A stretch of DNA of 37,772 bases, taken from the NCBI RefSeq assembly GCF_014306095.1, contig NZ_JACRWC010000108.1:1-37772 (forward strand). The letters run 5' to 3'. Positions 1 to 37,772 of the stretch are shown here, piece by piece (positions within the stretch are counted from its first letter, which is position 1; each line of letters begins with the position of its first letter). The translations under genes and the position numbers were made by a program. The DNA comes from Lentihominibacter faecis. GTDB taxonomy: Bacteria; Bacillota; Clostridia; Peptostreptococcales; Anaerovoracaceae. The notes beneath the pieces are model-generated. The model saw only the letters and a list, made by a program, of their open reading frames with translations, searched no databases and had not been told where the DNA came from.

Positions 1-1
1 A

Positions 2-988
2 GACAGGATGAACATCGAGGCGATTTCGACAGGATCTATGAGTCTGGATCTTGCAACCGGGATCGGTGGTGTTCCCAGAGGTCGTATCATCGAGGTGTTC
101 GGACCGGAATCTTCTGGTAAAACAACGCTGACGCTGCATGTGATCGCAGAAGTTCAGAAAACCGGAGGCAGGGCTGCTTTCATCGATGCAGAGCATGCAC
201 TGGATCCGGAATACGCCAGAAATCTGGGCGTTGACGTGGATGAACTGCTGGTATCTCAGCCGGATTACGGCGAACAGGCTCTGGAAATTGCAGAAATGCT
301 GGTTCGCAGCGGCGCCATCGATCTGGTGGTGGTAGACTCGGTAGCGGCACTGGTTCCGAAGCACGAAATCGAAGGAGCTATGGGAGACAGTGCGGTAGGT
401 TTGCAGGCAAGACTTATGTCACAGGCACTGCGTAAGCTGGCAGGTATCATCAACAAGACGAATACCACTATTATTTTTATCAATCAGCTGCGTGAGAAAA
501 TTGGTGTCATGTATGGCAGCAGTGAGACTACAACTGGCGGACGGGCGTTAAAATTTTTCTCATCCATGCGTCTGGATGTTAGACGAATCGAAAGCATCAA
601 GTCCGGGGATACTGTATTAGGGAACAGAACGAAGGTCAAAATCGTCAAGAATAAGGTGGCTCCTCCTTTTAAACAGGCGGAATTTGATATCATGTACGGC
701 AAAGGAATTTCCAAGACTGGTGATGTGATCGATTGTGCAGTAGAAGCTAAGGTCATTGACAAAGCCGGCTCCTGGTACAGCTTTGATGGCAACCGGATCG
801 GACAGGGAAGAGAAAACGTCAAGAAATATATGGAAGACAACCCGGAAATCTTCGAACAGGTAGAGCAGCTTTTGCTCGATTCATTGAAACAAAAAGATGA
901 AAAAAAGAATGATGATGAAGCTGCAGATATCCCGGGAATCGATGATGGTGAAATCTTCATTGATGAAGATGGCGTAATTATTGAATAA
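2..988 (+). CDS. recA: Recombinase RecA, 5' end cut by the window
   Basis: RecA is the cytoplasmic ATP-dependent DNA strand-exchange protein used in homologous recombination and SOS induction. The open frame runs in from the window edge: codons for D-R precede the first visible Met, and the conserved N-terminal helix region of about 45-50 residues is missing, so that Met is internal and not the start. Visible motifs are Walker A (GPESSGKT), the Walker B region ([10 protein letters not shown]), the loop around [18 protein letters not shown], and [11 protein letters not shown]. The C-terminus is acidic, as is usual in RecA. The gene is followed directly by the rplU promoter with no obvious terminator. 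Family identity is certain. The true start lies outside the window. Confidence 0.97.
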
Positions 989-1047
989 ACGCTGCGGATG
1001 GAAATCATGGCCAATTTGACCGAACGCGAAATGATTGAAAAATACAC

Positions 1048-1076
1048 TTTACAAGCCTCTTGAAATGTAGTATCAT
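1048..1076 (+). promoter_or_regulatory. Sigma-A-type promoter of rplU-rpmA
   Basis: A -35 box TTTACA at 1048-1053 and a -10 box TATCAT at 1071-1076 are separated by exactly 17 bp. Each matches the consensus at five of six positions. Transcription would begin near 1083, giving a leader of about 90 nt before rplU. Confidence 0.75.
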
Positions 1077-1082
1077 ATATGA

Positions 1083-1165
1083 ATGTAAGCCGCACGAACA
1101 AGGTTATGAAACGAGCTCAGCAGGAGATCGTACCTCGATAGGCGAGACTGGATAGAGGAGGTAAA
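1083..1165 (+). promoter_or_regulatory. Probable L21 leader (ribosomal-protein autoregulatory 5' UTR)
   Basis: Between the predicted transcription start and the rplU ribosome-binding site lies a purine-rich leader of about 80 nt with short complementary blocks around GAGCTC, GTACCTC and GGCGAGAC. In Firmicutes the same position upstream of rplU carries the Rfam L21_leader, which is proposed to bind L21 for feedback control. I infer the identity from position and leader length and have not folded it. A covariance-model search would settle it. Confidence 0.5.
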
Positions 1166-1173
1166 GACTTACA

Positions 1174-1671
1174 ATGTACGCAATTATTGAAACAGGTGGA
1201 AAACAGTACAGAGTTGAAAACGGAGACCGGATCGCAGTTGAAAAACTGGGAGTTGAAGACGGAGCAAAAGTTGTATTCGACAAGGTCCTCGTAGTAGGTG
1301 ACGGAGCTGATATCAAAGTAGGAGCACCTTATGTAGACGGAGTTACTGTTGAAGGAAACGCTATTGAAACTGGCAAGGGCAAGAAGGTTATCATCTTCAA
1401 GTACAAGGCTAAGAAAGACTACAGAAAGAAACAGGGTCACAGACAGCCATATACTTTAGTTGAAATCACTTACATCGCAGGAAAAGCTGCACCGGCAGCA
1501 GCTGCTAAGGAAGAAGCTCCTGTAGAAGAGAAGAAGGCTGTTAAGAAGCCGTCTCTGAAATCGATGAAGAAGGCTGAACTGATCGAGTTCGCGAAAGAAA
1601 ACAACATCGAGATCAACGAAAAGGCTACGAACGCAGTAATGATCGAAACGATCGAAGCTGCTTTAAAGTAA
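1174..1671 (+). CDS. rplU: 50S ribosomal protein L21 with C-terminal SAP/Rho-N-like extension
   Basis: The first ~103 residues are a complete L21 (begins [19 protein letters not shown] and ends near the [10 protein letters not shown] block), a large-subunit protein that binds 23S rRNA. The 165-aa product is about 60 residues longer than usual. An Ala/Glu/Lys linker (about residues 108-127) leads to a compact helical tail containing [20 protein letters not shown], which looks like a HeH/SAP or Rho N-terminal helix-extended-loop-helix nucleic-acid-binding fold. The strong ribosome-binding site GGAGG lies about 10 nt before the ATG. rpmA follows 53 bp downstream with no terminator, so the two are co-transcribed. 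L21 is certain. The tail's fold is inferred. Confidence 0.95.
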
Positions 1672-1724
1672 GCAACACACAAGAAAGTATTTTTATTTTG
1701 ATATAGCGAGGAGGTGTCTGGTCG

Positions 1725-1985
1725 ATGGCAAGTAAAAAAGGTGTAGGTAGCTCGAAGAACGGTCGTGATAGTGAGTCGAAACGTTTAGGCGTGAAGACAG
1801 GTGACGGTCAGTTCGTAAGTGCCGGCAGCATTCTGGTAAGACAGAGAGGAACGAAGTTCCACCCAGGTAACAATGTTGGAATCGGCGGGGATGATACTTT
1901 ATTTGCGAAGGTTGACGGAGCTGTTAAGTTCGAAAGATATGACAAGACTAGAAAGCAAGTAAGTGTATATCCGAAAGAAGCGTAA
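1725..1985 (+). CDS. rpmA: 50S ribosomal protein L27
   Basis: L27 is a large-subunit protein whose N-terminus reaches the peptidyl-transferase centre. The 86-residue product starts [19 protein letters not shown] and ends VSVYPKEA, matching the whole family core. The GAGGAGG ribosome-binding site about 9 nt upstream fixes this ATG. Most Firmicutes instead make a precursor with a short N-terminal extension removed by the protease Prp, whose gene usually sits between rplU and rpmA. Here both the extension and prp are absent, which is self-consistent. A terminator follows at 1998. Confidence 0.97.
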
Positions 1986-1997
1986 CCGATAATTCTG

Positions 1998-2027
1998 AGC
2001 CCCTATTTTATAGGGGCTTTCTTTTTT
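1998..2027 (+). terminator. Rho-independent terminator after rpmA
   Basis: AGCCCCTAT and ATAGGGGCT form a perfect 9-bp stem with a 3-nt loop, followed by a T-rich run (TTTCTTTTTT). It lies 12 bp past the rpmA stop and separates the ribosomal-protein unit from obgE. Confidence 0.9.
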
Positions 2028-2082
2028 CTCTCACATTTTATGAAACAGGAATGCAGGGAACGGGACCCGGAGAGGAGGACGC

Positions 2083-3387
2083 ATGTTTGTAGATAGAGCG
2101 AAAATATTTATAAGATCCGGCAAGGGCGGCAATGGAGCGGTATCATTTCGAAGAGAACCTTTTGTTCCAGAAGGCGGACCGGATGGCGGAGACGGCGGCA
2201 AAGGCGGAGATGTCATCTTTGAGGCAGATGAAAATATGCGCACACTGATGGATTTTCGTTATAAAAGAAAATACGAAGCCGAAAACGGTCAGGATGGCAT
2301 GAAGAAAAAACGTTATGGCAAGAATGGCGAAGACCTGATCATAAAAGTGCCGGTCGGTACGGTTGTGATCGACGAGGAATCCGGACTGGTGATGAAAGAT
2401 TTGAAGAAACACGGGGAATCTTTCGTTGCAGCCAAGGGCGGCAAAGGCGGCAAGGGCAATACGAAGTATGCAACCTCTACGCGTCAGGCCCCAAATTTTG
2501 CAGAAGCGGGCGGATTTGCCAAAGAACGAAATGTGATCCTGGAAATGAAGTTGATCGCTGACGTAGGCCTGGTAGGATTCCCAAATGTAGGGAAATCTAC
2601 GCTGCTTTCTGTTTCTACAAGTGCTAAGCCGAAGATCGCAAATTACCACTTTACAACGATCGATCCTAATCTGGGAGTCGTTAAAATTTATGATACCAGC
2701 TTCGTTATGGCGGATATTGCGGGGATCATTGAGGGTGCTTCAGAGGGGGCTGGCCTGGGACACAGATTCCTGAAGCATATCGAACGCACCAAAGTTTTGA
2801 TCCATGTAGTGGATGTATCCGGAAGCGAAGGCAGAGATCCAAAGGAAGATTTCGATAAAATCAACAAAGAACTGGAACAGTACAGCGAAAAGCTGCTGAA
2901 AAAGCCTCAGATCGTAGCGGCTAATAAAATCGATCTTATTGGAGAAGATTCGGAAGAGTATCAGGATTTCAAAGCTTATGTAGAAGAACAGGGATATGAA
3001 GTATTCCCGATGTCAGCTCCGATCAATCAAGGTGTCCAGGAAGTCCTTGCAGCTGCTGCCGACAAGCTGCAGCAGGTTCTGGCAGAACCGCAGGAAGAGG
3101 ACGATTATGAACTGTTCGATTTTGAAAAGGATGAAAATGATCCGGATTATCGAACGGTTACTGTTTCCTACGATGGAAATTCTTTTGTTCTGCATGGGAA
3201 ACAGCTGCTTAAGATCTTTAATTCCACCAACTTCACTGATTTCGGGTCGCTCAGATATCTGTACAAGTACATTGAAAAGAGCGGTGCGATCGATCAAATG
3301 AAAGAAATGGGGATCGAAGATGGAGATATCATCAAGATCGAAGATTTTGAATTCGAGTATTACGATGAGGACTATTTTGAGGATTAA
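2083..3387 (+). CDS. obgE: GTPase Obg (ObgE/CgtA)
   Basis: Obg is an essential GTPase that binds the 50S subunit and acts in late ribosome assembly and stress signalling; in Bacillus it also affects sporulation. The 434-aa protein has all three expected parts. There is a glycine-rich Obg domain (residues ~1-158, with repeated GGxGG motifs), a G domain with P-loop GFPNVGKST near residue 165, DIAGIIEGA (G3) and NKIDL (G4), and a C-terminal OCT domain (about 350-430). The acidic tail is usual. The ribosome-binding site GGAGAGGAGG precedes the ATG. The rplU-rpmA-obgE order is standard for Firmicutes. Confidence 0.97.
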   Translation: MFVDRAKIFIRSGKGGNGAVSFRREPFVPEGGPDGGDGGKGGDVIFEADENMRTLMDFRYKRKYEAENGQDGMKKKRYGKNGEDLIIKVPVGTVVIDEESGLVMKDLKKHGESFVAAKGGKGGKGNTKYATSTRQAPNFAEAGGFAKERNVILEMKLIADVGLVGFPNVGKSTLLSVSTSAKPKIANYHFTTIDPNLGVVKIYDTSFVMADIAGIIEGASEGAGLGHRFLKHIERTKVLIHVVDVSGSEGRDPKEDFDKINKELEQYSEKLLKKPQIVAANKIDLIGEDSEEYQDFKAYVEEQGYEVFPMSAPINQGVQEVLAAAADKLQQVLAEPQEEDDYELFDFEKDENDPDYRTVTVSYDGNSFVLHGKQLLKIFNSTNFTDFGSLRYLYKYIEKSGAIDQMKEMGIEDGDIIKIEDFEFEYYDEDYFED

Positions 3388-3425
3388 TTATACCAAAGCC
3401 TGGTGTGGCGATCCTCTTGCACAGA

Positions 3426-3451
3426 GAAGATGCTTTTCGCATCTTCTTTTT
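3426..3451 (+). terminator. Rho-independent terminator after obgE
   Basis: GAAGATGC and GCATCTTC form an 8-bp stem with a 5-nt loop (TTTTC), followed by TTTTTC. It sits about 40 bp past the obgE stop. It also argues against the longer reading of the next gene, which would start upstream at 3403 and run through this hairpin. Confidence 0.85.
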
Positions 3452-3507
3452 TCTTGCATTCTGGAATATATATGAAACAGGATGCTTTACAGGCGAGAGG
3501 GGATGCT

Positions 3508-4014
3508 ATGAAAGAAAGACTGATGAAGCAGGTCGTTATGGTATTGCTGTTTGCAGTGGCGATGTTGCTGGCAGATCATTCTCATATCGATGTGTTACAG
3601 CGAGGGAGCGAAGCGATCCGTATGCAGATGGCTGCGGAGTATACCTGGGATGATGTGAAAAAGGCAGGCGATAAGACGGTTAAAACGGTGTCGTCTTTGC
3701 CGGGCAGGATAAATGGGGCGGTGCAGACAGTTACAGGAAAACCGGTATTAGGTGAACCCATTGATGAAAAAAGACATGGGAAACAGTCTTCCGTCTATGC
3801 TGTAGACAGCGGACAGGTCGTCGCCACAGGGGAAGATGAAACCATCGGAAAATACGTGCGGATCTCTCATGGGAAAGAAGGCGAGAGCCTTTACGGTAAT
3901 CTGGAAAAAATCCTGGTAAAGGTTCCTGTAAAGGTAAAGAAGGGACAGATCATCGGAACATACAACAACTCAAGTAAAAAGGAATTCTATTATTCATTTA
4001 ATGTGGTGGAATAA
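3508..4014 (+). CDS. Membrane-anchored degenerate LytM/M23-domain protein, SpoIVFA-like
   Basis: The 168-aa product has an N-terminal membrane anchor (about residues 7-25, VVMVLLFAVAMLLA) and a C-terminal LytM-like beta domain (about 85-168, with SGQVVATGEDETIGKYVRIS and VKKGQIIGTY). The M23 metal ligands (HxxxD and the late HxH) are not visible, so it is probably a non-catalytic scaffold. Next to rplU-rpmA-obg in Bacillus lies spoIVFA, a LytM-domain regulator of pro-sigma-K processing; synteny and architecture suggest a relative. No spoIVFB follows. I chose the ATG at 3508 because it has a purine-rich ribosome-binding site (GAGAGGGG) and follows the obgE terminator; a longer frame from 3403 would cross it. 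The specific SpoIVFA role is inferred. Confidence 0.75.
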   Translation: MKERLMKQVVMVLLFAVAMLLADHSHIDVLQRGSEAIRMQMAAEYTWDDVKKAGDKTVKTVSSLPGRINGAVQTVTGKPVLGEPIDEKRHGKQSSVYAVDSGQVVATGEDETIGKYVRISHGKEGESLYGNLEKILVKVPVKVKKGQIIGTYNNSSKKEFYYSFNVVE

Positions 4015-4035
4015 TGTCACGAAGAGGTGGAATTA

Positions 4036-4044
4036 TGGTATAAT
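4036..4044 (+). promoter_or_regulatory. Extended -10 promoter for the HD-domain gene
   Basis: TGGTATAAT gives a perfect -10 box (TATAAT at 4039-4044) with an extended TGn motif. The -35 region (near 4015-4020) is poor, as is typical for extended -10 promoters. It would drive the HD gene and the radical-SAM genes behind it. Confidence 0.6.
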
Positions 4045-4086
4045 AGATGCACTTGTGATCAGAAAAAAATATGAAAGGAACAGGAC

Positions 4087-4626
4087 ATGAAACATCCAAC
4101 AACAGAAGAATGTCTGAAACTTTTAGAAGAATATGGAACGCCGACTCGTGTCAAGGGACACTGTCGTGCTGTAGCGGATACAGCATGTCGCATCGGCAGA
4201 GCACTCAACCGGCATGGGCATCATTTTGATCTGGAGCTGGTAAATGCAGCCGGTTTGCTGCACGATATCGCGAGAGTGAAAGAACACCACTGGGACGTAG
4301 GAGCAGATTTTGCAGAAAAACTGGGCTATGTTCAGGAAGCAGCCATCATCCGGGTCCATATGACCTATTCTCCATTCCATCCGATAACGCAGGCGACGGA
4401 AACCGATCTGGTATGCCTGGCGGACAGGCTGGTAAAGGAAGATCGATATGTCGGGATCGATGAAAGAGTTCAGTACATTATCGATAAAGCCGTAAGAAAT
4501 GGTCATCCGGAGGCGGAACCTCGCATCCTGGAGAAAAAGGAAGAATTAAAGGAGTTTGTGCACGAGATCGAAGTGGAGATCCATATGACTGTGGATGAAC
4601 TCATGAAGTATGGCTACGCAGAATAG
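4087..4626 (+). CDS. HD-domain (HDIG) phosphohydrolase
   Basis: This 179-aa cytoplasmic protein carries the HD metal-binding signature. An early His in HCRAVADTACRIGRAL is followed by the HD pair in GLLHDIARVKEHHWD and a later His in IIRVHMTYSPFHP. HD domains of this type hydrolyse phosphate esters of nucleotides or nucleotide second messengers; the substrate cannot be read from the sequence. It resembles the HD modules that stand alone or are fused to MobA-like nucleotidyltransferases more than YqeK. The ATG is preceded by GAAAGGAACAGG. The radical-SAM gene begins 9 bp after its stop, so the two are co-transcribed. Confidence 0.85.
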   Translation: MKHPTTEECLKLLEEYGTPTRVKGHCRAVADTACRIGRALNRHGHHFDLELVNAAGLLHDIARVKEHHWDVGADFAEKLGYVQEAAIIRVHMTYSPFHPITQATETDLVCLADRLVKEDRYVGIDERVQYIIDKAVRNGHPEAEPRILEKKEELKEFVHEIEVEIHMTVDELMKYGYAE

Positions 4627-4635
4627 GGAGGACGA

Positions 4636-6489
4636 ATGAGCATCGATACACAGCTGGAAAAAATGCTGCGAAAAGTAGAAAAGCCCGCACGGTACACAGG
4701 CGGAGAAGTCAACAGCGTGAAGAAGGATCCGGAGCAGGTAAGTGTACGTTTTGGATTCGCATTTCCAGACACCTACGAGATCGGCATGTCGTACATGGGC
4801 ATGCAGATTTTATACAATATATTGAACAGGAATGAAAAAATCTACTGTGAGAGAATTTTTGCCCCGGCAGAGGATATGGAAGCGCTGATGCGTGAAGAAG
4901 GCAGGAAGCTGTTTACTCTGGAAACTTTCACGCCGGTAGACGAGCTGGACATAGTGGGGTTTACCCTGCAGTACGAGCTGTCATACACAAATGTGCTGAA
5001 TATTTTGGACCTGTCAGGCATGCCGCTGCATAGTGCAGATCGTGGAGAAGAATTTCCGGTCATTGTGGCAGGAGGTCCGTGCGCATATAATCCGGAGCCG
5101 CTGGCGGATTTCATCGATCTTTTTATGATCGGAGATGGCGAAGAATTATTAGAACAGGTTTGCCTGCTGAAAATGGAATGTGATTCTAAAAAGGAGTTTC
5201 TGCAAAGGGCCTGCAAACTGCAGGGCGTCTATGTGCCGGCGTTTTATGAGCCGATATACAATGAGAACGGTACGATCAAAGAAATCAAAAAACTTTATGA
5301 AGAGGCTCCTGATCGCGTGAAGCGAGCTGTTGTAGAAGATCTGGACAAGGCGGAATTCCCTGTAAAGAACATCGTTCCCTTTATCGATACGGTTCACGAC
5401 CGTTGCGTGGTGGAAACCTTTCGTGGATGTACCCGCGGATGCCGGTTTTGCCAGGCAGGGATGATCTACAGACCGGTACGGGAGCGTAAAAAAGAGACGA
5501 TCGAAAATCTTGCAAAGGAGCAGCTGGCCAATACGGGACACGAGGAACTATCACTGCTGTCTCTTTCTACCAGCGACTACTCTCAGTTTGAGCCTCTGGC
5601 AACAGATCTGATGAAAATGTGCGGCGAAAACAATGTTTCCCTTTCATTGCCTTCACTTCGCCTGGATTCTTTTTCCTTCCAGGTCCTTCAGGAGATCCAG
5701 AAGTATCGGAAGTCCGGACTGACATTTGCTCCGGAAGCCGGAAGTCAGAGACTTCGTGATGTGATAAATAAAAACATTACTGAAGAAAATATTTTCAGTG
5801 CCGTAGAACAGGCCATCGAGCTGGGATGGGAGCACATCAAGTTTTATTTCATGGACGGGCTTCCAGGAGAAACGTATGAAGACCTGGATGGGATCGGCAA
5901 GATCGCTTCAGACATCATGGATCTGAATTTTAAGCTGAAAGGCAGAAGAGGGGGCAGGTTCCGTGTGACAGTCAGTGTCTCCAATTTTGTACCAAAAGCA
6001 CACACGCCGTTTCAGTGGGCAGCACAAGACCGGCCGGAAGAGTTTCGCGCCAAGCATGATCATCTGGCGAAGCAACTTCATATCAAGGGTGTCACGTTCA
6101 ATTATCATGAAACGAAGACCAGTAATCTGGAAGCTATCTTTGCGAGGGGAGACAGGAAGGTTTGCAGGCTGCTGGAGCACGCTTATCATCTAGGCTGTAA
6201 GTTTGATGGATGGACAGAGTATTTCAAGCCGCAGCTGTGGGAACAGGCCTTTGCGGAAACGGGAACAGATCTGGAGTTTTACGCTTACAGAGAACGTGAT
6301 TACGAGGAGATCCTCCCATGGGATATCATAGATCCTCTTATCAGCCGAGAGTTTCTGATACGTGAGAATGAGAAGGCAAAGGCAGCGCAGGTAACGCCGG
6401 ACTGCCGCAGGGGATGTGCCGGATGCGGTATCAATCGATATGCTACCTGCTTTAAAAATGCAAAGTTTGAGGGGGTAGAACATGACTAG
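4636..6489 (+). CDS. B12-binding/radical SAM protein, TIGR03960 family
   Basis: The 617-aa protein has an N-terminal B12-binding-like region (about residues 30-190, with TYEIGMSYMGMQILYN and GGPCAYNPEPLADFID). A radical-SAM core follows, with the [4Fe-4S] motif C-x3-C-x2-C in FRGCTRGCRFCQAG. A C-terminal Cys-rich stretch (DCRRGCAGCGIN) could hold a second cluster. The family is conserved next to DUF2344 proteins, often with RNase G and rplU. Its substrate is not established to my knowledge, though a tRNA/rRNA modification role has been suspected. The stop overlaps the start of the next gene by 8 bp, indicating translational coupling. No rng (RNase G) gene is seen here. Confidence 0.92.
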   Translation: MSIDTQLEKMLRKVEKPARYTGGEVNSVKKDPEQVSVRFGFAFPDTYEIGMSYMGMQILYNILNRNEKIYCERIFAPAEDMEALMREEGRKLFTLETFTPVDELDIVGFTLQYELSYTNVLNILDLSGMPLHSADRGEEFPVIVAGGPCAYNPEPLADFIDLFMIGDGEELLEQVCLLKMECDSKKEFLQRACKLQGVYVPAFYEPIYNENGTIKEIKKLYEEAPDRVKRAVVEDLDKAEFPVKNIVPFIDTVHDRCVVETFRGCTRGCRFCQAGMIYRPVRERKKETIENLAKEQLANTGHEELSLLSLSTSDYSQFEPLATDLMKMCGENNVSLSLPSLRLDSFSFQVLQEIQKYRKSGLTFAPEAGSQRLRDVINKNITEENIFSAVEQAIELGWEHIKFYFMDGLPGETYEDLDGIGKIASDIMDLNFKLKGRRGGRFRVTVSVSNFVPKAHTPFQWAAQDRPEEFRAKHDHLAKQLHIKGVTFNYHETKTSNLEAIFARGDRKVCRLLEHAYHLGCKFDGWTEYFKPQLWEQAFAETGTDLEFYAYRERDYEEILPWDIIDPLISREFLIRENEKAKAAQVTPDCRRGCAGCGINRYATCFKNAKFEGVEHD

Positions 6490-8398
6490 GTATATTATGC
6501 AGTTTTCAAAGACGGGGACGAGCTGTTATATCTCTCACCTTGATCTGGTGCGTGTATTTCACCGGGCATTTAAGCGGGCAGGTATTAAACTGGAATATTC
6601 TAAGGGATTCAATCCGCATCCTAAGATGGGATTCGCACAGCCTTTATCTCTGGGATATACGGGAATGCGGGAATATATTGAGTTTGAAACCAAGGAGGAG
6701 CATGCTCCCGAAGATCTGGGCGAGATGTTGAAAGCACAGATGCCGGACGGGATCGATATTCATCTGTGTCAGTTCCTGGAATATCCTAAAAAGACGCTGG
6801 CGTCGGTAACGGAAGCAGCTGTTTATACAGTGTCGATCCCTTTGAAAAAAAGCGTGCAGATGAAGGCGGATGCCTGTAAAGAGCTTTATCTGGGACAGGA
6901 TCAGATCATTGTCTTAAAGAAACAGAAGAAAAAGAAAGATCTGGTTGAGATAGACATCAAACCGAAGATACGTGAAATCGAATTTCTGCCGCTGTCAAAG
7001 AGTCTGCAGATCAAAATGAAAATCGATGCGGGAAGCAATTCCAATCTCAGTCCGGAGCAGGTGATCGATTCGGTGCTCCGGTGTTTTGCGATCGATACGG
7101 ATCGCAGTGAAATCAGTGTTACCAGACATTTGATCTTTTTTAGAGAAGCTGTTTCGCTGCCAGATGCAGCCGGTTGTGCTCCCGAGCTTGAAAGATGGGG
7201 AATGCAGGAGGAAGATAAGGCGGCATGGGACCAGATGGACAGGATCATGGAGAAAAGCGAAATATTGAAAAATATGCAAAAAGAACGGCTGAGCAAAGTG
7301 ATGATCCTGGTGATCGATGGCTGTGCTCCCGCTTATATCTCGCCGGAGCATGCTCCGCAGCTGCATAAACTGGCGAAGGAAACGGGATTTGCAAAGAAAG
7401 TACAATGTGCGATGCCATCGGTGACAAATGTCAATCATGCGTGTATTCTGTCTGGAAAGTGGCCCATGGATGCAGGCGTGATAGGGAATTACTATTATGA
7501 CCCGGAAACAGAAGAAGAAGGCTTTATTGAAGAACGGGGCTATATGAAAGCGGAGACGCTTTTGCAGTATTATAAAAAGCTGGATAAGAAAACCGCTTTG
7601 CTTACGGTAAAGGGAAAGGTCCTCGGCGTATATGGAGATGGTGCAGATATCGGGCTTAGTGCACAGGAACCCGATCCTGCTGTGCTGGAGCGATATGATT
7701 TGTCGCCGGCGCCAGCCATCAACAGCGTGGAAGCAACGGAATGGATCGTGCGAGCAGCTGCGGAATGTATTCGAAAAGATGACCCGGATCTGGTATACTG
7801 CACGACTAATGATTATGTATTTCATCATTTTGAACCAGGAACGCCGGAAGCATGTGCGCAGATCAAAGCGATCAATGACATCGTCAGTGAGATCGCAGAA
7901 CTGGATCCGGATCGTCAGATCTACATTACGGCAGATCATGGGATGAATCAGAAGCATACGATTGTGAATTTTTCGCAGATCGCAAAAAATGCCGGTTTTG
8001 ATGTATTCTGTCTGCCACCGTTAAAAGATCGTTACATTGAGAATCATATCTATCAGGAAGGCGGTCTGCTGTATGTATTTTTGAAAAATCCTGTACAGGC
8101 TACGGATTTCCGTCGCTTTGCAGAAGAGCATCCGCTGGTGGAACGTGTACTGGACAGTAAACAGGCCGCAGTGGAATATTATCTGCCACCGGACAAAATC
8201 GGCGATTTTGTATTGCTTGCAGGTGAGGATATCGCTTTTGGAGAAGTAGAAGGTGAGTCGATCCATACAGAAGATTCCAGAACCCATGGATCTTTGTATG
8301 AGAGGGAGATCCCGCTGATAGGCATCAATACACAGCCGAAAGGAGAACGCTTCCAATACCACAAGGATGTGGCCAGGTATCTGATGGGAATGTCGTAA
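6482..8398 (+). CDS. Fusion: DUF2344 (TIGR03936) domain + phosphonoacetate hydrolase-like alkaline-phosphatase-superfamily domain
   Basis: Residues ~1-225 are a DUF2344 domain (YISHLDLVRVFHRAFKRAG, SKGFNPHPKMGFAQPLSLG), the usual partner of the upstream TIGR03960 protein. After a linker (about 225-270) comes a full phosphodiesterase/PhnA-like domain. Its expected metal and nucleophile residues are all visible: D279 (VIDGC), T315 (MPSVTNVNH), D444 and H448 (NDYVFHH), D485-H486 (ADHGM) and H602 (SRTHGS). The block GVIGNYYYDPETEEE also recalls phosphonoacetate hydrolase. A normal DUF2344 protein is about 230 aa; this one is 638 aa in one open frame. An internal ATG at 7301 lacks a good ribosome-binding site. 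The substrate is unknown. A true fusion is the simplest reading; a lost stop between adjacent genes is the alternative. Confidence 0.85.
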   Translation: MTRYIMQFSKTGTSCYISHLDLVRVFHRAFKRAGIKLEYSKGFNPHPKMGFAQPLSLGYTGMREYIEFETKEEHAPEDLGEMLKAQMPDGIDIHLCQFLEYPKKTLASVTEAAVYTVSIPLKKSVQMKADACKELYLGQDQIIVLKKQKKKKDLVEIDIKPKIREIEFLPLSKSLQIKMKIDAGSNSNLSPEQVIDSVLRCFAIDTDRSEISVTRHLIFFREAVSLPDAAGCAPELERWGMQEEDKAAWDQMDRIMEKSEILKNMQKERLSKVMILVIDGCAPAYISPEHAPQLHKLAKETGFAKKVQCAMPSVTNVNHACILSGKWPMDAGVIGNYYYDPETEEEGFIEERGYMKAETLLQYYKKLDKKTALLTVKGKVLGVYGDGADIGLSAQEPDPAVLERYDLSPAPAINSVEATEWIVRAAAECIRKDDPDLVYCTTNDYVFHHFEPGTPEACAQIKAINDIVSEIAELDPDRQIYITADHGMNQKHTIVNFSQIAKNAGFDVFCLPPLKDRYIENHIYQEGGLLYVFLKNPVQATDFRRFAEEHPLVERVLDSKQAAVEYYLPPDKIGDFVLLAGEDIAFGEVEGESIHTEDSRTHGSLYEREIPLIGINTQPKGERFQYHKDVARYLMGMS

Positions 8399-8424
8399 AA
8401 CAAGTTAAAACCGAAAGAAAACGG

Positions 8425-8464
8425 AAACCGTATTTTCTGTAAAAAGAAGGTACGGTTTTTTATT
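8425..8464 (+). terminator. Probable terminator after the DUF2344 fusion gene
   Basis: AAACCGTA (8425-8432) pairs with TACGGTTT (8451-8458), with an 18-nt loop, and is followed by TTTTATTT. The loop is long but the U-rich tail is good. Confidence 0.65.
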
Positions 8465-8486
8465 TGCAGAAAATAACAGGGAAATA

Positions 8487-8515
8487 TTGACACGGCGCGA
8501 TGTTGTATGTAAAAT
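8487..8515 (+). promoter_or_regulatory. Sigma-A-type promoter of comEA
   Basis: A perfect -35 TTGACA (8487-8492) and a -10 TAAAAT (8510-8515) are separated by 17 bp. Transcription would start about 40 nt before the comEA ATG at 8562. This also shows that a longer frame starting at 8487 is not the gene start. Confidence 0.8.
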
Positions 8516-8561
8516 AATGCCAACACCCGAACGAATGAATAAGAGAAAGGGGGCGCAAGAT

Positions 8562-9215
8562 ATGAAAAAACTGATGGAGATCCTCGGCGACAAGAGGGAA
8601 CTCTGCCGGTTACTGAATGAGCACAAGGATATGCTGAAGAAGGTGGGGATCGTGGTTTTGGTGATCGTGCTGGGACTGGTAGTGTCTGCGGTGAAAAACG
8701 GTGGACAGGAAGAAGCCCAGGCACAGGAGACGACGGTGGCCGCAGAAGAAGAAACGGCTGAGGTGATCTATGTCGATGTGGGAGGTGAAGTGAATCAGCC
8801 TTCTGTAGTAGAACTGACGGATGGCAGTCGTGTAACGGATGCTATTGCTGCGGCAGGAGGGTTGACGGAGAAGGCGGATCTGACGGATATCAATCGTGCA
8901 GCTTTTGTCAGCGATGGAGAGAAAATTTTTATTCCTTCGCAGGAAGAATACGACTCCGATGGACTGCTTTCCGGTGACAGTGGAAACAGTGGTGGGAGTG
9001 GAGCTTCAGGAAGATCATCTGACGGCAAGATCAATATCAATACGGCGGATTCCACACAGCTGCAGGAACTGAACGGAGTAGGTCCGGCAACTGCAGAAAA
9101 GATCATTGATTACAGGAAACAGAACGGTAGATTTCAATCGATCGAGGATATCAAAAACGTTTCGGGAATAGGAGATAAAACATACGAAAAATTAAAGGAT
9201 CATATTAGAGTTTGA
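8562..9215 (+). CDS. comEA: ComEA-family competence/DNA-binding protein
   Basis: ComEA is the membrane-anchored DNA receptor of natural transformation. The 217-aa product has one N-terminal membrane helix (about residues 27-44, VGIVVLVIVLGLVVSAV), a charged linker and an SLBB-type domain (VIYVDVGGEVNQPSVVEL...RVTDAIAAAGGL). A Gly/Ser linker then leads to a C-terminal helix-hairpin-helix pair (ININTADSTQLQELNGVGPATAEKII and SGIGDKTYEKL). The start is set by the AAAGGGGGCG ribosome-binding site and by the promoter upstream. comEB and comEC are not adjacent. The gene stands alone between a strong promoter and the adhesin gene 27 bp downstream, which may be co-transcribed. Confidence 0.92.
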   Translation: MKKLMEILGDKRELCRLLNEHKDMLKKVGIVVLVIVLGLVVSAVKNGGQEEAQAQETTVAAEEETAEVIYVDVGGEVNQPSVVELTDGSRVTDAIAAAGGLTEKADLTDINRAAFVSDGEKIFIPSQEEYDSDGLLSGDSGNSGGSGASGRSSDGKININTADSTQLQELNGVGPATAEKIIDYRKQNGRFQSIEDIKNVSGIGDKTYEKLKDHIRV

Positions 9216-9242
9216 TCTGAAAAGGATAAGGAGAGGTAGAGA

Positions 9243-11090
9243 ATGGTTAAAAAAAGGGGGATACTACTACGTATTATTACGGGTACTGTGATGCTGATTC
9301 TGGTAGTTGTAAGTGCACTGGTGCAGACAGAACCGGCAGCAGCGGCAGGCTCCGGAATCTCAAAGGTGTCGTTTGATGGCTATTTAAAAGGCGTAGAATA
9401 CAAAGTGTATACCGTGGAGAAAAACGGCAGTGTGCTGTTCTATAATCAGGACGGGAGCACATATGTGCAGCAGGTGACTGGACTGCAGCCTTCCAAGCGG
9501 CGGCATATGATCTTGACGGATGTGTCCAGCGGTGAAAAGCGTGAAGGCTACTGTATTGAATTCGATGCAGATTTTCGTGTACAGACATCCTATGAAAGCA
9601 CAGGATATCTGACGGATAAAGCGTATTTCAGTCACATGCCGGAGGATGTGAAAAAGTTAATGCTGGCAGTAACGTATTATGGGAAAAACGGAGATAATCC
9701 ACTGCCGGTTTCCGGAGTCAGCGGTGAGGACTATTATTATGCAACACAGGTCATGATCTGGGAGGTACAGCAGCAGCTTCGCGTATTTGAACGGGACAGA
9801 AATGGCAGGATCACGGGAACGAAGAGAGTGGCAGCTCATGGGATGCAGGCTGACTATTTTTACCGGTCGCTGAAAGGACGTGCAGCAGAAAAATGTTATG
9901 ATTTTCTGGCAGAAAATATAGGAAAGCACTTTGTGACACCTGAGTTTGTCGGAGAGACGGCGGAGAAAGCAGCACCGGTGCTGATGAAATACGACATGGA
10001 AACAAAATCGTGGAAAGCCAATGCGGATGAAGGAAACTGCAGCTTTGATATGAAATGGGCAGTAGAGGACATCCAGTATTCAAAGGAGGGCTCGGCACAT
10101 AATTTCACAACATCCAAGGCTATCGATGGAGAAAAAATCGTAAAAGTAAAGCGAAAGACAGAGGAAGGATCATCAGCAGAAAATCTGTTGATCTGGAACC
10201 ATGAGGGCAGCAAACGGATGCAGGTGTTATCTACCGGATCGGCTTCCCCTCCGGAGTTCTTCATGCGATTAAAAACGGATGTGCCGGCAGAAGTGACTGT
10301 GGAAAAAAAGGATGCGGAAACCGGAAAATCCATTCCGGCGGAGCAGACGCAGTATAAGGTGAAGAGTCTGGATCTGAATCGTTATGTGTCAGACGGAATG
10401 AAAAAGAAAGACGGGGAAGTGTATGAAACAGATCGAGACGGCAGGATCGTGATCCCGGTAAAACTGCAGCAGGGCACATACCAGCTGGAAGAGATCAAAG
10501 CCCCTAAAGGCTATGTTGTAGCAAAGGAACCGCAGCAGTTTAAAGTAGATGGCAAGACCGCTTCAATAACGTTAGAACAAAAGGATATGCCGCAGAAAGG
10601 AAAAATCACCATTAAGAAAATCGGTGAATACAAGCACCATGACAATTGGGCAGATATTAGAGAGAAGGTCATGGGCGGTATTGATTTTGATATCATCGCT
10701 TTGGCGGATATCATTACGCCGGATGGAACCGTTCGGGCGGAAAAAGGTCAGGTCGTCGATACTGTGCGAACAGATTTTAATGGGAATGTCAGCAGCAAAC
10801 CATTGTATTTAGGTCCGTATAATGTGGTAGAAAAGGATGCCCCGGTAGAATACCGTATCGCAGAACCGATCAATGTGGCTTTGGTTTATGGTGATCAGAA
10901 CGTGGATATCGTGGAGAAGCAGATCAATATATTGAATCGTCTGAAGAGAAATATCGACAGCTTGGGAGAGACACCAAAGACAGGGGATGAAAGTGGGGTC
11001 AATACGATCCTTCTGGTAATGCTTCTTTCGCTTACGGTGATGGCTGTGACAGCGGTTTTATTTAGGCTGAGGAAAGACGAGCAGAAGTAG
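9243..11090 (+). CDS. Thioester (TQXA)-domain surface adhesin with SpaA-like domains and sortase signal
   Basis: A signal peptide (residues ~1-36, cut near AAAAG) is followed by a thioester domain: Cys104 in EGYCIEFD and Gln169 in YYYATQVMIWEVQ are placed as in TQXA domains, which form an internal Cys-Gln thioester able to bind host surfaces covalently. Two SpaA/Cna-B-like modules follow (about 300-440 and 445-565). The first ends TYQLEEIKAPKGY, carrying the Glu typical of isopeptide-forming domains. The C-terminus has a sorting signal (TPKTGD near residue 577), a hydrophobic helix and a positive tail. The sorting motif is a TPKTG variant of LPXTG. No sortase or pilin genes are in the window. 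The function is inferred from domain type. Confidence 0.88.
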   Translation: MVKKRGILLRIITGTVMLILVVVSALVQTEPAAAAGSGISKVSFDGYLKGVEYKVYTVEKNGSVLFYNQDGSTYVQQVTGLQPSKRRHMILTDVSSGEKREGYCIEFDADFRVQTSYESTGYLTDKAYFSHMPEDVKKLMLAVTYYGKNGDNPLPVSGVSGEDYYYATQVMIWEVQQQLRVFERDRNGRITGTKRVAAHGMQADYFYRSLKGRAAEKCYDFLAENIGKHFVTPEFVGETAEKAAPVLMKYDMETKSWKANADEGNCSFDMKWAVEDIQYSKEGSAHNFTTSKAIDGEKIVKVKRKTEEGSSAENLLIWNHEGSKRMQVLSTGSASPPEFFMRLKTDVPAEVTVEKKDAETGKSIPAEQTQYKVKSLDLNRYVSDGMKKKDGEVYETDRDGRIVIPVKLQQGTYQLEEIKAPKGYVVAKEPQQFKVDGKTASITLEQKDMPQKGKITIKKIGEYKHHDNWADIREKVMGGIDFDIIALADIITPDGTVRAEKGQVVDTVRTDFNGNVSSKPLYLGPYNVVEKDAPVEYRIAEPINVALVYGDQNVDIVEKQINILNRLKRNIDSLGETPKTGDESGVNTILLVMLLSLTVMAVTAVLFRLRKDEQK

Positions 11091-11112
11091 ATAGAACTGA
11101 AGGCTTAATAAA

Positions 11113-11160
11113 AAAGAGGCGACAGCCCGGACTTAAAGTCTGGTGCTTGTCACCTCTTTG
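11113..11160 (-). terminator. Terminator of the deoD-mntR unit, possibly bidirectional
   Basis: A long imperfect stem (AAGAGG-GACA...TTGTC-CCTCTT with an inner GGACT/AGTCT block) lies between the convergent adhesin and mntR genes. Read on the minus strand it is followed by TTTTTTATT, a strong U-run. On the plus strand the tail is weak, so it mainly ends the minus-strand unit. Confidence 0.8.
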
Positions 11161-11169
11161 TGCTAAATG

Positions 11170-11535
11170 CTAAATATTTGCCAGGTGTTTTTTGAGACAT
11201 TCAAAGGTCTCATCGCTGAGGTGGTGTTCGATCTTGCAGGCATCTTCCCGGGCGGTTTCTTCAGAAACTCCGCACCGCACGAACAGATCCGTAAGGAACA
11301 CATGTCGTTCGTAGGTTTCCTTGGCGATTTTTTTACCGGCATCTGTGAGGAAAATATGTCCGTCCTCATCTCGGGTAATGTAGCCGTTTTCTTCCAGCTG
11401 TTTCATGGCGATGCTGACGCTCGGCTTGGAGAAACCCAGATGGTTTACGATGTCGATGGAGCGTACACGCCCTTTTTCATTTCTCAGAATAAGTATGGAT
11501 TCCAGATAGTTTTCTGCGGATTCAAGTATTTTCAA
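11170..11535 (-). CDS. mntR: DtxR/MntR-family metal-dependent repressor
   Basis: The 121-aa protein has an N-terminal winged helix (SIDIVNHLGFSKPSVSIAMKQLEENGYI) and a C-terminal metal-binding and dimer region with EDACKIEHHLSDET, the conserved MntR/DtxR block containing Glu and His ligands. It lacks the SH3-like third domain of DtxR, so it is MntR-sized. Such proteins sense Mn(II) or Fe(II) and repress uptake genes. The start codon is TTG, supported by a GGAGG about 7 nt upstream that lies just after the deoD stop; the two genes are 11 bp apart and co-transcribed. No metal transporter is in the window. Mn versus Fe is not decided. Confidence 0.88.
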   Translation of the reverse strand: MKILESAENYLESILILRNEKGRVRSIDIVNHLGFSKPSVSIAMKQLEENGYITRDEDGHIFLTDAGKKIAKETYERHVFLTDLFVRCGVSEETAREDACKIEHHLSDETFECLKKHLANI

Positions 11536-11546
11536 TTTCGTGCCTC

Positions 11547-12254
11547 CTATTTGATGGCTGTTTCCAGCGCCAGTTTCATCATATCAGTGAACGAGTTCTG
11601 ACGTTCCTCTGCCGTGGCCTTCTCCCCGGTCACGAAGTGATCGCTGATGGTCATCATAGCCAGCGCGTTTACCCGGTTGTAGGCGGCGTTCATGTAGAGG
11701 GCAGCAGCTTCCATTTCTACAGCCAGAACGTTCATGGCAGCCCACTTCTTCCACCAGTCTTCCTTCAGTTCATAGAATACATCACAGGATACGATGTTTC
11801 CGGCTTTGAACGGGATGTCCAGATGCTTTGATGTTGCCTCCAGCTCGGAGAGCAGTTTGAAGCTGGCACACGGAGCATAGTTTCCCGGTACGTCAAATGC
11901 GTGGATGTAATTGGAATCGGTAGATGCTGCCATACCGACCACTATATCTCGTACTTTGATATCCTCATGGAAAGAGCCTGCCGTACCGATACGGATCAGA
12001 TTCTGCACGCCGTATTCAGTGATCAGCTCCCAGGAGTAGATCCCCATGGAGGGCATTCCCATCCCAGTTCCCTGTACGGAAACAGGTACGCCTCTGTAGG
12101 TTCCGGTGTATCCCAGCATACCGCGGATCTCATTGTAGCATTTCGGGGAATCCAGAAAGTTTTCTGCGATAAATTTTGCACGAAGAGGATCACCCGGAAG
12201 CAGGATGGATTCTGCAATATCATTCTTATTTGCAGCGTTGATATGTGTGCTCAT
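11547..12254 (-). CDS. deoD: Purine-nucleoside phosphorylase DeoD
   Basis: DeoD performs phosphorolysis of purine (deoxy)nucleosides to base plus (deoxy)ribose-1-phosphate in purine salvage. The 235-aa length and motifs fit the hexameric bacterial type: MSTHINAANKNDIAESILLPGDPLRAKFIAE, GTGMGMPSMGIY, RIGTAGSF, AVEMEAAALY (the ribose-binding Met-Glu), and TISDHFVTGE with the catalytic Asp. It is the first gene of a two-gene minus-strand unit with mntR. Confidence 0.96.
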   Translation of the reverse strand: MSTHINAANKNDIAESILLPGDPLRAKFIAENFLDSPKCYNEIRGMLGYTGTYRGVPVSVQGTGMGMPSMGIYSWELITEYGVQNLIRIGTAGSFHEDIKVRDIVVGMAASTDSNYIHAFDVPGNYAPCASFKLLSELEATSKHLDIPFKAGNIVSCDVFYELKEDWWKKWAAMNVLAVEMEAAALYMNAAYNRVNALAMMTISDHFVTGEKATAEERQNSFTDMMKLALETAIK

Positions 12255-12291
12255 AGAAAGAGTCCTTTCGTTCCTTTATAGTATTATGAAT

Positions 12292-12300
12292 AGTATACCA
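12292..12300 (-). promoter_or_regulatory. Extended -10 promoter of deoD-mntR
   Basis: On the minus strand the sequence reads TGGTATACT, an extended -10 motif about 38 bp upstream of the deoD start. No convincing -35 box is present at the right distance. Confidence 0.5.
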
Positions 12301-12346
12301 CAAAATATGGGAAAATGGGCTTAATTTTTTATAAAGTTTGCATTTC

Positions 12347-13393
12347 CTAACCTCGCTGATACAGGAGGATTTTTTTTTGCACAAGGTCAATAGAGATTTC
12401 AGCGCCCATGGGCATGGTGCTTTGCGGGTACATATGACCGGCTCTGTAGTTCAGCAGGGTCGGTTTTTTGTATGGCAGGATGACTTCCTCGATGATCTGC
12501 TGCAAAGTCAGGGTGCTGTCTGCGATGACACCGCTGTCTGACGGGTCGTCGTGGGGAGGTTCTTCACAGTCTGTAAAGGTGCCGAGAATGATCCCGGCGC
12601 AGTCCCGGATTTTTCCAGCCAGAGCCAGGGCTGTCAAGTTGCGGTCCAGCCGGTAAGGGCGCTCGCCCACGTCTTCTAAAAAGAGAATGGCGTCTTTCGT
12701 GTCGATCTCCCAGGGAGATCCGAGGGTGCCGGCTACAAGAGACAGATTTCCGCCGGTGAGGCGACCGGTGACCATCGGATTGCCTTTGGGAGCATGGGGA
12801 GCATCAGAGATACCGGGAGCATAAGGGACGTTGGGAGTATCGGATAAGTTTGTGCCGGAGCCTGTCGGATAAAGTGCACGCAGCTCCTGTCCCGGCGGAT
12901 TTTGCAGCTCGCAGATTTCCTGCGGGCGGAACAGCTGGGATCTCAAGGAGTCTAACGTGAAGTCATCCAGCCTGCTGTAGTCGGTATTAGGCATGGGACC
13001 GTGGAATGTGATGAAGCTGCACAGCTTATTGATAGAGGTATGGAGAGCGGTGATGTCGCTGTAGCCGATGAGTGGCTTGGGATTCTGGCGGATCATATCA
13101 AAATCCAGCAGGGGAAGCAGACGCATGGCGCCGAAGCCGCCGCGCAGGCAGAAGATCCCGGCGATGTCTTTGCGGGAAAAAGCTTCGTTGAGGTCGGAGG
13201 CGCGCTGGGCGTCTGTTCCGGCCATGTAGCCGTGGTGCTCCCGGCAGCTGGGCATGACCACTGGATTGAGCCCCAGCAGTTTCACGGATTTGATGGCGGC
13301 TTTCAGGTTGACGGCAGGGACAGGAGACGATGGAGCGGTCAGAGCCACCGTATCACCCGGCTGCAGCGGGCGAGGGTAAAAGAGTTTGTTCAT
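12347..13393 (-). CDS. LD-carboxypeptidase (peptidase family S66, LdcA/MccF type)
   Basis: S66 enzymes remove the terminal D-amino acid from muropeptide tetrapeptides during cell-wall recycling or, in MccF relatives, inactivate microcin C-type compounds. The 348-aa protein shows the nucleophile S112 in IGYSDITALH, the catalytic-Glu block FLEDVGERPYRLDRNL and a late His in YRAGHMYPQ. The N-terminal LQPGDTVALTAPSSP is also typical. An extra Pro-rich loop (about residues 170-200, NLSDTPNVPYAPGISDAPHA) interrupts the domain before VTGRLTGGNLSL and is encoded by short GGGAGCAT-type repeats. Start is ATG with a nearby AAGGA. LdcA versus MccF function cannot be separated here. Confidence 0.9.
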   Translation of the reverse strand: MNKLFYPRPLQPGDTVALTAPSSPVPAVNLKAAIKSVKLLGLNPVVMPSCREHHGYMAGTDAQRASDLNEAFSRKDIAGIFCLRGGFGAMRLLPLLDFDMIRQNPKPLIGYSDITALHTSINKLCSFITFHGPMPNTDYSRLDDFTLDSLRSQLFRPQEICELQNPPGQELRALYPTGSGTNLSDTPNVPYAPGISDAPHAPKGNPMVTGRLTGGNLSLVAGTLGSPWEIDTKDAILFLEDVGERPYRLDRNLTALALAGKIRDCAGIILGTFTDCEEPPHDDPSDSGVIADSTLTLQQIIEEVILPYKKPTLLNYRAGHMYPQSTMPMGAEISIDLVQKKILLYQRG

Positions 13394-13451
13394 GAGGGTG
13401 TCCTTCTTTCGCTAATATTTTTTAATCAGTCTGATACTTGTCTTTTTGTAT

Positions 13452-13485
13452 AAAAAAAAGATGGGAGACACTGGCCATCTTTTTC
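13452..13485 (-). terminator. Terminator after rpsT
   Basis: AAAAGATGG (13456-13464) and CCATCTTTT (13475-13483) form a 9-bp stem with a 10-nt loop. On the minus strand it is followed by a run of T residues. It lies about 75 bp past the rpsT stop. Confidence 0.8.
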
Positions 13486-13558
13486 TTAGTGGAACGATTT
13501 TAAATTCGTTTCTCATTTCTGTGCATTTAACTTATGCACGGGTGGGGACGGGTGAGAA

Positions 13559-13825
13559 TTAAGCGTTCGCTTTGTTGAATCTCTTTGCTAATCTGGAGAC
13601 TTTTCTGGATGCAGCGTTCTTGTGGATCGTATGTTTAGCAGCAGCCTGCATCAGCTTCTTTTCTGCTAAAGTCAGCTTTTCCTTAGCTGTTTCCATATCA
13701 CCAGCTTCGAGTGCAGCGTCATAAGCCTTTAAGATTGCTTTCAGGTGACCCTTAACACGTCTGTTTCTAGCTGTCTTCTTGTCGATTACACGGATTCTTT
13801 TTTTTGCGGATTTAATGTTTGCCAT
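13559..13825 (-). CDS. rpsT: 30S ribosomal protein S20
   Basis: This is an 88-aa Lys/Ala-rich helical protein beginning MANIKSAKKRIRVIDKKTARNRRVKG, the S20 signature; it binds 16S rRNA early in 30S assembly. It has its own promoter (13873-13901) and terminator and is divergent from gpr, the arrangement found in many Firmicutes. Confidence 0.97.
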   Translation of the reverse strand: MANIKSAKKRIRVIDKKTARNRRVKGHLKAILKAYDAALEAGDMETAKEKLTLAEKKLMQAAAKHTIHKNAASRKVSRLAKRFNKANA

Positions 13826-13872
13826 TTAAATTACCCCACTTTCTTTATTCTATAGCATAAAACCACAAACTA

Positions 13873-13901
13873 AGTATAAATGAATAAAAGGCTTTTGGCA
13901 A
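13873..13901 (-). promoter_or_regulatory. Sigma-A-type promoter of rpsT
   Basis: On the minus strand a -35 TTGCCA (complement at 13896-13901) and a -10 TATACT (complement at 13873-13878) are 17 bp apart, leaving a leader of about 40 nt. Confidence 0.75.
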
Positions 13902-13938
13902 GGGAAAAATCAGGAGCAGGAAAGGATGTGAGACAGGA

Positions 13939-14808
13939 ATGAATCAGTATCGGACGGATCTGGCCATCGAGTGTCAGGAAATTCTGGATGAAAGTGCCGG
14001 GATCCAGATGGAAAAAATCGAATACAACGGAGGGATCCGCGTTACCAGGATCAAGATCATTTCGCAGGAAGCTGCAAAGAAAATGGGAAAGCCGGTCGGA
14101 AGCTATATTACTCTGGAAGCAGATGGTGTTCTGGAAGAAGAGGACGGTATCAAAGAAAAAACCGCAAAGGCAGTGGCGGGAGAACTGGGACAGCTCCTGC
14201 GTGTGGATTATACATTGAAAGTCCTTGTGGCAGGACTTGGAAACAGCCTGGTGACACCGGATCGTCTGGGGCCTGAGACGGCTGCAAAAGTACGGGTGAC
14301 ACGACATCTCTTCGTGATCTTCGATGCGGACGGCGACGAGGAAATGTCCAATGTCAGCTGCATCATTCCCGGAGTTACAGGTTCCACTGGTATGGAGACG
14401 GCAGAAGTGATCAAAAAAGCGGCGGAGATCGTAAAGCCGGATGTAGTCATCGTCATCGATTCTCTGGCAGCGCGGGATATCGACAGAGTCAGCACGACGA
14501 TCCAGCTGACGGACACGGGGATCCAGCCGGGAAGCGGCATGGGCAACCACCGAGCCGGCATCAATGAAGAGAACATTGGGGTCCCTGTGCTTGCGATCGG
14601 CGTTCCCACGGTCATAGATATCAAGACGATCCTGCGGGATGCGCTGGAAGAAAATCTGGACAGTGCGGAAGCAGTAGAGAAGTATTTAAGCGATTATGAC
14701 AGACAGATGATCGTTACTTCGACGGATATCGATATCCTTGTAAAAGATTTTTCTGATATTATTGCGGACGGCATCAATAAAACCCTTCATCCCGGCATAT
14801 ATTCCTAG
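13939..14808 (+). CDS. gpr: Germination protease GPR (peptidase A25)
   Basis: GPR is made in the forespore and degrades small acid-soluble DNA-binding proteins at germination. The 289-aa product begins with a short pro-region (MNQYRTDLAIECQEILDE) and shows family blocks such as VLVAGLGNSLVTPDRLGPETAAKV, VTGSTGMETAEVIK, VIVIDSLAARDIDRVSTTIQ and the conserved GVPTVIDIKTILRDAL. It is somewhat shorter than the Bacillus enzyme (about 370 aa) but matches clostridial lengths. It is divergent from rpsT and directly precedes spoIIP. No sigma-G promoter could be assigned with confidence. Confidence 0.96.
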   Translation: MNQYRTDLAIECQEILDESAGIQMEKIEYNGGIRVTRIKIISQEAAKKMGKPVGSYITLEADGVLEEEDGIKEKTAKAVAGELGQLLRVDYTLKVLVAGLGNSLVTPDRLGPETAAKVRVTRHLFVIFDADGDEEMSNVSCIIPGVTGSTGMETAEVIKKAAEIVKPDVVIVIDSLAARDIDRVSTTIQLTDTGIQPGSGMGNHRAGINEENIGVPVLAIGVPTVIDIKTILRDALEENLDSAEAVEKYLSDYDRQMIVTSTDIDILVKDFSDIIADGINKTLHPGIYS

Positions 14809-14830
14809 AAGAAACGTATGGAGGACAACT

Positions 14831-15733
14831 ATGAAGAACAGAAACCGTGTCTTTGCAGCTGGTGCGCTGCTTGTATTTTTACTTTCCACGTTGTTTTTCT
14901 GGAAAATCAATCCGGCGTCGGCGCTGACGGAGGCCTGGATAGATGAAGCGGAGCTGGGGCAGATGTGCATCCGGCAGGTGATCCCTTCGGCGGGCAAGCT
15001 GGAGACTGCAGAAAATACGGAGACGAACGATGGGCAGGACAATAAGTTAGCTGCGGATAAAGCCGACTCTGATGCTGCAAAGGAGGACAAATCGGATCAA
15101 GAAGAGGAAAAGACGGAGGATGTCAAGGTGTCCGGCGATCCGCAGGTGATCATCTACCATACGCACAGTACAGAATCCTATATGCCGTATAAGGAAAGCA
15201 ATTATCATCGGGAAGCAGAAGAAGGGACGGTGCGCGACGTAGGTAATGTTCTTGAGACGGAGCTGAAAAAAAGAGGGATCAACGTGATCCACGACAAGAC
15301 CATCCACGACCGGCCGTCCTACACGGCATCATATGGGCGTTCCAGGGAGACTATCAAGGCTCTGATGCAGAAGTATCCTACTGCAAAGTATGTTATCGAT
15401 CTTCATCGGGATGCAGCGGCAGCGTCCAGTACGGAAGGGAAAAAAATGAAGATCGGAAATACTGATGTCGCTAAATTCAGCCTGGTAGTAGGTCGCGGCA
15501 ATCAGAATTATACGGAACTTTATGCCTTTGCGAAAAAAGTCAGCCAGACAGCGGAAAGCCTTCATAAGGGCTTTGGCGGACCTATCATCGAAAAGGAATA
15601 CCGGTTCAACGAATTCGTCAGCAATCAGGCTATCCTGCTGGAAGTGGGGAACAATAAAAATACCATAGAAGAAGCGAGAGCCTGTGCTAAAAACTTTGCA
15701 GAAGTCCTGGCAAAGATCATCCTGGGCAAGTAG
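14831..15733 (+). CDS. spoIIP: Stage II sporulation protein P
   Basis: SpoIIP is a membrane-anchored peptidoglycan amidase/endopeptidase of the DMP complex that drives engulfment. The 300-aa product has an N-terminal anchor (about residues 8-24), a low-complexity acidic linker (about 55-95, Glu/Asp/Lys) and the catalytic region. Zn-binding motifs are visible: IIYHTHSTESYMP, IDLHRDAA and a late LLEVGNNKNTIEEA. The ATG at 14831 is supported by ATGGAGGACAACT; an upstream in-frame ATG at 14762 lies inside gpr without a ribosome-binding site. It starts 22 bp after gpr. Confidence 0.95.
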   Translation: MKNRNRVFAAGALLVFLLSTLFFWKINPASALTEAWIDEAELGQMCIRQVIPSAGKLETAENTETNDGQDNKLAADKADSDAAKEDKSDQEEEKTEDVKVSGDPQVIIYHTHSTESYMPYKESNYHREAEEGTVRDVGNVLETELKKRGINVIHDKTIHDRPSYTASYGRSRETIKALMQKYPTAKYVIDLHRDAAAASSTEGKKMKIGNTDVAKFSLVVGRGNQNYTELYAFAKKVSQTAESLHKGFGGPIIEKEYRFNEFVSNQAILLEVGNNKNTIEEARACAKNFAEVLAKIILGK

Positions 15734-15760
15734 AGAGCACAGCTCTGGAAAGGAATCGCA

Positions 15761-15946
15761 ATGAGAAGCAACAGGTATCAGCAGCAGAAAAAGGAACAAA
15801 AAATAAGATGTGTGAGAGCCGTTTTTGCATGGATCGTGGTGTTCCTTATCTTTTTTGCAGGAACGGGAGGAGTCCTTTTTGTGGATAATGTCTGTCTTGA
15901 AACTACCAGACAGGGCGGAAATTTAACGATGCATATGGAAAAATAA
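15761..15946 (+). CDS. Small single-pass membrane protein, unknown
   Basis: This 61-aa ORF between spoIIP and lepA has a basic N-terminus (RSNRYQQQKKEQKIR), one hydrophobic segment (about residues 21-43, AVFAWIVVFLIFFAGTGGVLFV) and a short extracellular-type tail. A purine-rich ribosome-binding site (GGAAAGGAA) lies about 7 nt before the ATG, 27 bp after the spoIIP stop, so it is probably co-transcribed in the spore operon. In Bacillus the same slot holds yqxA, but no clear sequence match is visible here. Start and reality are likely; function is unknown. Confidence 0.65.
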   Translation: MRSNRYQQQKKEQKIRCVRAVFAWIVVFLIFFAGTGGVLFVDNVCLETTRQGGNLTMHMEK

Positions 15947-15975
15947 TTGAAAAACACCGAGGTTTCCAGTAAAAT
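15947..15975 (+). promoter_or_regulatory. Putative sigma-A-type promoter upstream of lepA
   Basis: TTGAAA (15947-15952) and TAAAAT (15970-15975) are 17 bp apart. Transcription would start near 15982, just ahead of the strong hairpin at 15993, giving a leader that could be attenuated. Confidence 0.5.
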
Positions 15976-15992
15976 ATTCTTATGACACAATC

Positions 15993-16027
15993 AAAAAAGT
16001 CATGCAGAATCAGTGCACGGCTTTTTT
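15993..16027 (+). terminator. Terminator-like hairpin before lepA
   Basis: AAAAAAGTCATGCA and TGCACGGCTTTTTT form a 14-bp stem with one A-C mismatch and a 7-nt loop. It could end the gpr-spoIIP unit, and because a promoter lies just upstream it could also attenuate lepA. Confidence 0.6.
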
Positions 16028-16067
16028 GTGTAGCAATAAATAAGAAGAAATCACACGAGAGGCAGAC

Positions 16068-17879
16068 ATGAAAGATTATCAGAAATACATTAGAAACTTC
16101 AGTATCATCGCACATATCGATCACGGGAAATCGACTCTGGCAGACCGGATCATTGAAAAGACAGGCCTGGTTTCCAAGAGGGAAATGCGTGAGCAGTTCC
16201 TGGACAATATGGAGCTGGAACGGGAGCGTGGAATCACCATCAAGCTGCAGACGACGCGACTTATCTTCCATTCAAAAGATGGAAACGAATATATTTTTAA
16301 CCTGATCGACACGCCGGGACATGTGGATTTTACTTATGAAGTTTCCCGAAGCCTGGCTGCTTGTGAGGGCGCTGTTCTCGTGGTGGATGCGACTCAGGGC
16401 GTGGAAGCGCAGACGCTGGCAAACGTGTATCTGGCTATGGATGAAGATCTGGAGATCATGCCGGTCCTCAACAAGATCGATTTACCATCGGCCAGACCGG
16501 AGGAAATCAAACAGGAAATAGAGGATGTGATAGGCGTTGACGCAGAGGATGCGCCGCTGGTTTCTGCAAAAGAGGGGATCGGCGTAGAAGAATTGCTGGA
16601 ACGGATCGTGACAGATATCCCGGCTCCGCAGGGAGATGAACACGGGAAACTGAAAGCGTTGATTTTTGACTCATATTACGACAACTATAAAGGCGTCGTC
16701 ATTTATACAAGAGTGTTTGACGGTACGGTCAAAGAGGGCGATATCATCCGCCTGATGAATACGGATAAAAAATACGAGGTCACCGAGGTTGGAGTGTATT
16801 CTCCAGGTCCAGTGGAATGCAAGTCCCTGAGAGCCGGCGAGGTAGGATATATCTGTGCCAGCATCAAGAAAGTTTCTGATGCAAGGGTCGGTGATACCAT
16901 CACTATCGACAGTGACCCTACAGAAGAGGCGCTGCCGGGTTACAAAAAAGTACAGCCGATGGTATACTGCGGGATCTATCCGGCGGAGGGCGAGAAGTAC
17001 GAAAATGTCAAGGATGCGCTGGAAAAGCTGCAGGTCAATGATGCGGCATTCCATTTTGAACCGGAAACATCTACAGCGCTGGGCTTCGGATTCCGGTGTG
17101 GATTCCTGGGGCTGCTTCATATGGAAATCATCGTGGAACGTCTGGAGCGGGAATTTGATCTGGCAGTGGTCACTACATCGCCGAGCGTTATCTATAAGGT
17201 TGTCATGAACGACGGCAGCATTGAGATGGTGCAGAATCCGTCCAACCTGCCGGATCTGACTTTGATCGACCACATCGAGGAACCGATGGTAAAGGCCGAT
17301 ATCATGGTGCCGAAGGAATATGTGGGCAATATTATGGAAATCTGTCAGGAACGTCGTGGCAAGATGCTTCATATGGAATATATCACGGAAAACAGAGTCA
17401 ATCTCCATTATGAAATGCCTTTGAACGAGGTTATTTATGATTTCTTCGATGCATTGAAATCCAAGACTCGCGGCTATGGTTCGCTGGATTACGAGTTCGT
17501 TCGGTATGAACCGTCTAAAGTAGTAAAGCTGGATATTCTTCTCAACAAGGATCTGGTAGATGCTTTCTCTATGATCGTCCATGAATCCAAAGCGTATTCC
17601 AGAGGAAGATTCGTATGTTCCAAGCTGAAGGAGATCATCCCGATGCATCAGTTCGAGGTGCCGATTCAGGCTTCCATCGGACAGAAGGTCATTGCCCGCG
17701 AGACGGTGCGCGCATACAGAAAAGATGTTATTGCAAAGTGTTACGGAGGAGATATTTCGAGAAAGAAAAAGCTGCTGGAAAAGCAGAAGGAAGGGAAAAA
17801 GCGAATGCGTCAGTTCGGCAAGGTAGAGGTGCCGCAGGAGGCATTTACTGCGGTATTGAAATATGATGACAACAAATAA
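16068..17879 (+). CDS. lepA: Elongation factor 4 (LepA)
   Basis: LepA is a ribosome-associated translational GTPase related to EF-G, implicated in translation under stress and in initiation or assembly. The 603-aa length is normal. The G domain has [14 protein letters not shown] (P-loop), RGITIKLQ (switch I), DTPGHVDF (G3) and LNKIDLP (G4). Later family blocks include [20 protein letters not shown] and the LepA-specific C-terminal [20 protein letters not shown]. The start is supported by ACGAGAGGCAGAC. Its last 17 bp overlap hemW. Confidence 0.97.
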
Positions 17880-19011
17880 ACTTGGGTTGTATCTTCATGT
17901 CCCGTTTTGTGCGAGAAAATGCAGGTACTGTGATTTTCTGTCCTTTGGATGCAGCGACAGCAAGGTGCTTTCAGAGTACTCACAGGCATTGATCCGGGAA
18001 ATCCGGATCCGTTCCAAGGACTGGTGTTTCCGCGATGTGGATACGGTGTACATAGGAGGAGGGACGCCTTCTTTGATGTCCGCATGGGATATGGGAAAAA
18101 TCATGGATGCTCTGCGTGAGAACTTTAATATTGTAAAGGACGCGGAGATCACCATAGAAGGCAACCCGGCAACTCTTTCTGATGAGAAGATGGAACGCTA
18201 TCTGCGTAAGGGGATCAACCGGCTCAGTCTGGGTGTGCAGTCCTTTGAGAACGATGTGCTCCAGTACCTGGGCAGGATCCATAACAAAAATGATGCTTTT
18301 ACGTCGTTTCAGCGTGCCAAGAAAGCGGGATTTTCCAATATCAATATGGATATCATGTTCGCTATCCCGGGGCAGTCGATGAAAATGTGGAAGGATACCG
18401 TTCGGCAGTGCATTTTCTTAAAGCCTGCTCACATTTCGCTGTATAGTCTTCAGATCGAAGAAGGCACGGAGTTTTATGAACTGTACAAGGACGGCAAGAT
18501 GGAAGCTGTTCCAGAGATCCAGGATAGAGAGATGTATCATCAGGCGCTGGCCATGATGAAGGAAGCAGGATATAAGCATTATGAGATTTCCAACGCAGCG
18601 CTTCCGGGGTTTGAGAGCAGGCATAATCTGAAATACTGGTCCTATGCAGAATACCTGGGCCTGGGACTGGGAGCCAGCTCCTTTGCTGGCGGAAGCCGGT
18701 TTAAAAACACAAGCAGAATGCATGAGTATCTGACTGCGATCCGGGAACATGTGCCGCCGGTGGATCAGGAGAGCATCGAAAATTATTCACAGCGTGAAGA
18801 AATGGGGATTTTCGTATTCACAGGTCTTCGCAAGGCGGAAGGATTCAGTCTGGATCATTTTCATCATGTGTTCCGAAAGGATTTCTTCGATGTATACGAT
18901 GAAGATATCCTGAAAAAGTATAAAGGCCTTTTGATCTGTGCAGATGGAAGACTGTATTTGTCAGAACACGGAATGGATGTTTCGAATCGGATCATGGCAG
19001 AGTTTGTATAG
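17863..19011 (+). CDS. hemW: Radical SAM heme chaperone HemW
   Basis: HemW is a radical-SAM-type protein related to HemN; characterised members bind and deliver heme rather than oxidise coproporphyrinogen. The 382-aa product has the cluster motif C-x3-C-x2-C in [12 protein letters not shown], the glycine-rich [10 protein letters not shown], the [13 protein letters not shown] block and a HemN C-terminal region. The first ATG overlaps the lepA end by 17 bp, indicating coupled translation; an adjacent second ATG at 17866 is equally possible. hrcA-grpE-dnaK, which often follow in Firmicutes, are absent; glpK follows instead. Confidence 0.94.
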
Positions 19012-19033
19012 TAAAAAGCAGGGAGCGAAGGAT

Positions 19034-20527
19034 ATGAAGGATAGATATATTATGGCCCTCGATCAGGGAACGACAAGCGCGAGGTGTATTCTATATGATC
19101 GTCAGGGAAAGCAGGTGAGCATCGCGCAAAAGGAATTTCGGCAGATCTATCCGCAGGCAGGCTGGGTAGAGCATGATCCGATGGATATCTGGTCAACGCA
19201 GATCGGAGTGGCGCAGGAAGCGCTTTTAAAGATCGATGCTACATATAAAAATATCGATGCCATCGGTATCACCAATCAGAGAGAAACAACAGTCGTCTGG
19301 GACCGGTATACGGGAGAGCCGATTTACAATGCGATCGTATGGCAGTGCCGGCGGACTGCGGAGTGCTGTGACAGTTTGAAAGCAAAAGGGCTGGAAGCAT
19401 CGTTTCGCCGTAAGACAGGACTTTTGATCGATCCTTATTTTTCGGGAACGAAGCTGCGGTGGATCTTAGGACACGTGGATGGCGCCTGGGAGCGGGCAAA
19501 GAACGGTGATCTGTTGTTCGGAACTATTGAAACGTGGCTGATCTGGAAGCTGACGGATGGCAAAGTCCATGTCACGGACTATTCCAACGCTTCGCGGACG
19601 ATGATGTTCAATATCCATGATCTCAAGTGGGACGAAGATATCCTGAAAGAACTGGGAATACCGGTCTGTATGCTGCCGGAGGTCCGGCCGTCCAGTGAAG
19701 TGTACGGTGAAAGCAGCCCGTTATTATTTGGTGGGCCTATCACGATTTCCGGAGCGGCAGGAGATCAGCAGGCGGCTCTGTTTGGTCAAACATGTTTCGA
19801 AAAGGGAGAAGCTAAGAATACATACGGAACCGGCGGATTTATGCTGGTCAACACAGGAGATGAACCAGTGGACTCTCGCAATGGACTGATCACGACCATC
19901 GCATGGGGTGTGGGAAATAAGGTGCAGTATGCACTGGAAGGATCTGTATTTATTTCCGGAGCTACGATACAATGGCTGCGTGATGAACTGAAGATTTTAG
20001 ATAATGCGGCAGAATCAGAGAAGCATGCACGAATGGTGGAAGATACAGCAGGTGCTTATGTAGTGCCGGCTTTCACAGGACTTGGAGCACCGTACTGGGA
20101 TTCTTATGCGAGAGGTGCGATCATGGGACTGACGAGGGGAGTCAATAAGAATCATATAATAAGAGCTGCACTGGAATCTATGGCGTACCAGACCAATGAT
20201 CTGATGGCTGCCATGGAAGAAGATATGGGTCATCCTTTGCAGAAATTCAAGGTGGACGGTGGCGCTAGCGCAAATAATTTTCTGCTGGAGTTTCAGGCTG
20301 GTATCATGAATATGCCAGTGTACCGGCCGCAGTGTATCGAGACGACGTCACTTGGTGCCGCTTATCTGGCAGGACTGGCGACAGATTACTGGAAAAATAG
20401 AGACGATATTTTATCGAACTGGCAGATCGACAGGATCTTCAAGCCGGATATGGATCAAAGAAAGAGAGCGGAACTGCTGGACGGCTGGCACAAAGCTGTG
20501 CGCTGCACGTTTGGATGGGCCAGATAG
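19034..20527 (+). CDS. glpK: Glycerol kinase
   Basis: GlpK phosphorylates glycerol to sn-glycerol-3-phosphate in the cytoplasm. The 497-aa product has the ATP-binding start [39 protein letters not shown] (glycerol site), the phosphate-2 motif around [27 protein letters not shown], and [16 protein letters not shown] with the adenosine site. The ATG at 19034 has a GGGAGCGAAGG site; a longer frame from 18938 runs inside hemW and is not supported. It begins 22 bp after hemW, an unusual pairing. glpF and glpD are absent, but a DUF1667 remnant linked to glycerol-3-phosphate oxidation lies at 26.4 kb. Confidence 0.96.
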
Positions 20528-20537
20528 CAGCAGGCGG

Positions 20538-21191
20538 TCACGCTTTTGCGAGAACGATAAGCAGGGAGCCTTTTTCCAACGAGAGAAAGGCTTCTTTTTG
20601 TTTGAATTCATTGCTCACCCCCAGAGGGAACGTGCGTGTGAGTGTATGGTTTTGAAGTGGGTATTTAACGCCTTTTGCAGTGAGCCCCTGGACGGTTTCA
20701 GAAAGAGAAAAAAGTGACAGATAGCAGTCTTTTTCCTGGGGGATCGTGATGCTTTTCTGAGTGCCCTTTGCATTGAGAACGAAACAACGGTTCTGACCGT
20801 CATGCATCGAAAGAGAGCGGAACTGTTCGGCATAACAGGAGAGCAGCTGCAGATTGGCAACCGTATGATCCAGCCTGCCCCCTATGCCACCCCAGATCTC
20901 CACATGCGAAGCTTTTTTCTCAATGGCTGTATGGATCGCAAGTTCCAGATCGGTATAGTCTTTTTCCGGAGGAAACGTTTTTAGCGGGAGCTCTTTCGGG
21001 ATCCGGGACTGAATGGAGTCGAGGTCTCCAAGAAGCAGGTGAGGAGTGATCCCGGCCTGTTTTGCCAGATCGAATCCGCCATCGGTACAGATGATATATG
21101 GATCTTTCATCTGTGTAAGAGCCTGTTTCATATCGAACGGGGCATCGACATAAGAAGTTATGATTATGATATTTTCTGTAGAATGAGCCAT
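20538..21191 (-). CDS. thiN: Thiamine pyrophosphokinase
   Basis: ThiN transfers pyrophosphate from ATP to thiamine, giving thiamine diphosphate. The 217-aa product shows the family blocks IICTDGGFDLAKQAGITPHLLLGDLDSI, FPPEKDYTDLELAI and GGIGGRLDHTVANLQLL, all acidic and metal-binding regions of TPK. It is convergent with glpK (10 bp between stops), with no obvious terminator there. No TPP riboswitch was recognised in its 160-bp upstream region, shared with the divergent dehydrogenase gene. Confidence 0.94.
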   Translation of the reverse strand: MAHSTENIIIITSYVDAPFDMKQALTQMKDPYIICTDGGFDLAKQAGITPHLLLGDLDSIQSRIPKELPLKTFPPEKDYTDLELAIHTAIEKKASHVEIWGGIGGRLDHTVANLQLLSCYAEQFRSLSMHDGQNRCFVLNAKGTQKSITIPQEKDCYLSLFSLSETVQGLTAKGVKYPLQNHTLTRTFPLGVSNEFKQKEAFLSLEKGSLLIVLAKA

Positions 21192-21235
21192 GGAAATACC
21201 TGCCTTGTAAAATCACTGGAAATGCTTGTTAAATC

Positions 21236-21250
21236 AACGGTAGTACCGTT
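21236..21250. promoter_or_regulatory. Perfect palindrome upstream of the 4HbD-like gene, candidate operator
   Basis: AACGGTA-G-TACCGTT is a perfect 7-bp inverted repeat around one base, placed 10 bp upstream of the -35 box at 21261 and between two divergent genes. Its position suits an activator or a shared regulator. No cognate factor is identified. Confidence 0.4.
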
Positions 21251-21260
21251 ATTGTACCTC

Positions 21261-21289
21261 TTGAAAAAGCAGTTAGCAAGCGATATAAT
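21261..21289 (+). promoter_or_regulatory. Sigma-A-type promoter of the 4HbD-like gene
   Basis: TTGAAA (21261-21266) and a perfect TATAAT (21284-21289) are separated by 17 bp, leaving a leader of about 55 nt before the ATG at 21351. Confidence 0.8.
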
Positions 21290-21350
21290 AAATCTGACCG
21301 AAAAAGTGTCTTTAATGTGTTTCAAATAGTATGATAGATAGGAGCAGAGC

Positions 21351-22475
21351 ATGAAAACATTCAGAGTAGTACCGCAGATCAGTTGTTGTGATACTTTCCG
21401 TGAATTTGCAGATCATTTCCAGGTGGGAAATGGTGATATTCTGGTGACAAACCGGAGAAGATATGAGAAGTACGTGAAGCCGGCCGGAGTTGCGATCCCG
21501 GTATTGTTTCGTGAAGACTACGGCAAGGGTGAGCCGACCGATGAGATGATCGATGCCATGGGAAGGGATATGGAGCAGTATGATGCCAAACGGATCATTG
21601 CCTTTGGCGGCGGCACAATCGTGGATATGTGCAAAGTGCTCGCGCTGGATCTCCCGGAGCACTCGCAGATGTTGTTTACAGGAGATGCGGCTCCAAAGAA
21701 AATACGGGAATTGATCATTATTCCGACTACGTGCGGTACGGGATCTGAAGTTACTAACGTGACTATTTCCGAGCTGAAATCTCTGCACGTAAAAAAAGGA
21801 CTGGCTGCGGAGGAAACTTATGCGGATCATGCAGTATTGATCCCGGAATCCTTGCAGGATCTGCCGGATTACGTATTTGCGACAAGTTCCATCGATGCGC
21901 TGATCCATTCTCTGGAAAGTTTTCTTTCTCCGAAAGCGTCGTCCTTTAGTGAGATGTATTCCTTAAAGGCGATGGAGATCATTATGGGCGGATATAAAAC
22001 GATCCTGGAACGAGGCGGAAACAGTGCTGAAAACCGGGAAGATCTGTTGCAGGAGTTCGGTCTGGCTGCAACATATGCAGGGATCGCTTTTGGTAATGCA
22101 GGATGTGGTGCGGTACACGCACTGTCCTATTCCATCGGAGCGGCGTTCCATGTTCCTCACGGAGAAGCTAATTATCAGTTTTTCACGGAAGTATTCAAGA
22201 CGTACATGAAGAGAGAACCAGAAGGAAGGATCGATCGGATCAATAGCGTGATGGCTGATATTTTGGGCTGTGAAAAAGAGAACGTTTATGAGGAGATCGA
22301 GAAGGTCCTGGATCAGCTGATCCCTCGTAAACCGCTGAGGGAATACGGCATGACGGAGGAGCAGATCGACACATTTACGGATTCTACACTGGAAAATCAG
22401 CAGCGTTTGCTGGCTAATAATTATGTTTCGCTGGATCGGAGCGAGATCCATGAAATATTTGCGAAGCTGCGGTAA
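21351..22475 (+). CDS. Iron-containing alcohol dehydrogenase, 4-hydroxybutyrate dehydrogenase-like
   Basis: The 374-aa product is a group III (iron-dependent) alcohol dehydrogenase. The NAD-binding motif is IIAFGGGTIVDMCKVLAL, followed by IPTTCGTGSEVTNV. The metal ligands are Asp and His in SSIDALIHSLESFLS plus the His pair in AVHALSYSIGAAFHVPHGEAN. The N-terminus MKTFRVVPQISCCDTFREF and the length resemble clostridial 4-hydroxybutyrate dehydrogenase (4HbD), which reduces succinate semialdehyde in succinate or 4-aminobutyrate fermentation. No partner genes (abfD, cat1/cat2, sucD) are in the window, so the substrate assignment is tentative. The ribosome-binding site is TAGGAGCAG. Confidence 0.85.
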   Translation: MKTFRVVPQISCCDTFREFADHFQVGNGDILVTNRRRYEKYVKPAGVAIPVLFREDYGKGEPTDEMIDAMGRDMEQYDAKRIIAFGGGTIVDMCKVLALDLPEHSQMLFTGDAAPKKIRELIIIPTTCGTGSEVTNVTISELKSLHVKKGLAAEETYADHAVLIPESLQDLPDYVFATSSIDALIHSLESFLSPKASSFSEMYSLKAMEIIMGGYKTILERGGNSAENREDLLQEFGLAATYAGIAFGNAGCGAVHALSYSIGAAFHVPHGEANYQFFTEVFKTYMKREPEGRIDRINSVMADILGCEKENVYEEIEKVLDQLIPRKPLREYGMTEEQIDTFTDSTLENQQRLLANNYVSLDRSEIHEIFAKLR

Positions 22476-22525
22476 ATATGTTAAAATTATAAGATATTGA
22501 AAACTAAGTTTGAAAGAGGTATATT

Positions 22526-23698
22526 ATGCAGCAAAATTTTTACGGGAACAATATTATTATTACCGACCCGAGCAGTAATCTGAGGGCTCTGGGACGGAAT
22601 GCGCTCGCCGGGAAATGGCAAAGTGCTATTATTGCGGTGATCGTATATACATTGTGTGTGCAGCTTCCGCCTGCGATCCTAAATACGTTGTTTGGGATCG
22701 ATATGGGAGAACTGTACAGCATGAATATGGGTTATTCGTATAATGTAGGCGTGGATAGTTACAGCACTGTTTATAACTCTATGCCGGCATATTCACCGCT
22801 GAGCGGGATCTATTCTCTGCTGGTGACGGGTGCTATGGATCTGGGGCTCACGCTGTTCTTCCTGGCAATGTTCCGCAGGCAGATCGTTGGGATCGGAGAT
22901 GTATTCCTGGGGTTTGAAAGATACGGCAAGGCGCTGGGGCTGTTCTTGTTCCAGGGACTGTTTATCGTACTGTGGTCGCTGCTGTTCATCGTTCCGGGAA
23001 TCATTGCAGCTATTCGATACAGCCAGGCGTTCTTTATCCTGGCCGATGATCCGAACAAGGGCATTCGTCAGTGCATGGATGAAAGTAAGATGATGATGCG
23101 TGGAAACAAGGCTAAGTATTTTTGTCTGAGCCTGTCCTTTATTGGATGGGGAATCCTGGCATCGATTCCGGCAGGGGTACTGAGCGGGATTTCGGAGGCT
23201 CTGTATCTGTCTGGCTTTATGACCGTGCTGTTTGACATCGTCGGAGCTCTTTGTATGGCTCCGGTCATCGCATATATTTATTCGACGCAGGCCGGGTTTT
23301 ATGAGATCCTGGCAGGTCATCTGATCAAGGAGACGCAGCCGGCTCCGATCGATCCAGAAGCCATTCCGGCAGCAATGCGTCAGCCGCAGGCACCGGTAAA
23401 TCCAGTACCGCCGCAGCCGCAGGCACCGGTAAATCAGGTACCGCCGCAGCCGCAGGCACCGGCAAATCCAGTACCACCGCAGCCACAAGCACCGGTAAAT
23501 CCGGTTCCGCCGCAGCCGCAGGCACCGGTAAATCCGGTACCGCCGCAGCCACAGGCACCGGCAAATCCAGTACCGCCACAGCCGCAGGCACCGGCAAATC
23601 CGGTTCCGCTGCAGCCACAGGCACCGGTAGATCCGATTCCGCAGGAAGTGCCGCCACAGCCTCCGGTACAGCCTCAAGATCCGGAGGATAAGCAGTAG
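22526..23698 (+). CDS. DUF975 integral membrane protein with Pro/Gln repeat tail
   Basis: The first ~270 residues are a DUF975-type polytopic membrane protein: LRALGRNALAGKWQSAIIAVIVYTL at the start, FRRQIVGIGDVFLGFERYGKALGLFLFQGLF in the middle and about six hydrophobic segments, ending near GHLIKE. The rest is a soluble tail made of eight copies of an 11-residue unit, QPQAPVNPVPP and variants, followed by a Pro-rich end. DUF975 function is unknown; tails of this sort can act as spacers or protein-binding arms. Start is ATG with GAAAGAGG. A terminator at 23745 ends the unit. Confidence 0.85.
   Translation: MQQNFYGNNIIITDPSSNLRALGRNALAGKWQSAIIAVIVYTLCVQLPPAILNTLFGIDMGELYSMNMGYSYNVGVDSYSTVYNSMPAYSPLSGIYSLLVTGAMDLGLTLFFLAMFRRQIVGIGDVFLGFERYGKALGLFLFQGLFIVLWSLLFIVPGIIAAIRYSQAFFILADDPNKGIRQCMDESKMMMRGNKAKYFCLSLSFIGWGILASIPAGVLSGISEALYLSGFMTVLFDIVGALCMAPVIAYIYSTQAGFYEILAGHLIKETQPAPIDPEAIPAAMRQPQAPVNPVPPQPQAPVNQVPPQPQAPANPVPPQPQAPVNPVPPQPQAPVNPVPPQPQAPANPVPPQPQAPANPVPLQPQAPVDPIPQEVPPQPPVQPQDPEDKQ
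23381..23644 (+). repeat. Eight tandem 33-bp coding repeats in the DUF975 gene
   Basis: Eight adjacent 33-bp units each encode QPQAP[VA][ND][PQ][VI]P[PLQ]. The copies differ mainly by silent changes (CCG/CCA, GTA/GTT) and a few replacements, so they are not perfect duplicates. There is no spacer sequence, so this is a coding minisatellite and not a CRISPR. Copy number may vary between strains. Confidence 0.95.
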
Positions 23699-23744
23699 CA
23701 GACTCTGGCAGACAATTTAAAGACCGTAAAGATATGTTAAAATT

Positions 23745-23778
23745 CGCGCCGTTTGCAATCAGGCAGACGGCGCGTTTG
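23745..23778 (+). terminator. GC-rich terminator after the DUF975 gene
   Basis: CGCGCCGT (23745-23752) pairs with ACGGCGCG (23767-23774), and additional TGC/GCA pairing closes toward the loop. The tail (TTTGTGGTTT) is only moderately T-rich. Confidence 0.7.
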
Positions 23779-23804
23779 TGGTTTATCTAAAAAAAGAGAG
23801 GGAC

Positions 23805-25205
23805 ATGAAAGAAAAACTAATGCGAAAACTGCCATTAGATCATATAATGGGCAGTTGTGAGAAAAACAGCGGGTTAAAGAGAAGTCTTGGAGCTTTTGAA
23901 TTGACCATGCTGGGAGTAGGAGTCATTATAGGCTCCGGATTATTCGTTATTACTGGGGTGGCAGCTGCTGACCGTGCAGGTCCCGGACTGATCCTTTCCT
24001 TTATCCTGGCAGGTCTGGCATGTGCCTGTGCAGCGCTCTGCTATGCAGAACTGGCCTCAGCCATTCCAGTATCAGGAAGTTCCTATACATTTGCTTATGT
24101 AGGGCTTGGAGAAATTTTCGGCTGGTTTATCGGCTGGTGTATCACCTTGGAATATGTAGTCGCTATGTCAGCTATTGCAGTAGGCTGGTCCGCTTACGCC
24201 GTGAATATTCTGGAACTGATGGAGATCCATTTACCGGAGAAGCTGATCACAGACTTTTCCAGCGGCGGTATCATGAATCTGCCGGCCATCATCATTATTT
24301 CGATCATGGCAATGCTGCAGCTTTGGGGAACGAAAGAAAGTGCGAGGCTGAACAATATCCTGGTATTTGTAAAACTGGGAGTGATCCTGCTGTTCATAAT
24401 CCTTGTAGCGAAGCACGTGGATCCATCGAATTACACACCATTTCTGCCATATGGCTGGAGCGGTGTATTTTCAGGAGCAGCGATCGTTTTCTTCGCATAT
24501 CTGGGGTTTGACGCGATCGCAAATTCTGCAGAAGAGGTCAGAGATCCGCAAAAAAATATGCCAAAGGGTATCATCGGTTCTCTTGTCGTTGCTACGACCC
24601 TGTATATCATCGTAACACTGATGCTGACCGGTGTTGCCAAGTACTCTGTGTATTCCGGAGTAGCAGCCCCGGTAGCCCATGCGCTCAATGAAGTCGGGAT
24701 CCGATGGGGATCTGCACTGGTATCAGTAGGTGCGATCGCAGGTCTGACTACTGGAGTCCTGGTGCTTTTAGGCAGTGAATCACGCCTGATCTACTCTATG
24801 TCGCGAGATGGTCTTCTGCCAAGATCCTTCTCAAAAGTCAGCAGACGTGGTGTTCCAAATCAGGCGGTCATCTGTGTCTGGATCATAGGCGTTATCCTGG
24901 CAGGAGTCCTTCCGATCGGGACGATCGCCGAACTTTGTAATATCGGTACGCTGTGGGCATTTTTCTTTGTATCGGTAACTGTTATCGTGCTGCGTAAAAT
25001 GCACCCGGAAATGCCAAGAGCCTTTAAAGTCCCGGCTGTTCCGGCGATACCTTTGATTTCCATGGCACTCTGCATCTTCCTTGTGATCCAGCTGGATACC
25101 ATGACATGGATTGCATTCGTCCTGTGGACTATCGCAGGGATGGCGATCTACTTCGCATATGGCGTCAAGCACAGCAAAGCATCGGAACATATAGCAAAGC
25201 AATAA
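23805..25205 (+). CDS. APC-family amino acid permease (cationic amino acid transporter type)
   Basis: The 466-aa protein has about 12 membrane helices and the APC hallmarks: TM1 LTMLGVGVIIGSGLFVITG with the unwound GSG substrate loop, CYAELASAIPVSGSSYTFAYVGLGE, and FFAYLGFDAIANSAEEVRDPQKNMPKGI. It resembles the CAT subgroup (YfnA-like), so it probably imports an amino acid with H+; the specific substrate is unknown. I placed the start at 23805 after AGAGAGGGAC; an upstream in-frame alternative start lies in the preceding terminator. It stands alone, followed by a strong bidirectional terminator. Confidence 0.9.
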   Translation: MKEKLMRKLPLDHIMGSCEKNSGLKRSLGAFELTMLGVGVIIGSGLFVITGVAAADRAGPGLILSFILAGLACACAALCYAELASAIPVSGSSYTFAYVGLGEIFGWFIGWCITLEYVVAMSAIAVGWSAYAVNILELMEIHLPEKLITDFSSGGIMNLPAIIIISIMAMLQLWGTKESARLNNILVFVKLGVILLFIILVAKHVDPSNYTPFLPYGWSGVFSGAAIVFFAYLGFDAIANSAEEVRDPQKNMPKGIIGSLVVATTLYIIVTLMLTGVAKYSVYSGVAAPVAHALNEVGIRWGSALVSVGAIAGLTTGVLVLLGSESRLIYSMSRDGLLPRSFSKVSRRGVPNQAVICVWIIGVILAGVLPIGTIAELCNIGTLWAFFFVSVTVIVLRKMHPEMPRAFKVPAVPAIPLISMALCIFLVIQLDTMTWIAFVLWTIAGMAIYFAYGVKHSKASEHIAKQ

Positions 25206-25240
25206 ACAGAATACTGCTTACTGACAAGCAAAGCCAATCG

Positions 25241-25285
25241 AAAAGGGAACGAATCACGATACAGTGAAACGTTCCCTTTTTTTCT
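25241..25285. terminator. Bidirectional terminator between convergent genes
   Basis: AAAAGGGAACG (25241-25251) and CGTTCCCTTTT (25270-25280) form an 11-bp stem with A- and T-runs on either side. It serves both the permease and the minus-strand gene ending at 25285. Confidence 0.9.
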
Positions 25286-25803
25286 TATGTTATTTGAATA
25301 TCCTCCAGATCTCCCGTGAGAGAATCCAGTACCTTGTATTTTTTTTCATCCAGCTCAGTATTGTAAAATTCGAACAAATACAGCGGCTTGTACATTCGTT
25401 CTGTCACGTATTCTTCTAAAACAGGTGGTGCGTTGAGGTTGCGGAATTTGCGGAATATGCCTGTTTTATTGTATTCCCAGGATTTCCGCAAAGCTTCTTC
25501 CTCAGTCAGTTTATCCTGCAAAATGCACGCCTCAGCGACGTCCTGCGGTTCACAGGAAGGAAGCATTGCCAGCTTGCCGGGTGTCATGGCGATCTCATCA
25601 AATCCTGCGTAATACCCTGCGTATCGGGTTGTTTTACGTGTAGCCTGCAGTGCGATGCGAAGCTGAAAGATCCAGCACAGGCTGTAGAGAGTAGTCACAT
25701 ATCGCACTGTGATCGTATCTTTTAATTTCTTTGATTTTGCCATGCGTTTCAGAAACATATCCGGTGTATAGCGAAGTCCCTTTAGTACCTTGATCTCAGC
25801 CAT
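25285..25803 (-). CDS. Hypothetical protein coupled to a symporter remnant
   Basis: The 172-aa soluble-looking protein is not recognised. Visible features are a basic N-terminus (KGLRYTPDMFLKRMAKSKKLKD), two aromatic-rich patches (VTTLYSLCWIFQLRIAL; TRYAGYYAGFDEIAM) and an acidic C-terminus (LDSLTGDLEDIQIT). No signal peptide or clear membrane helix is seen. Its ATG directly abuts the stop codon of the upstream symporter fragment (TAA-ATG), which suggests translational coupling and a linked function in the intact ancestor. It is a real gene by length and coding character, but it may be losing function with its damaged neighbour. Confidence 0.65.
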   Translation of the reverse strand: MAEIKVLKGLRYTPDMFLKRMAKSKKLKDTITVRYVTTLYSLCWIFQLRIALQATRKTTRYAGYYAGFDEIAMTPGKLAMLPSCEPQDVAEACILQDKLTEEEALRKSWEYNKTGIFRKFRNLNAPPVLEEYVTERMYKPLYLFEFYNTELDEKKYKVLDSLTGDLEDIQIT

Positions 25804-26375
25804 TTACGCATTCTCCAAAACTGCCCGGAACTGATCCGCACTCATCTGGATCCCAGCAGAAACCGTAGAAGGTTTAGTACCATCAGAGCTTTCAGCAACA
25901 GCCTTTGCAGGAGATACAGCTTCAGAACCAGCATCTGCCGGATCAAAGCTCTTTGCATAATAAAAGAGATCCAGAACTTCCTGAGGTGGTTTTTTCGTCA
26001 GCTTGCTGGCGATGATATAGGCTGCGGTAGCCAGAACCAGAGCTGCGAAAAATGTGTGGATATTTGTGATCTCCTGCAGCAGGTAGTACCAGCCGAACCC
26101 CGTAACAGATCCAACGAGCATGGCCGCGATGGCTCCGCCTTTCGTAGCGTTTTTCCAGTAAAGGCCGCCGATGATACATGGAATAAATGCCGGCGAAAGA
26201 ACAGACCATGCGATCCATGTCAGCTGATATACGCCACCCAGAGAACTGGATCCGTGTGCCAGAGCTGTGATCCATGGTCCCATGGATCTGCCGCCGACGA
26301 ACCAGTCTTCAGAATTTTTTACTTTTTTTGCAGCCCAAAGCCCTACGGCCATGATCACTGCAATGTGAAGATCGC
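25804..26375 (-). pseudogene. Sodium:solute symporter (SSS family), 5'-truncated and internally deleted
   Basis: Read on the minus strand, IAVIMAVGLWAAKKVKNSEDWFVGGRSMGPWITALAHGSSS is the start of an SSS/PanF-like transporter (TM1 and the loop before TM2). It continues without a break into VYQLTWIAWSVLSPAFIPCIIGGLYWKNATKGGAIAAM, which aligns with about TM9-TM10 of that family. Roughly 300 residues between TM2 and TM9 are missing, and the first residues and start codon are gone too. The remaining C-terminus (about 100 aa, ending SADQFRAVLENA) is intact. The frame remains open, so a deletion in frame is likely. The upstream ~120 codons of the longer minus-strand frame are a shadow of the DUF1667 fragment. 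The exact junction near 26375 is approximate. Confidence 0.75.
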
Positions 26376-26652
26376 CGTAACGGGGAACTTTTGCAGCAAG
26401 GGGATCCCTTATGCGAAACAGGAGATCACGGATCCTCAGAGAGTACTGACGATCCTTATGCGCCCGGAGGGAGCAGACCGGCCTCTCAGCGTGAAAACGG
26501 ACAGGCCGGTACCAAAAGCTCTGCTGAAAGAATGTGCGAAAGCGGTCTACAGTACTCATCCGAAGCTTCCGGTGAAGTACGGTGATGTGCTGATCGAAAA
26601 CTTGTGTGGGACTGGTGCGAAGGTCATCGCGACTGCGGACATGAAAGCATAG
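26359..26652 (+). pseudogene. DUF1667 protein, N-terminally truncated
   Basis: The plus-strand frame ending at 26652 encodes VTGNFCSKGIPYAKQEITDPQRVLTILMR...KTDRPVPKALLKEC...PVKYGDVLIENLCGTGAKVIATADM. This matches the C-terminal three quarters of DUF1667, a small Cys-rich protein typically encoded next to glpA-like glycerol-3-phosphate dehydrogenase and an FAD oxidoreductase. The usual N-terminal CxxCPxGC metal-binding start is missing, and no start codon belongs to the fragment. It meets the symporter fragment head-to-head within about 20 bp, so a deletion joined the two. The surviving coding part has no internal stop. Confidence 0.75.
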
Positions 26653-26689
26653 CCGGAGACTTTGCAGAAAATAGAATAGACAGATGAGA

Positions 26690-26735
26690 CAAATTCCCGA
26701 AGTGGCAGATGCATTTTGGGAATTTTGTTGTTTTG
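26690..26735 (+). terminator. Terminator after the DUF1667 remnant
   Basis: CAAATTCCC (26690-26698) pairs with GGGAATTTTG (26718-26727), and the GAA/TTT next to it may extend the stem. A T-rich tail (TTGTTTTG) follows. Confidence 0.6.
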
Positions 26736-26827
26736 AGACAAATGTAAACTGCACAGAAAAAGGGCGAGATGATAGAATAACAGAAACGAATCGTATTACT
26801 GGCTGAGATGACAGGGGGAGTGAATGT

Positions 26828-27385
26828 ATGCAATATGAAGAATTTGTCTTGAGACAGTTGAAACGAAATGAGAAAATTTACAGTGTCTGTATGAAGGTGT
26901 TCCTGGTCTTTATGATTGTGTTTGTCCTGGCGCTGATCGGGATCCTGATCGGAGGTCTGGGGATAGAGATGACGATTTTTGATGTGATCCTGATGCTGAT
27001 TATCGCGGTGGAATATCCGACCTTTAAGAAGCTGAAAGACTAGGCGAATTTCGCCAGTGCAGAGATAGAGGCAGCGCTGGTCACGACGGGATTCCGGATC
27101 CCGGAAGATTATACGGACAGGACGAAGAAGATCCGAAGCAAGATCGAACAGGAACCGAAGAAACTGATGATATCGGCTGTTTCGATCGGTATTCTGGCTT
27201 TGACCTGCTTTGGAGGAATGGGGATGATTTTATGGGCCTGTTCATTTTCCGGATTTGAGGATTTTAATGCGTGGTACGCCACCAGCGTCGGTGTGTTTGG
27301 TATGATCGGGATCATTCTGGTAGTGCTGATGATCCTGTATTTGAAGGATTACGGGGCGGCGAAAAAGCTGCAGCAGTATAAATAG
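26828..27385 (+). pseudogene. Four-helix membrane protein gene split by an in-frame TAG
   Basis: The frame starts MQYEEFVLRQLKRNEKIYSV, with two predicted helices (about residues 22-46 and 51-64), and meets TAG at 27041-27043. The same frame then continues open for 114 more codons: ANFASAEIEAALVTTGFRI, then two more helices (ISAVSIGILALTCFGGMGMILWA; VGVFGMIGIILVVLMILYL), stopping at 27383-27385. Both halves share style and frame, so this was one gene of about 185 codons. A CAG to TAG transition (Gln to stop) would explain it. The family is not recognised. A second start at 27167 exists but lacks a good ribosome-binding site. The lipoprotein gene follows 9 bp later. Confidence 0.7.
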
Positions 27386-27394
27386 AGGAGGAAG

Positions 27395-28144
27395 ATGATG
27401 AAAAAAATAGTAAGCATAGTGGCGGTTTTGATGTTGCTGGCGGTATCGCTGACGCTGGCCGGATGCGGCACGAAACAGAATCAGAAGACCGATTCGGATT
27501 ACGAAGCTTATGACGACTACGCCTATTATCAGGCGAATGGAGATCTGAAGTATTCTCTGGATACGAAAGATGGATTGAAGATGCATTGCTTCTTCCAGGA
27601 GGGCTCGCCGGAATATATAGAAGAGATCTATACCATTGATCTGATGACTGCTGACAAACAGGATAACATGCTGACGGTCCACAACGTGACCGATGGAAGC
27701 GGCAATGATATTTCCAGTCAGTTCAAGAGTCTGACATACACTTTTGAAGAGGATCAGGTGATCATGAACGTGCAGCGCGATGAATCTACGCTGGCCGGCG
27801 GTGAGAGCAGCAGCGTGATGAGCGGGGAATATGTTTTTAAAGAAGCATCTGCAAAGAGTGGGGCATCGGCTTCTTCTGGAAGTTCGGATGCGGCAGGTTC
27901 CAGTTACAACACGGATGAGCTGGCGCGGGTAGCACAGGATTACTACCGGGCACAGAACGGATACTGTCCACCGGAATATAATGTGACGGATAACGGCAAC
28001 GGAACTTACACGATACAGTTATATGAAACAGTAGATAATGGTGATGGCACTTATCATACGGCGACGTCGGCATGGTATACGGTAAACGCCAGCGGTGTTG
28101 GAACCAATGACACGACGGGAGAGTCAGTGAATCTGATGCAGTAA
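27395..28144 (+). CDS. Putative lipoprotein, unknown function
   Basis: The 249-aa product has a signal peptide and lipobox (SLTLAGCG, with the modified Cys near residue 24), so it is anchored on the outside of the membrane. An Asp/Tyr-rich stretch (SDYEAYDDYAYYQ) follows, then a beta-rich region (about 45-150), a Ser/Ala linker (about 155-170) and a C-terminal block (about 172-249) with YNVTDNGNGTYTIQLYETVDNGDGTYHTATSAWYTV. No family is recognised. The strong GAGGAGGAAG site supports ATG at 27395; a second ATG follows immediately. It sits just behind the broken membrane-protein gene and ahead of a terminator. Confidence 0.8.
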   Translation: MMKKIVSIVAVLMLLAVSLTLAGCGTKQNQKTDSDYEAYDDYAYYQANGDLKYSLDTKDGLKMHCFFQEGSPEYIEEIYTIDLMTADKQDNMLTVHNVTDGSGNDISSQFKSLTYTFEEDQVIMNVQRDESTLAGGESSSVMSGEYVFKEASAKSGASASSGSSDAAGSSYNTDELARVAQDYYRAQNGYCPPEYNVTDNGNGTYTIQLYETVDNGDGTYHTATSAWYTVNASGVGTNDTTGESVNLMQ

Positions 28145-28161
28145 AAACACAATTTGAAAGG

Positions 28162-28195
28162 AAGACAAGAGCATGCGTTGTTCTTGTCTTTTTTT
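28162..28195 (+). terminator. Terminator after the lipoprotein gene
   Basis: AAGACAAGA (28162-28170) and TCTTGTCTT (28182-28190) form a 9-bp stem with an 11-nt loop, followed by TTTTTG. Confidence 0.85.
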
Positions 28196-28257
28196 GCATG
28201 AAATCTTGCTGGATCCGGCAGACACGTCATGCTGTTTTAGGGAATATGCTACATTAG

Positions 28258-28280
28258 GGGTTTTGTAACCCTTGTAAAAT
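28258..28280 (+). promoter_or_regulatory. Inverted repeat and -10-like box before the lysis cassette
   Basis: GGGTT-TTGT-AACCC (28258-28271) is followed by TGTAAAAT with a TAAAAT -10-like hexamer at 28275-28280. The repeat would overlap a promoter spacer, so it could be an operator. There is no convincing -35 box. Confidence 0.25.
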
Positions 28281-28304
28281 CTTTTGAGAAAAGAGGAAAA
28301 TGGC

Positions 28305-28628
28305 ATGACGAATATTCCGAATATCGGTAAAGATACCATTGCCCGAACTGTTGCGGCAGCTCTGGCACTGTTGAATTCTGCATTAGTGATGGCGGGGAAA
28401 GCTCCGTTAAATCTGGATGAGAGCGGACTGTATGAAGCCGTCTCGATCCTGGCCGCGGCATCGACTACCGTCTGGGCCTGGTGGAAGGATAACGATATCC
28501 GCAAGACTACGCGGCTTGCGAAACTGCAGGTAGAGGCTTTGCAGGAGGAAGAACTGAGGAAGCTGGAAGCGGAACGCGGCGGTCTGGATCCGGATCCTGG
28601 TGCAGAAGAAGCTGCGGACTTGAGCTAG
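28305..28628 (+). CDS. Phage holin (phi LC3 / SPP1-type)
   Basis: Holins make membrane lesions that let endolysin reach the wall. The 107-aa protein resembles the phi LC3/SPP1 type: DTIARTVAAALALLNSALVMAGKAPLNL, then LYEAVSILAAASTTVWAWWKDNDI (second hydrophobic stretch with the typical AWWKDN end), then a charged Glu/Arg-rich tail. The ATG at 28305 has AAGAGGA about 8 nt upstream; an in-frame TTG at 28284 is less likely. It is the first gene of a three-gene lysis cassette with 12-bp and 10-bp gaps. Confidence 0.85.
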   Translation: MTNIPNIGKDTIARTVAAALALLNSALVMAGKAPLNLDESGLYEAVSILAAASTTVWAWWKDNDIRKTTRLAKLQVEALQEEELRKLEAERGGLDPDPGAEEAADLS

Positions 28629-28640
28629 GAGGTGATCGGT

Positions 28641-29537
28641 ATGGCACAGATCAGCAGATACCCGGCGAAGGTCATGAACATCACTCAGAGCTATAAGGGC
28701 AGTTACAGTCACAGTAAAAATTACAATGGCTCGCCGCGGGATTATCCGATCGATGAGGCATGCGCAGATGCCGGGAGAAGTTATTTTTATGCGCCGTTTG
28801 ACTGTGTTGTGAAGCGGATCTATGGTGTGGGAAGCAAAGGTGTCAATACCATCTGGATCCAGTCTACAGCTCCTGTGCAGACACCGGCTTTTAAGGATCA
28901 TGTAACGGTGATGGTGATCCATCCTAACGATGATACACTCAGAAGGCTGCGGGTCGGACAGCTGTTTCGCAAGGGGACGGCTATGTTTCTGGAAGGAACG
29001 GATGGCAGGGCTACAGGCAATCATTTTCACATCAGCTGCGGCAGAGGGAGGCTTCGCGGCAACGGCTGGCGGAAAAATTCTCTGGGGAAATTCGTGATCG
29101 ACGTCTCAGGGGGAGCTGTACCGCCGGAGAAGGTTTTTTATGTGGATACGTCGTTTACGTCGGTAAGGCAGACGAAAGGGCTGGGGTTTCGGCGGATCAC
29201 GGGAGGAACTGCGGGTTCTTCAGGGCCTTCGGGAGCTTCTGGCGGAGACTCGGCGAGCAGCTCTGGCATTGGGAGAGTCTATAAAGTGGGGAGGACGGTG
29301 ACGCTGCAGGTTAATTTGAATGTCAGGAGCGGACCGGGGACGAATTATACCCGCAAGAGGCGATCACAGCTGACGGCGAATGGTAAAAAACACGCTCTGA
29401 ACGGAGTTTATGCCGTGTATCGCAAAGGTACCCGCGTAACGATCATGGCGGTGCGCAGCATAGGTGCGGACGTATGGATCAAGACGCCGAGCGGCTGGAT
29501 CTGCGGGAAAAAAGGAAGGCGCATTTATGTGAAATAG
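28641..29537 (+). CDS. Phage-type endolysin with M23-like domain and bacterial SH3 domain
   Basis: Residues ~1-165 resemble the M23-type catalytic domain of phage endolysins: YPIDEACADAGRSYFYAPFDCVVKRIYG, then TVMVIHPNDD and ATGNHFHISCGRG with the terminal HxH and an upstream Asp as likely metal ligands. A Gly/Ser linker (about 190-210) leads to a C-terminal SH3-like wall-binding domain (LNVRSGPGTNYTRKRR...VWIKTPSGWICGKKG). It has no signal peptide, as expected for holin-dependent release. The ATG at 28641 follows GGAGGTGATCGGT. The cut bond cannot be predicted from this. Confidence 0.85.
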   Translation: MAQISRYPAKVMNITQSYKGSYSHSKNYNGSPRDYPIDEACADAGRSYFYAPFDCVVKRIYGVGSKGVNTIWIQSTAPVQTPAFKDHVTVMVIHPNDDTLRRLRVGQLFRKGTAMFLEGTDGRATGNHFHISCGRGRLRGNGWRKNSLGKFVIDVSGGAVPPEKVFYVDTSFTSVRQTKGLGFRRITGGTAGSSGPSGASGGDSASSSGIGRVYKVGRTVTLQVNLNVRSGPGTNYTRKRRSQLTANGKKHALNGVYAVYRKGTRVTIMAVRSIGADVWIKTPSGWICGKKGRRIYVK

Positions 29538-29547
29538 GAGGTGGATC

Positions 29548-29781
29548 ATGACGTCTGAAATCATCGTAGCTGTCATCGCGGCTCTGGGCGGTCTTTCCGG
29601 CTCCGTCATAGGTATGGTCAGGTCGTCCCGCCTGGTGAATTACCGGATCGATCAGCTGGAAAAGAAGGTGGATGCCTACGAAAAAGCCAAGGATCACCTC
29701 TGCGGACTGGAAGAAAAAGTGGAAGCATTGCAGGAACAGGTACGCGCGCTGAATGCCGGGATCGAGAGGATAGAGAAGTAG
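29548..29781 (+). CDS. Small phage lysis-module protein (XhlA/hemolysin-like), TM plus coiled coil
   Basis: The 77-aa protein has one N-terminal membrane helix (about residues 4-24, EIIVAVIAALGGLSGSVIGMV) and a coiled-coil tail with regular Leu and charged residues (IDQLEKKVDAYEKAKDHLCGLEEKVEALQEQV). The shape and position match XhlA-like proteins of clostridial phage lysis modules, though the order here (after endolysin) varies between phages. The ribosome-binding site is TAGGAGGTGG. A terminator follows at 29806. Function is inferred from context. Confidence 0.7.
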   Translation: MTSEIIVAVIAALGGLSGSVIGMVRSSRLVNYRIDQLEKKVDAYEKAKDHLCGLEEKVEALQEQVRALNAGIERIEK

Positions 29782-29805
29782 GAGGAAGAAGGAACGGAAA
29801 TAAAC

Positions 29806-29842
29806 GAAAACCGTCAAGTCGGGGACTTGGCGGTTTTCTAAA
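29806..29842 (+). terminator. Terminator after the lysis cassette
   Basis: AAAACCG-CAAGTC and GACTTG-CGGTTTT form a stem of about 13 bp around a short G-rich loop, followed by CTAAAA. The T-run lies within the stem end. Confidence 0.75.
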
Positions 29843-29844
29843 AC

Positions 29845-29873
29845 CTTCACTTCTCGAAATACTTTGAGCAGAG
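29845..29873 (+). repeat. Direct repeat, left copy
   Basis: CTTCACTTCTCGAAAT (29845-29860) followed by ACTTTGAGCAGA matches the copy at 36957-36984, with differences at about three of 28 positions. It lies just after the lysis-cassette terminator and marks the left edge of the 7.1-kb metabolic module. It may be an attachment or insertion-site duplication, or a shared regulatory site. Confidence 0.75.
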
Positions 29874-29940
29874 AAACAATTCGGTATTTCCAATTCCAGA
29901 GTTACGATTTAAAAATGAATCGAAACAAATCATATGTGCA

Positions 29941-29979
29941 ATCCAAAATTGCATCAAACGCGTGATTTTTGGATACAAT
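29941..29979 (+). promoter_or_regulatory. Inverted repeat overlapping a weak promoter upstream of the symporter
   Basis: ATCCAA (29941) pairs with TTGGAT (29969-29974) and, inside it, ATCA pairs with TGAT, giving a nested palindrome. A -10 TACAAT (29974-29979) and a -35-like TTGCAT (29949-29954, 19-bp spacer) overlap it. This fits an operator over the promoter of the module operon. From here to the symporter at 30208 I see only the short ORF below. No glycine-riboswitch core was recognised. Confidence 0.35.
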
Positions 29980-30035
29980 TAAGGGACTCTTGTTAGACTA
30001 AAGGGGGGATTTTTAAAATATCTGTTAGTAGATAG

Positions 30036-30230
30036 ATGATTAAATACGAAAAAATCCAAACTCACAACCTGTTGATATTGCTTGCTCCTGAAGAGCAAGA
30101 GAAAAAATATTCTGAATATATAGAATATAAAGGCATGTATTTTGCGTTTTTTAGTAGTGGAATCGTTATTAATGTGTTAAAGTATATCGAAAGAAAGGAG
30201 TCAAATAATGGAACAAGGATTTCGAACTGA
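30036..30230 (+). CDS. Small ORF ahead of the symporter, doubtful
   Basis: This 64-aa reading (MIKYEKIQTHNLLILLAPEE...) is AT-rich in codon use compared with the flanking genes and overlaps the symporter start by 23 bp. Only a weak ribosome-binding site is visible (AGTAGATAG). It could be a leader peptide, the fragment of a lost regulator, or chance. No family is recognised. Confidence 0.25.
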   Translation: MIKYEKIQTHNLLILLAPEEQEKKYSEYIEYKGMYFAFFSSGIVINVLKYIERKESNNGTRISN

Positions 30231-31632
30231 AAGGATTCCAATGAAAACAAAGTTTGGGTATAGTATGGGTACCATGGGAGACGTCATCGCATTCAACTTC
30301 TTCTATGCGTACTTTATTTACTACCTGACAGACTTCGCAGGATTGCCGCCAGTAATGGCAGGCATCATTTCTATGATTACGGTCTGGTTTGATGCAATCA
30401 CGGATCCAATCATCGGTGGATTGTCCGACAGAAGCAAAAATCCGAAGGGACGTCGTGGACCGTTCCTCATTTATGGCGCGATTCTGGAATACATCACACT
30501 AATCTTGATGTACACGGTCATGCCAATCGACAGTGTTGCATTCAAGTTTGTATGGTATCTGATCATCGGCTGTAGCTTCTGGCTTGGTTATACGCTTTTC
30601 GTCATTCCGTTCCTTGCGCTGGGTGCTGAGTTGACACAGGATTACGAGGAAAGAAATGCACTGAGTACGTTCCGCGGGATTTTTATCTATGTCGCTTCGT
30701 GGTTCGGTACTGCAGGTCCTATGGTCGTCATCGCTTTTGTAGAGAGAGCAGGGATCGGCGAGAAGTGGGCATGGACCATCGGCGCCGTCGTTTTCGGAGC
30801 GATCGCATTGATCGGAGCGATCATATGCCGAGTCACAATCAACGGCAAGGAACTGATCGCAGGGGATTCGAATATGAAACGGGAATCAATCGGACGGATT
30901 CTGATAAGTTATTTCGGAATGCTCAGGTACAAAGCTTATCGATTCTATATCTACATGGTCTTCGTTTTCTGCATCGCATATACGATGGAGCAGGGATCGT
31001 TGGTCTATCTGATGGGCAATAAATTGGGGCTGAGCGCAGGATTGCAATCTTCGTACTGGACCTTCTTTGCGGTCTTTAGTATTGTGCTCCTGCCATTGAT
31101 CAACAGAGTGTGCAATAAGTATGGCAAGCTAAAAGGGTCAGCTTTCTTCTATTTGATTGCAACCTTGGGGATGTTTGTTTGTTACTTTACGCAGATCCCG
31201 AATTATACGATTCTGATCGTCCACTGTTTCTGCTTCTGCATCGCGAATTCGGTATACTGGACCATCGGATACTCAATGATGTTCGATACCGCTGAAGTCA
31301 TGGAGTTCAAGACTGGAACCCGTGATGAGGGTAAGGTTACAGGAATGGGGTCTTTCGCACAGAAGCTCGCATCCTCATTCGGAGCATGGGGACTTGGTAT
31401 GCTTCTCGCATTCTTTCACTATGATGCGAACGCTGCTGTACAGGCACCGGAGACTATGTCCGGATTCGTGAAGATTGCAGCACTCTTCCCGGGAATCCTG
31501 CTGATCCTGACCGCAGTCATTTGCATTTTCAATCCACTTTCCAGAGAGAAATTTAATCTGCTTATGGAAAAACTGGCCAAGAAGAGAGCCGGAGAAGAAG
31601 TCACGGATGAAGGAATCGAGAATCTGTTCTGA
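30208..31632 (+). CDS. GPH-family (MFS) cation symporter
   Basis: The 474-aa, 12-helix protein matches the glycoside-pentoside-hexuronide:cation symporter group. Blocks include KTKFGYSMGTMGDVIAFNFFYAYFIYYLTDFAG, FDAITDPIIGGLSDRSKNPKGRRGPF (the TM2-3 loop signature), and a Glu-Arg motif after TM4 (LTQDYEERNALSTFRG). Classical members bring in sugars, but the group also includes members near other pathways. Here the neighbours are amino-acid-type enzymes, so an amino acid or derivative is possible. ATG follows GAAAGGAG. gcvPA begins 36 bp downstream, giving a five-gene operon. Confidence 0.9.
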   Translation: MEQGFRTERIPMKTKFGYSMGTMGDVIAFNFFYAYFIYYLTDFAGLPPVMAGIISMITVWFDAITDPIIGGLSDRSKNPKGRRGPFLIYGAILEYITLILMYTVMPIDSVAFKFVWYLIIGCSFWLGYTLFVIPFLALGAELTQDYEERNALSTFRGIFIYVASWFGTAGPMVVIAFVERAGIGEKWAWTIGAVVFGAIALIGAIICRVTINGKELIAGDSNMKRESIGRILISYFGMLRYKAYRFYIYMVFVFCIAYTMEQGSLVYLMGNKLGLSAGLQSSYWTFFAVFSIVLLPLINRVCNKYGKLKGSAFFYLIATLGMFVCYFTQIPNYTILIVHCFCFCIANSVYWTIGYSMMFDTAEVMEFKTGTRDEGKVTGMGSFAQKLASSFGAWGLGMLLAFFHYDANAAVQAPETMSGFVKIAALFPGILLILTAVICIFNPLSREKFNLLMEKLAKKRAGEEVTDEGIENLF

Positions 31633-31668
31633 TCAAGCAGCACTTAGATAAAAAGAGGAGGTAACAGA

Positions 31669-32739
31669 ATGAGCAACAAAGCATATCCATACATTCCGAA
31701 TTCTGCACCACAGATCAAAAAGGAAATGATGGAATTTGTAAATGTGAAAGACGAAATGGAATTATATGAAGAGATCCCGGAGCATCTGAGATATCAGGGA
31801 CTTTTAGATTTACCGTCGGCTCTTGGCGATGAACAATCGGTACGCCGACACGTGAACCGGATCTTAGCGAAGAATAAAACAGCGGAGGAGTACAGCATGT
31901 TTCTTGGCGGAGGATGTGCCTATCACTATACTCCTGCCGTCTGCGATGAGATTGCCGGAAGAGGAGAACTCATATCTTGCTATGGTCAAGGAGCATACAG
32001 TGACCATGGCAAGAACCAGATCTTTTTCGAAGCACAGACTATGATTTGCATGCTTTTGGGAATGGAGTTCACAGCTCAGACTTGTCATGATGGTGCACAG
32101 GCAGCGGCGACAGCAGTCAGCATGGCGAATAGGATCACAGGCAGGAAGAAGATCCTTCTTCCTGCAAACATGAATCCGCAGATTCTCTCAACAGTGAAGA
32201 ACTATTGCTACTCCGTACAGGAAGAGCAGAGACTGGATCTGGTGATGGTCAACTATGACAGCAAGACAGGAATGGTAGATCTTGAAGATCTGAAGAATAA
32301 GCTGGACGACACTGTTGCAGGTGTTTACTTAGAGAATCCGAATTACCTAGGTCAGTTGGAAGCAGACGCCCCACAGATTGGACAGCTTGCAAAGGCTGCA
32401 GATGCGGAGTTCATCGTGAACGCAAATCCACTCTCTTTGGGCGTGATTGAGGCTCCGGCTAACTATGGGGCAACGATTGCAATCTGTGATCTGCATGATT
32501 TAGGCTGTCATCTTAGCTCGGGTGGTTCTCAGTCGGGGATCATCGCCACACCGGACGACATGGAACACATGTCCGAAACGAAGGATCTGGCCTTCGGTAT
32601 GGTGGACACCATCAAAGAAGGCGAGTATGGATTCACGTTGAATCTGTACGAGCGCACCCACTATGCGATTCGTGAGAAAGGAAAAGAATTCACGGGAACC
32701 CAGAGCAATTACTGGTTCACTACGCGGCAACGTATTTGA
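31669..32739 (+). pseudogene. gcvPA: Glycine dehydrogenase-like subunit 1 (GcvPA), N-terminal part, frameshifted
   Basis: GcvPA and GcvPB together form the PLP-dependent P-protein of the glycine cleavage system. This 356-aa frame is a normal GcvPA for about 350 residues (YIPNSAPQIKKEMMEFV, FLGGGCAYHYTPAVCDEIAGRGE, DHGKNQIFFEAQTMICMLLGMEF, SLGVIEAPANYGATIAICD, GTQSNYWFT). It then runs into TTRQRI-stop near 32719, where the family continues with YAATYLTLLGPEG. The correct continuation lies in the frame one base back, in the next entry. A one-base loss near 32713-32721 explains this. There is no homopolymer or slippery heptamer there. The ribosome-binding site is AGAGGAGG. Either inactivated or an assembly error. 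Confidence 0.88.
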
Positions 32740-33068
32740 CACTTCTGGGACCAGAAGGGATGAAGGAAGTTGCAGACACGATCATGACGAATGCACTGTA
32801 TGGAGCACAGAAGATCGGCGAGCTCCCGGGTGTGAGCATTCGGTTCGAGGGGTCGTTCTTTGAGGAATTCGTCGTAGATTTCTCAGAGAGCGGCAAGACT
32901 GTTCGTGAGATTAACAGTGCATTGCTGGACAGGCAGATTTTCGGCGGACTGGATTTGTCAGAATGCTTCCCTGAACTGGGGCAGAGTGCTCTGTACTGTA
33001 TTACGGAAGTCATCACGAAAGATGAAATCGATGGACTGGTAGATGCGCTTCGCGAGATCTTGCAGTAA
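32721..33068 (+). pseudogene. gcvPA: Glycine dehydrogenase-like subunit 1 (GcvPA), C-terminal part after frameshift
   Basis: The frame continues YAATYLTLLGPEGMKEVADTIMTNALYGAQKIGELPG and ends DEIDGLVDALREILQ, which is the C-terminal ~115 residues of GcvPA. A TTG at 32736 overlaps the TGA of the first part by 4 bp, so re-initiation could in principle yield a separate piece, but no ribosome-binding site is seen. Together with the N-terminal part it gives about 466 residues, close to the usual ~450. gcvPB follows 17 bp later. Confidence 0.88.
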
Positions 33069-33085
33069 AGGAAAGGAGGAAGATC

Positions 33086-34645
33086 ATGCATAGAGACTAT
33101 GAGAAACAGCTGAGAAACTATCATCAGGCAAAATGGAACGAAGAACTGATCTTCGATCTGAGTGTGCCGGGAGAACGTGGTGTCCTGGTAACTCCTGCAG
33201 ATGCGTCTGTTATACAGGAAGTGGGATCCGGGCTTGACACCATCCCAGCATCTCTTAAAAGAAAAAAAATGCCAAACCTTCCTGAAGTCAATCAGGTTCG
33301 AGCGAATCGGCATTTCATGAGGCTGTCTCAGGAAACCCTGAGTGTCGATACGACCCCGGATTTCGAGGGAACATGCACCATGAAGTACTCCCCGAAGGTT
33401 CAAGAGCATATGGTAGCCAGAAACCCGAAGTTTACAGAGGTTCATCCTCTCCAGCCAGATGAAACAAAACAGGGTCTACTGGAGATTTACTATGAGACAG
33501 AGCAAATGTTGAAGGCAATCTCCGGCATGGATGCATTCAGCCTTCAACCGGGTGGCGGAGCGACGGCAGTATTTGCAGCTGCCTGCGTCATCCGAGCATA
33601 TCATGAAAGTAGAGGCGAAGGCTACAGAGATGAGATTGTAACGACCATTTTCTCGCATCCATGTGATGCAGCGGGACCTGCAACAGCCGGATACAAAGTG
33701 ATCACACTAATGATTGATCCAGAAAAGGGCTACCCATCTCTGGAGGATATGAAGGCGGCGCTTTCCGAACGGACCGCAGCAATTTTCATCACCAATCCGG
33801 AGGATACCGGGATCTATAACCCGGACATCAAAGAGTACGTGGAAGCCGCGCACGAGGTGGGCGCAATCTGCTATTATGATCAGGCAAATGCTAATGGCAT
33901 GCTGGGCATCGCCCGCGCAAAGGAAGTTGGGTTTGACGCGATTCATTATAATCTTCACAAAACTTTCTCAGCACCGCATGGTGGTTTGGGTCCGGGCTGT
34001 GGAGCATTAGGCGTGATCAAAGATCTCGAGCAGTTTCTTCCGAGTCCACGGATTTTGAAAGAAGGAGAAAAGTTCGTCCTGCAGGTGAACAATCCACAGA
34101 GCATCGGACACACACGTCAGTTCTTCGGAAACTCTGCCGCAGTGCTGCGGGCATACATGTGGATTCGCACTCTTGGTGCAGAAGGTGTCAGAGAGGCTGC
34201 GATCTGTTCGGTTCTGAACAATCAGTACCTGATGAAGAAGATGGAGCAGATTCATGGCGTAGATATCTGGTATGCGAAGGGTAAGCGGAGACTGGAACAA
34301 TGTCGCTACAGCTTCGAGACATTAAAAAAGGAGACTGGATTCGGTACGGATGATTTGAACCATCGGGTCATGGATTTCGGACTAGAAGAGGCATTCCTCT
34401 CACACCATCCATATATTGTGCCGGAACCATTGACGCTAGAGCCATGTGAGTCCTGTAGCCGGGATGATATCGATGAGTATGTAGGCGTCTATACAGAGAT
34501 GTGCAGGGAGGCATATGAAGAACCAGAGCTTCTTCGCAATGCTCCACACAATTGTGCGATCCACAGGATGAAAGTCGAAAATACGGAGAAATGGGAAGAG
34601 CTTGGAACGACACTGATGCAATATGAGAAACGCAGAAAGGAATAA
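33086..34645 (+). CDS. gcvPB: Glycine dehydrogenase-like subunit 2 (GcvPB)
   Basis: The 519-aa PLP enzyme has the fold-type I lysine in HYNLHKTFSAPHGGLGPGCG, the phosphate-binding GGGATAVFAA region, and YYDQANANGMLGIA with the PLP-ring Asp. Early family blocks are GERGVLVTPADASVIQEV, ANRHFMRLSQ and GTCTMKYSPKV. It is slightly longer than Bacillus GcvPB (about 490). With GcvPA it would decarboxylate glycine and load a lipoyl H-protein, but no H-, T- or L-protein gene is in the module, so another amino acid or another acceptor is possible. The ribosome-binding site is AAAGGAGGA. The kinase-like gene begins 3 bp after its stop. Confidence 0.92.
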   Translation: MHRDYEKQLRNYHQAKWNEELIFDLSVPGERGVLVTPADASVIQEVGSGLDTIPASLKRKKMPNLPEVNQVRANRHFMRLSQETLSVDTTPDFEGTCTMKYSPKVQEHMVARNPKFTEVHPLQPDETKQGLLEIYYETEQMLKAISGMDAFSLQPGGGATAVFAAACVIRAYHESRGEGYRDEIVTTIFSHPCDAAGPATAGYKVITLMIDPEKGYPSLEDMKAALSERTAAIFITNPEDTGIYNPDIKEYVEAAHEVGAICYYDQANANGMLGIARAKEVGFDAIHYNLHKTFSAPHGGLGPGCGALGVIKDLEQFLPSPRILKEGEKFVLQVNNPQSIGHTRQFFGNSAAVLRAYMWIRTLGAEGVREAAICSVLNNQYLMKKMEQIHGVDIWYAKGKRRLEQCRYSFETLKKETGFGTDDLNHRVMDFGLEEAFLSHHPYIVPEPLTLEPCESCSRDDIDEYVGVYTEMCREAYEEPELLRNAPHNCAIHRMKVENTEKWEELGTTLMQYEKRRKE

Positions 34646-34648
34646 CAC

Positions 34649-35761
34649 ATGAAGCGAATCGGACTGATCGTTAATCCTTATGCTGGACTCGGCGGTCGTG
34701 CAGGCTTCAAGGGAAGCGATGATGTTTCGATCCAGGAGCGTGCTCTTGAAATGGGTGTGGTGCCTGAGGCCCCGTACCGGGCACTCCTTTGCCTCAGAGA
34801 ATTGGAAAGGGATGCAGACGATATTGAGATCCTGTGCGGAGCCGGAGAAATGGGTGAGGATACGGTTCGACAGACGGTGCTGCCATACCGGGTGGAAGCA
34901 AAGGCTGTTGAAGGTCGAACGACTGCGGCGGACACAAAGGAGGCTGCACGAGAACTACTCGAAAAAGGAGCGGATCTTTTACTCTTCGCCGGTGGTGATG
35001 GCACGGCCAGAGATATCATGGATGCAGTAGAAACAAAGATTCCGGTGATTGGGATTCCTGCAGGGGTTAAGATCCACTCTGCCGTTTATGCGATGAATCC
35101 TCAGAGCGCAGGCAAAGCCGCGCACAGCTTTGTGAAAGAGACCGGGGTCACCGTTGCTGAGGCTGAGGTGATGGATATCGATGAAGAACTGTTCCGCCAG
35201 GGTCAGGTGGAGGCGCGTCTTTATGGGTATTTGATGGTTCCACAGATCAAGGCGTATATGCAGGGTATGAAAGCTGGCGGGTATTCGGAGGCGGCAGGTC
35301 TCGCAGGAATCGCGATGGAAATCGTTTCCACTATGGAGAATGATGTGTGCTATGTGATCGGCCCAGGGACGACAACAAGAGGCATCATGGAGGCCATGGG
35401 ACTGGAGAATACATTGCTTGGAGTAGACGTGGTATGCAACAAGGAGCAGATTGGGAAGGATTTGAATGAGCAACAGCTCGTTGAACTCCTTAATGGCAGG
35501 CTATTTCGTATCATCGTAACCATCATCGGCGGACAGGGACATGTCTTCGGACGGGGAAATCAGCAGCTTTCGCCGAGAATCCTGCAGATGGCAGGTCGGG
35601 ATGGTATCACGATCGTCGCAACGCGTACTAAACTGATTGGTCTCGGAGGCAGACCGATGACAGTGGATACAGGGGATCCCGAAACGGATCAGATGCTGAG
35701 CGGTTATTATCGTGTGGTCACAGGCTATCAGGATTACATACCGTACAAAATCGTGTTATAA
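34649..35761 (+). CDS. ATP-NAD kinase / AcoX-family protein
   Basis: The 370-aa protein opens with RIGLIVNPYAGLGGRAGFKGSDD and carries the diacylglycerol/NAD-kinase motif FAGGDGTARDI (about residue 112) followed by VIGIPAGVKIHSAVYA. This is the AcoX subgroup, named from acetoin clusters and distinct from housekeeping NadK (about 270-300 aa). The C-terminal half (GPGTTTRGIMEAMG, IIGGQGHVFGRGNQQLSP) is typical of the group. It might make NADPH for the adjacent oxidoreductase or act on another substrate; neither is shown. It is tightly coupled to gcvPB. Confidence 0.88.
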   Translation: MKRIGLIVNPYAGLGGRAGFKGSDDVSIQERALEMGVVPEAPYRALLCLRELERDADDIEILCGAGEMGEDTVRQTVLPYRVEAKAVEGRTTAADTKEAARELLEKGADLLLFAGGDGTARDIMDAVETKIPVIGIPAGVKIHSAVYAMNPQSAGKAAHSFVKETGVTVAEAEVMDIDEELFRQGQVEARLYGYLMVPQIKAYMQGMKAGGYSEAAGLAGIAMEIVSTMENDVCYVIGPGTTTRGIMEAMGLENTLLGVDVVCNKEQIGKDLNEQQLVELLNGRLFRIIVTIIGGQGHVFGRGNQQLSPRILQMAGRDGITIVATRTKLIGLGGRPMTVDTGDPETDQMLSGYYRVVTGYQDYIPYKIVL

Positions 35762-35811
35762 TATTCAGCATGAGCTGATGCAGTAGTTAGCGATGGAAGG
35801 AGCAGGAGGAT

Positions 35812-36798
35812 ATGAGAGCTTTGGAATTGAGAGGAGATAAGGGCATCGACAGCATCGTGTACACGACGGAGCGTCCGATCCCCGTGCCGGAGAATGATGA
35901 GATACTGGTGCAGGTCAAGGCTGTGGGACTTAATCCCGTTGATTATCAGATCGCAGAGGGCTTCGGTGATGTCAATCTTGATGAACCGGTTGTATTAGGG
36001 CTCGATGTTGCCGGTATCGTGAAAGACATCGGTGCTTCCGTTAAAGAATTTAAACCGGGTGATCGGGTATTTTATCATGGAAATCTTGAGAAGGCAAACG
36101 GAGGGTTTGCAGAGTACGCTTGCACGACATCGCGCACAGCGTCAAAACTGCCTGAAAGCATCAATTTCGTGCAGGCTGCTGCGATTCCGTGTTCGGGTTT
36201 TACAGCCTACCAGGCCGTGATCCGAAAATTGAAGCCGGAGGTTGGTGATACGATCCTGATCCACGGTGGTGCCGGTGGTGTCGGTGGGTATGCAGTCCAG
36301 CTTGCGAAGCTACGTGGCATGTATGTGTATACTAGCTGTTCGGAATACAATTTCGAGTATGTGCGGAGTTTGGGTGCTGATGAGGCGATTGATTACAACA
36401 AGGTTGATGTTCATGAGGAGATCATGCGTAGGACTAATGGACGTGGTGTCGACTGTGTCGTTAACACGCTGAATACGTGGACGGCGACGAGAGATCTTGG
36501 GATTCTAGCCTTCGGAGGACAACTCGTTGCAATCGAAGGGCTGCCGCGGTTCGAAGAATTTACGTTCTTTGAGAAAGCAATCTCCATTCATGAAGTTGCG
36601 CTGGGTGCAGCACATATCAATGGTGATCTGAAATCTCAGAAGTTTCTTGCACAAATGGGCGATGCCTACATCTCGATGCTGCAGCAGGGAGAGATACAGC
36701 TGCCGCAGATCCAGACGGTAAGGTTGGAGGAGATTCCTTCATTTCTGAGAAGAATGAAGACTAGGCACGGGACTGGTAAGACCGTCGCAGTGCCATAA
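35812..36798 (+). CDS. Zinc-less MDR oxidoreductase (NADPH:quinone reductase/alcohol dehydrogenase-like)
   Basis: The 328-aa product is an MDR-superfamily enzyme with the GroES-like N-terminus (EILVQVKAVGLNPVDYQIAEG), GLDVAGIVKDIGA, and the Rossmann motif ILIHGGAGGVGGYAVQLAK. No structural-zinc Cys cluster or catalytic-zinc ligands are seen, so it groups with quinone oxidoreductase/crotonyl-CoA reductase-type enzymes. Substrate unknown; it probably reduces a carbonyl or activated double bond with NAD(P)H. It is last in the module operon, 50 bp after the kinase-like gene, with a ribosome-binding site AGGAGCAGGAGG, and is followed by a strong terminator. Confidence 0.88.
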   Translation: MRALELRGDKGIDSIVYTTERPIPVPENDEILVQVKAVGLNPVDYQIAEGFGDVNLDEPVVLGLDVAGIVKDIGASVKEFKPGDRVFYHGNLEKANGGFAEYACTTSRTASKLPESINFVQAAAIPCSGFTAYQAVIRKLKPEVGDTILIHGGAGGVGGYAVQLAKLRGMYVYTSCSEYNFEYVRSLGADEAIDYNKVDVHEEIMRRTNGRGVDCVVNTLNTWTATRDLGILAFGGQLVAIEGLPRFEEFTFFEKAISIHEVALGAAHINGDLKSQKFLAQMGDAYISMLQQGEIQLPQIQTVRLEEIPSFLRRMKTRHGTGKTVAVP

Positions 36799-36885
36799 GC
36801 ACTGGAATGTTCAGTGATAAGAAAGATTACCAAAAAAAACAGCGGATCCCCTTCTGAAGTGATCCACAAAAGTTAGATTTTTTTT

Positions 36886-36914
36886 CGAGACGGTTTCGAC
36901 CGTCTCGTTTTCTT
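36886..36914 (+). terminator. Strong terminator of the metabolic module
   Basis: CGAGACGGT and ACCGTCTCG form a perfect 9-bp stem closed by a TTCG tetraloop, followed by TTTTCTTT. Confidence 0.93.
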
Positions 36915-36956
36915 TATAGAGAAATTAGGTGCTAACAAATATCCGCTACTTGATTT

Positions 36957-36984
36957 CTTCACTTCTCGAAATGCTTTGATTAGA
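36957..36984 (+). repeat. Direct repeat, right copy
   Basis: CTTCACTTCTCGAAAT (36957-36972) followed by GCTTTGATTAGA is nearly identical to 29845-29873. Like the left copy it lies shortly after a terminator. It marks the right edge of the 7.1-kb module. From here to the tracrRNA terminator at 37091 no other element is recognised. Confidence 0.75.
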
Positions 36985-37090
36985 CAATTTCTTTTATTTA
37001 TGTTTGGGAAATGATTCCCCAGCTTGGTCAGATTAGTTAGAATTTAGTTGCAATATACTGAAATGAATAGTAAGATTAGCTTACAGAAAT

Positions 37091-37205
37091 AAAAAACTCG
37101 CAGTAAAGCGAGTCTATTCCACAACACGTGGAGCCCATACGGGCGGTTAGAAAAATTCTTTATTTGAACCTGTAGTGTAATCTCATATGGTAGTTAATTG
37201 AGATC
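37091..37205 (-). ncRNA. Type II tracrRNA, antisense to and upstream of cas9
   Basis: Read on the minus strand, a promoter (37212-37240) leads into an RNA of about 115 nt. Its first half (complement of about 37162-37197) is the likely anti-repeat. It is followed by the single-stranded AAATAAAGAATTTTT region, a nexus-like hairpin GCCC-GTAT-GGGC (37133-37144), a hairpin CCAC/GTGG (37119-37131) and a terminator hairpin ACTCGC/GCGAGT (37096-37113) with a T-run. Order and sizes match type II tracrRNAs. The exact 5' end and processing are inferred. Confidence 0.85.
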
Positions 37206-37211
37206 ATCTTT

Positions 37212-37240
37212 ATCATAATGGGGTTGCGAGTATTTGTCAA
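37212..37240 (-). promoter_or_regulatory. Promoter of the tracrRNA
   Basis: On the minus strand a perfect -35 TTGACA (complement at 37235-37240) and a -10 TATGAT (complement at 37212-37217) are 17 bp apart. Predicted transcription start is near 37205. The promoter lies in the short gap before cas9, which is transcribed the other way. Confidence 0.85.
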
Positions 37241-37272
37241 TTGTTTTTTTTTGATTATTCTGGAGGTGCGTT

Positions 37273-37736
37273 ATGGAAAAGTATTATTTAGGATTAGATA
37301 TTGGAACCAATTCAGTAGGCTGGGCAGTAACAGATCCTTCTTATCGTTTGGAACGTTTTCATAAAAAAGATATGTGGGGAATCCGTCTTTTTGAACAGGC
37401 GGATACAGCAGCAGATAGACGCACCAAAAGAACCAACAGGAGAAGATTGCAGAGAAGGCATCAGCGTATCCAGCTTCTGCAGGAACTCTTTGCAGAAGAA
37501 ATGGCTAAGGTTGATGATACGTTTTTTCTCCGTCTGAACGAAAGTAAGCTTCATTTGGAAGATAAATCAGTGCAGGAAAAATACCCATTATTTATTGAAA
37601 AGGGCTATACAGACATTGATTTTTATCAGGAGTATCCGACCATCTATCATCTTCGAAAAGATCTGATGGAAAGTGATCAGCCGCACGATATCCGTTTGGT
37701 GTACCTTGCGATCCACCACCTTTTAAAGTATAGAGG
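37273..37736 (+). CDS. cas9: CRISPR-associated endonuclease Cas9, 3' end missing
   Basis: The first 154 codons are a Cas9 N-terminus: RuvC-I motif YYLGLDIGTNSVGWAVTD with the catalytic Asp9, then the arginine-rich bridge helix (RRTKRTNRRRLQRRHQR) and the start of the REC lobe (HHLLKYRG). GGAGGTG precedes the ATG. The real sequence stops at 37736 within the KYRG motif; after that the frame reads Nextera adapter. With the antisense tracrRNA this is a type II locus; subtype (A or C) cannot be set without the remaining cas genes. cas1, cas2, csn2 or cas4 and the array would lie beyond the contig end. Confidence 0.95.
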
Positions 37737-37772
37737 CTGTCTCTTATACACATCTCCGAGCCCACGAGACGG
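37737..37772. other. Illumina Nextera adapter, artificial sequence
   Basis: From 37737 the bases read CTGTCTCTTATACACATCT, the complement of the Tn5 mosaic end, then the Nextera read-2 adapter (CCGAGCCCACGAGAC) and two further bases. This is library sequence and not genome. Its translation, LLYTSPSPRD, is a known false C-terminus in draft proteins. Confidence 0.98.

Follow-up and report, generated by a model that had tools for sequence, protein, structure and literature searches.

The bacterium Lentihominibacter faecis carries, in the 37,772-nucleotide stretch of contig NZ_JACRWC010000108.1 analyzed here (the window), a single gene in which a DUF2344 domain runs in frame into a domain resembling phosphonoacetate hydrolase (PhnA). 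The initial annotation suggested that this fusion could reveal the chemistry of the TIGR03960/DUF2344 pair, and the locus therefore raises the question of whether the join is real and whether it reflects a shared reaction or two neighboring genes that merged. The features concerned are as follows.

4636..6489 (+), gene for a TIGR03960 family B12-binding radical SAM protein, the usual DUF2344 partner (882.5 bits; cut-off, 462.3)
6482..8398 (+), fusion gene of 638 codons, with the same architecture in proteins P0002 to P0008
6482..7147 (+), DUF2344/TIGR03936 domain, residues 1 to 222, assigned by Pfam and NCBIfam, with a predicted TruA/PUS10-like pseudouridine-synthase fold
7148..7285 (+), linker, residues 223 to 268, with low-confidence helices and less conserved than both domains
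7286..8395 (+), PhnA-like (phosphonoacetate-hydrolase-type) domain, residues 269 to 638, assigned by Pfam, NCBIfam, and structure alignments

The frame at 6482..8398 is free of stops over all 638 residues, as originally described, and its start is overlapped for 8 bases by the 3′ end of the TIGR03960 gene. Pfam placed DUF2344 (PF10105) at residues 3 to 191 (172.8 bits, above the cut-off of 23.8) and the type I phosphodiesterase/nucleotide pyrophosphatase family (PF01663) at residues 273 to 603 (107.3 bits, above the cut-off of 23), so that both domains of the annotated fusion were verified. Among NCBIfam models, TIGR03936 scored 188.2 bits (cut-off, 71.9), while TIGR02335, phosphonoacetate hydrolase, scored 159.2 bits over residues 273 to 613, below its equivalog cut-off of 407.55. 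The N-terminal domain thus exceeds both curated cut-offs for TIGR03936/DUF2344 proteins and, lying directly after and overlapping TIGR03960, differs from separate members in being followed, within one polypeptide, by a linker and a second enzyme. Among the matches listed, separately encoded DUF2344 proteins have a projected end at residue 222 (median, n = 116) and separate PhnA proteins a projected start at residue 270 (median, n = 113), so that the fused chain gains a linker of about 46 residues. The predicted model of the whole protein (mean pLDDT, 86.3; pTM, 0.61) consists of two mostly confident domains joined by a linker that is weak at residues 240 to 270. Mean pairwise identity, computed on seven of the eight fused sequences (P0002, near-identical to the window, was omitted), is 64% in the linker versus 84% in DUF2344 and 85% in the PhnA part. 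An internal start for the PhnA domain was considered and rejected: the codon at residue 270, where separate genes begin, is CTG in the window, and the in-frame ATGs at residues 252, 256, and 265 lack a good ribosome-binding site as judged by eye.

The fusion is confirmed and is not explained by chance or by one assembly error. A protein search scored 7990 candidates and gave 261 matches; among the best 120 of these, at least seven proteins besides the window (P0002 to P0008) are full-length fusions with 76 to 99% identity over the whole query, and the remaining 113 cover 54 to 58% of the query, corresponding to the PhnA part. P0002 belongs to a cluster of 1192 members, and the largest contig among the seven, at 229 kb, carries P0003. 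The linker frame can nevertheless differ among near-identical sequences, which would be expected if the window were a read-through, an assembly error of two genes, or a local loss of a stop. Two database proteins, P0122 (279 amino acids [aa]; one member) and P0123 (244 aa; a cluster of 79 members, one contig), have a DUF2344 domain 99% identical to that of the window followed by another frame at or near the linker, so that a form whose frame is broken between DUF2344 and PhnA appears to exist among database sequences. Because further fused clusters exist, an artefact is rejected as a general explanation and is exceedingly improbable for the window. The fusion was absent from the genomes scanned, comprising 18 relatives from a GTDB species scan, 297 genomes of the order, and two overlapping sets of 119 and 349 genomes of the family. 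A separate DUF2344 protein search (885 matches, best 120 considered) had length limits that exclude fused proteins.

The C-terminal half is supported as an intact, conserved member of the alkaline-phosphatase superfamily, of the phosphonoacetate-hydrolase type, in agreement with the initial annotation. All seven residues named there as expected metal ligands (D279, T315, D444, H448, D485, H486, and H602) are invariant in 121 of 121 PhnA-domain rows (8 fused and 113 separate, among the matches listed), and the two-metal ligands, the Thr nucleophile, and two lysines, likewise invariant in all 121, align to Protein Data Bank (PDB) entries 1ei6 and 3szy. These two phosphonoacetate hydrolases are also the nearest solved structures by sequence (E values of 5e-40 and 2e-37), followed by ENPP6 at 1e-4, and the domain fold is closer to PhnA than to other superfamily members. 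In comparison with PhnA itself (1ei6, 3szy, and 3t02), however, the domain is only 27 to 29% identical in structural alignment, is fused to DUF2344, has no PhnY met beside it, and scores too low against TIGR02335 for the NCBI rule to call it a phosphonoacetate hydrolase. This shortfall, together with the breadth of PF01663, would fit a phosphodiesterase or pyrophosphatase of another specificity (nucleotide type, ENPP-like) in place of a C-P hydrolase, a reading that we consider unlikely.

The predicted model of the DUF2344 domain (pLDDT, 94.5) matches structures with a TruA/PUS10-like pseudouridine-synthase fold. Since a profile comparison of DUF2344 with TruA across ten loci was not significant (probability, 1.3%), this fold assignment is a prediction drawn from the model and from the Pfam grouping quoted in PMC7955657; a sequence search against the PDB returned two matches only, neither credible (E values of 1.4 and 7.8). 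Although the predicted fold is shared with TruA/PUS10-type pseudouridine synthases, an acidic residue is present in none of 56 DUF2344 rows (alignment A3) at positions 39 to 58, the loop after the second strand, which was placed as the catalytic-Asp site by topology. In the same alignment, the SHLD and GFNPHP motifs are nearly invariant. The predicted fold fits the earlier hint that the substrate may involve RNA. DUF2344 might accordingly be imagined as an RNA binder of this fold, lacking the usual catalytic Asp and presenting RNA to TIGR03960, with the PhnA-type domain clearing a phosphonate or phospho by-product, but this combination seems to us very unlikely.

Downstream of the fusion, three further features were recognized.

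8425..8458 (+), hairpin with a trailing T run downstream of the fusion stop, a possible intrinsic terminator (folding, −20.5 kcal/mol; z, −4.26)
8487..8515 (+), promoter-like TTGACA-17-TAAAAT before comEA, with a similar sequence after the DUF2344 stop in relatives without phnA
8562..9215 (+), comEA-like gene, which follows DUF2344 in most relatives read (start at 8562 chosen by eye; earliest possible start, 8487)

None of 200 shuffles was as stable as the hairpin, whose positions were taken from the dot-bracket line and which was not among the calls of a consensus scan. In the relative G202, the gene order is RecA, L21, L27, Obg, M23, HD, TIGR03960, DUF2344, comEA, DeoD, GPR, SpoIIP, and LepA, identical to that of the window except that phnA and a gene like the one at 9243-11090 are missing; the G202 stretch also has one small gene, mntR by eye. 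In the window, the gene at 9243-11090 lies between comEA and mntR and encodes a 615-aa, weakly pilin-like protein (best NCBIfam score, 34.5 bits; cut-off, 95), with homologues near the same place in G299 and G463 and none seen in G202. Across 24 other genomes with 32 DUF2344 loci, no PhnA match was found downstream of DUF2344 in the 1.1 to 8.3 kb of DNA examined per genome, and a comEA-like match lies 56 to 381 bases past DUF2344 in 19 of them. TIGR03960 is present in 45 of 49 genomes of the genus, leaving out G460 (46 with it), in which a weak match belongs to another radical SAM protein. One genome of the genus, G477, has two full-length TIGR03960 matches, on contigs 6 and 48.

PhnA is far rarer than its fusion partner, occurring in 10 of the 349 genomes from the family that includes G202 (E value of at most 1e-30) versus 99 of 119 sampled family genomes for DUF2344 (counted from a table). 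So rare a domain does not belong to the common TIGR03960/DUF2344 reaction, and the fusion is therefore best read as merged neighbors with independent activities. Were the PhnA-type domain instead to act on a phosphonate, pyrophosphate, or phosphoester of that reaction, so that the fusion marked its chemistry as first proposed, the retention of the fusion across its clade, the equal constraint on both domains, and the probable older adjacency of the two genes would be in keeping. In addition to the rarity of PhnA and its absence downstream of DUF2344 in 24 of 24 genomes, such coupling is opposed by the short form with a linker frameshift (P0123) and by the separate PhnA genes, some of which sit with phosphonate genes and others in unrelated places. 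We regard functional coupling as quite improbable, and the earlier interpretation as a whole is partly supported.

The company of separate PhnA genes is varied. In G299, phnA lies away from DUF2344, at a contig end before genes that by eye resemble fatty-acid synthesis. At L012 (3992-8788), phosphonopyruvate decarboxylase, PhnA-like, HD-domain, and acyltransferase genes stand in a row, possibly a phosphonate-making cluster. A cluster recurring in the family (L091 to L093, in G463, G432, and G286) comprises MFS, hydantoinase/oxoprolinase-like (~650 aa; assigned by Pfam on L091), PhnX-like, MFS, and PhnW genes; only its MFS-PhnW end is visible at L094 (G299), and PhnA lies within a similar cluster at L066 and L067. 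The PhnX-like proteins fall under the TIGR01422 cut-off, and the copies in G463, G432, and G286 are 86 to 88% identical to that of G338. Counted against a phosphonate substrate are the TIGR02335 score (159 of 407 bits), the lack, in a scan of 28 window proteins, of any PhnW, PhnX, or PhnY above its cut-off, and the occurrence of PhnW over cut-off in 5 of 15 PhnA-bearing genomes versus 1 of 15 (P = 0.17). At the loci read, no PhnY was noticed beside PhnA; in two orders of Alphaproteobacteria, by contrast, phnY was clustered with phnA in 121 of 145 cases (PMC12366243). An iron-containing alcohol dehydrogenase at 21351-22475 of the window weakly matches the phosphonate-linked TIGR03405 (120 bits; cut-off, 423.7), one among several like matches and probably unspecific.

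Comparison with relatives suggests how the two genes came together. In most relatives compared (not in L040), the DUF2344 stop is followed by the comEA promoter-like sequence, which in the window comes after the hairpin behind the PhnA part; the extra DNA thus sits downstream of the DUF2344 stop and upstream of the comEA promoter. At least four pairs of separate PhnA and DUF2344 proteins have a longest contig of identical size (3084, 13273, 14074, and 16980). Three such pairs were seen at ≥10 kb versus about 0.04 expected (Poisson, 2e-5 with 0.05), whereas the 3084 pair, taken by itself, may be coincidental (about 0.4 expected at ≥2.5 kb). P0130 shares its contig size (64137 bases) and an identical protein with G202 contig 41, showing that size can identify a contig. 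Phylogenetic analysis of PhnA placed three of the four paired rows (from the pairs P0009/P0157, P0012/P0129, and P0013/P0234) inside a 15-row clade with the fused rows (SH-aLRT, 98; chance, 0.0006), with P0009 sister to the fused rows (86). In the DUF2344 tree, P0129 joins the fused rows (90/74), while P0157 and P0234 branch from the same unresolved fork as that group, so that the sister rows are only weakly placed. The fourth pair (P0092/P0134) was placed elsewhere in both trees.

From matching contig sizes and trees, sister lineages probably have separate, neighboring DUF2344 and phnA genes. The refuting case named in the initial annotation, relatives with two separate genes, is thus borne out in part: in 24 of 24 other genomes read, DUF2344 has no phnA downstream, and separate adjacent genes are probable in the sister lineages. 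Separate neighboring genes appear to be the ancestral state; a local stop loss does not fit, because eight fused rows at 76 to 99% identity share the fusion. Direct insertion into DUF2344 as the sole step was set aside, since the same contig sizes and trees favor neighboring genes first. Base composition gave no sign of recent foreign origin (G+C content of 47.6% in the PhnA part, 44.6% in DUF2344, and 48.2% in TIGR03960). A direct repeat of 14 of 16 bases joins 7253-7268 in the linker and 8475-8490 at the comEA promoter; as a flank of an insert it was discounted, such a match being likely by chance in 1.8 kb.

The explanation that we favor, and consider reasonably probable, is a two-domain protein formed from merged neighboring genes, with DUF2344 serving TIGR03960 and the PhnA-type domain acting independently on a phosphonate. 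A phnA-type gene would have arrived between DUF2344 and comEA in the rplU-rpmA-obg-TIGR03960-DUF2344 string, as the difference from relatives suggests, and the two would have persisted as separate neighbors in sister lineages. In one clade, now represented by eight rows, the DUF2344 stop and the phnA start would then have been lost, giving rise to a flexible linker. The N-terminal part most likely remains an RNA-type binding partner of TIGR03960. For the C-terminal domain, the most likely activity is two-metal hydrolysis of phosphonoacetate or a closely related phosphonate, in which T315 would be the nucleophile and K377 and K379 would stabilize the leaving group. Most likely neither activity depends on the other, and the fusion may mainly tie phnA expression to a housekeeping gene string.

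No report of a DUF2344-PhnA architecture and no mention of TIGR03960/TIGR03936 was found in the literature searched, including passages of PMC12506659. The join is genuine and has been retained, but its most likely origin is the merging of neighboring genes, and it says little yet about the role of DUF2344. Shared chemistry should not be deduced from the fusion by itself, considering that PhnA is rare and, in the other genomes read, is located elsewhere. It nevertheless provides a natural construct holding both enzymes, and DUF2344, as a protein with a predicted pseudouridine-synthase fold, would make an RNA-binding test of the TIGR03960/DUF2344 pair direct.
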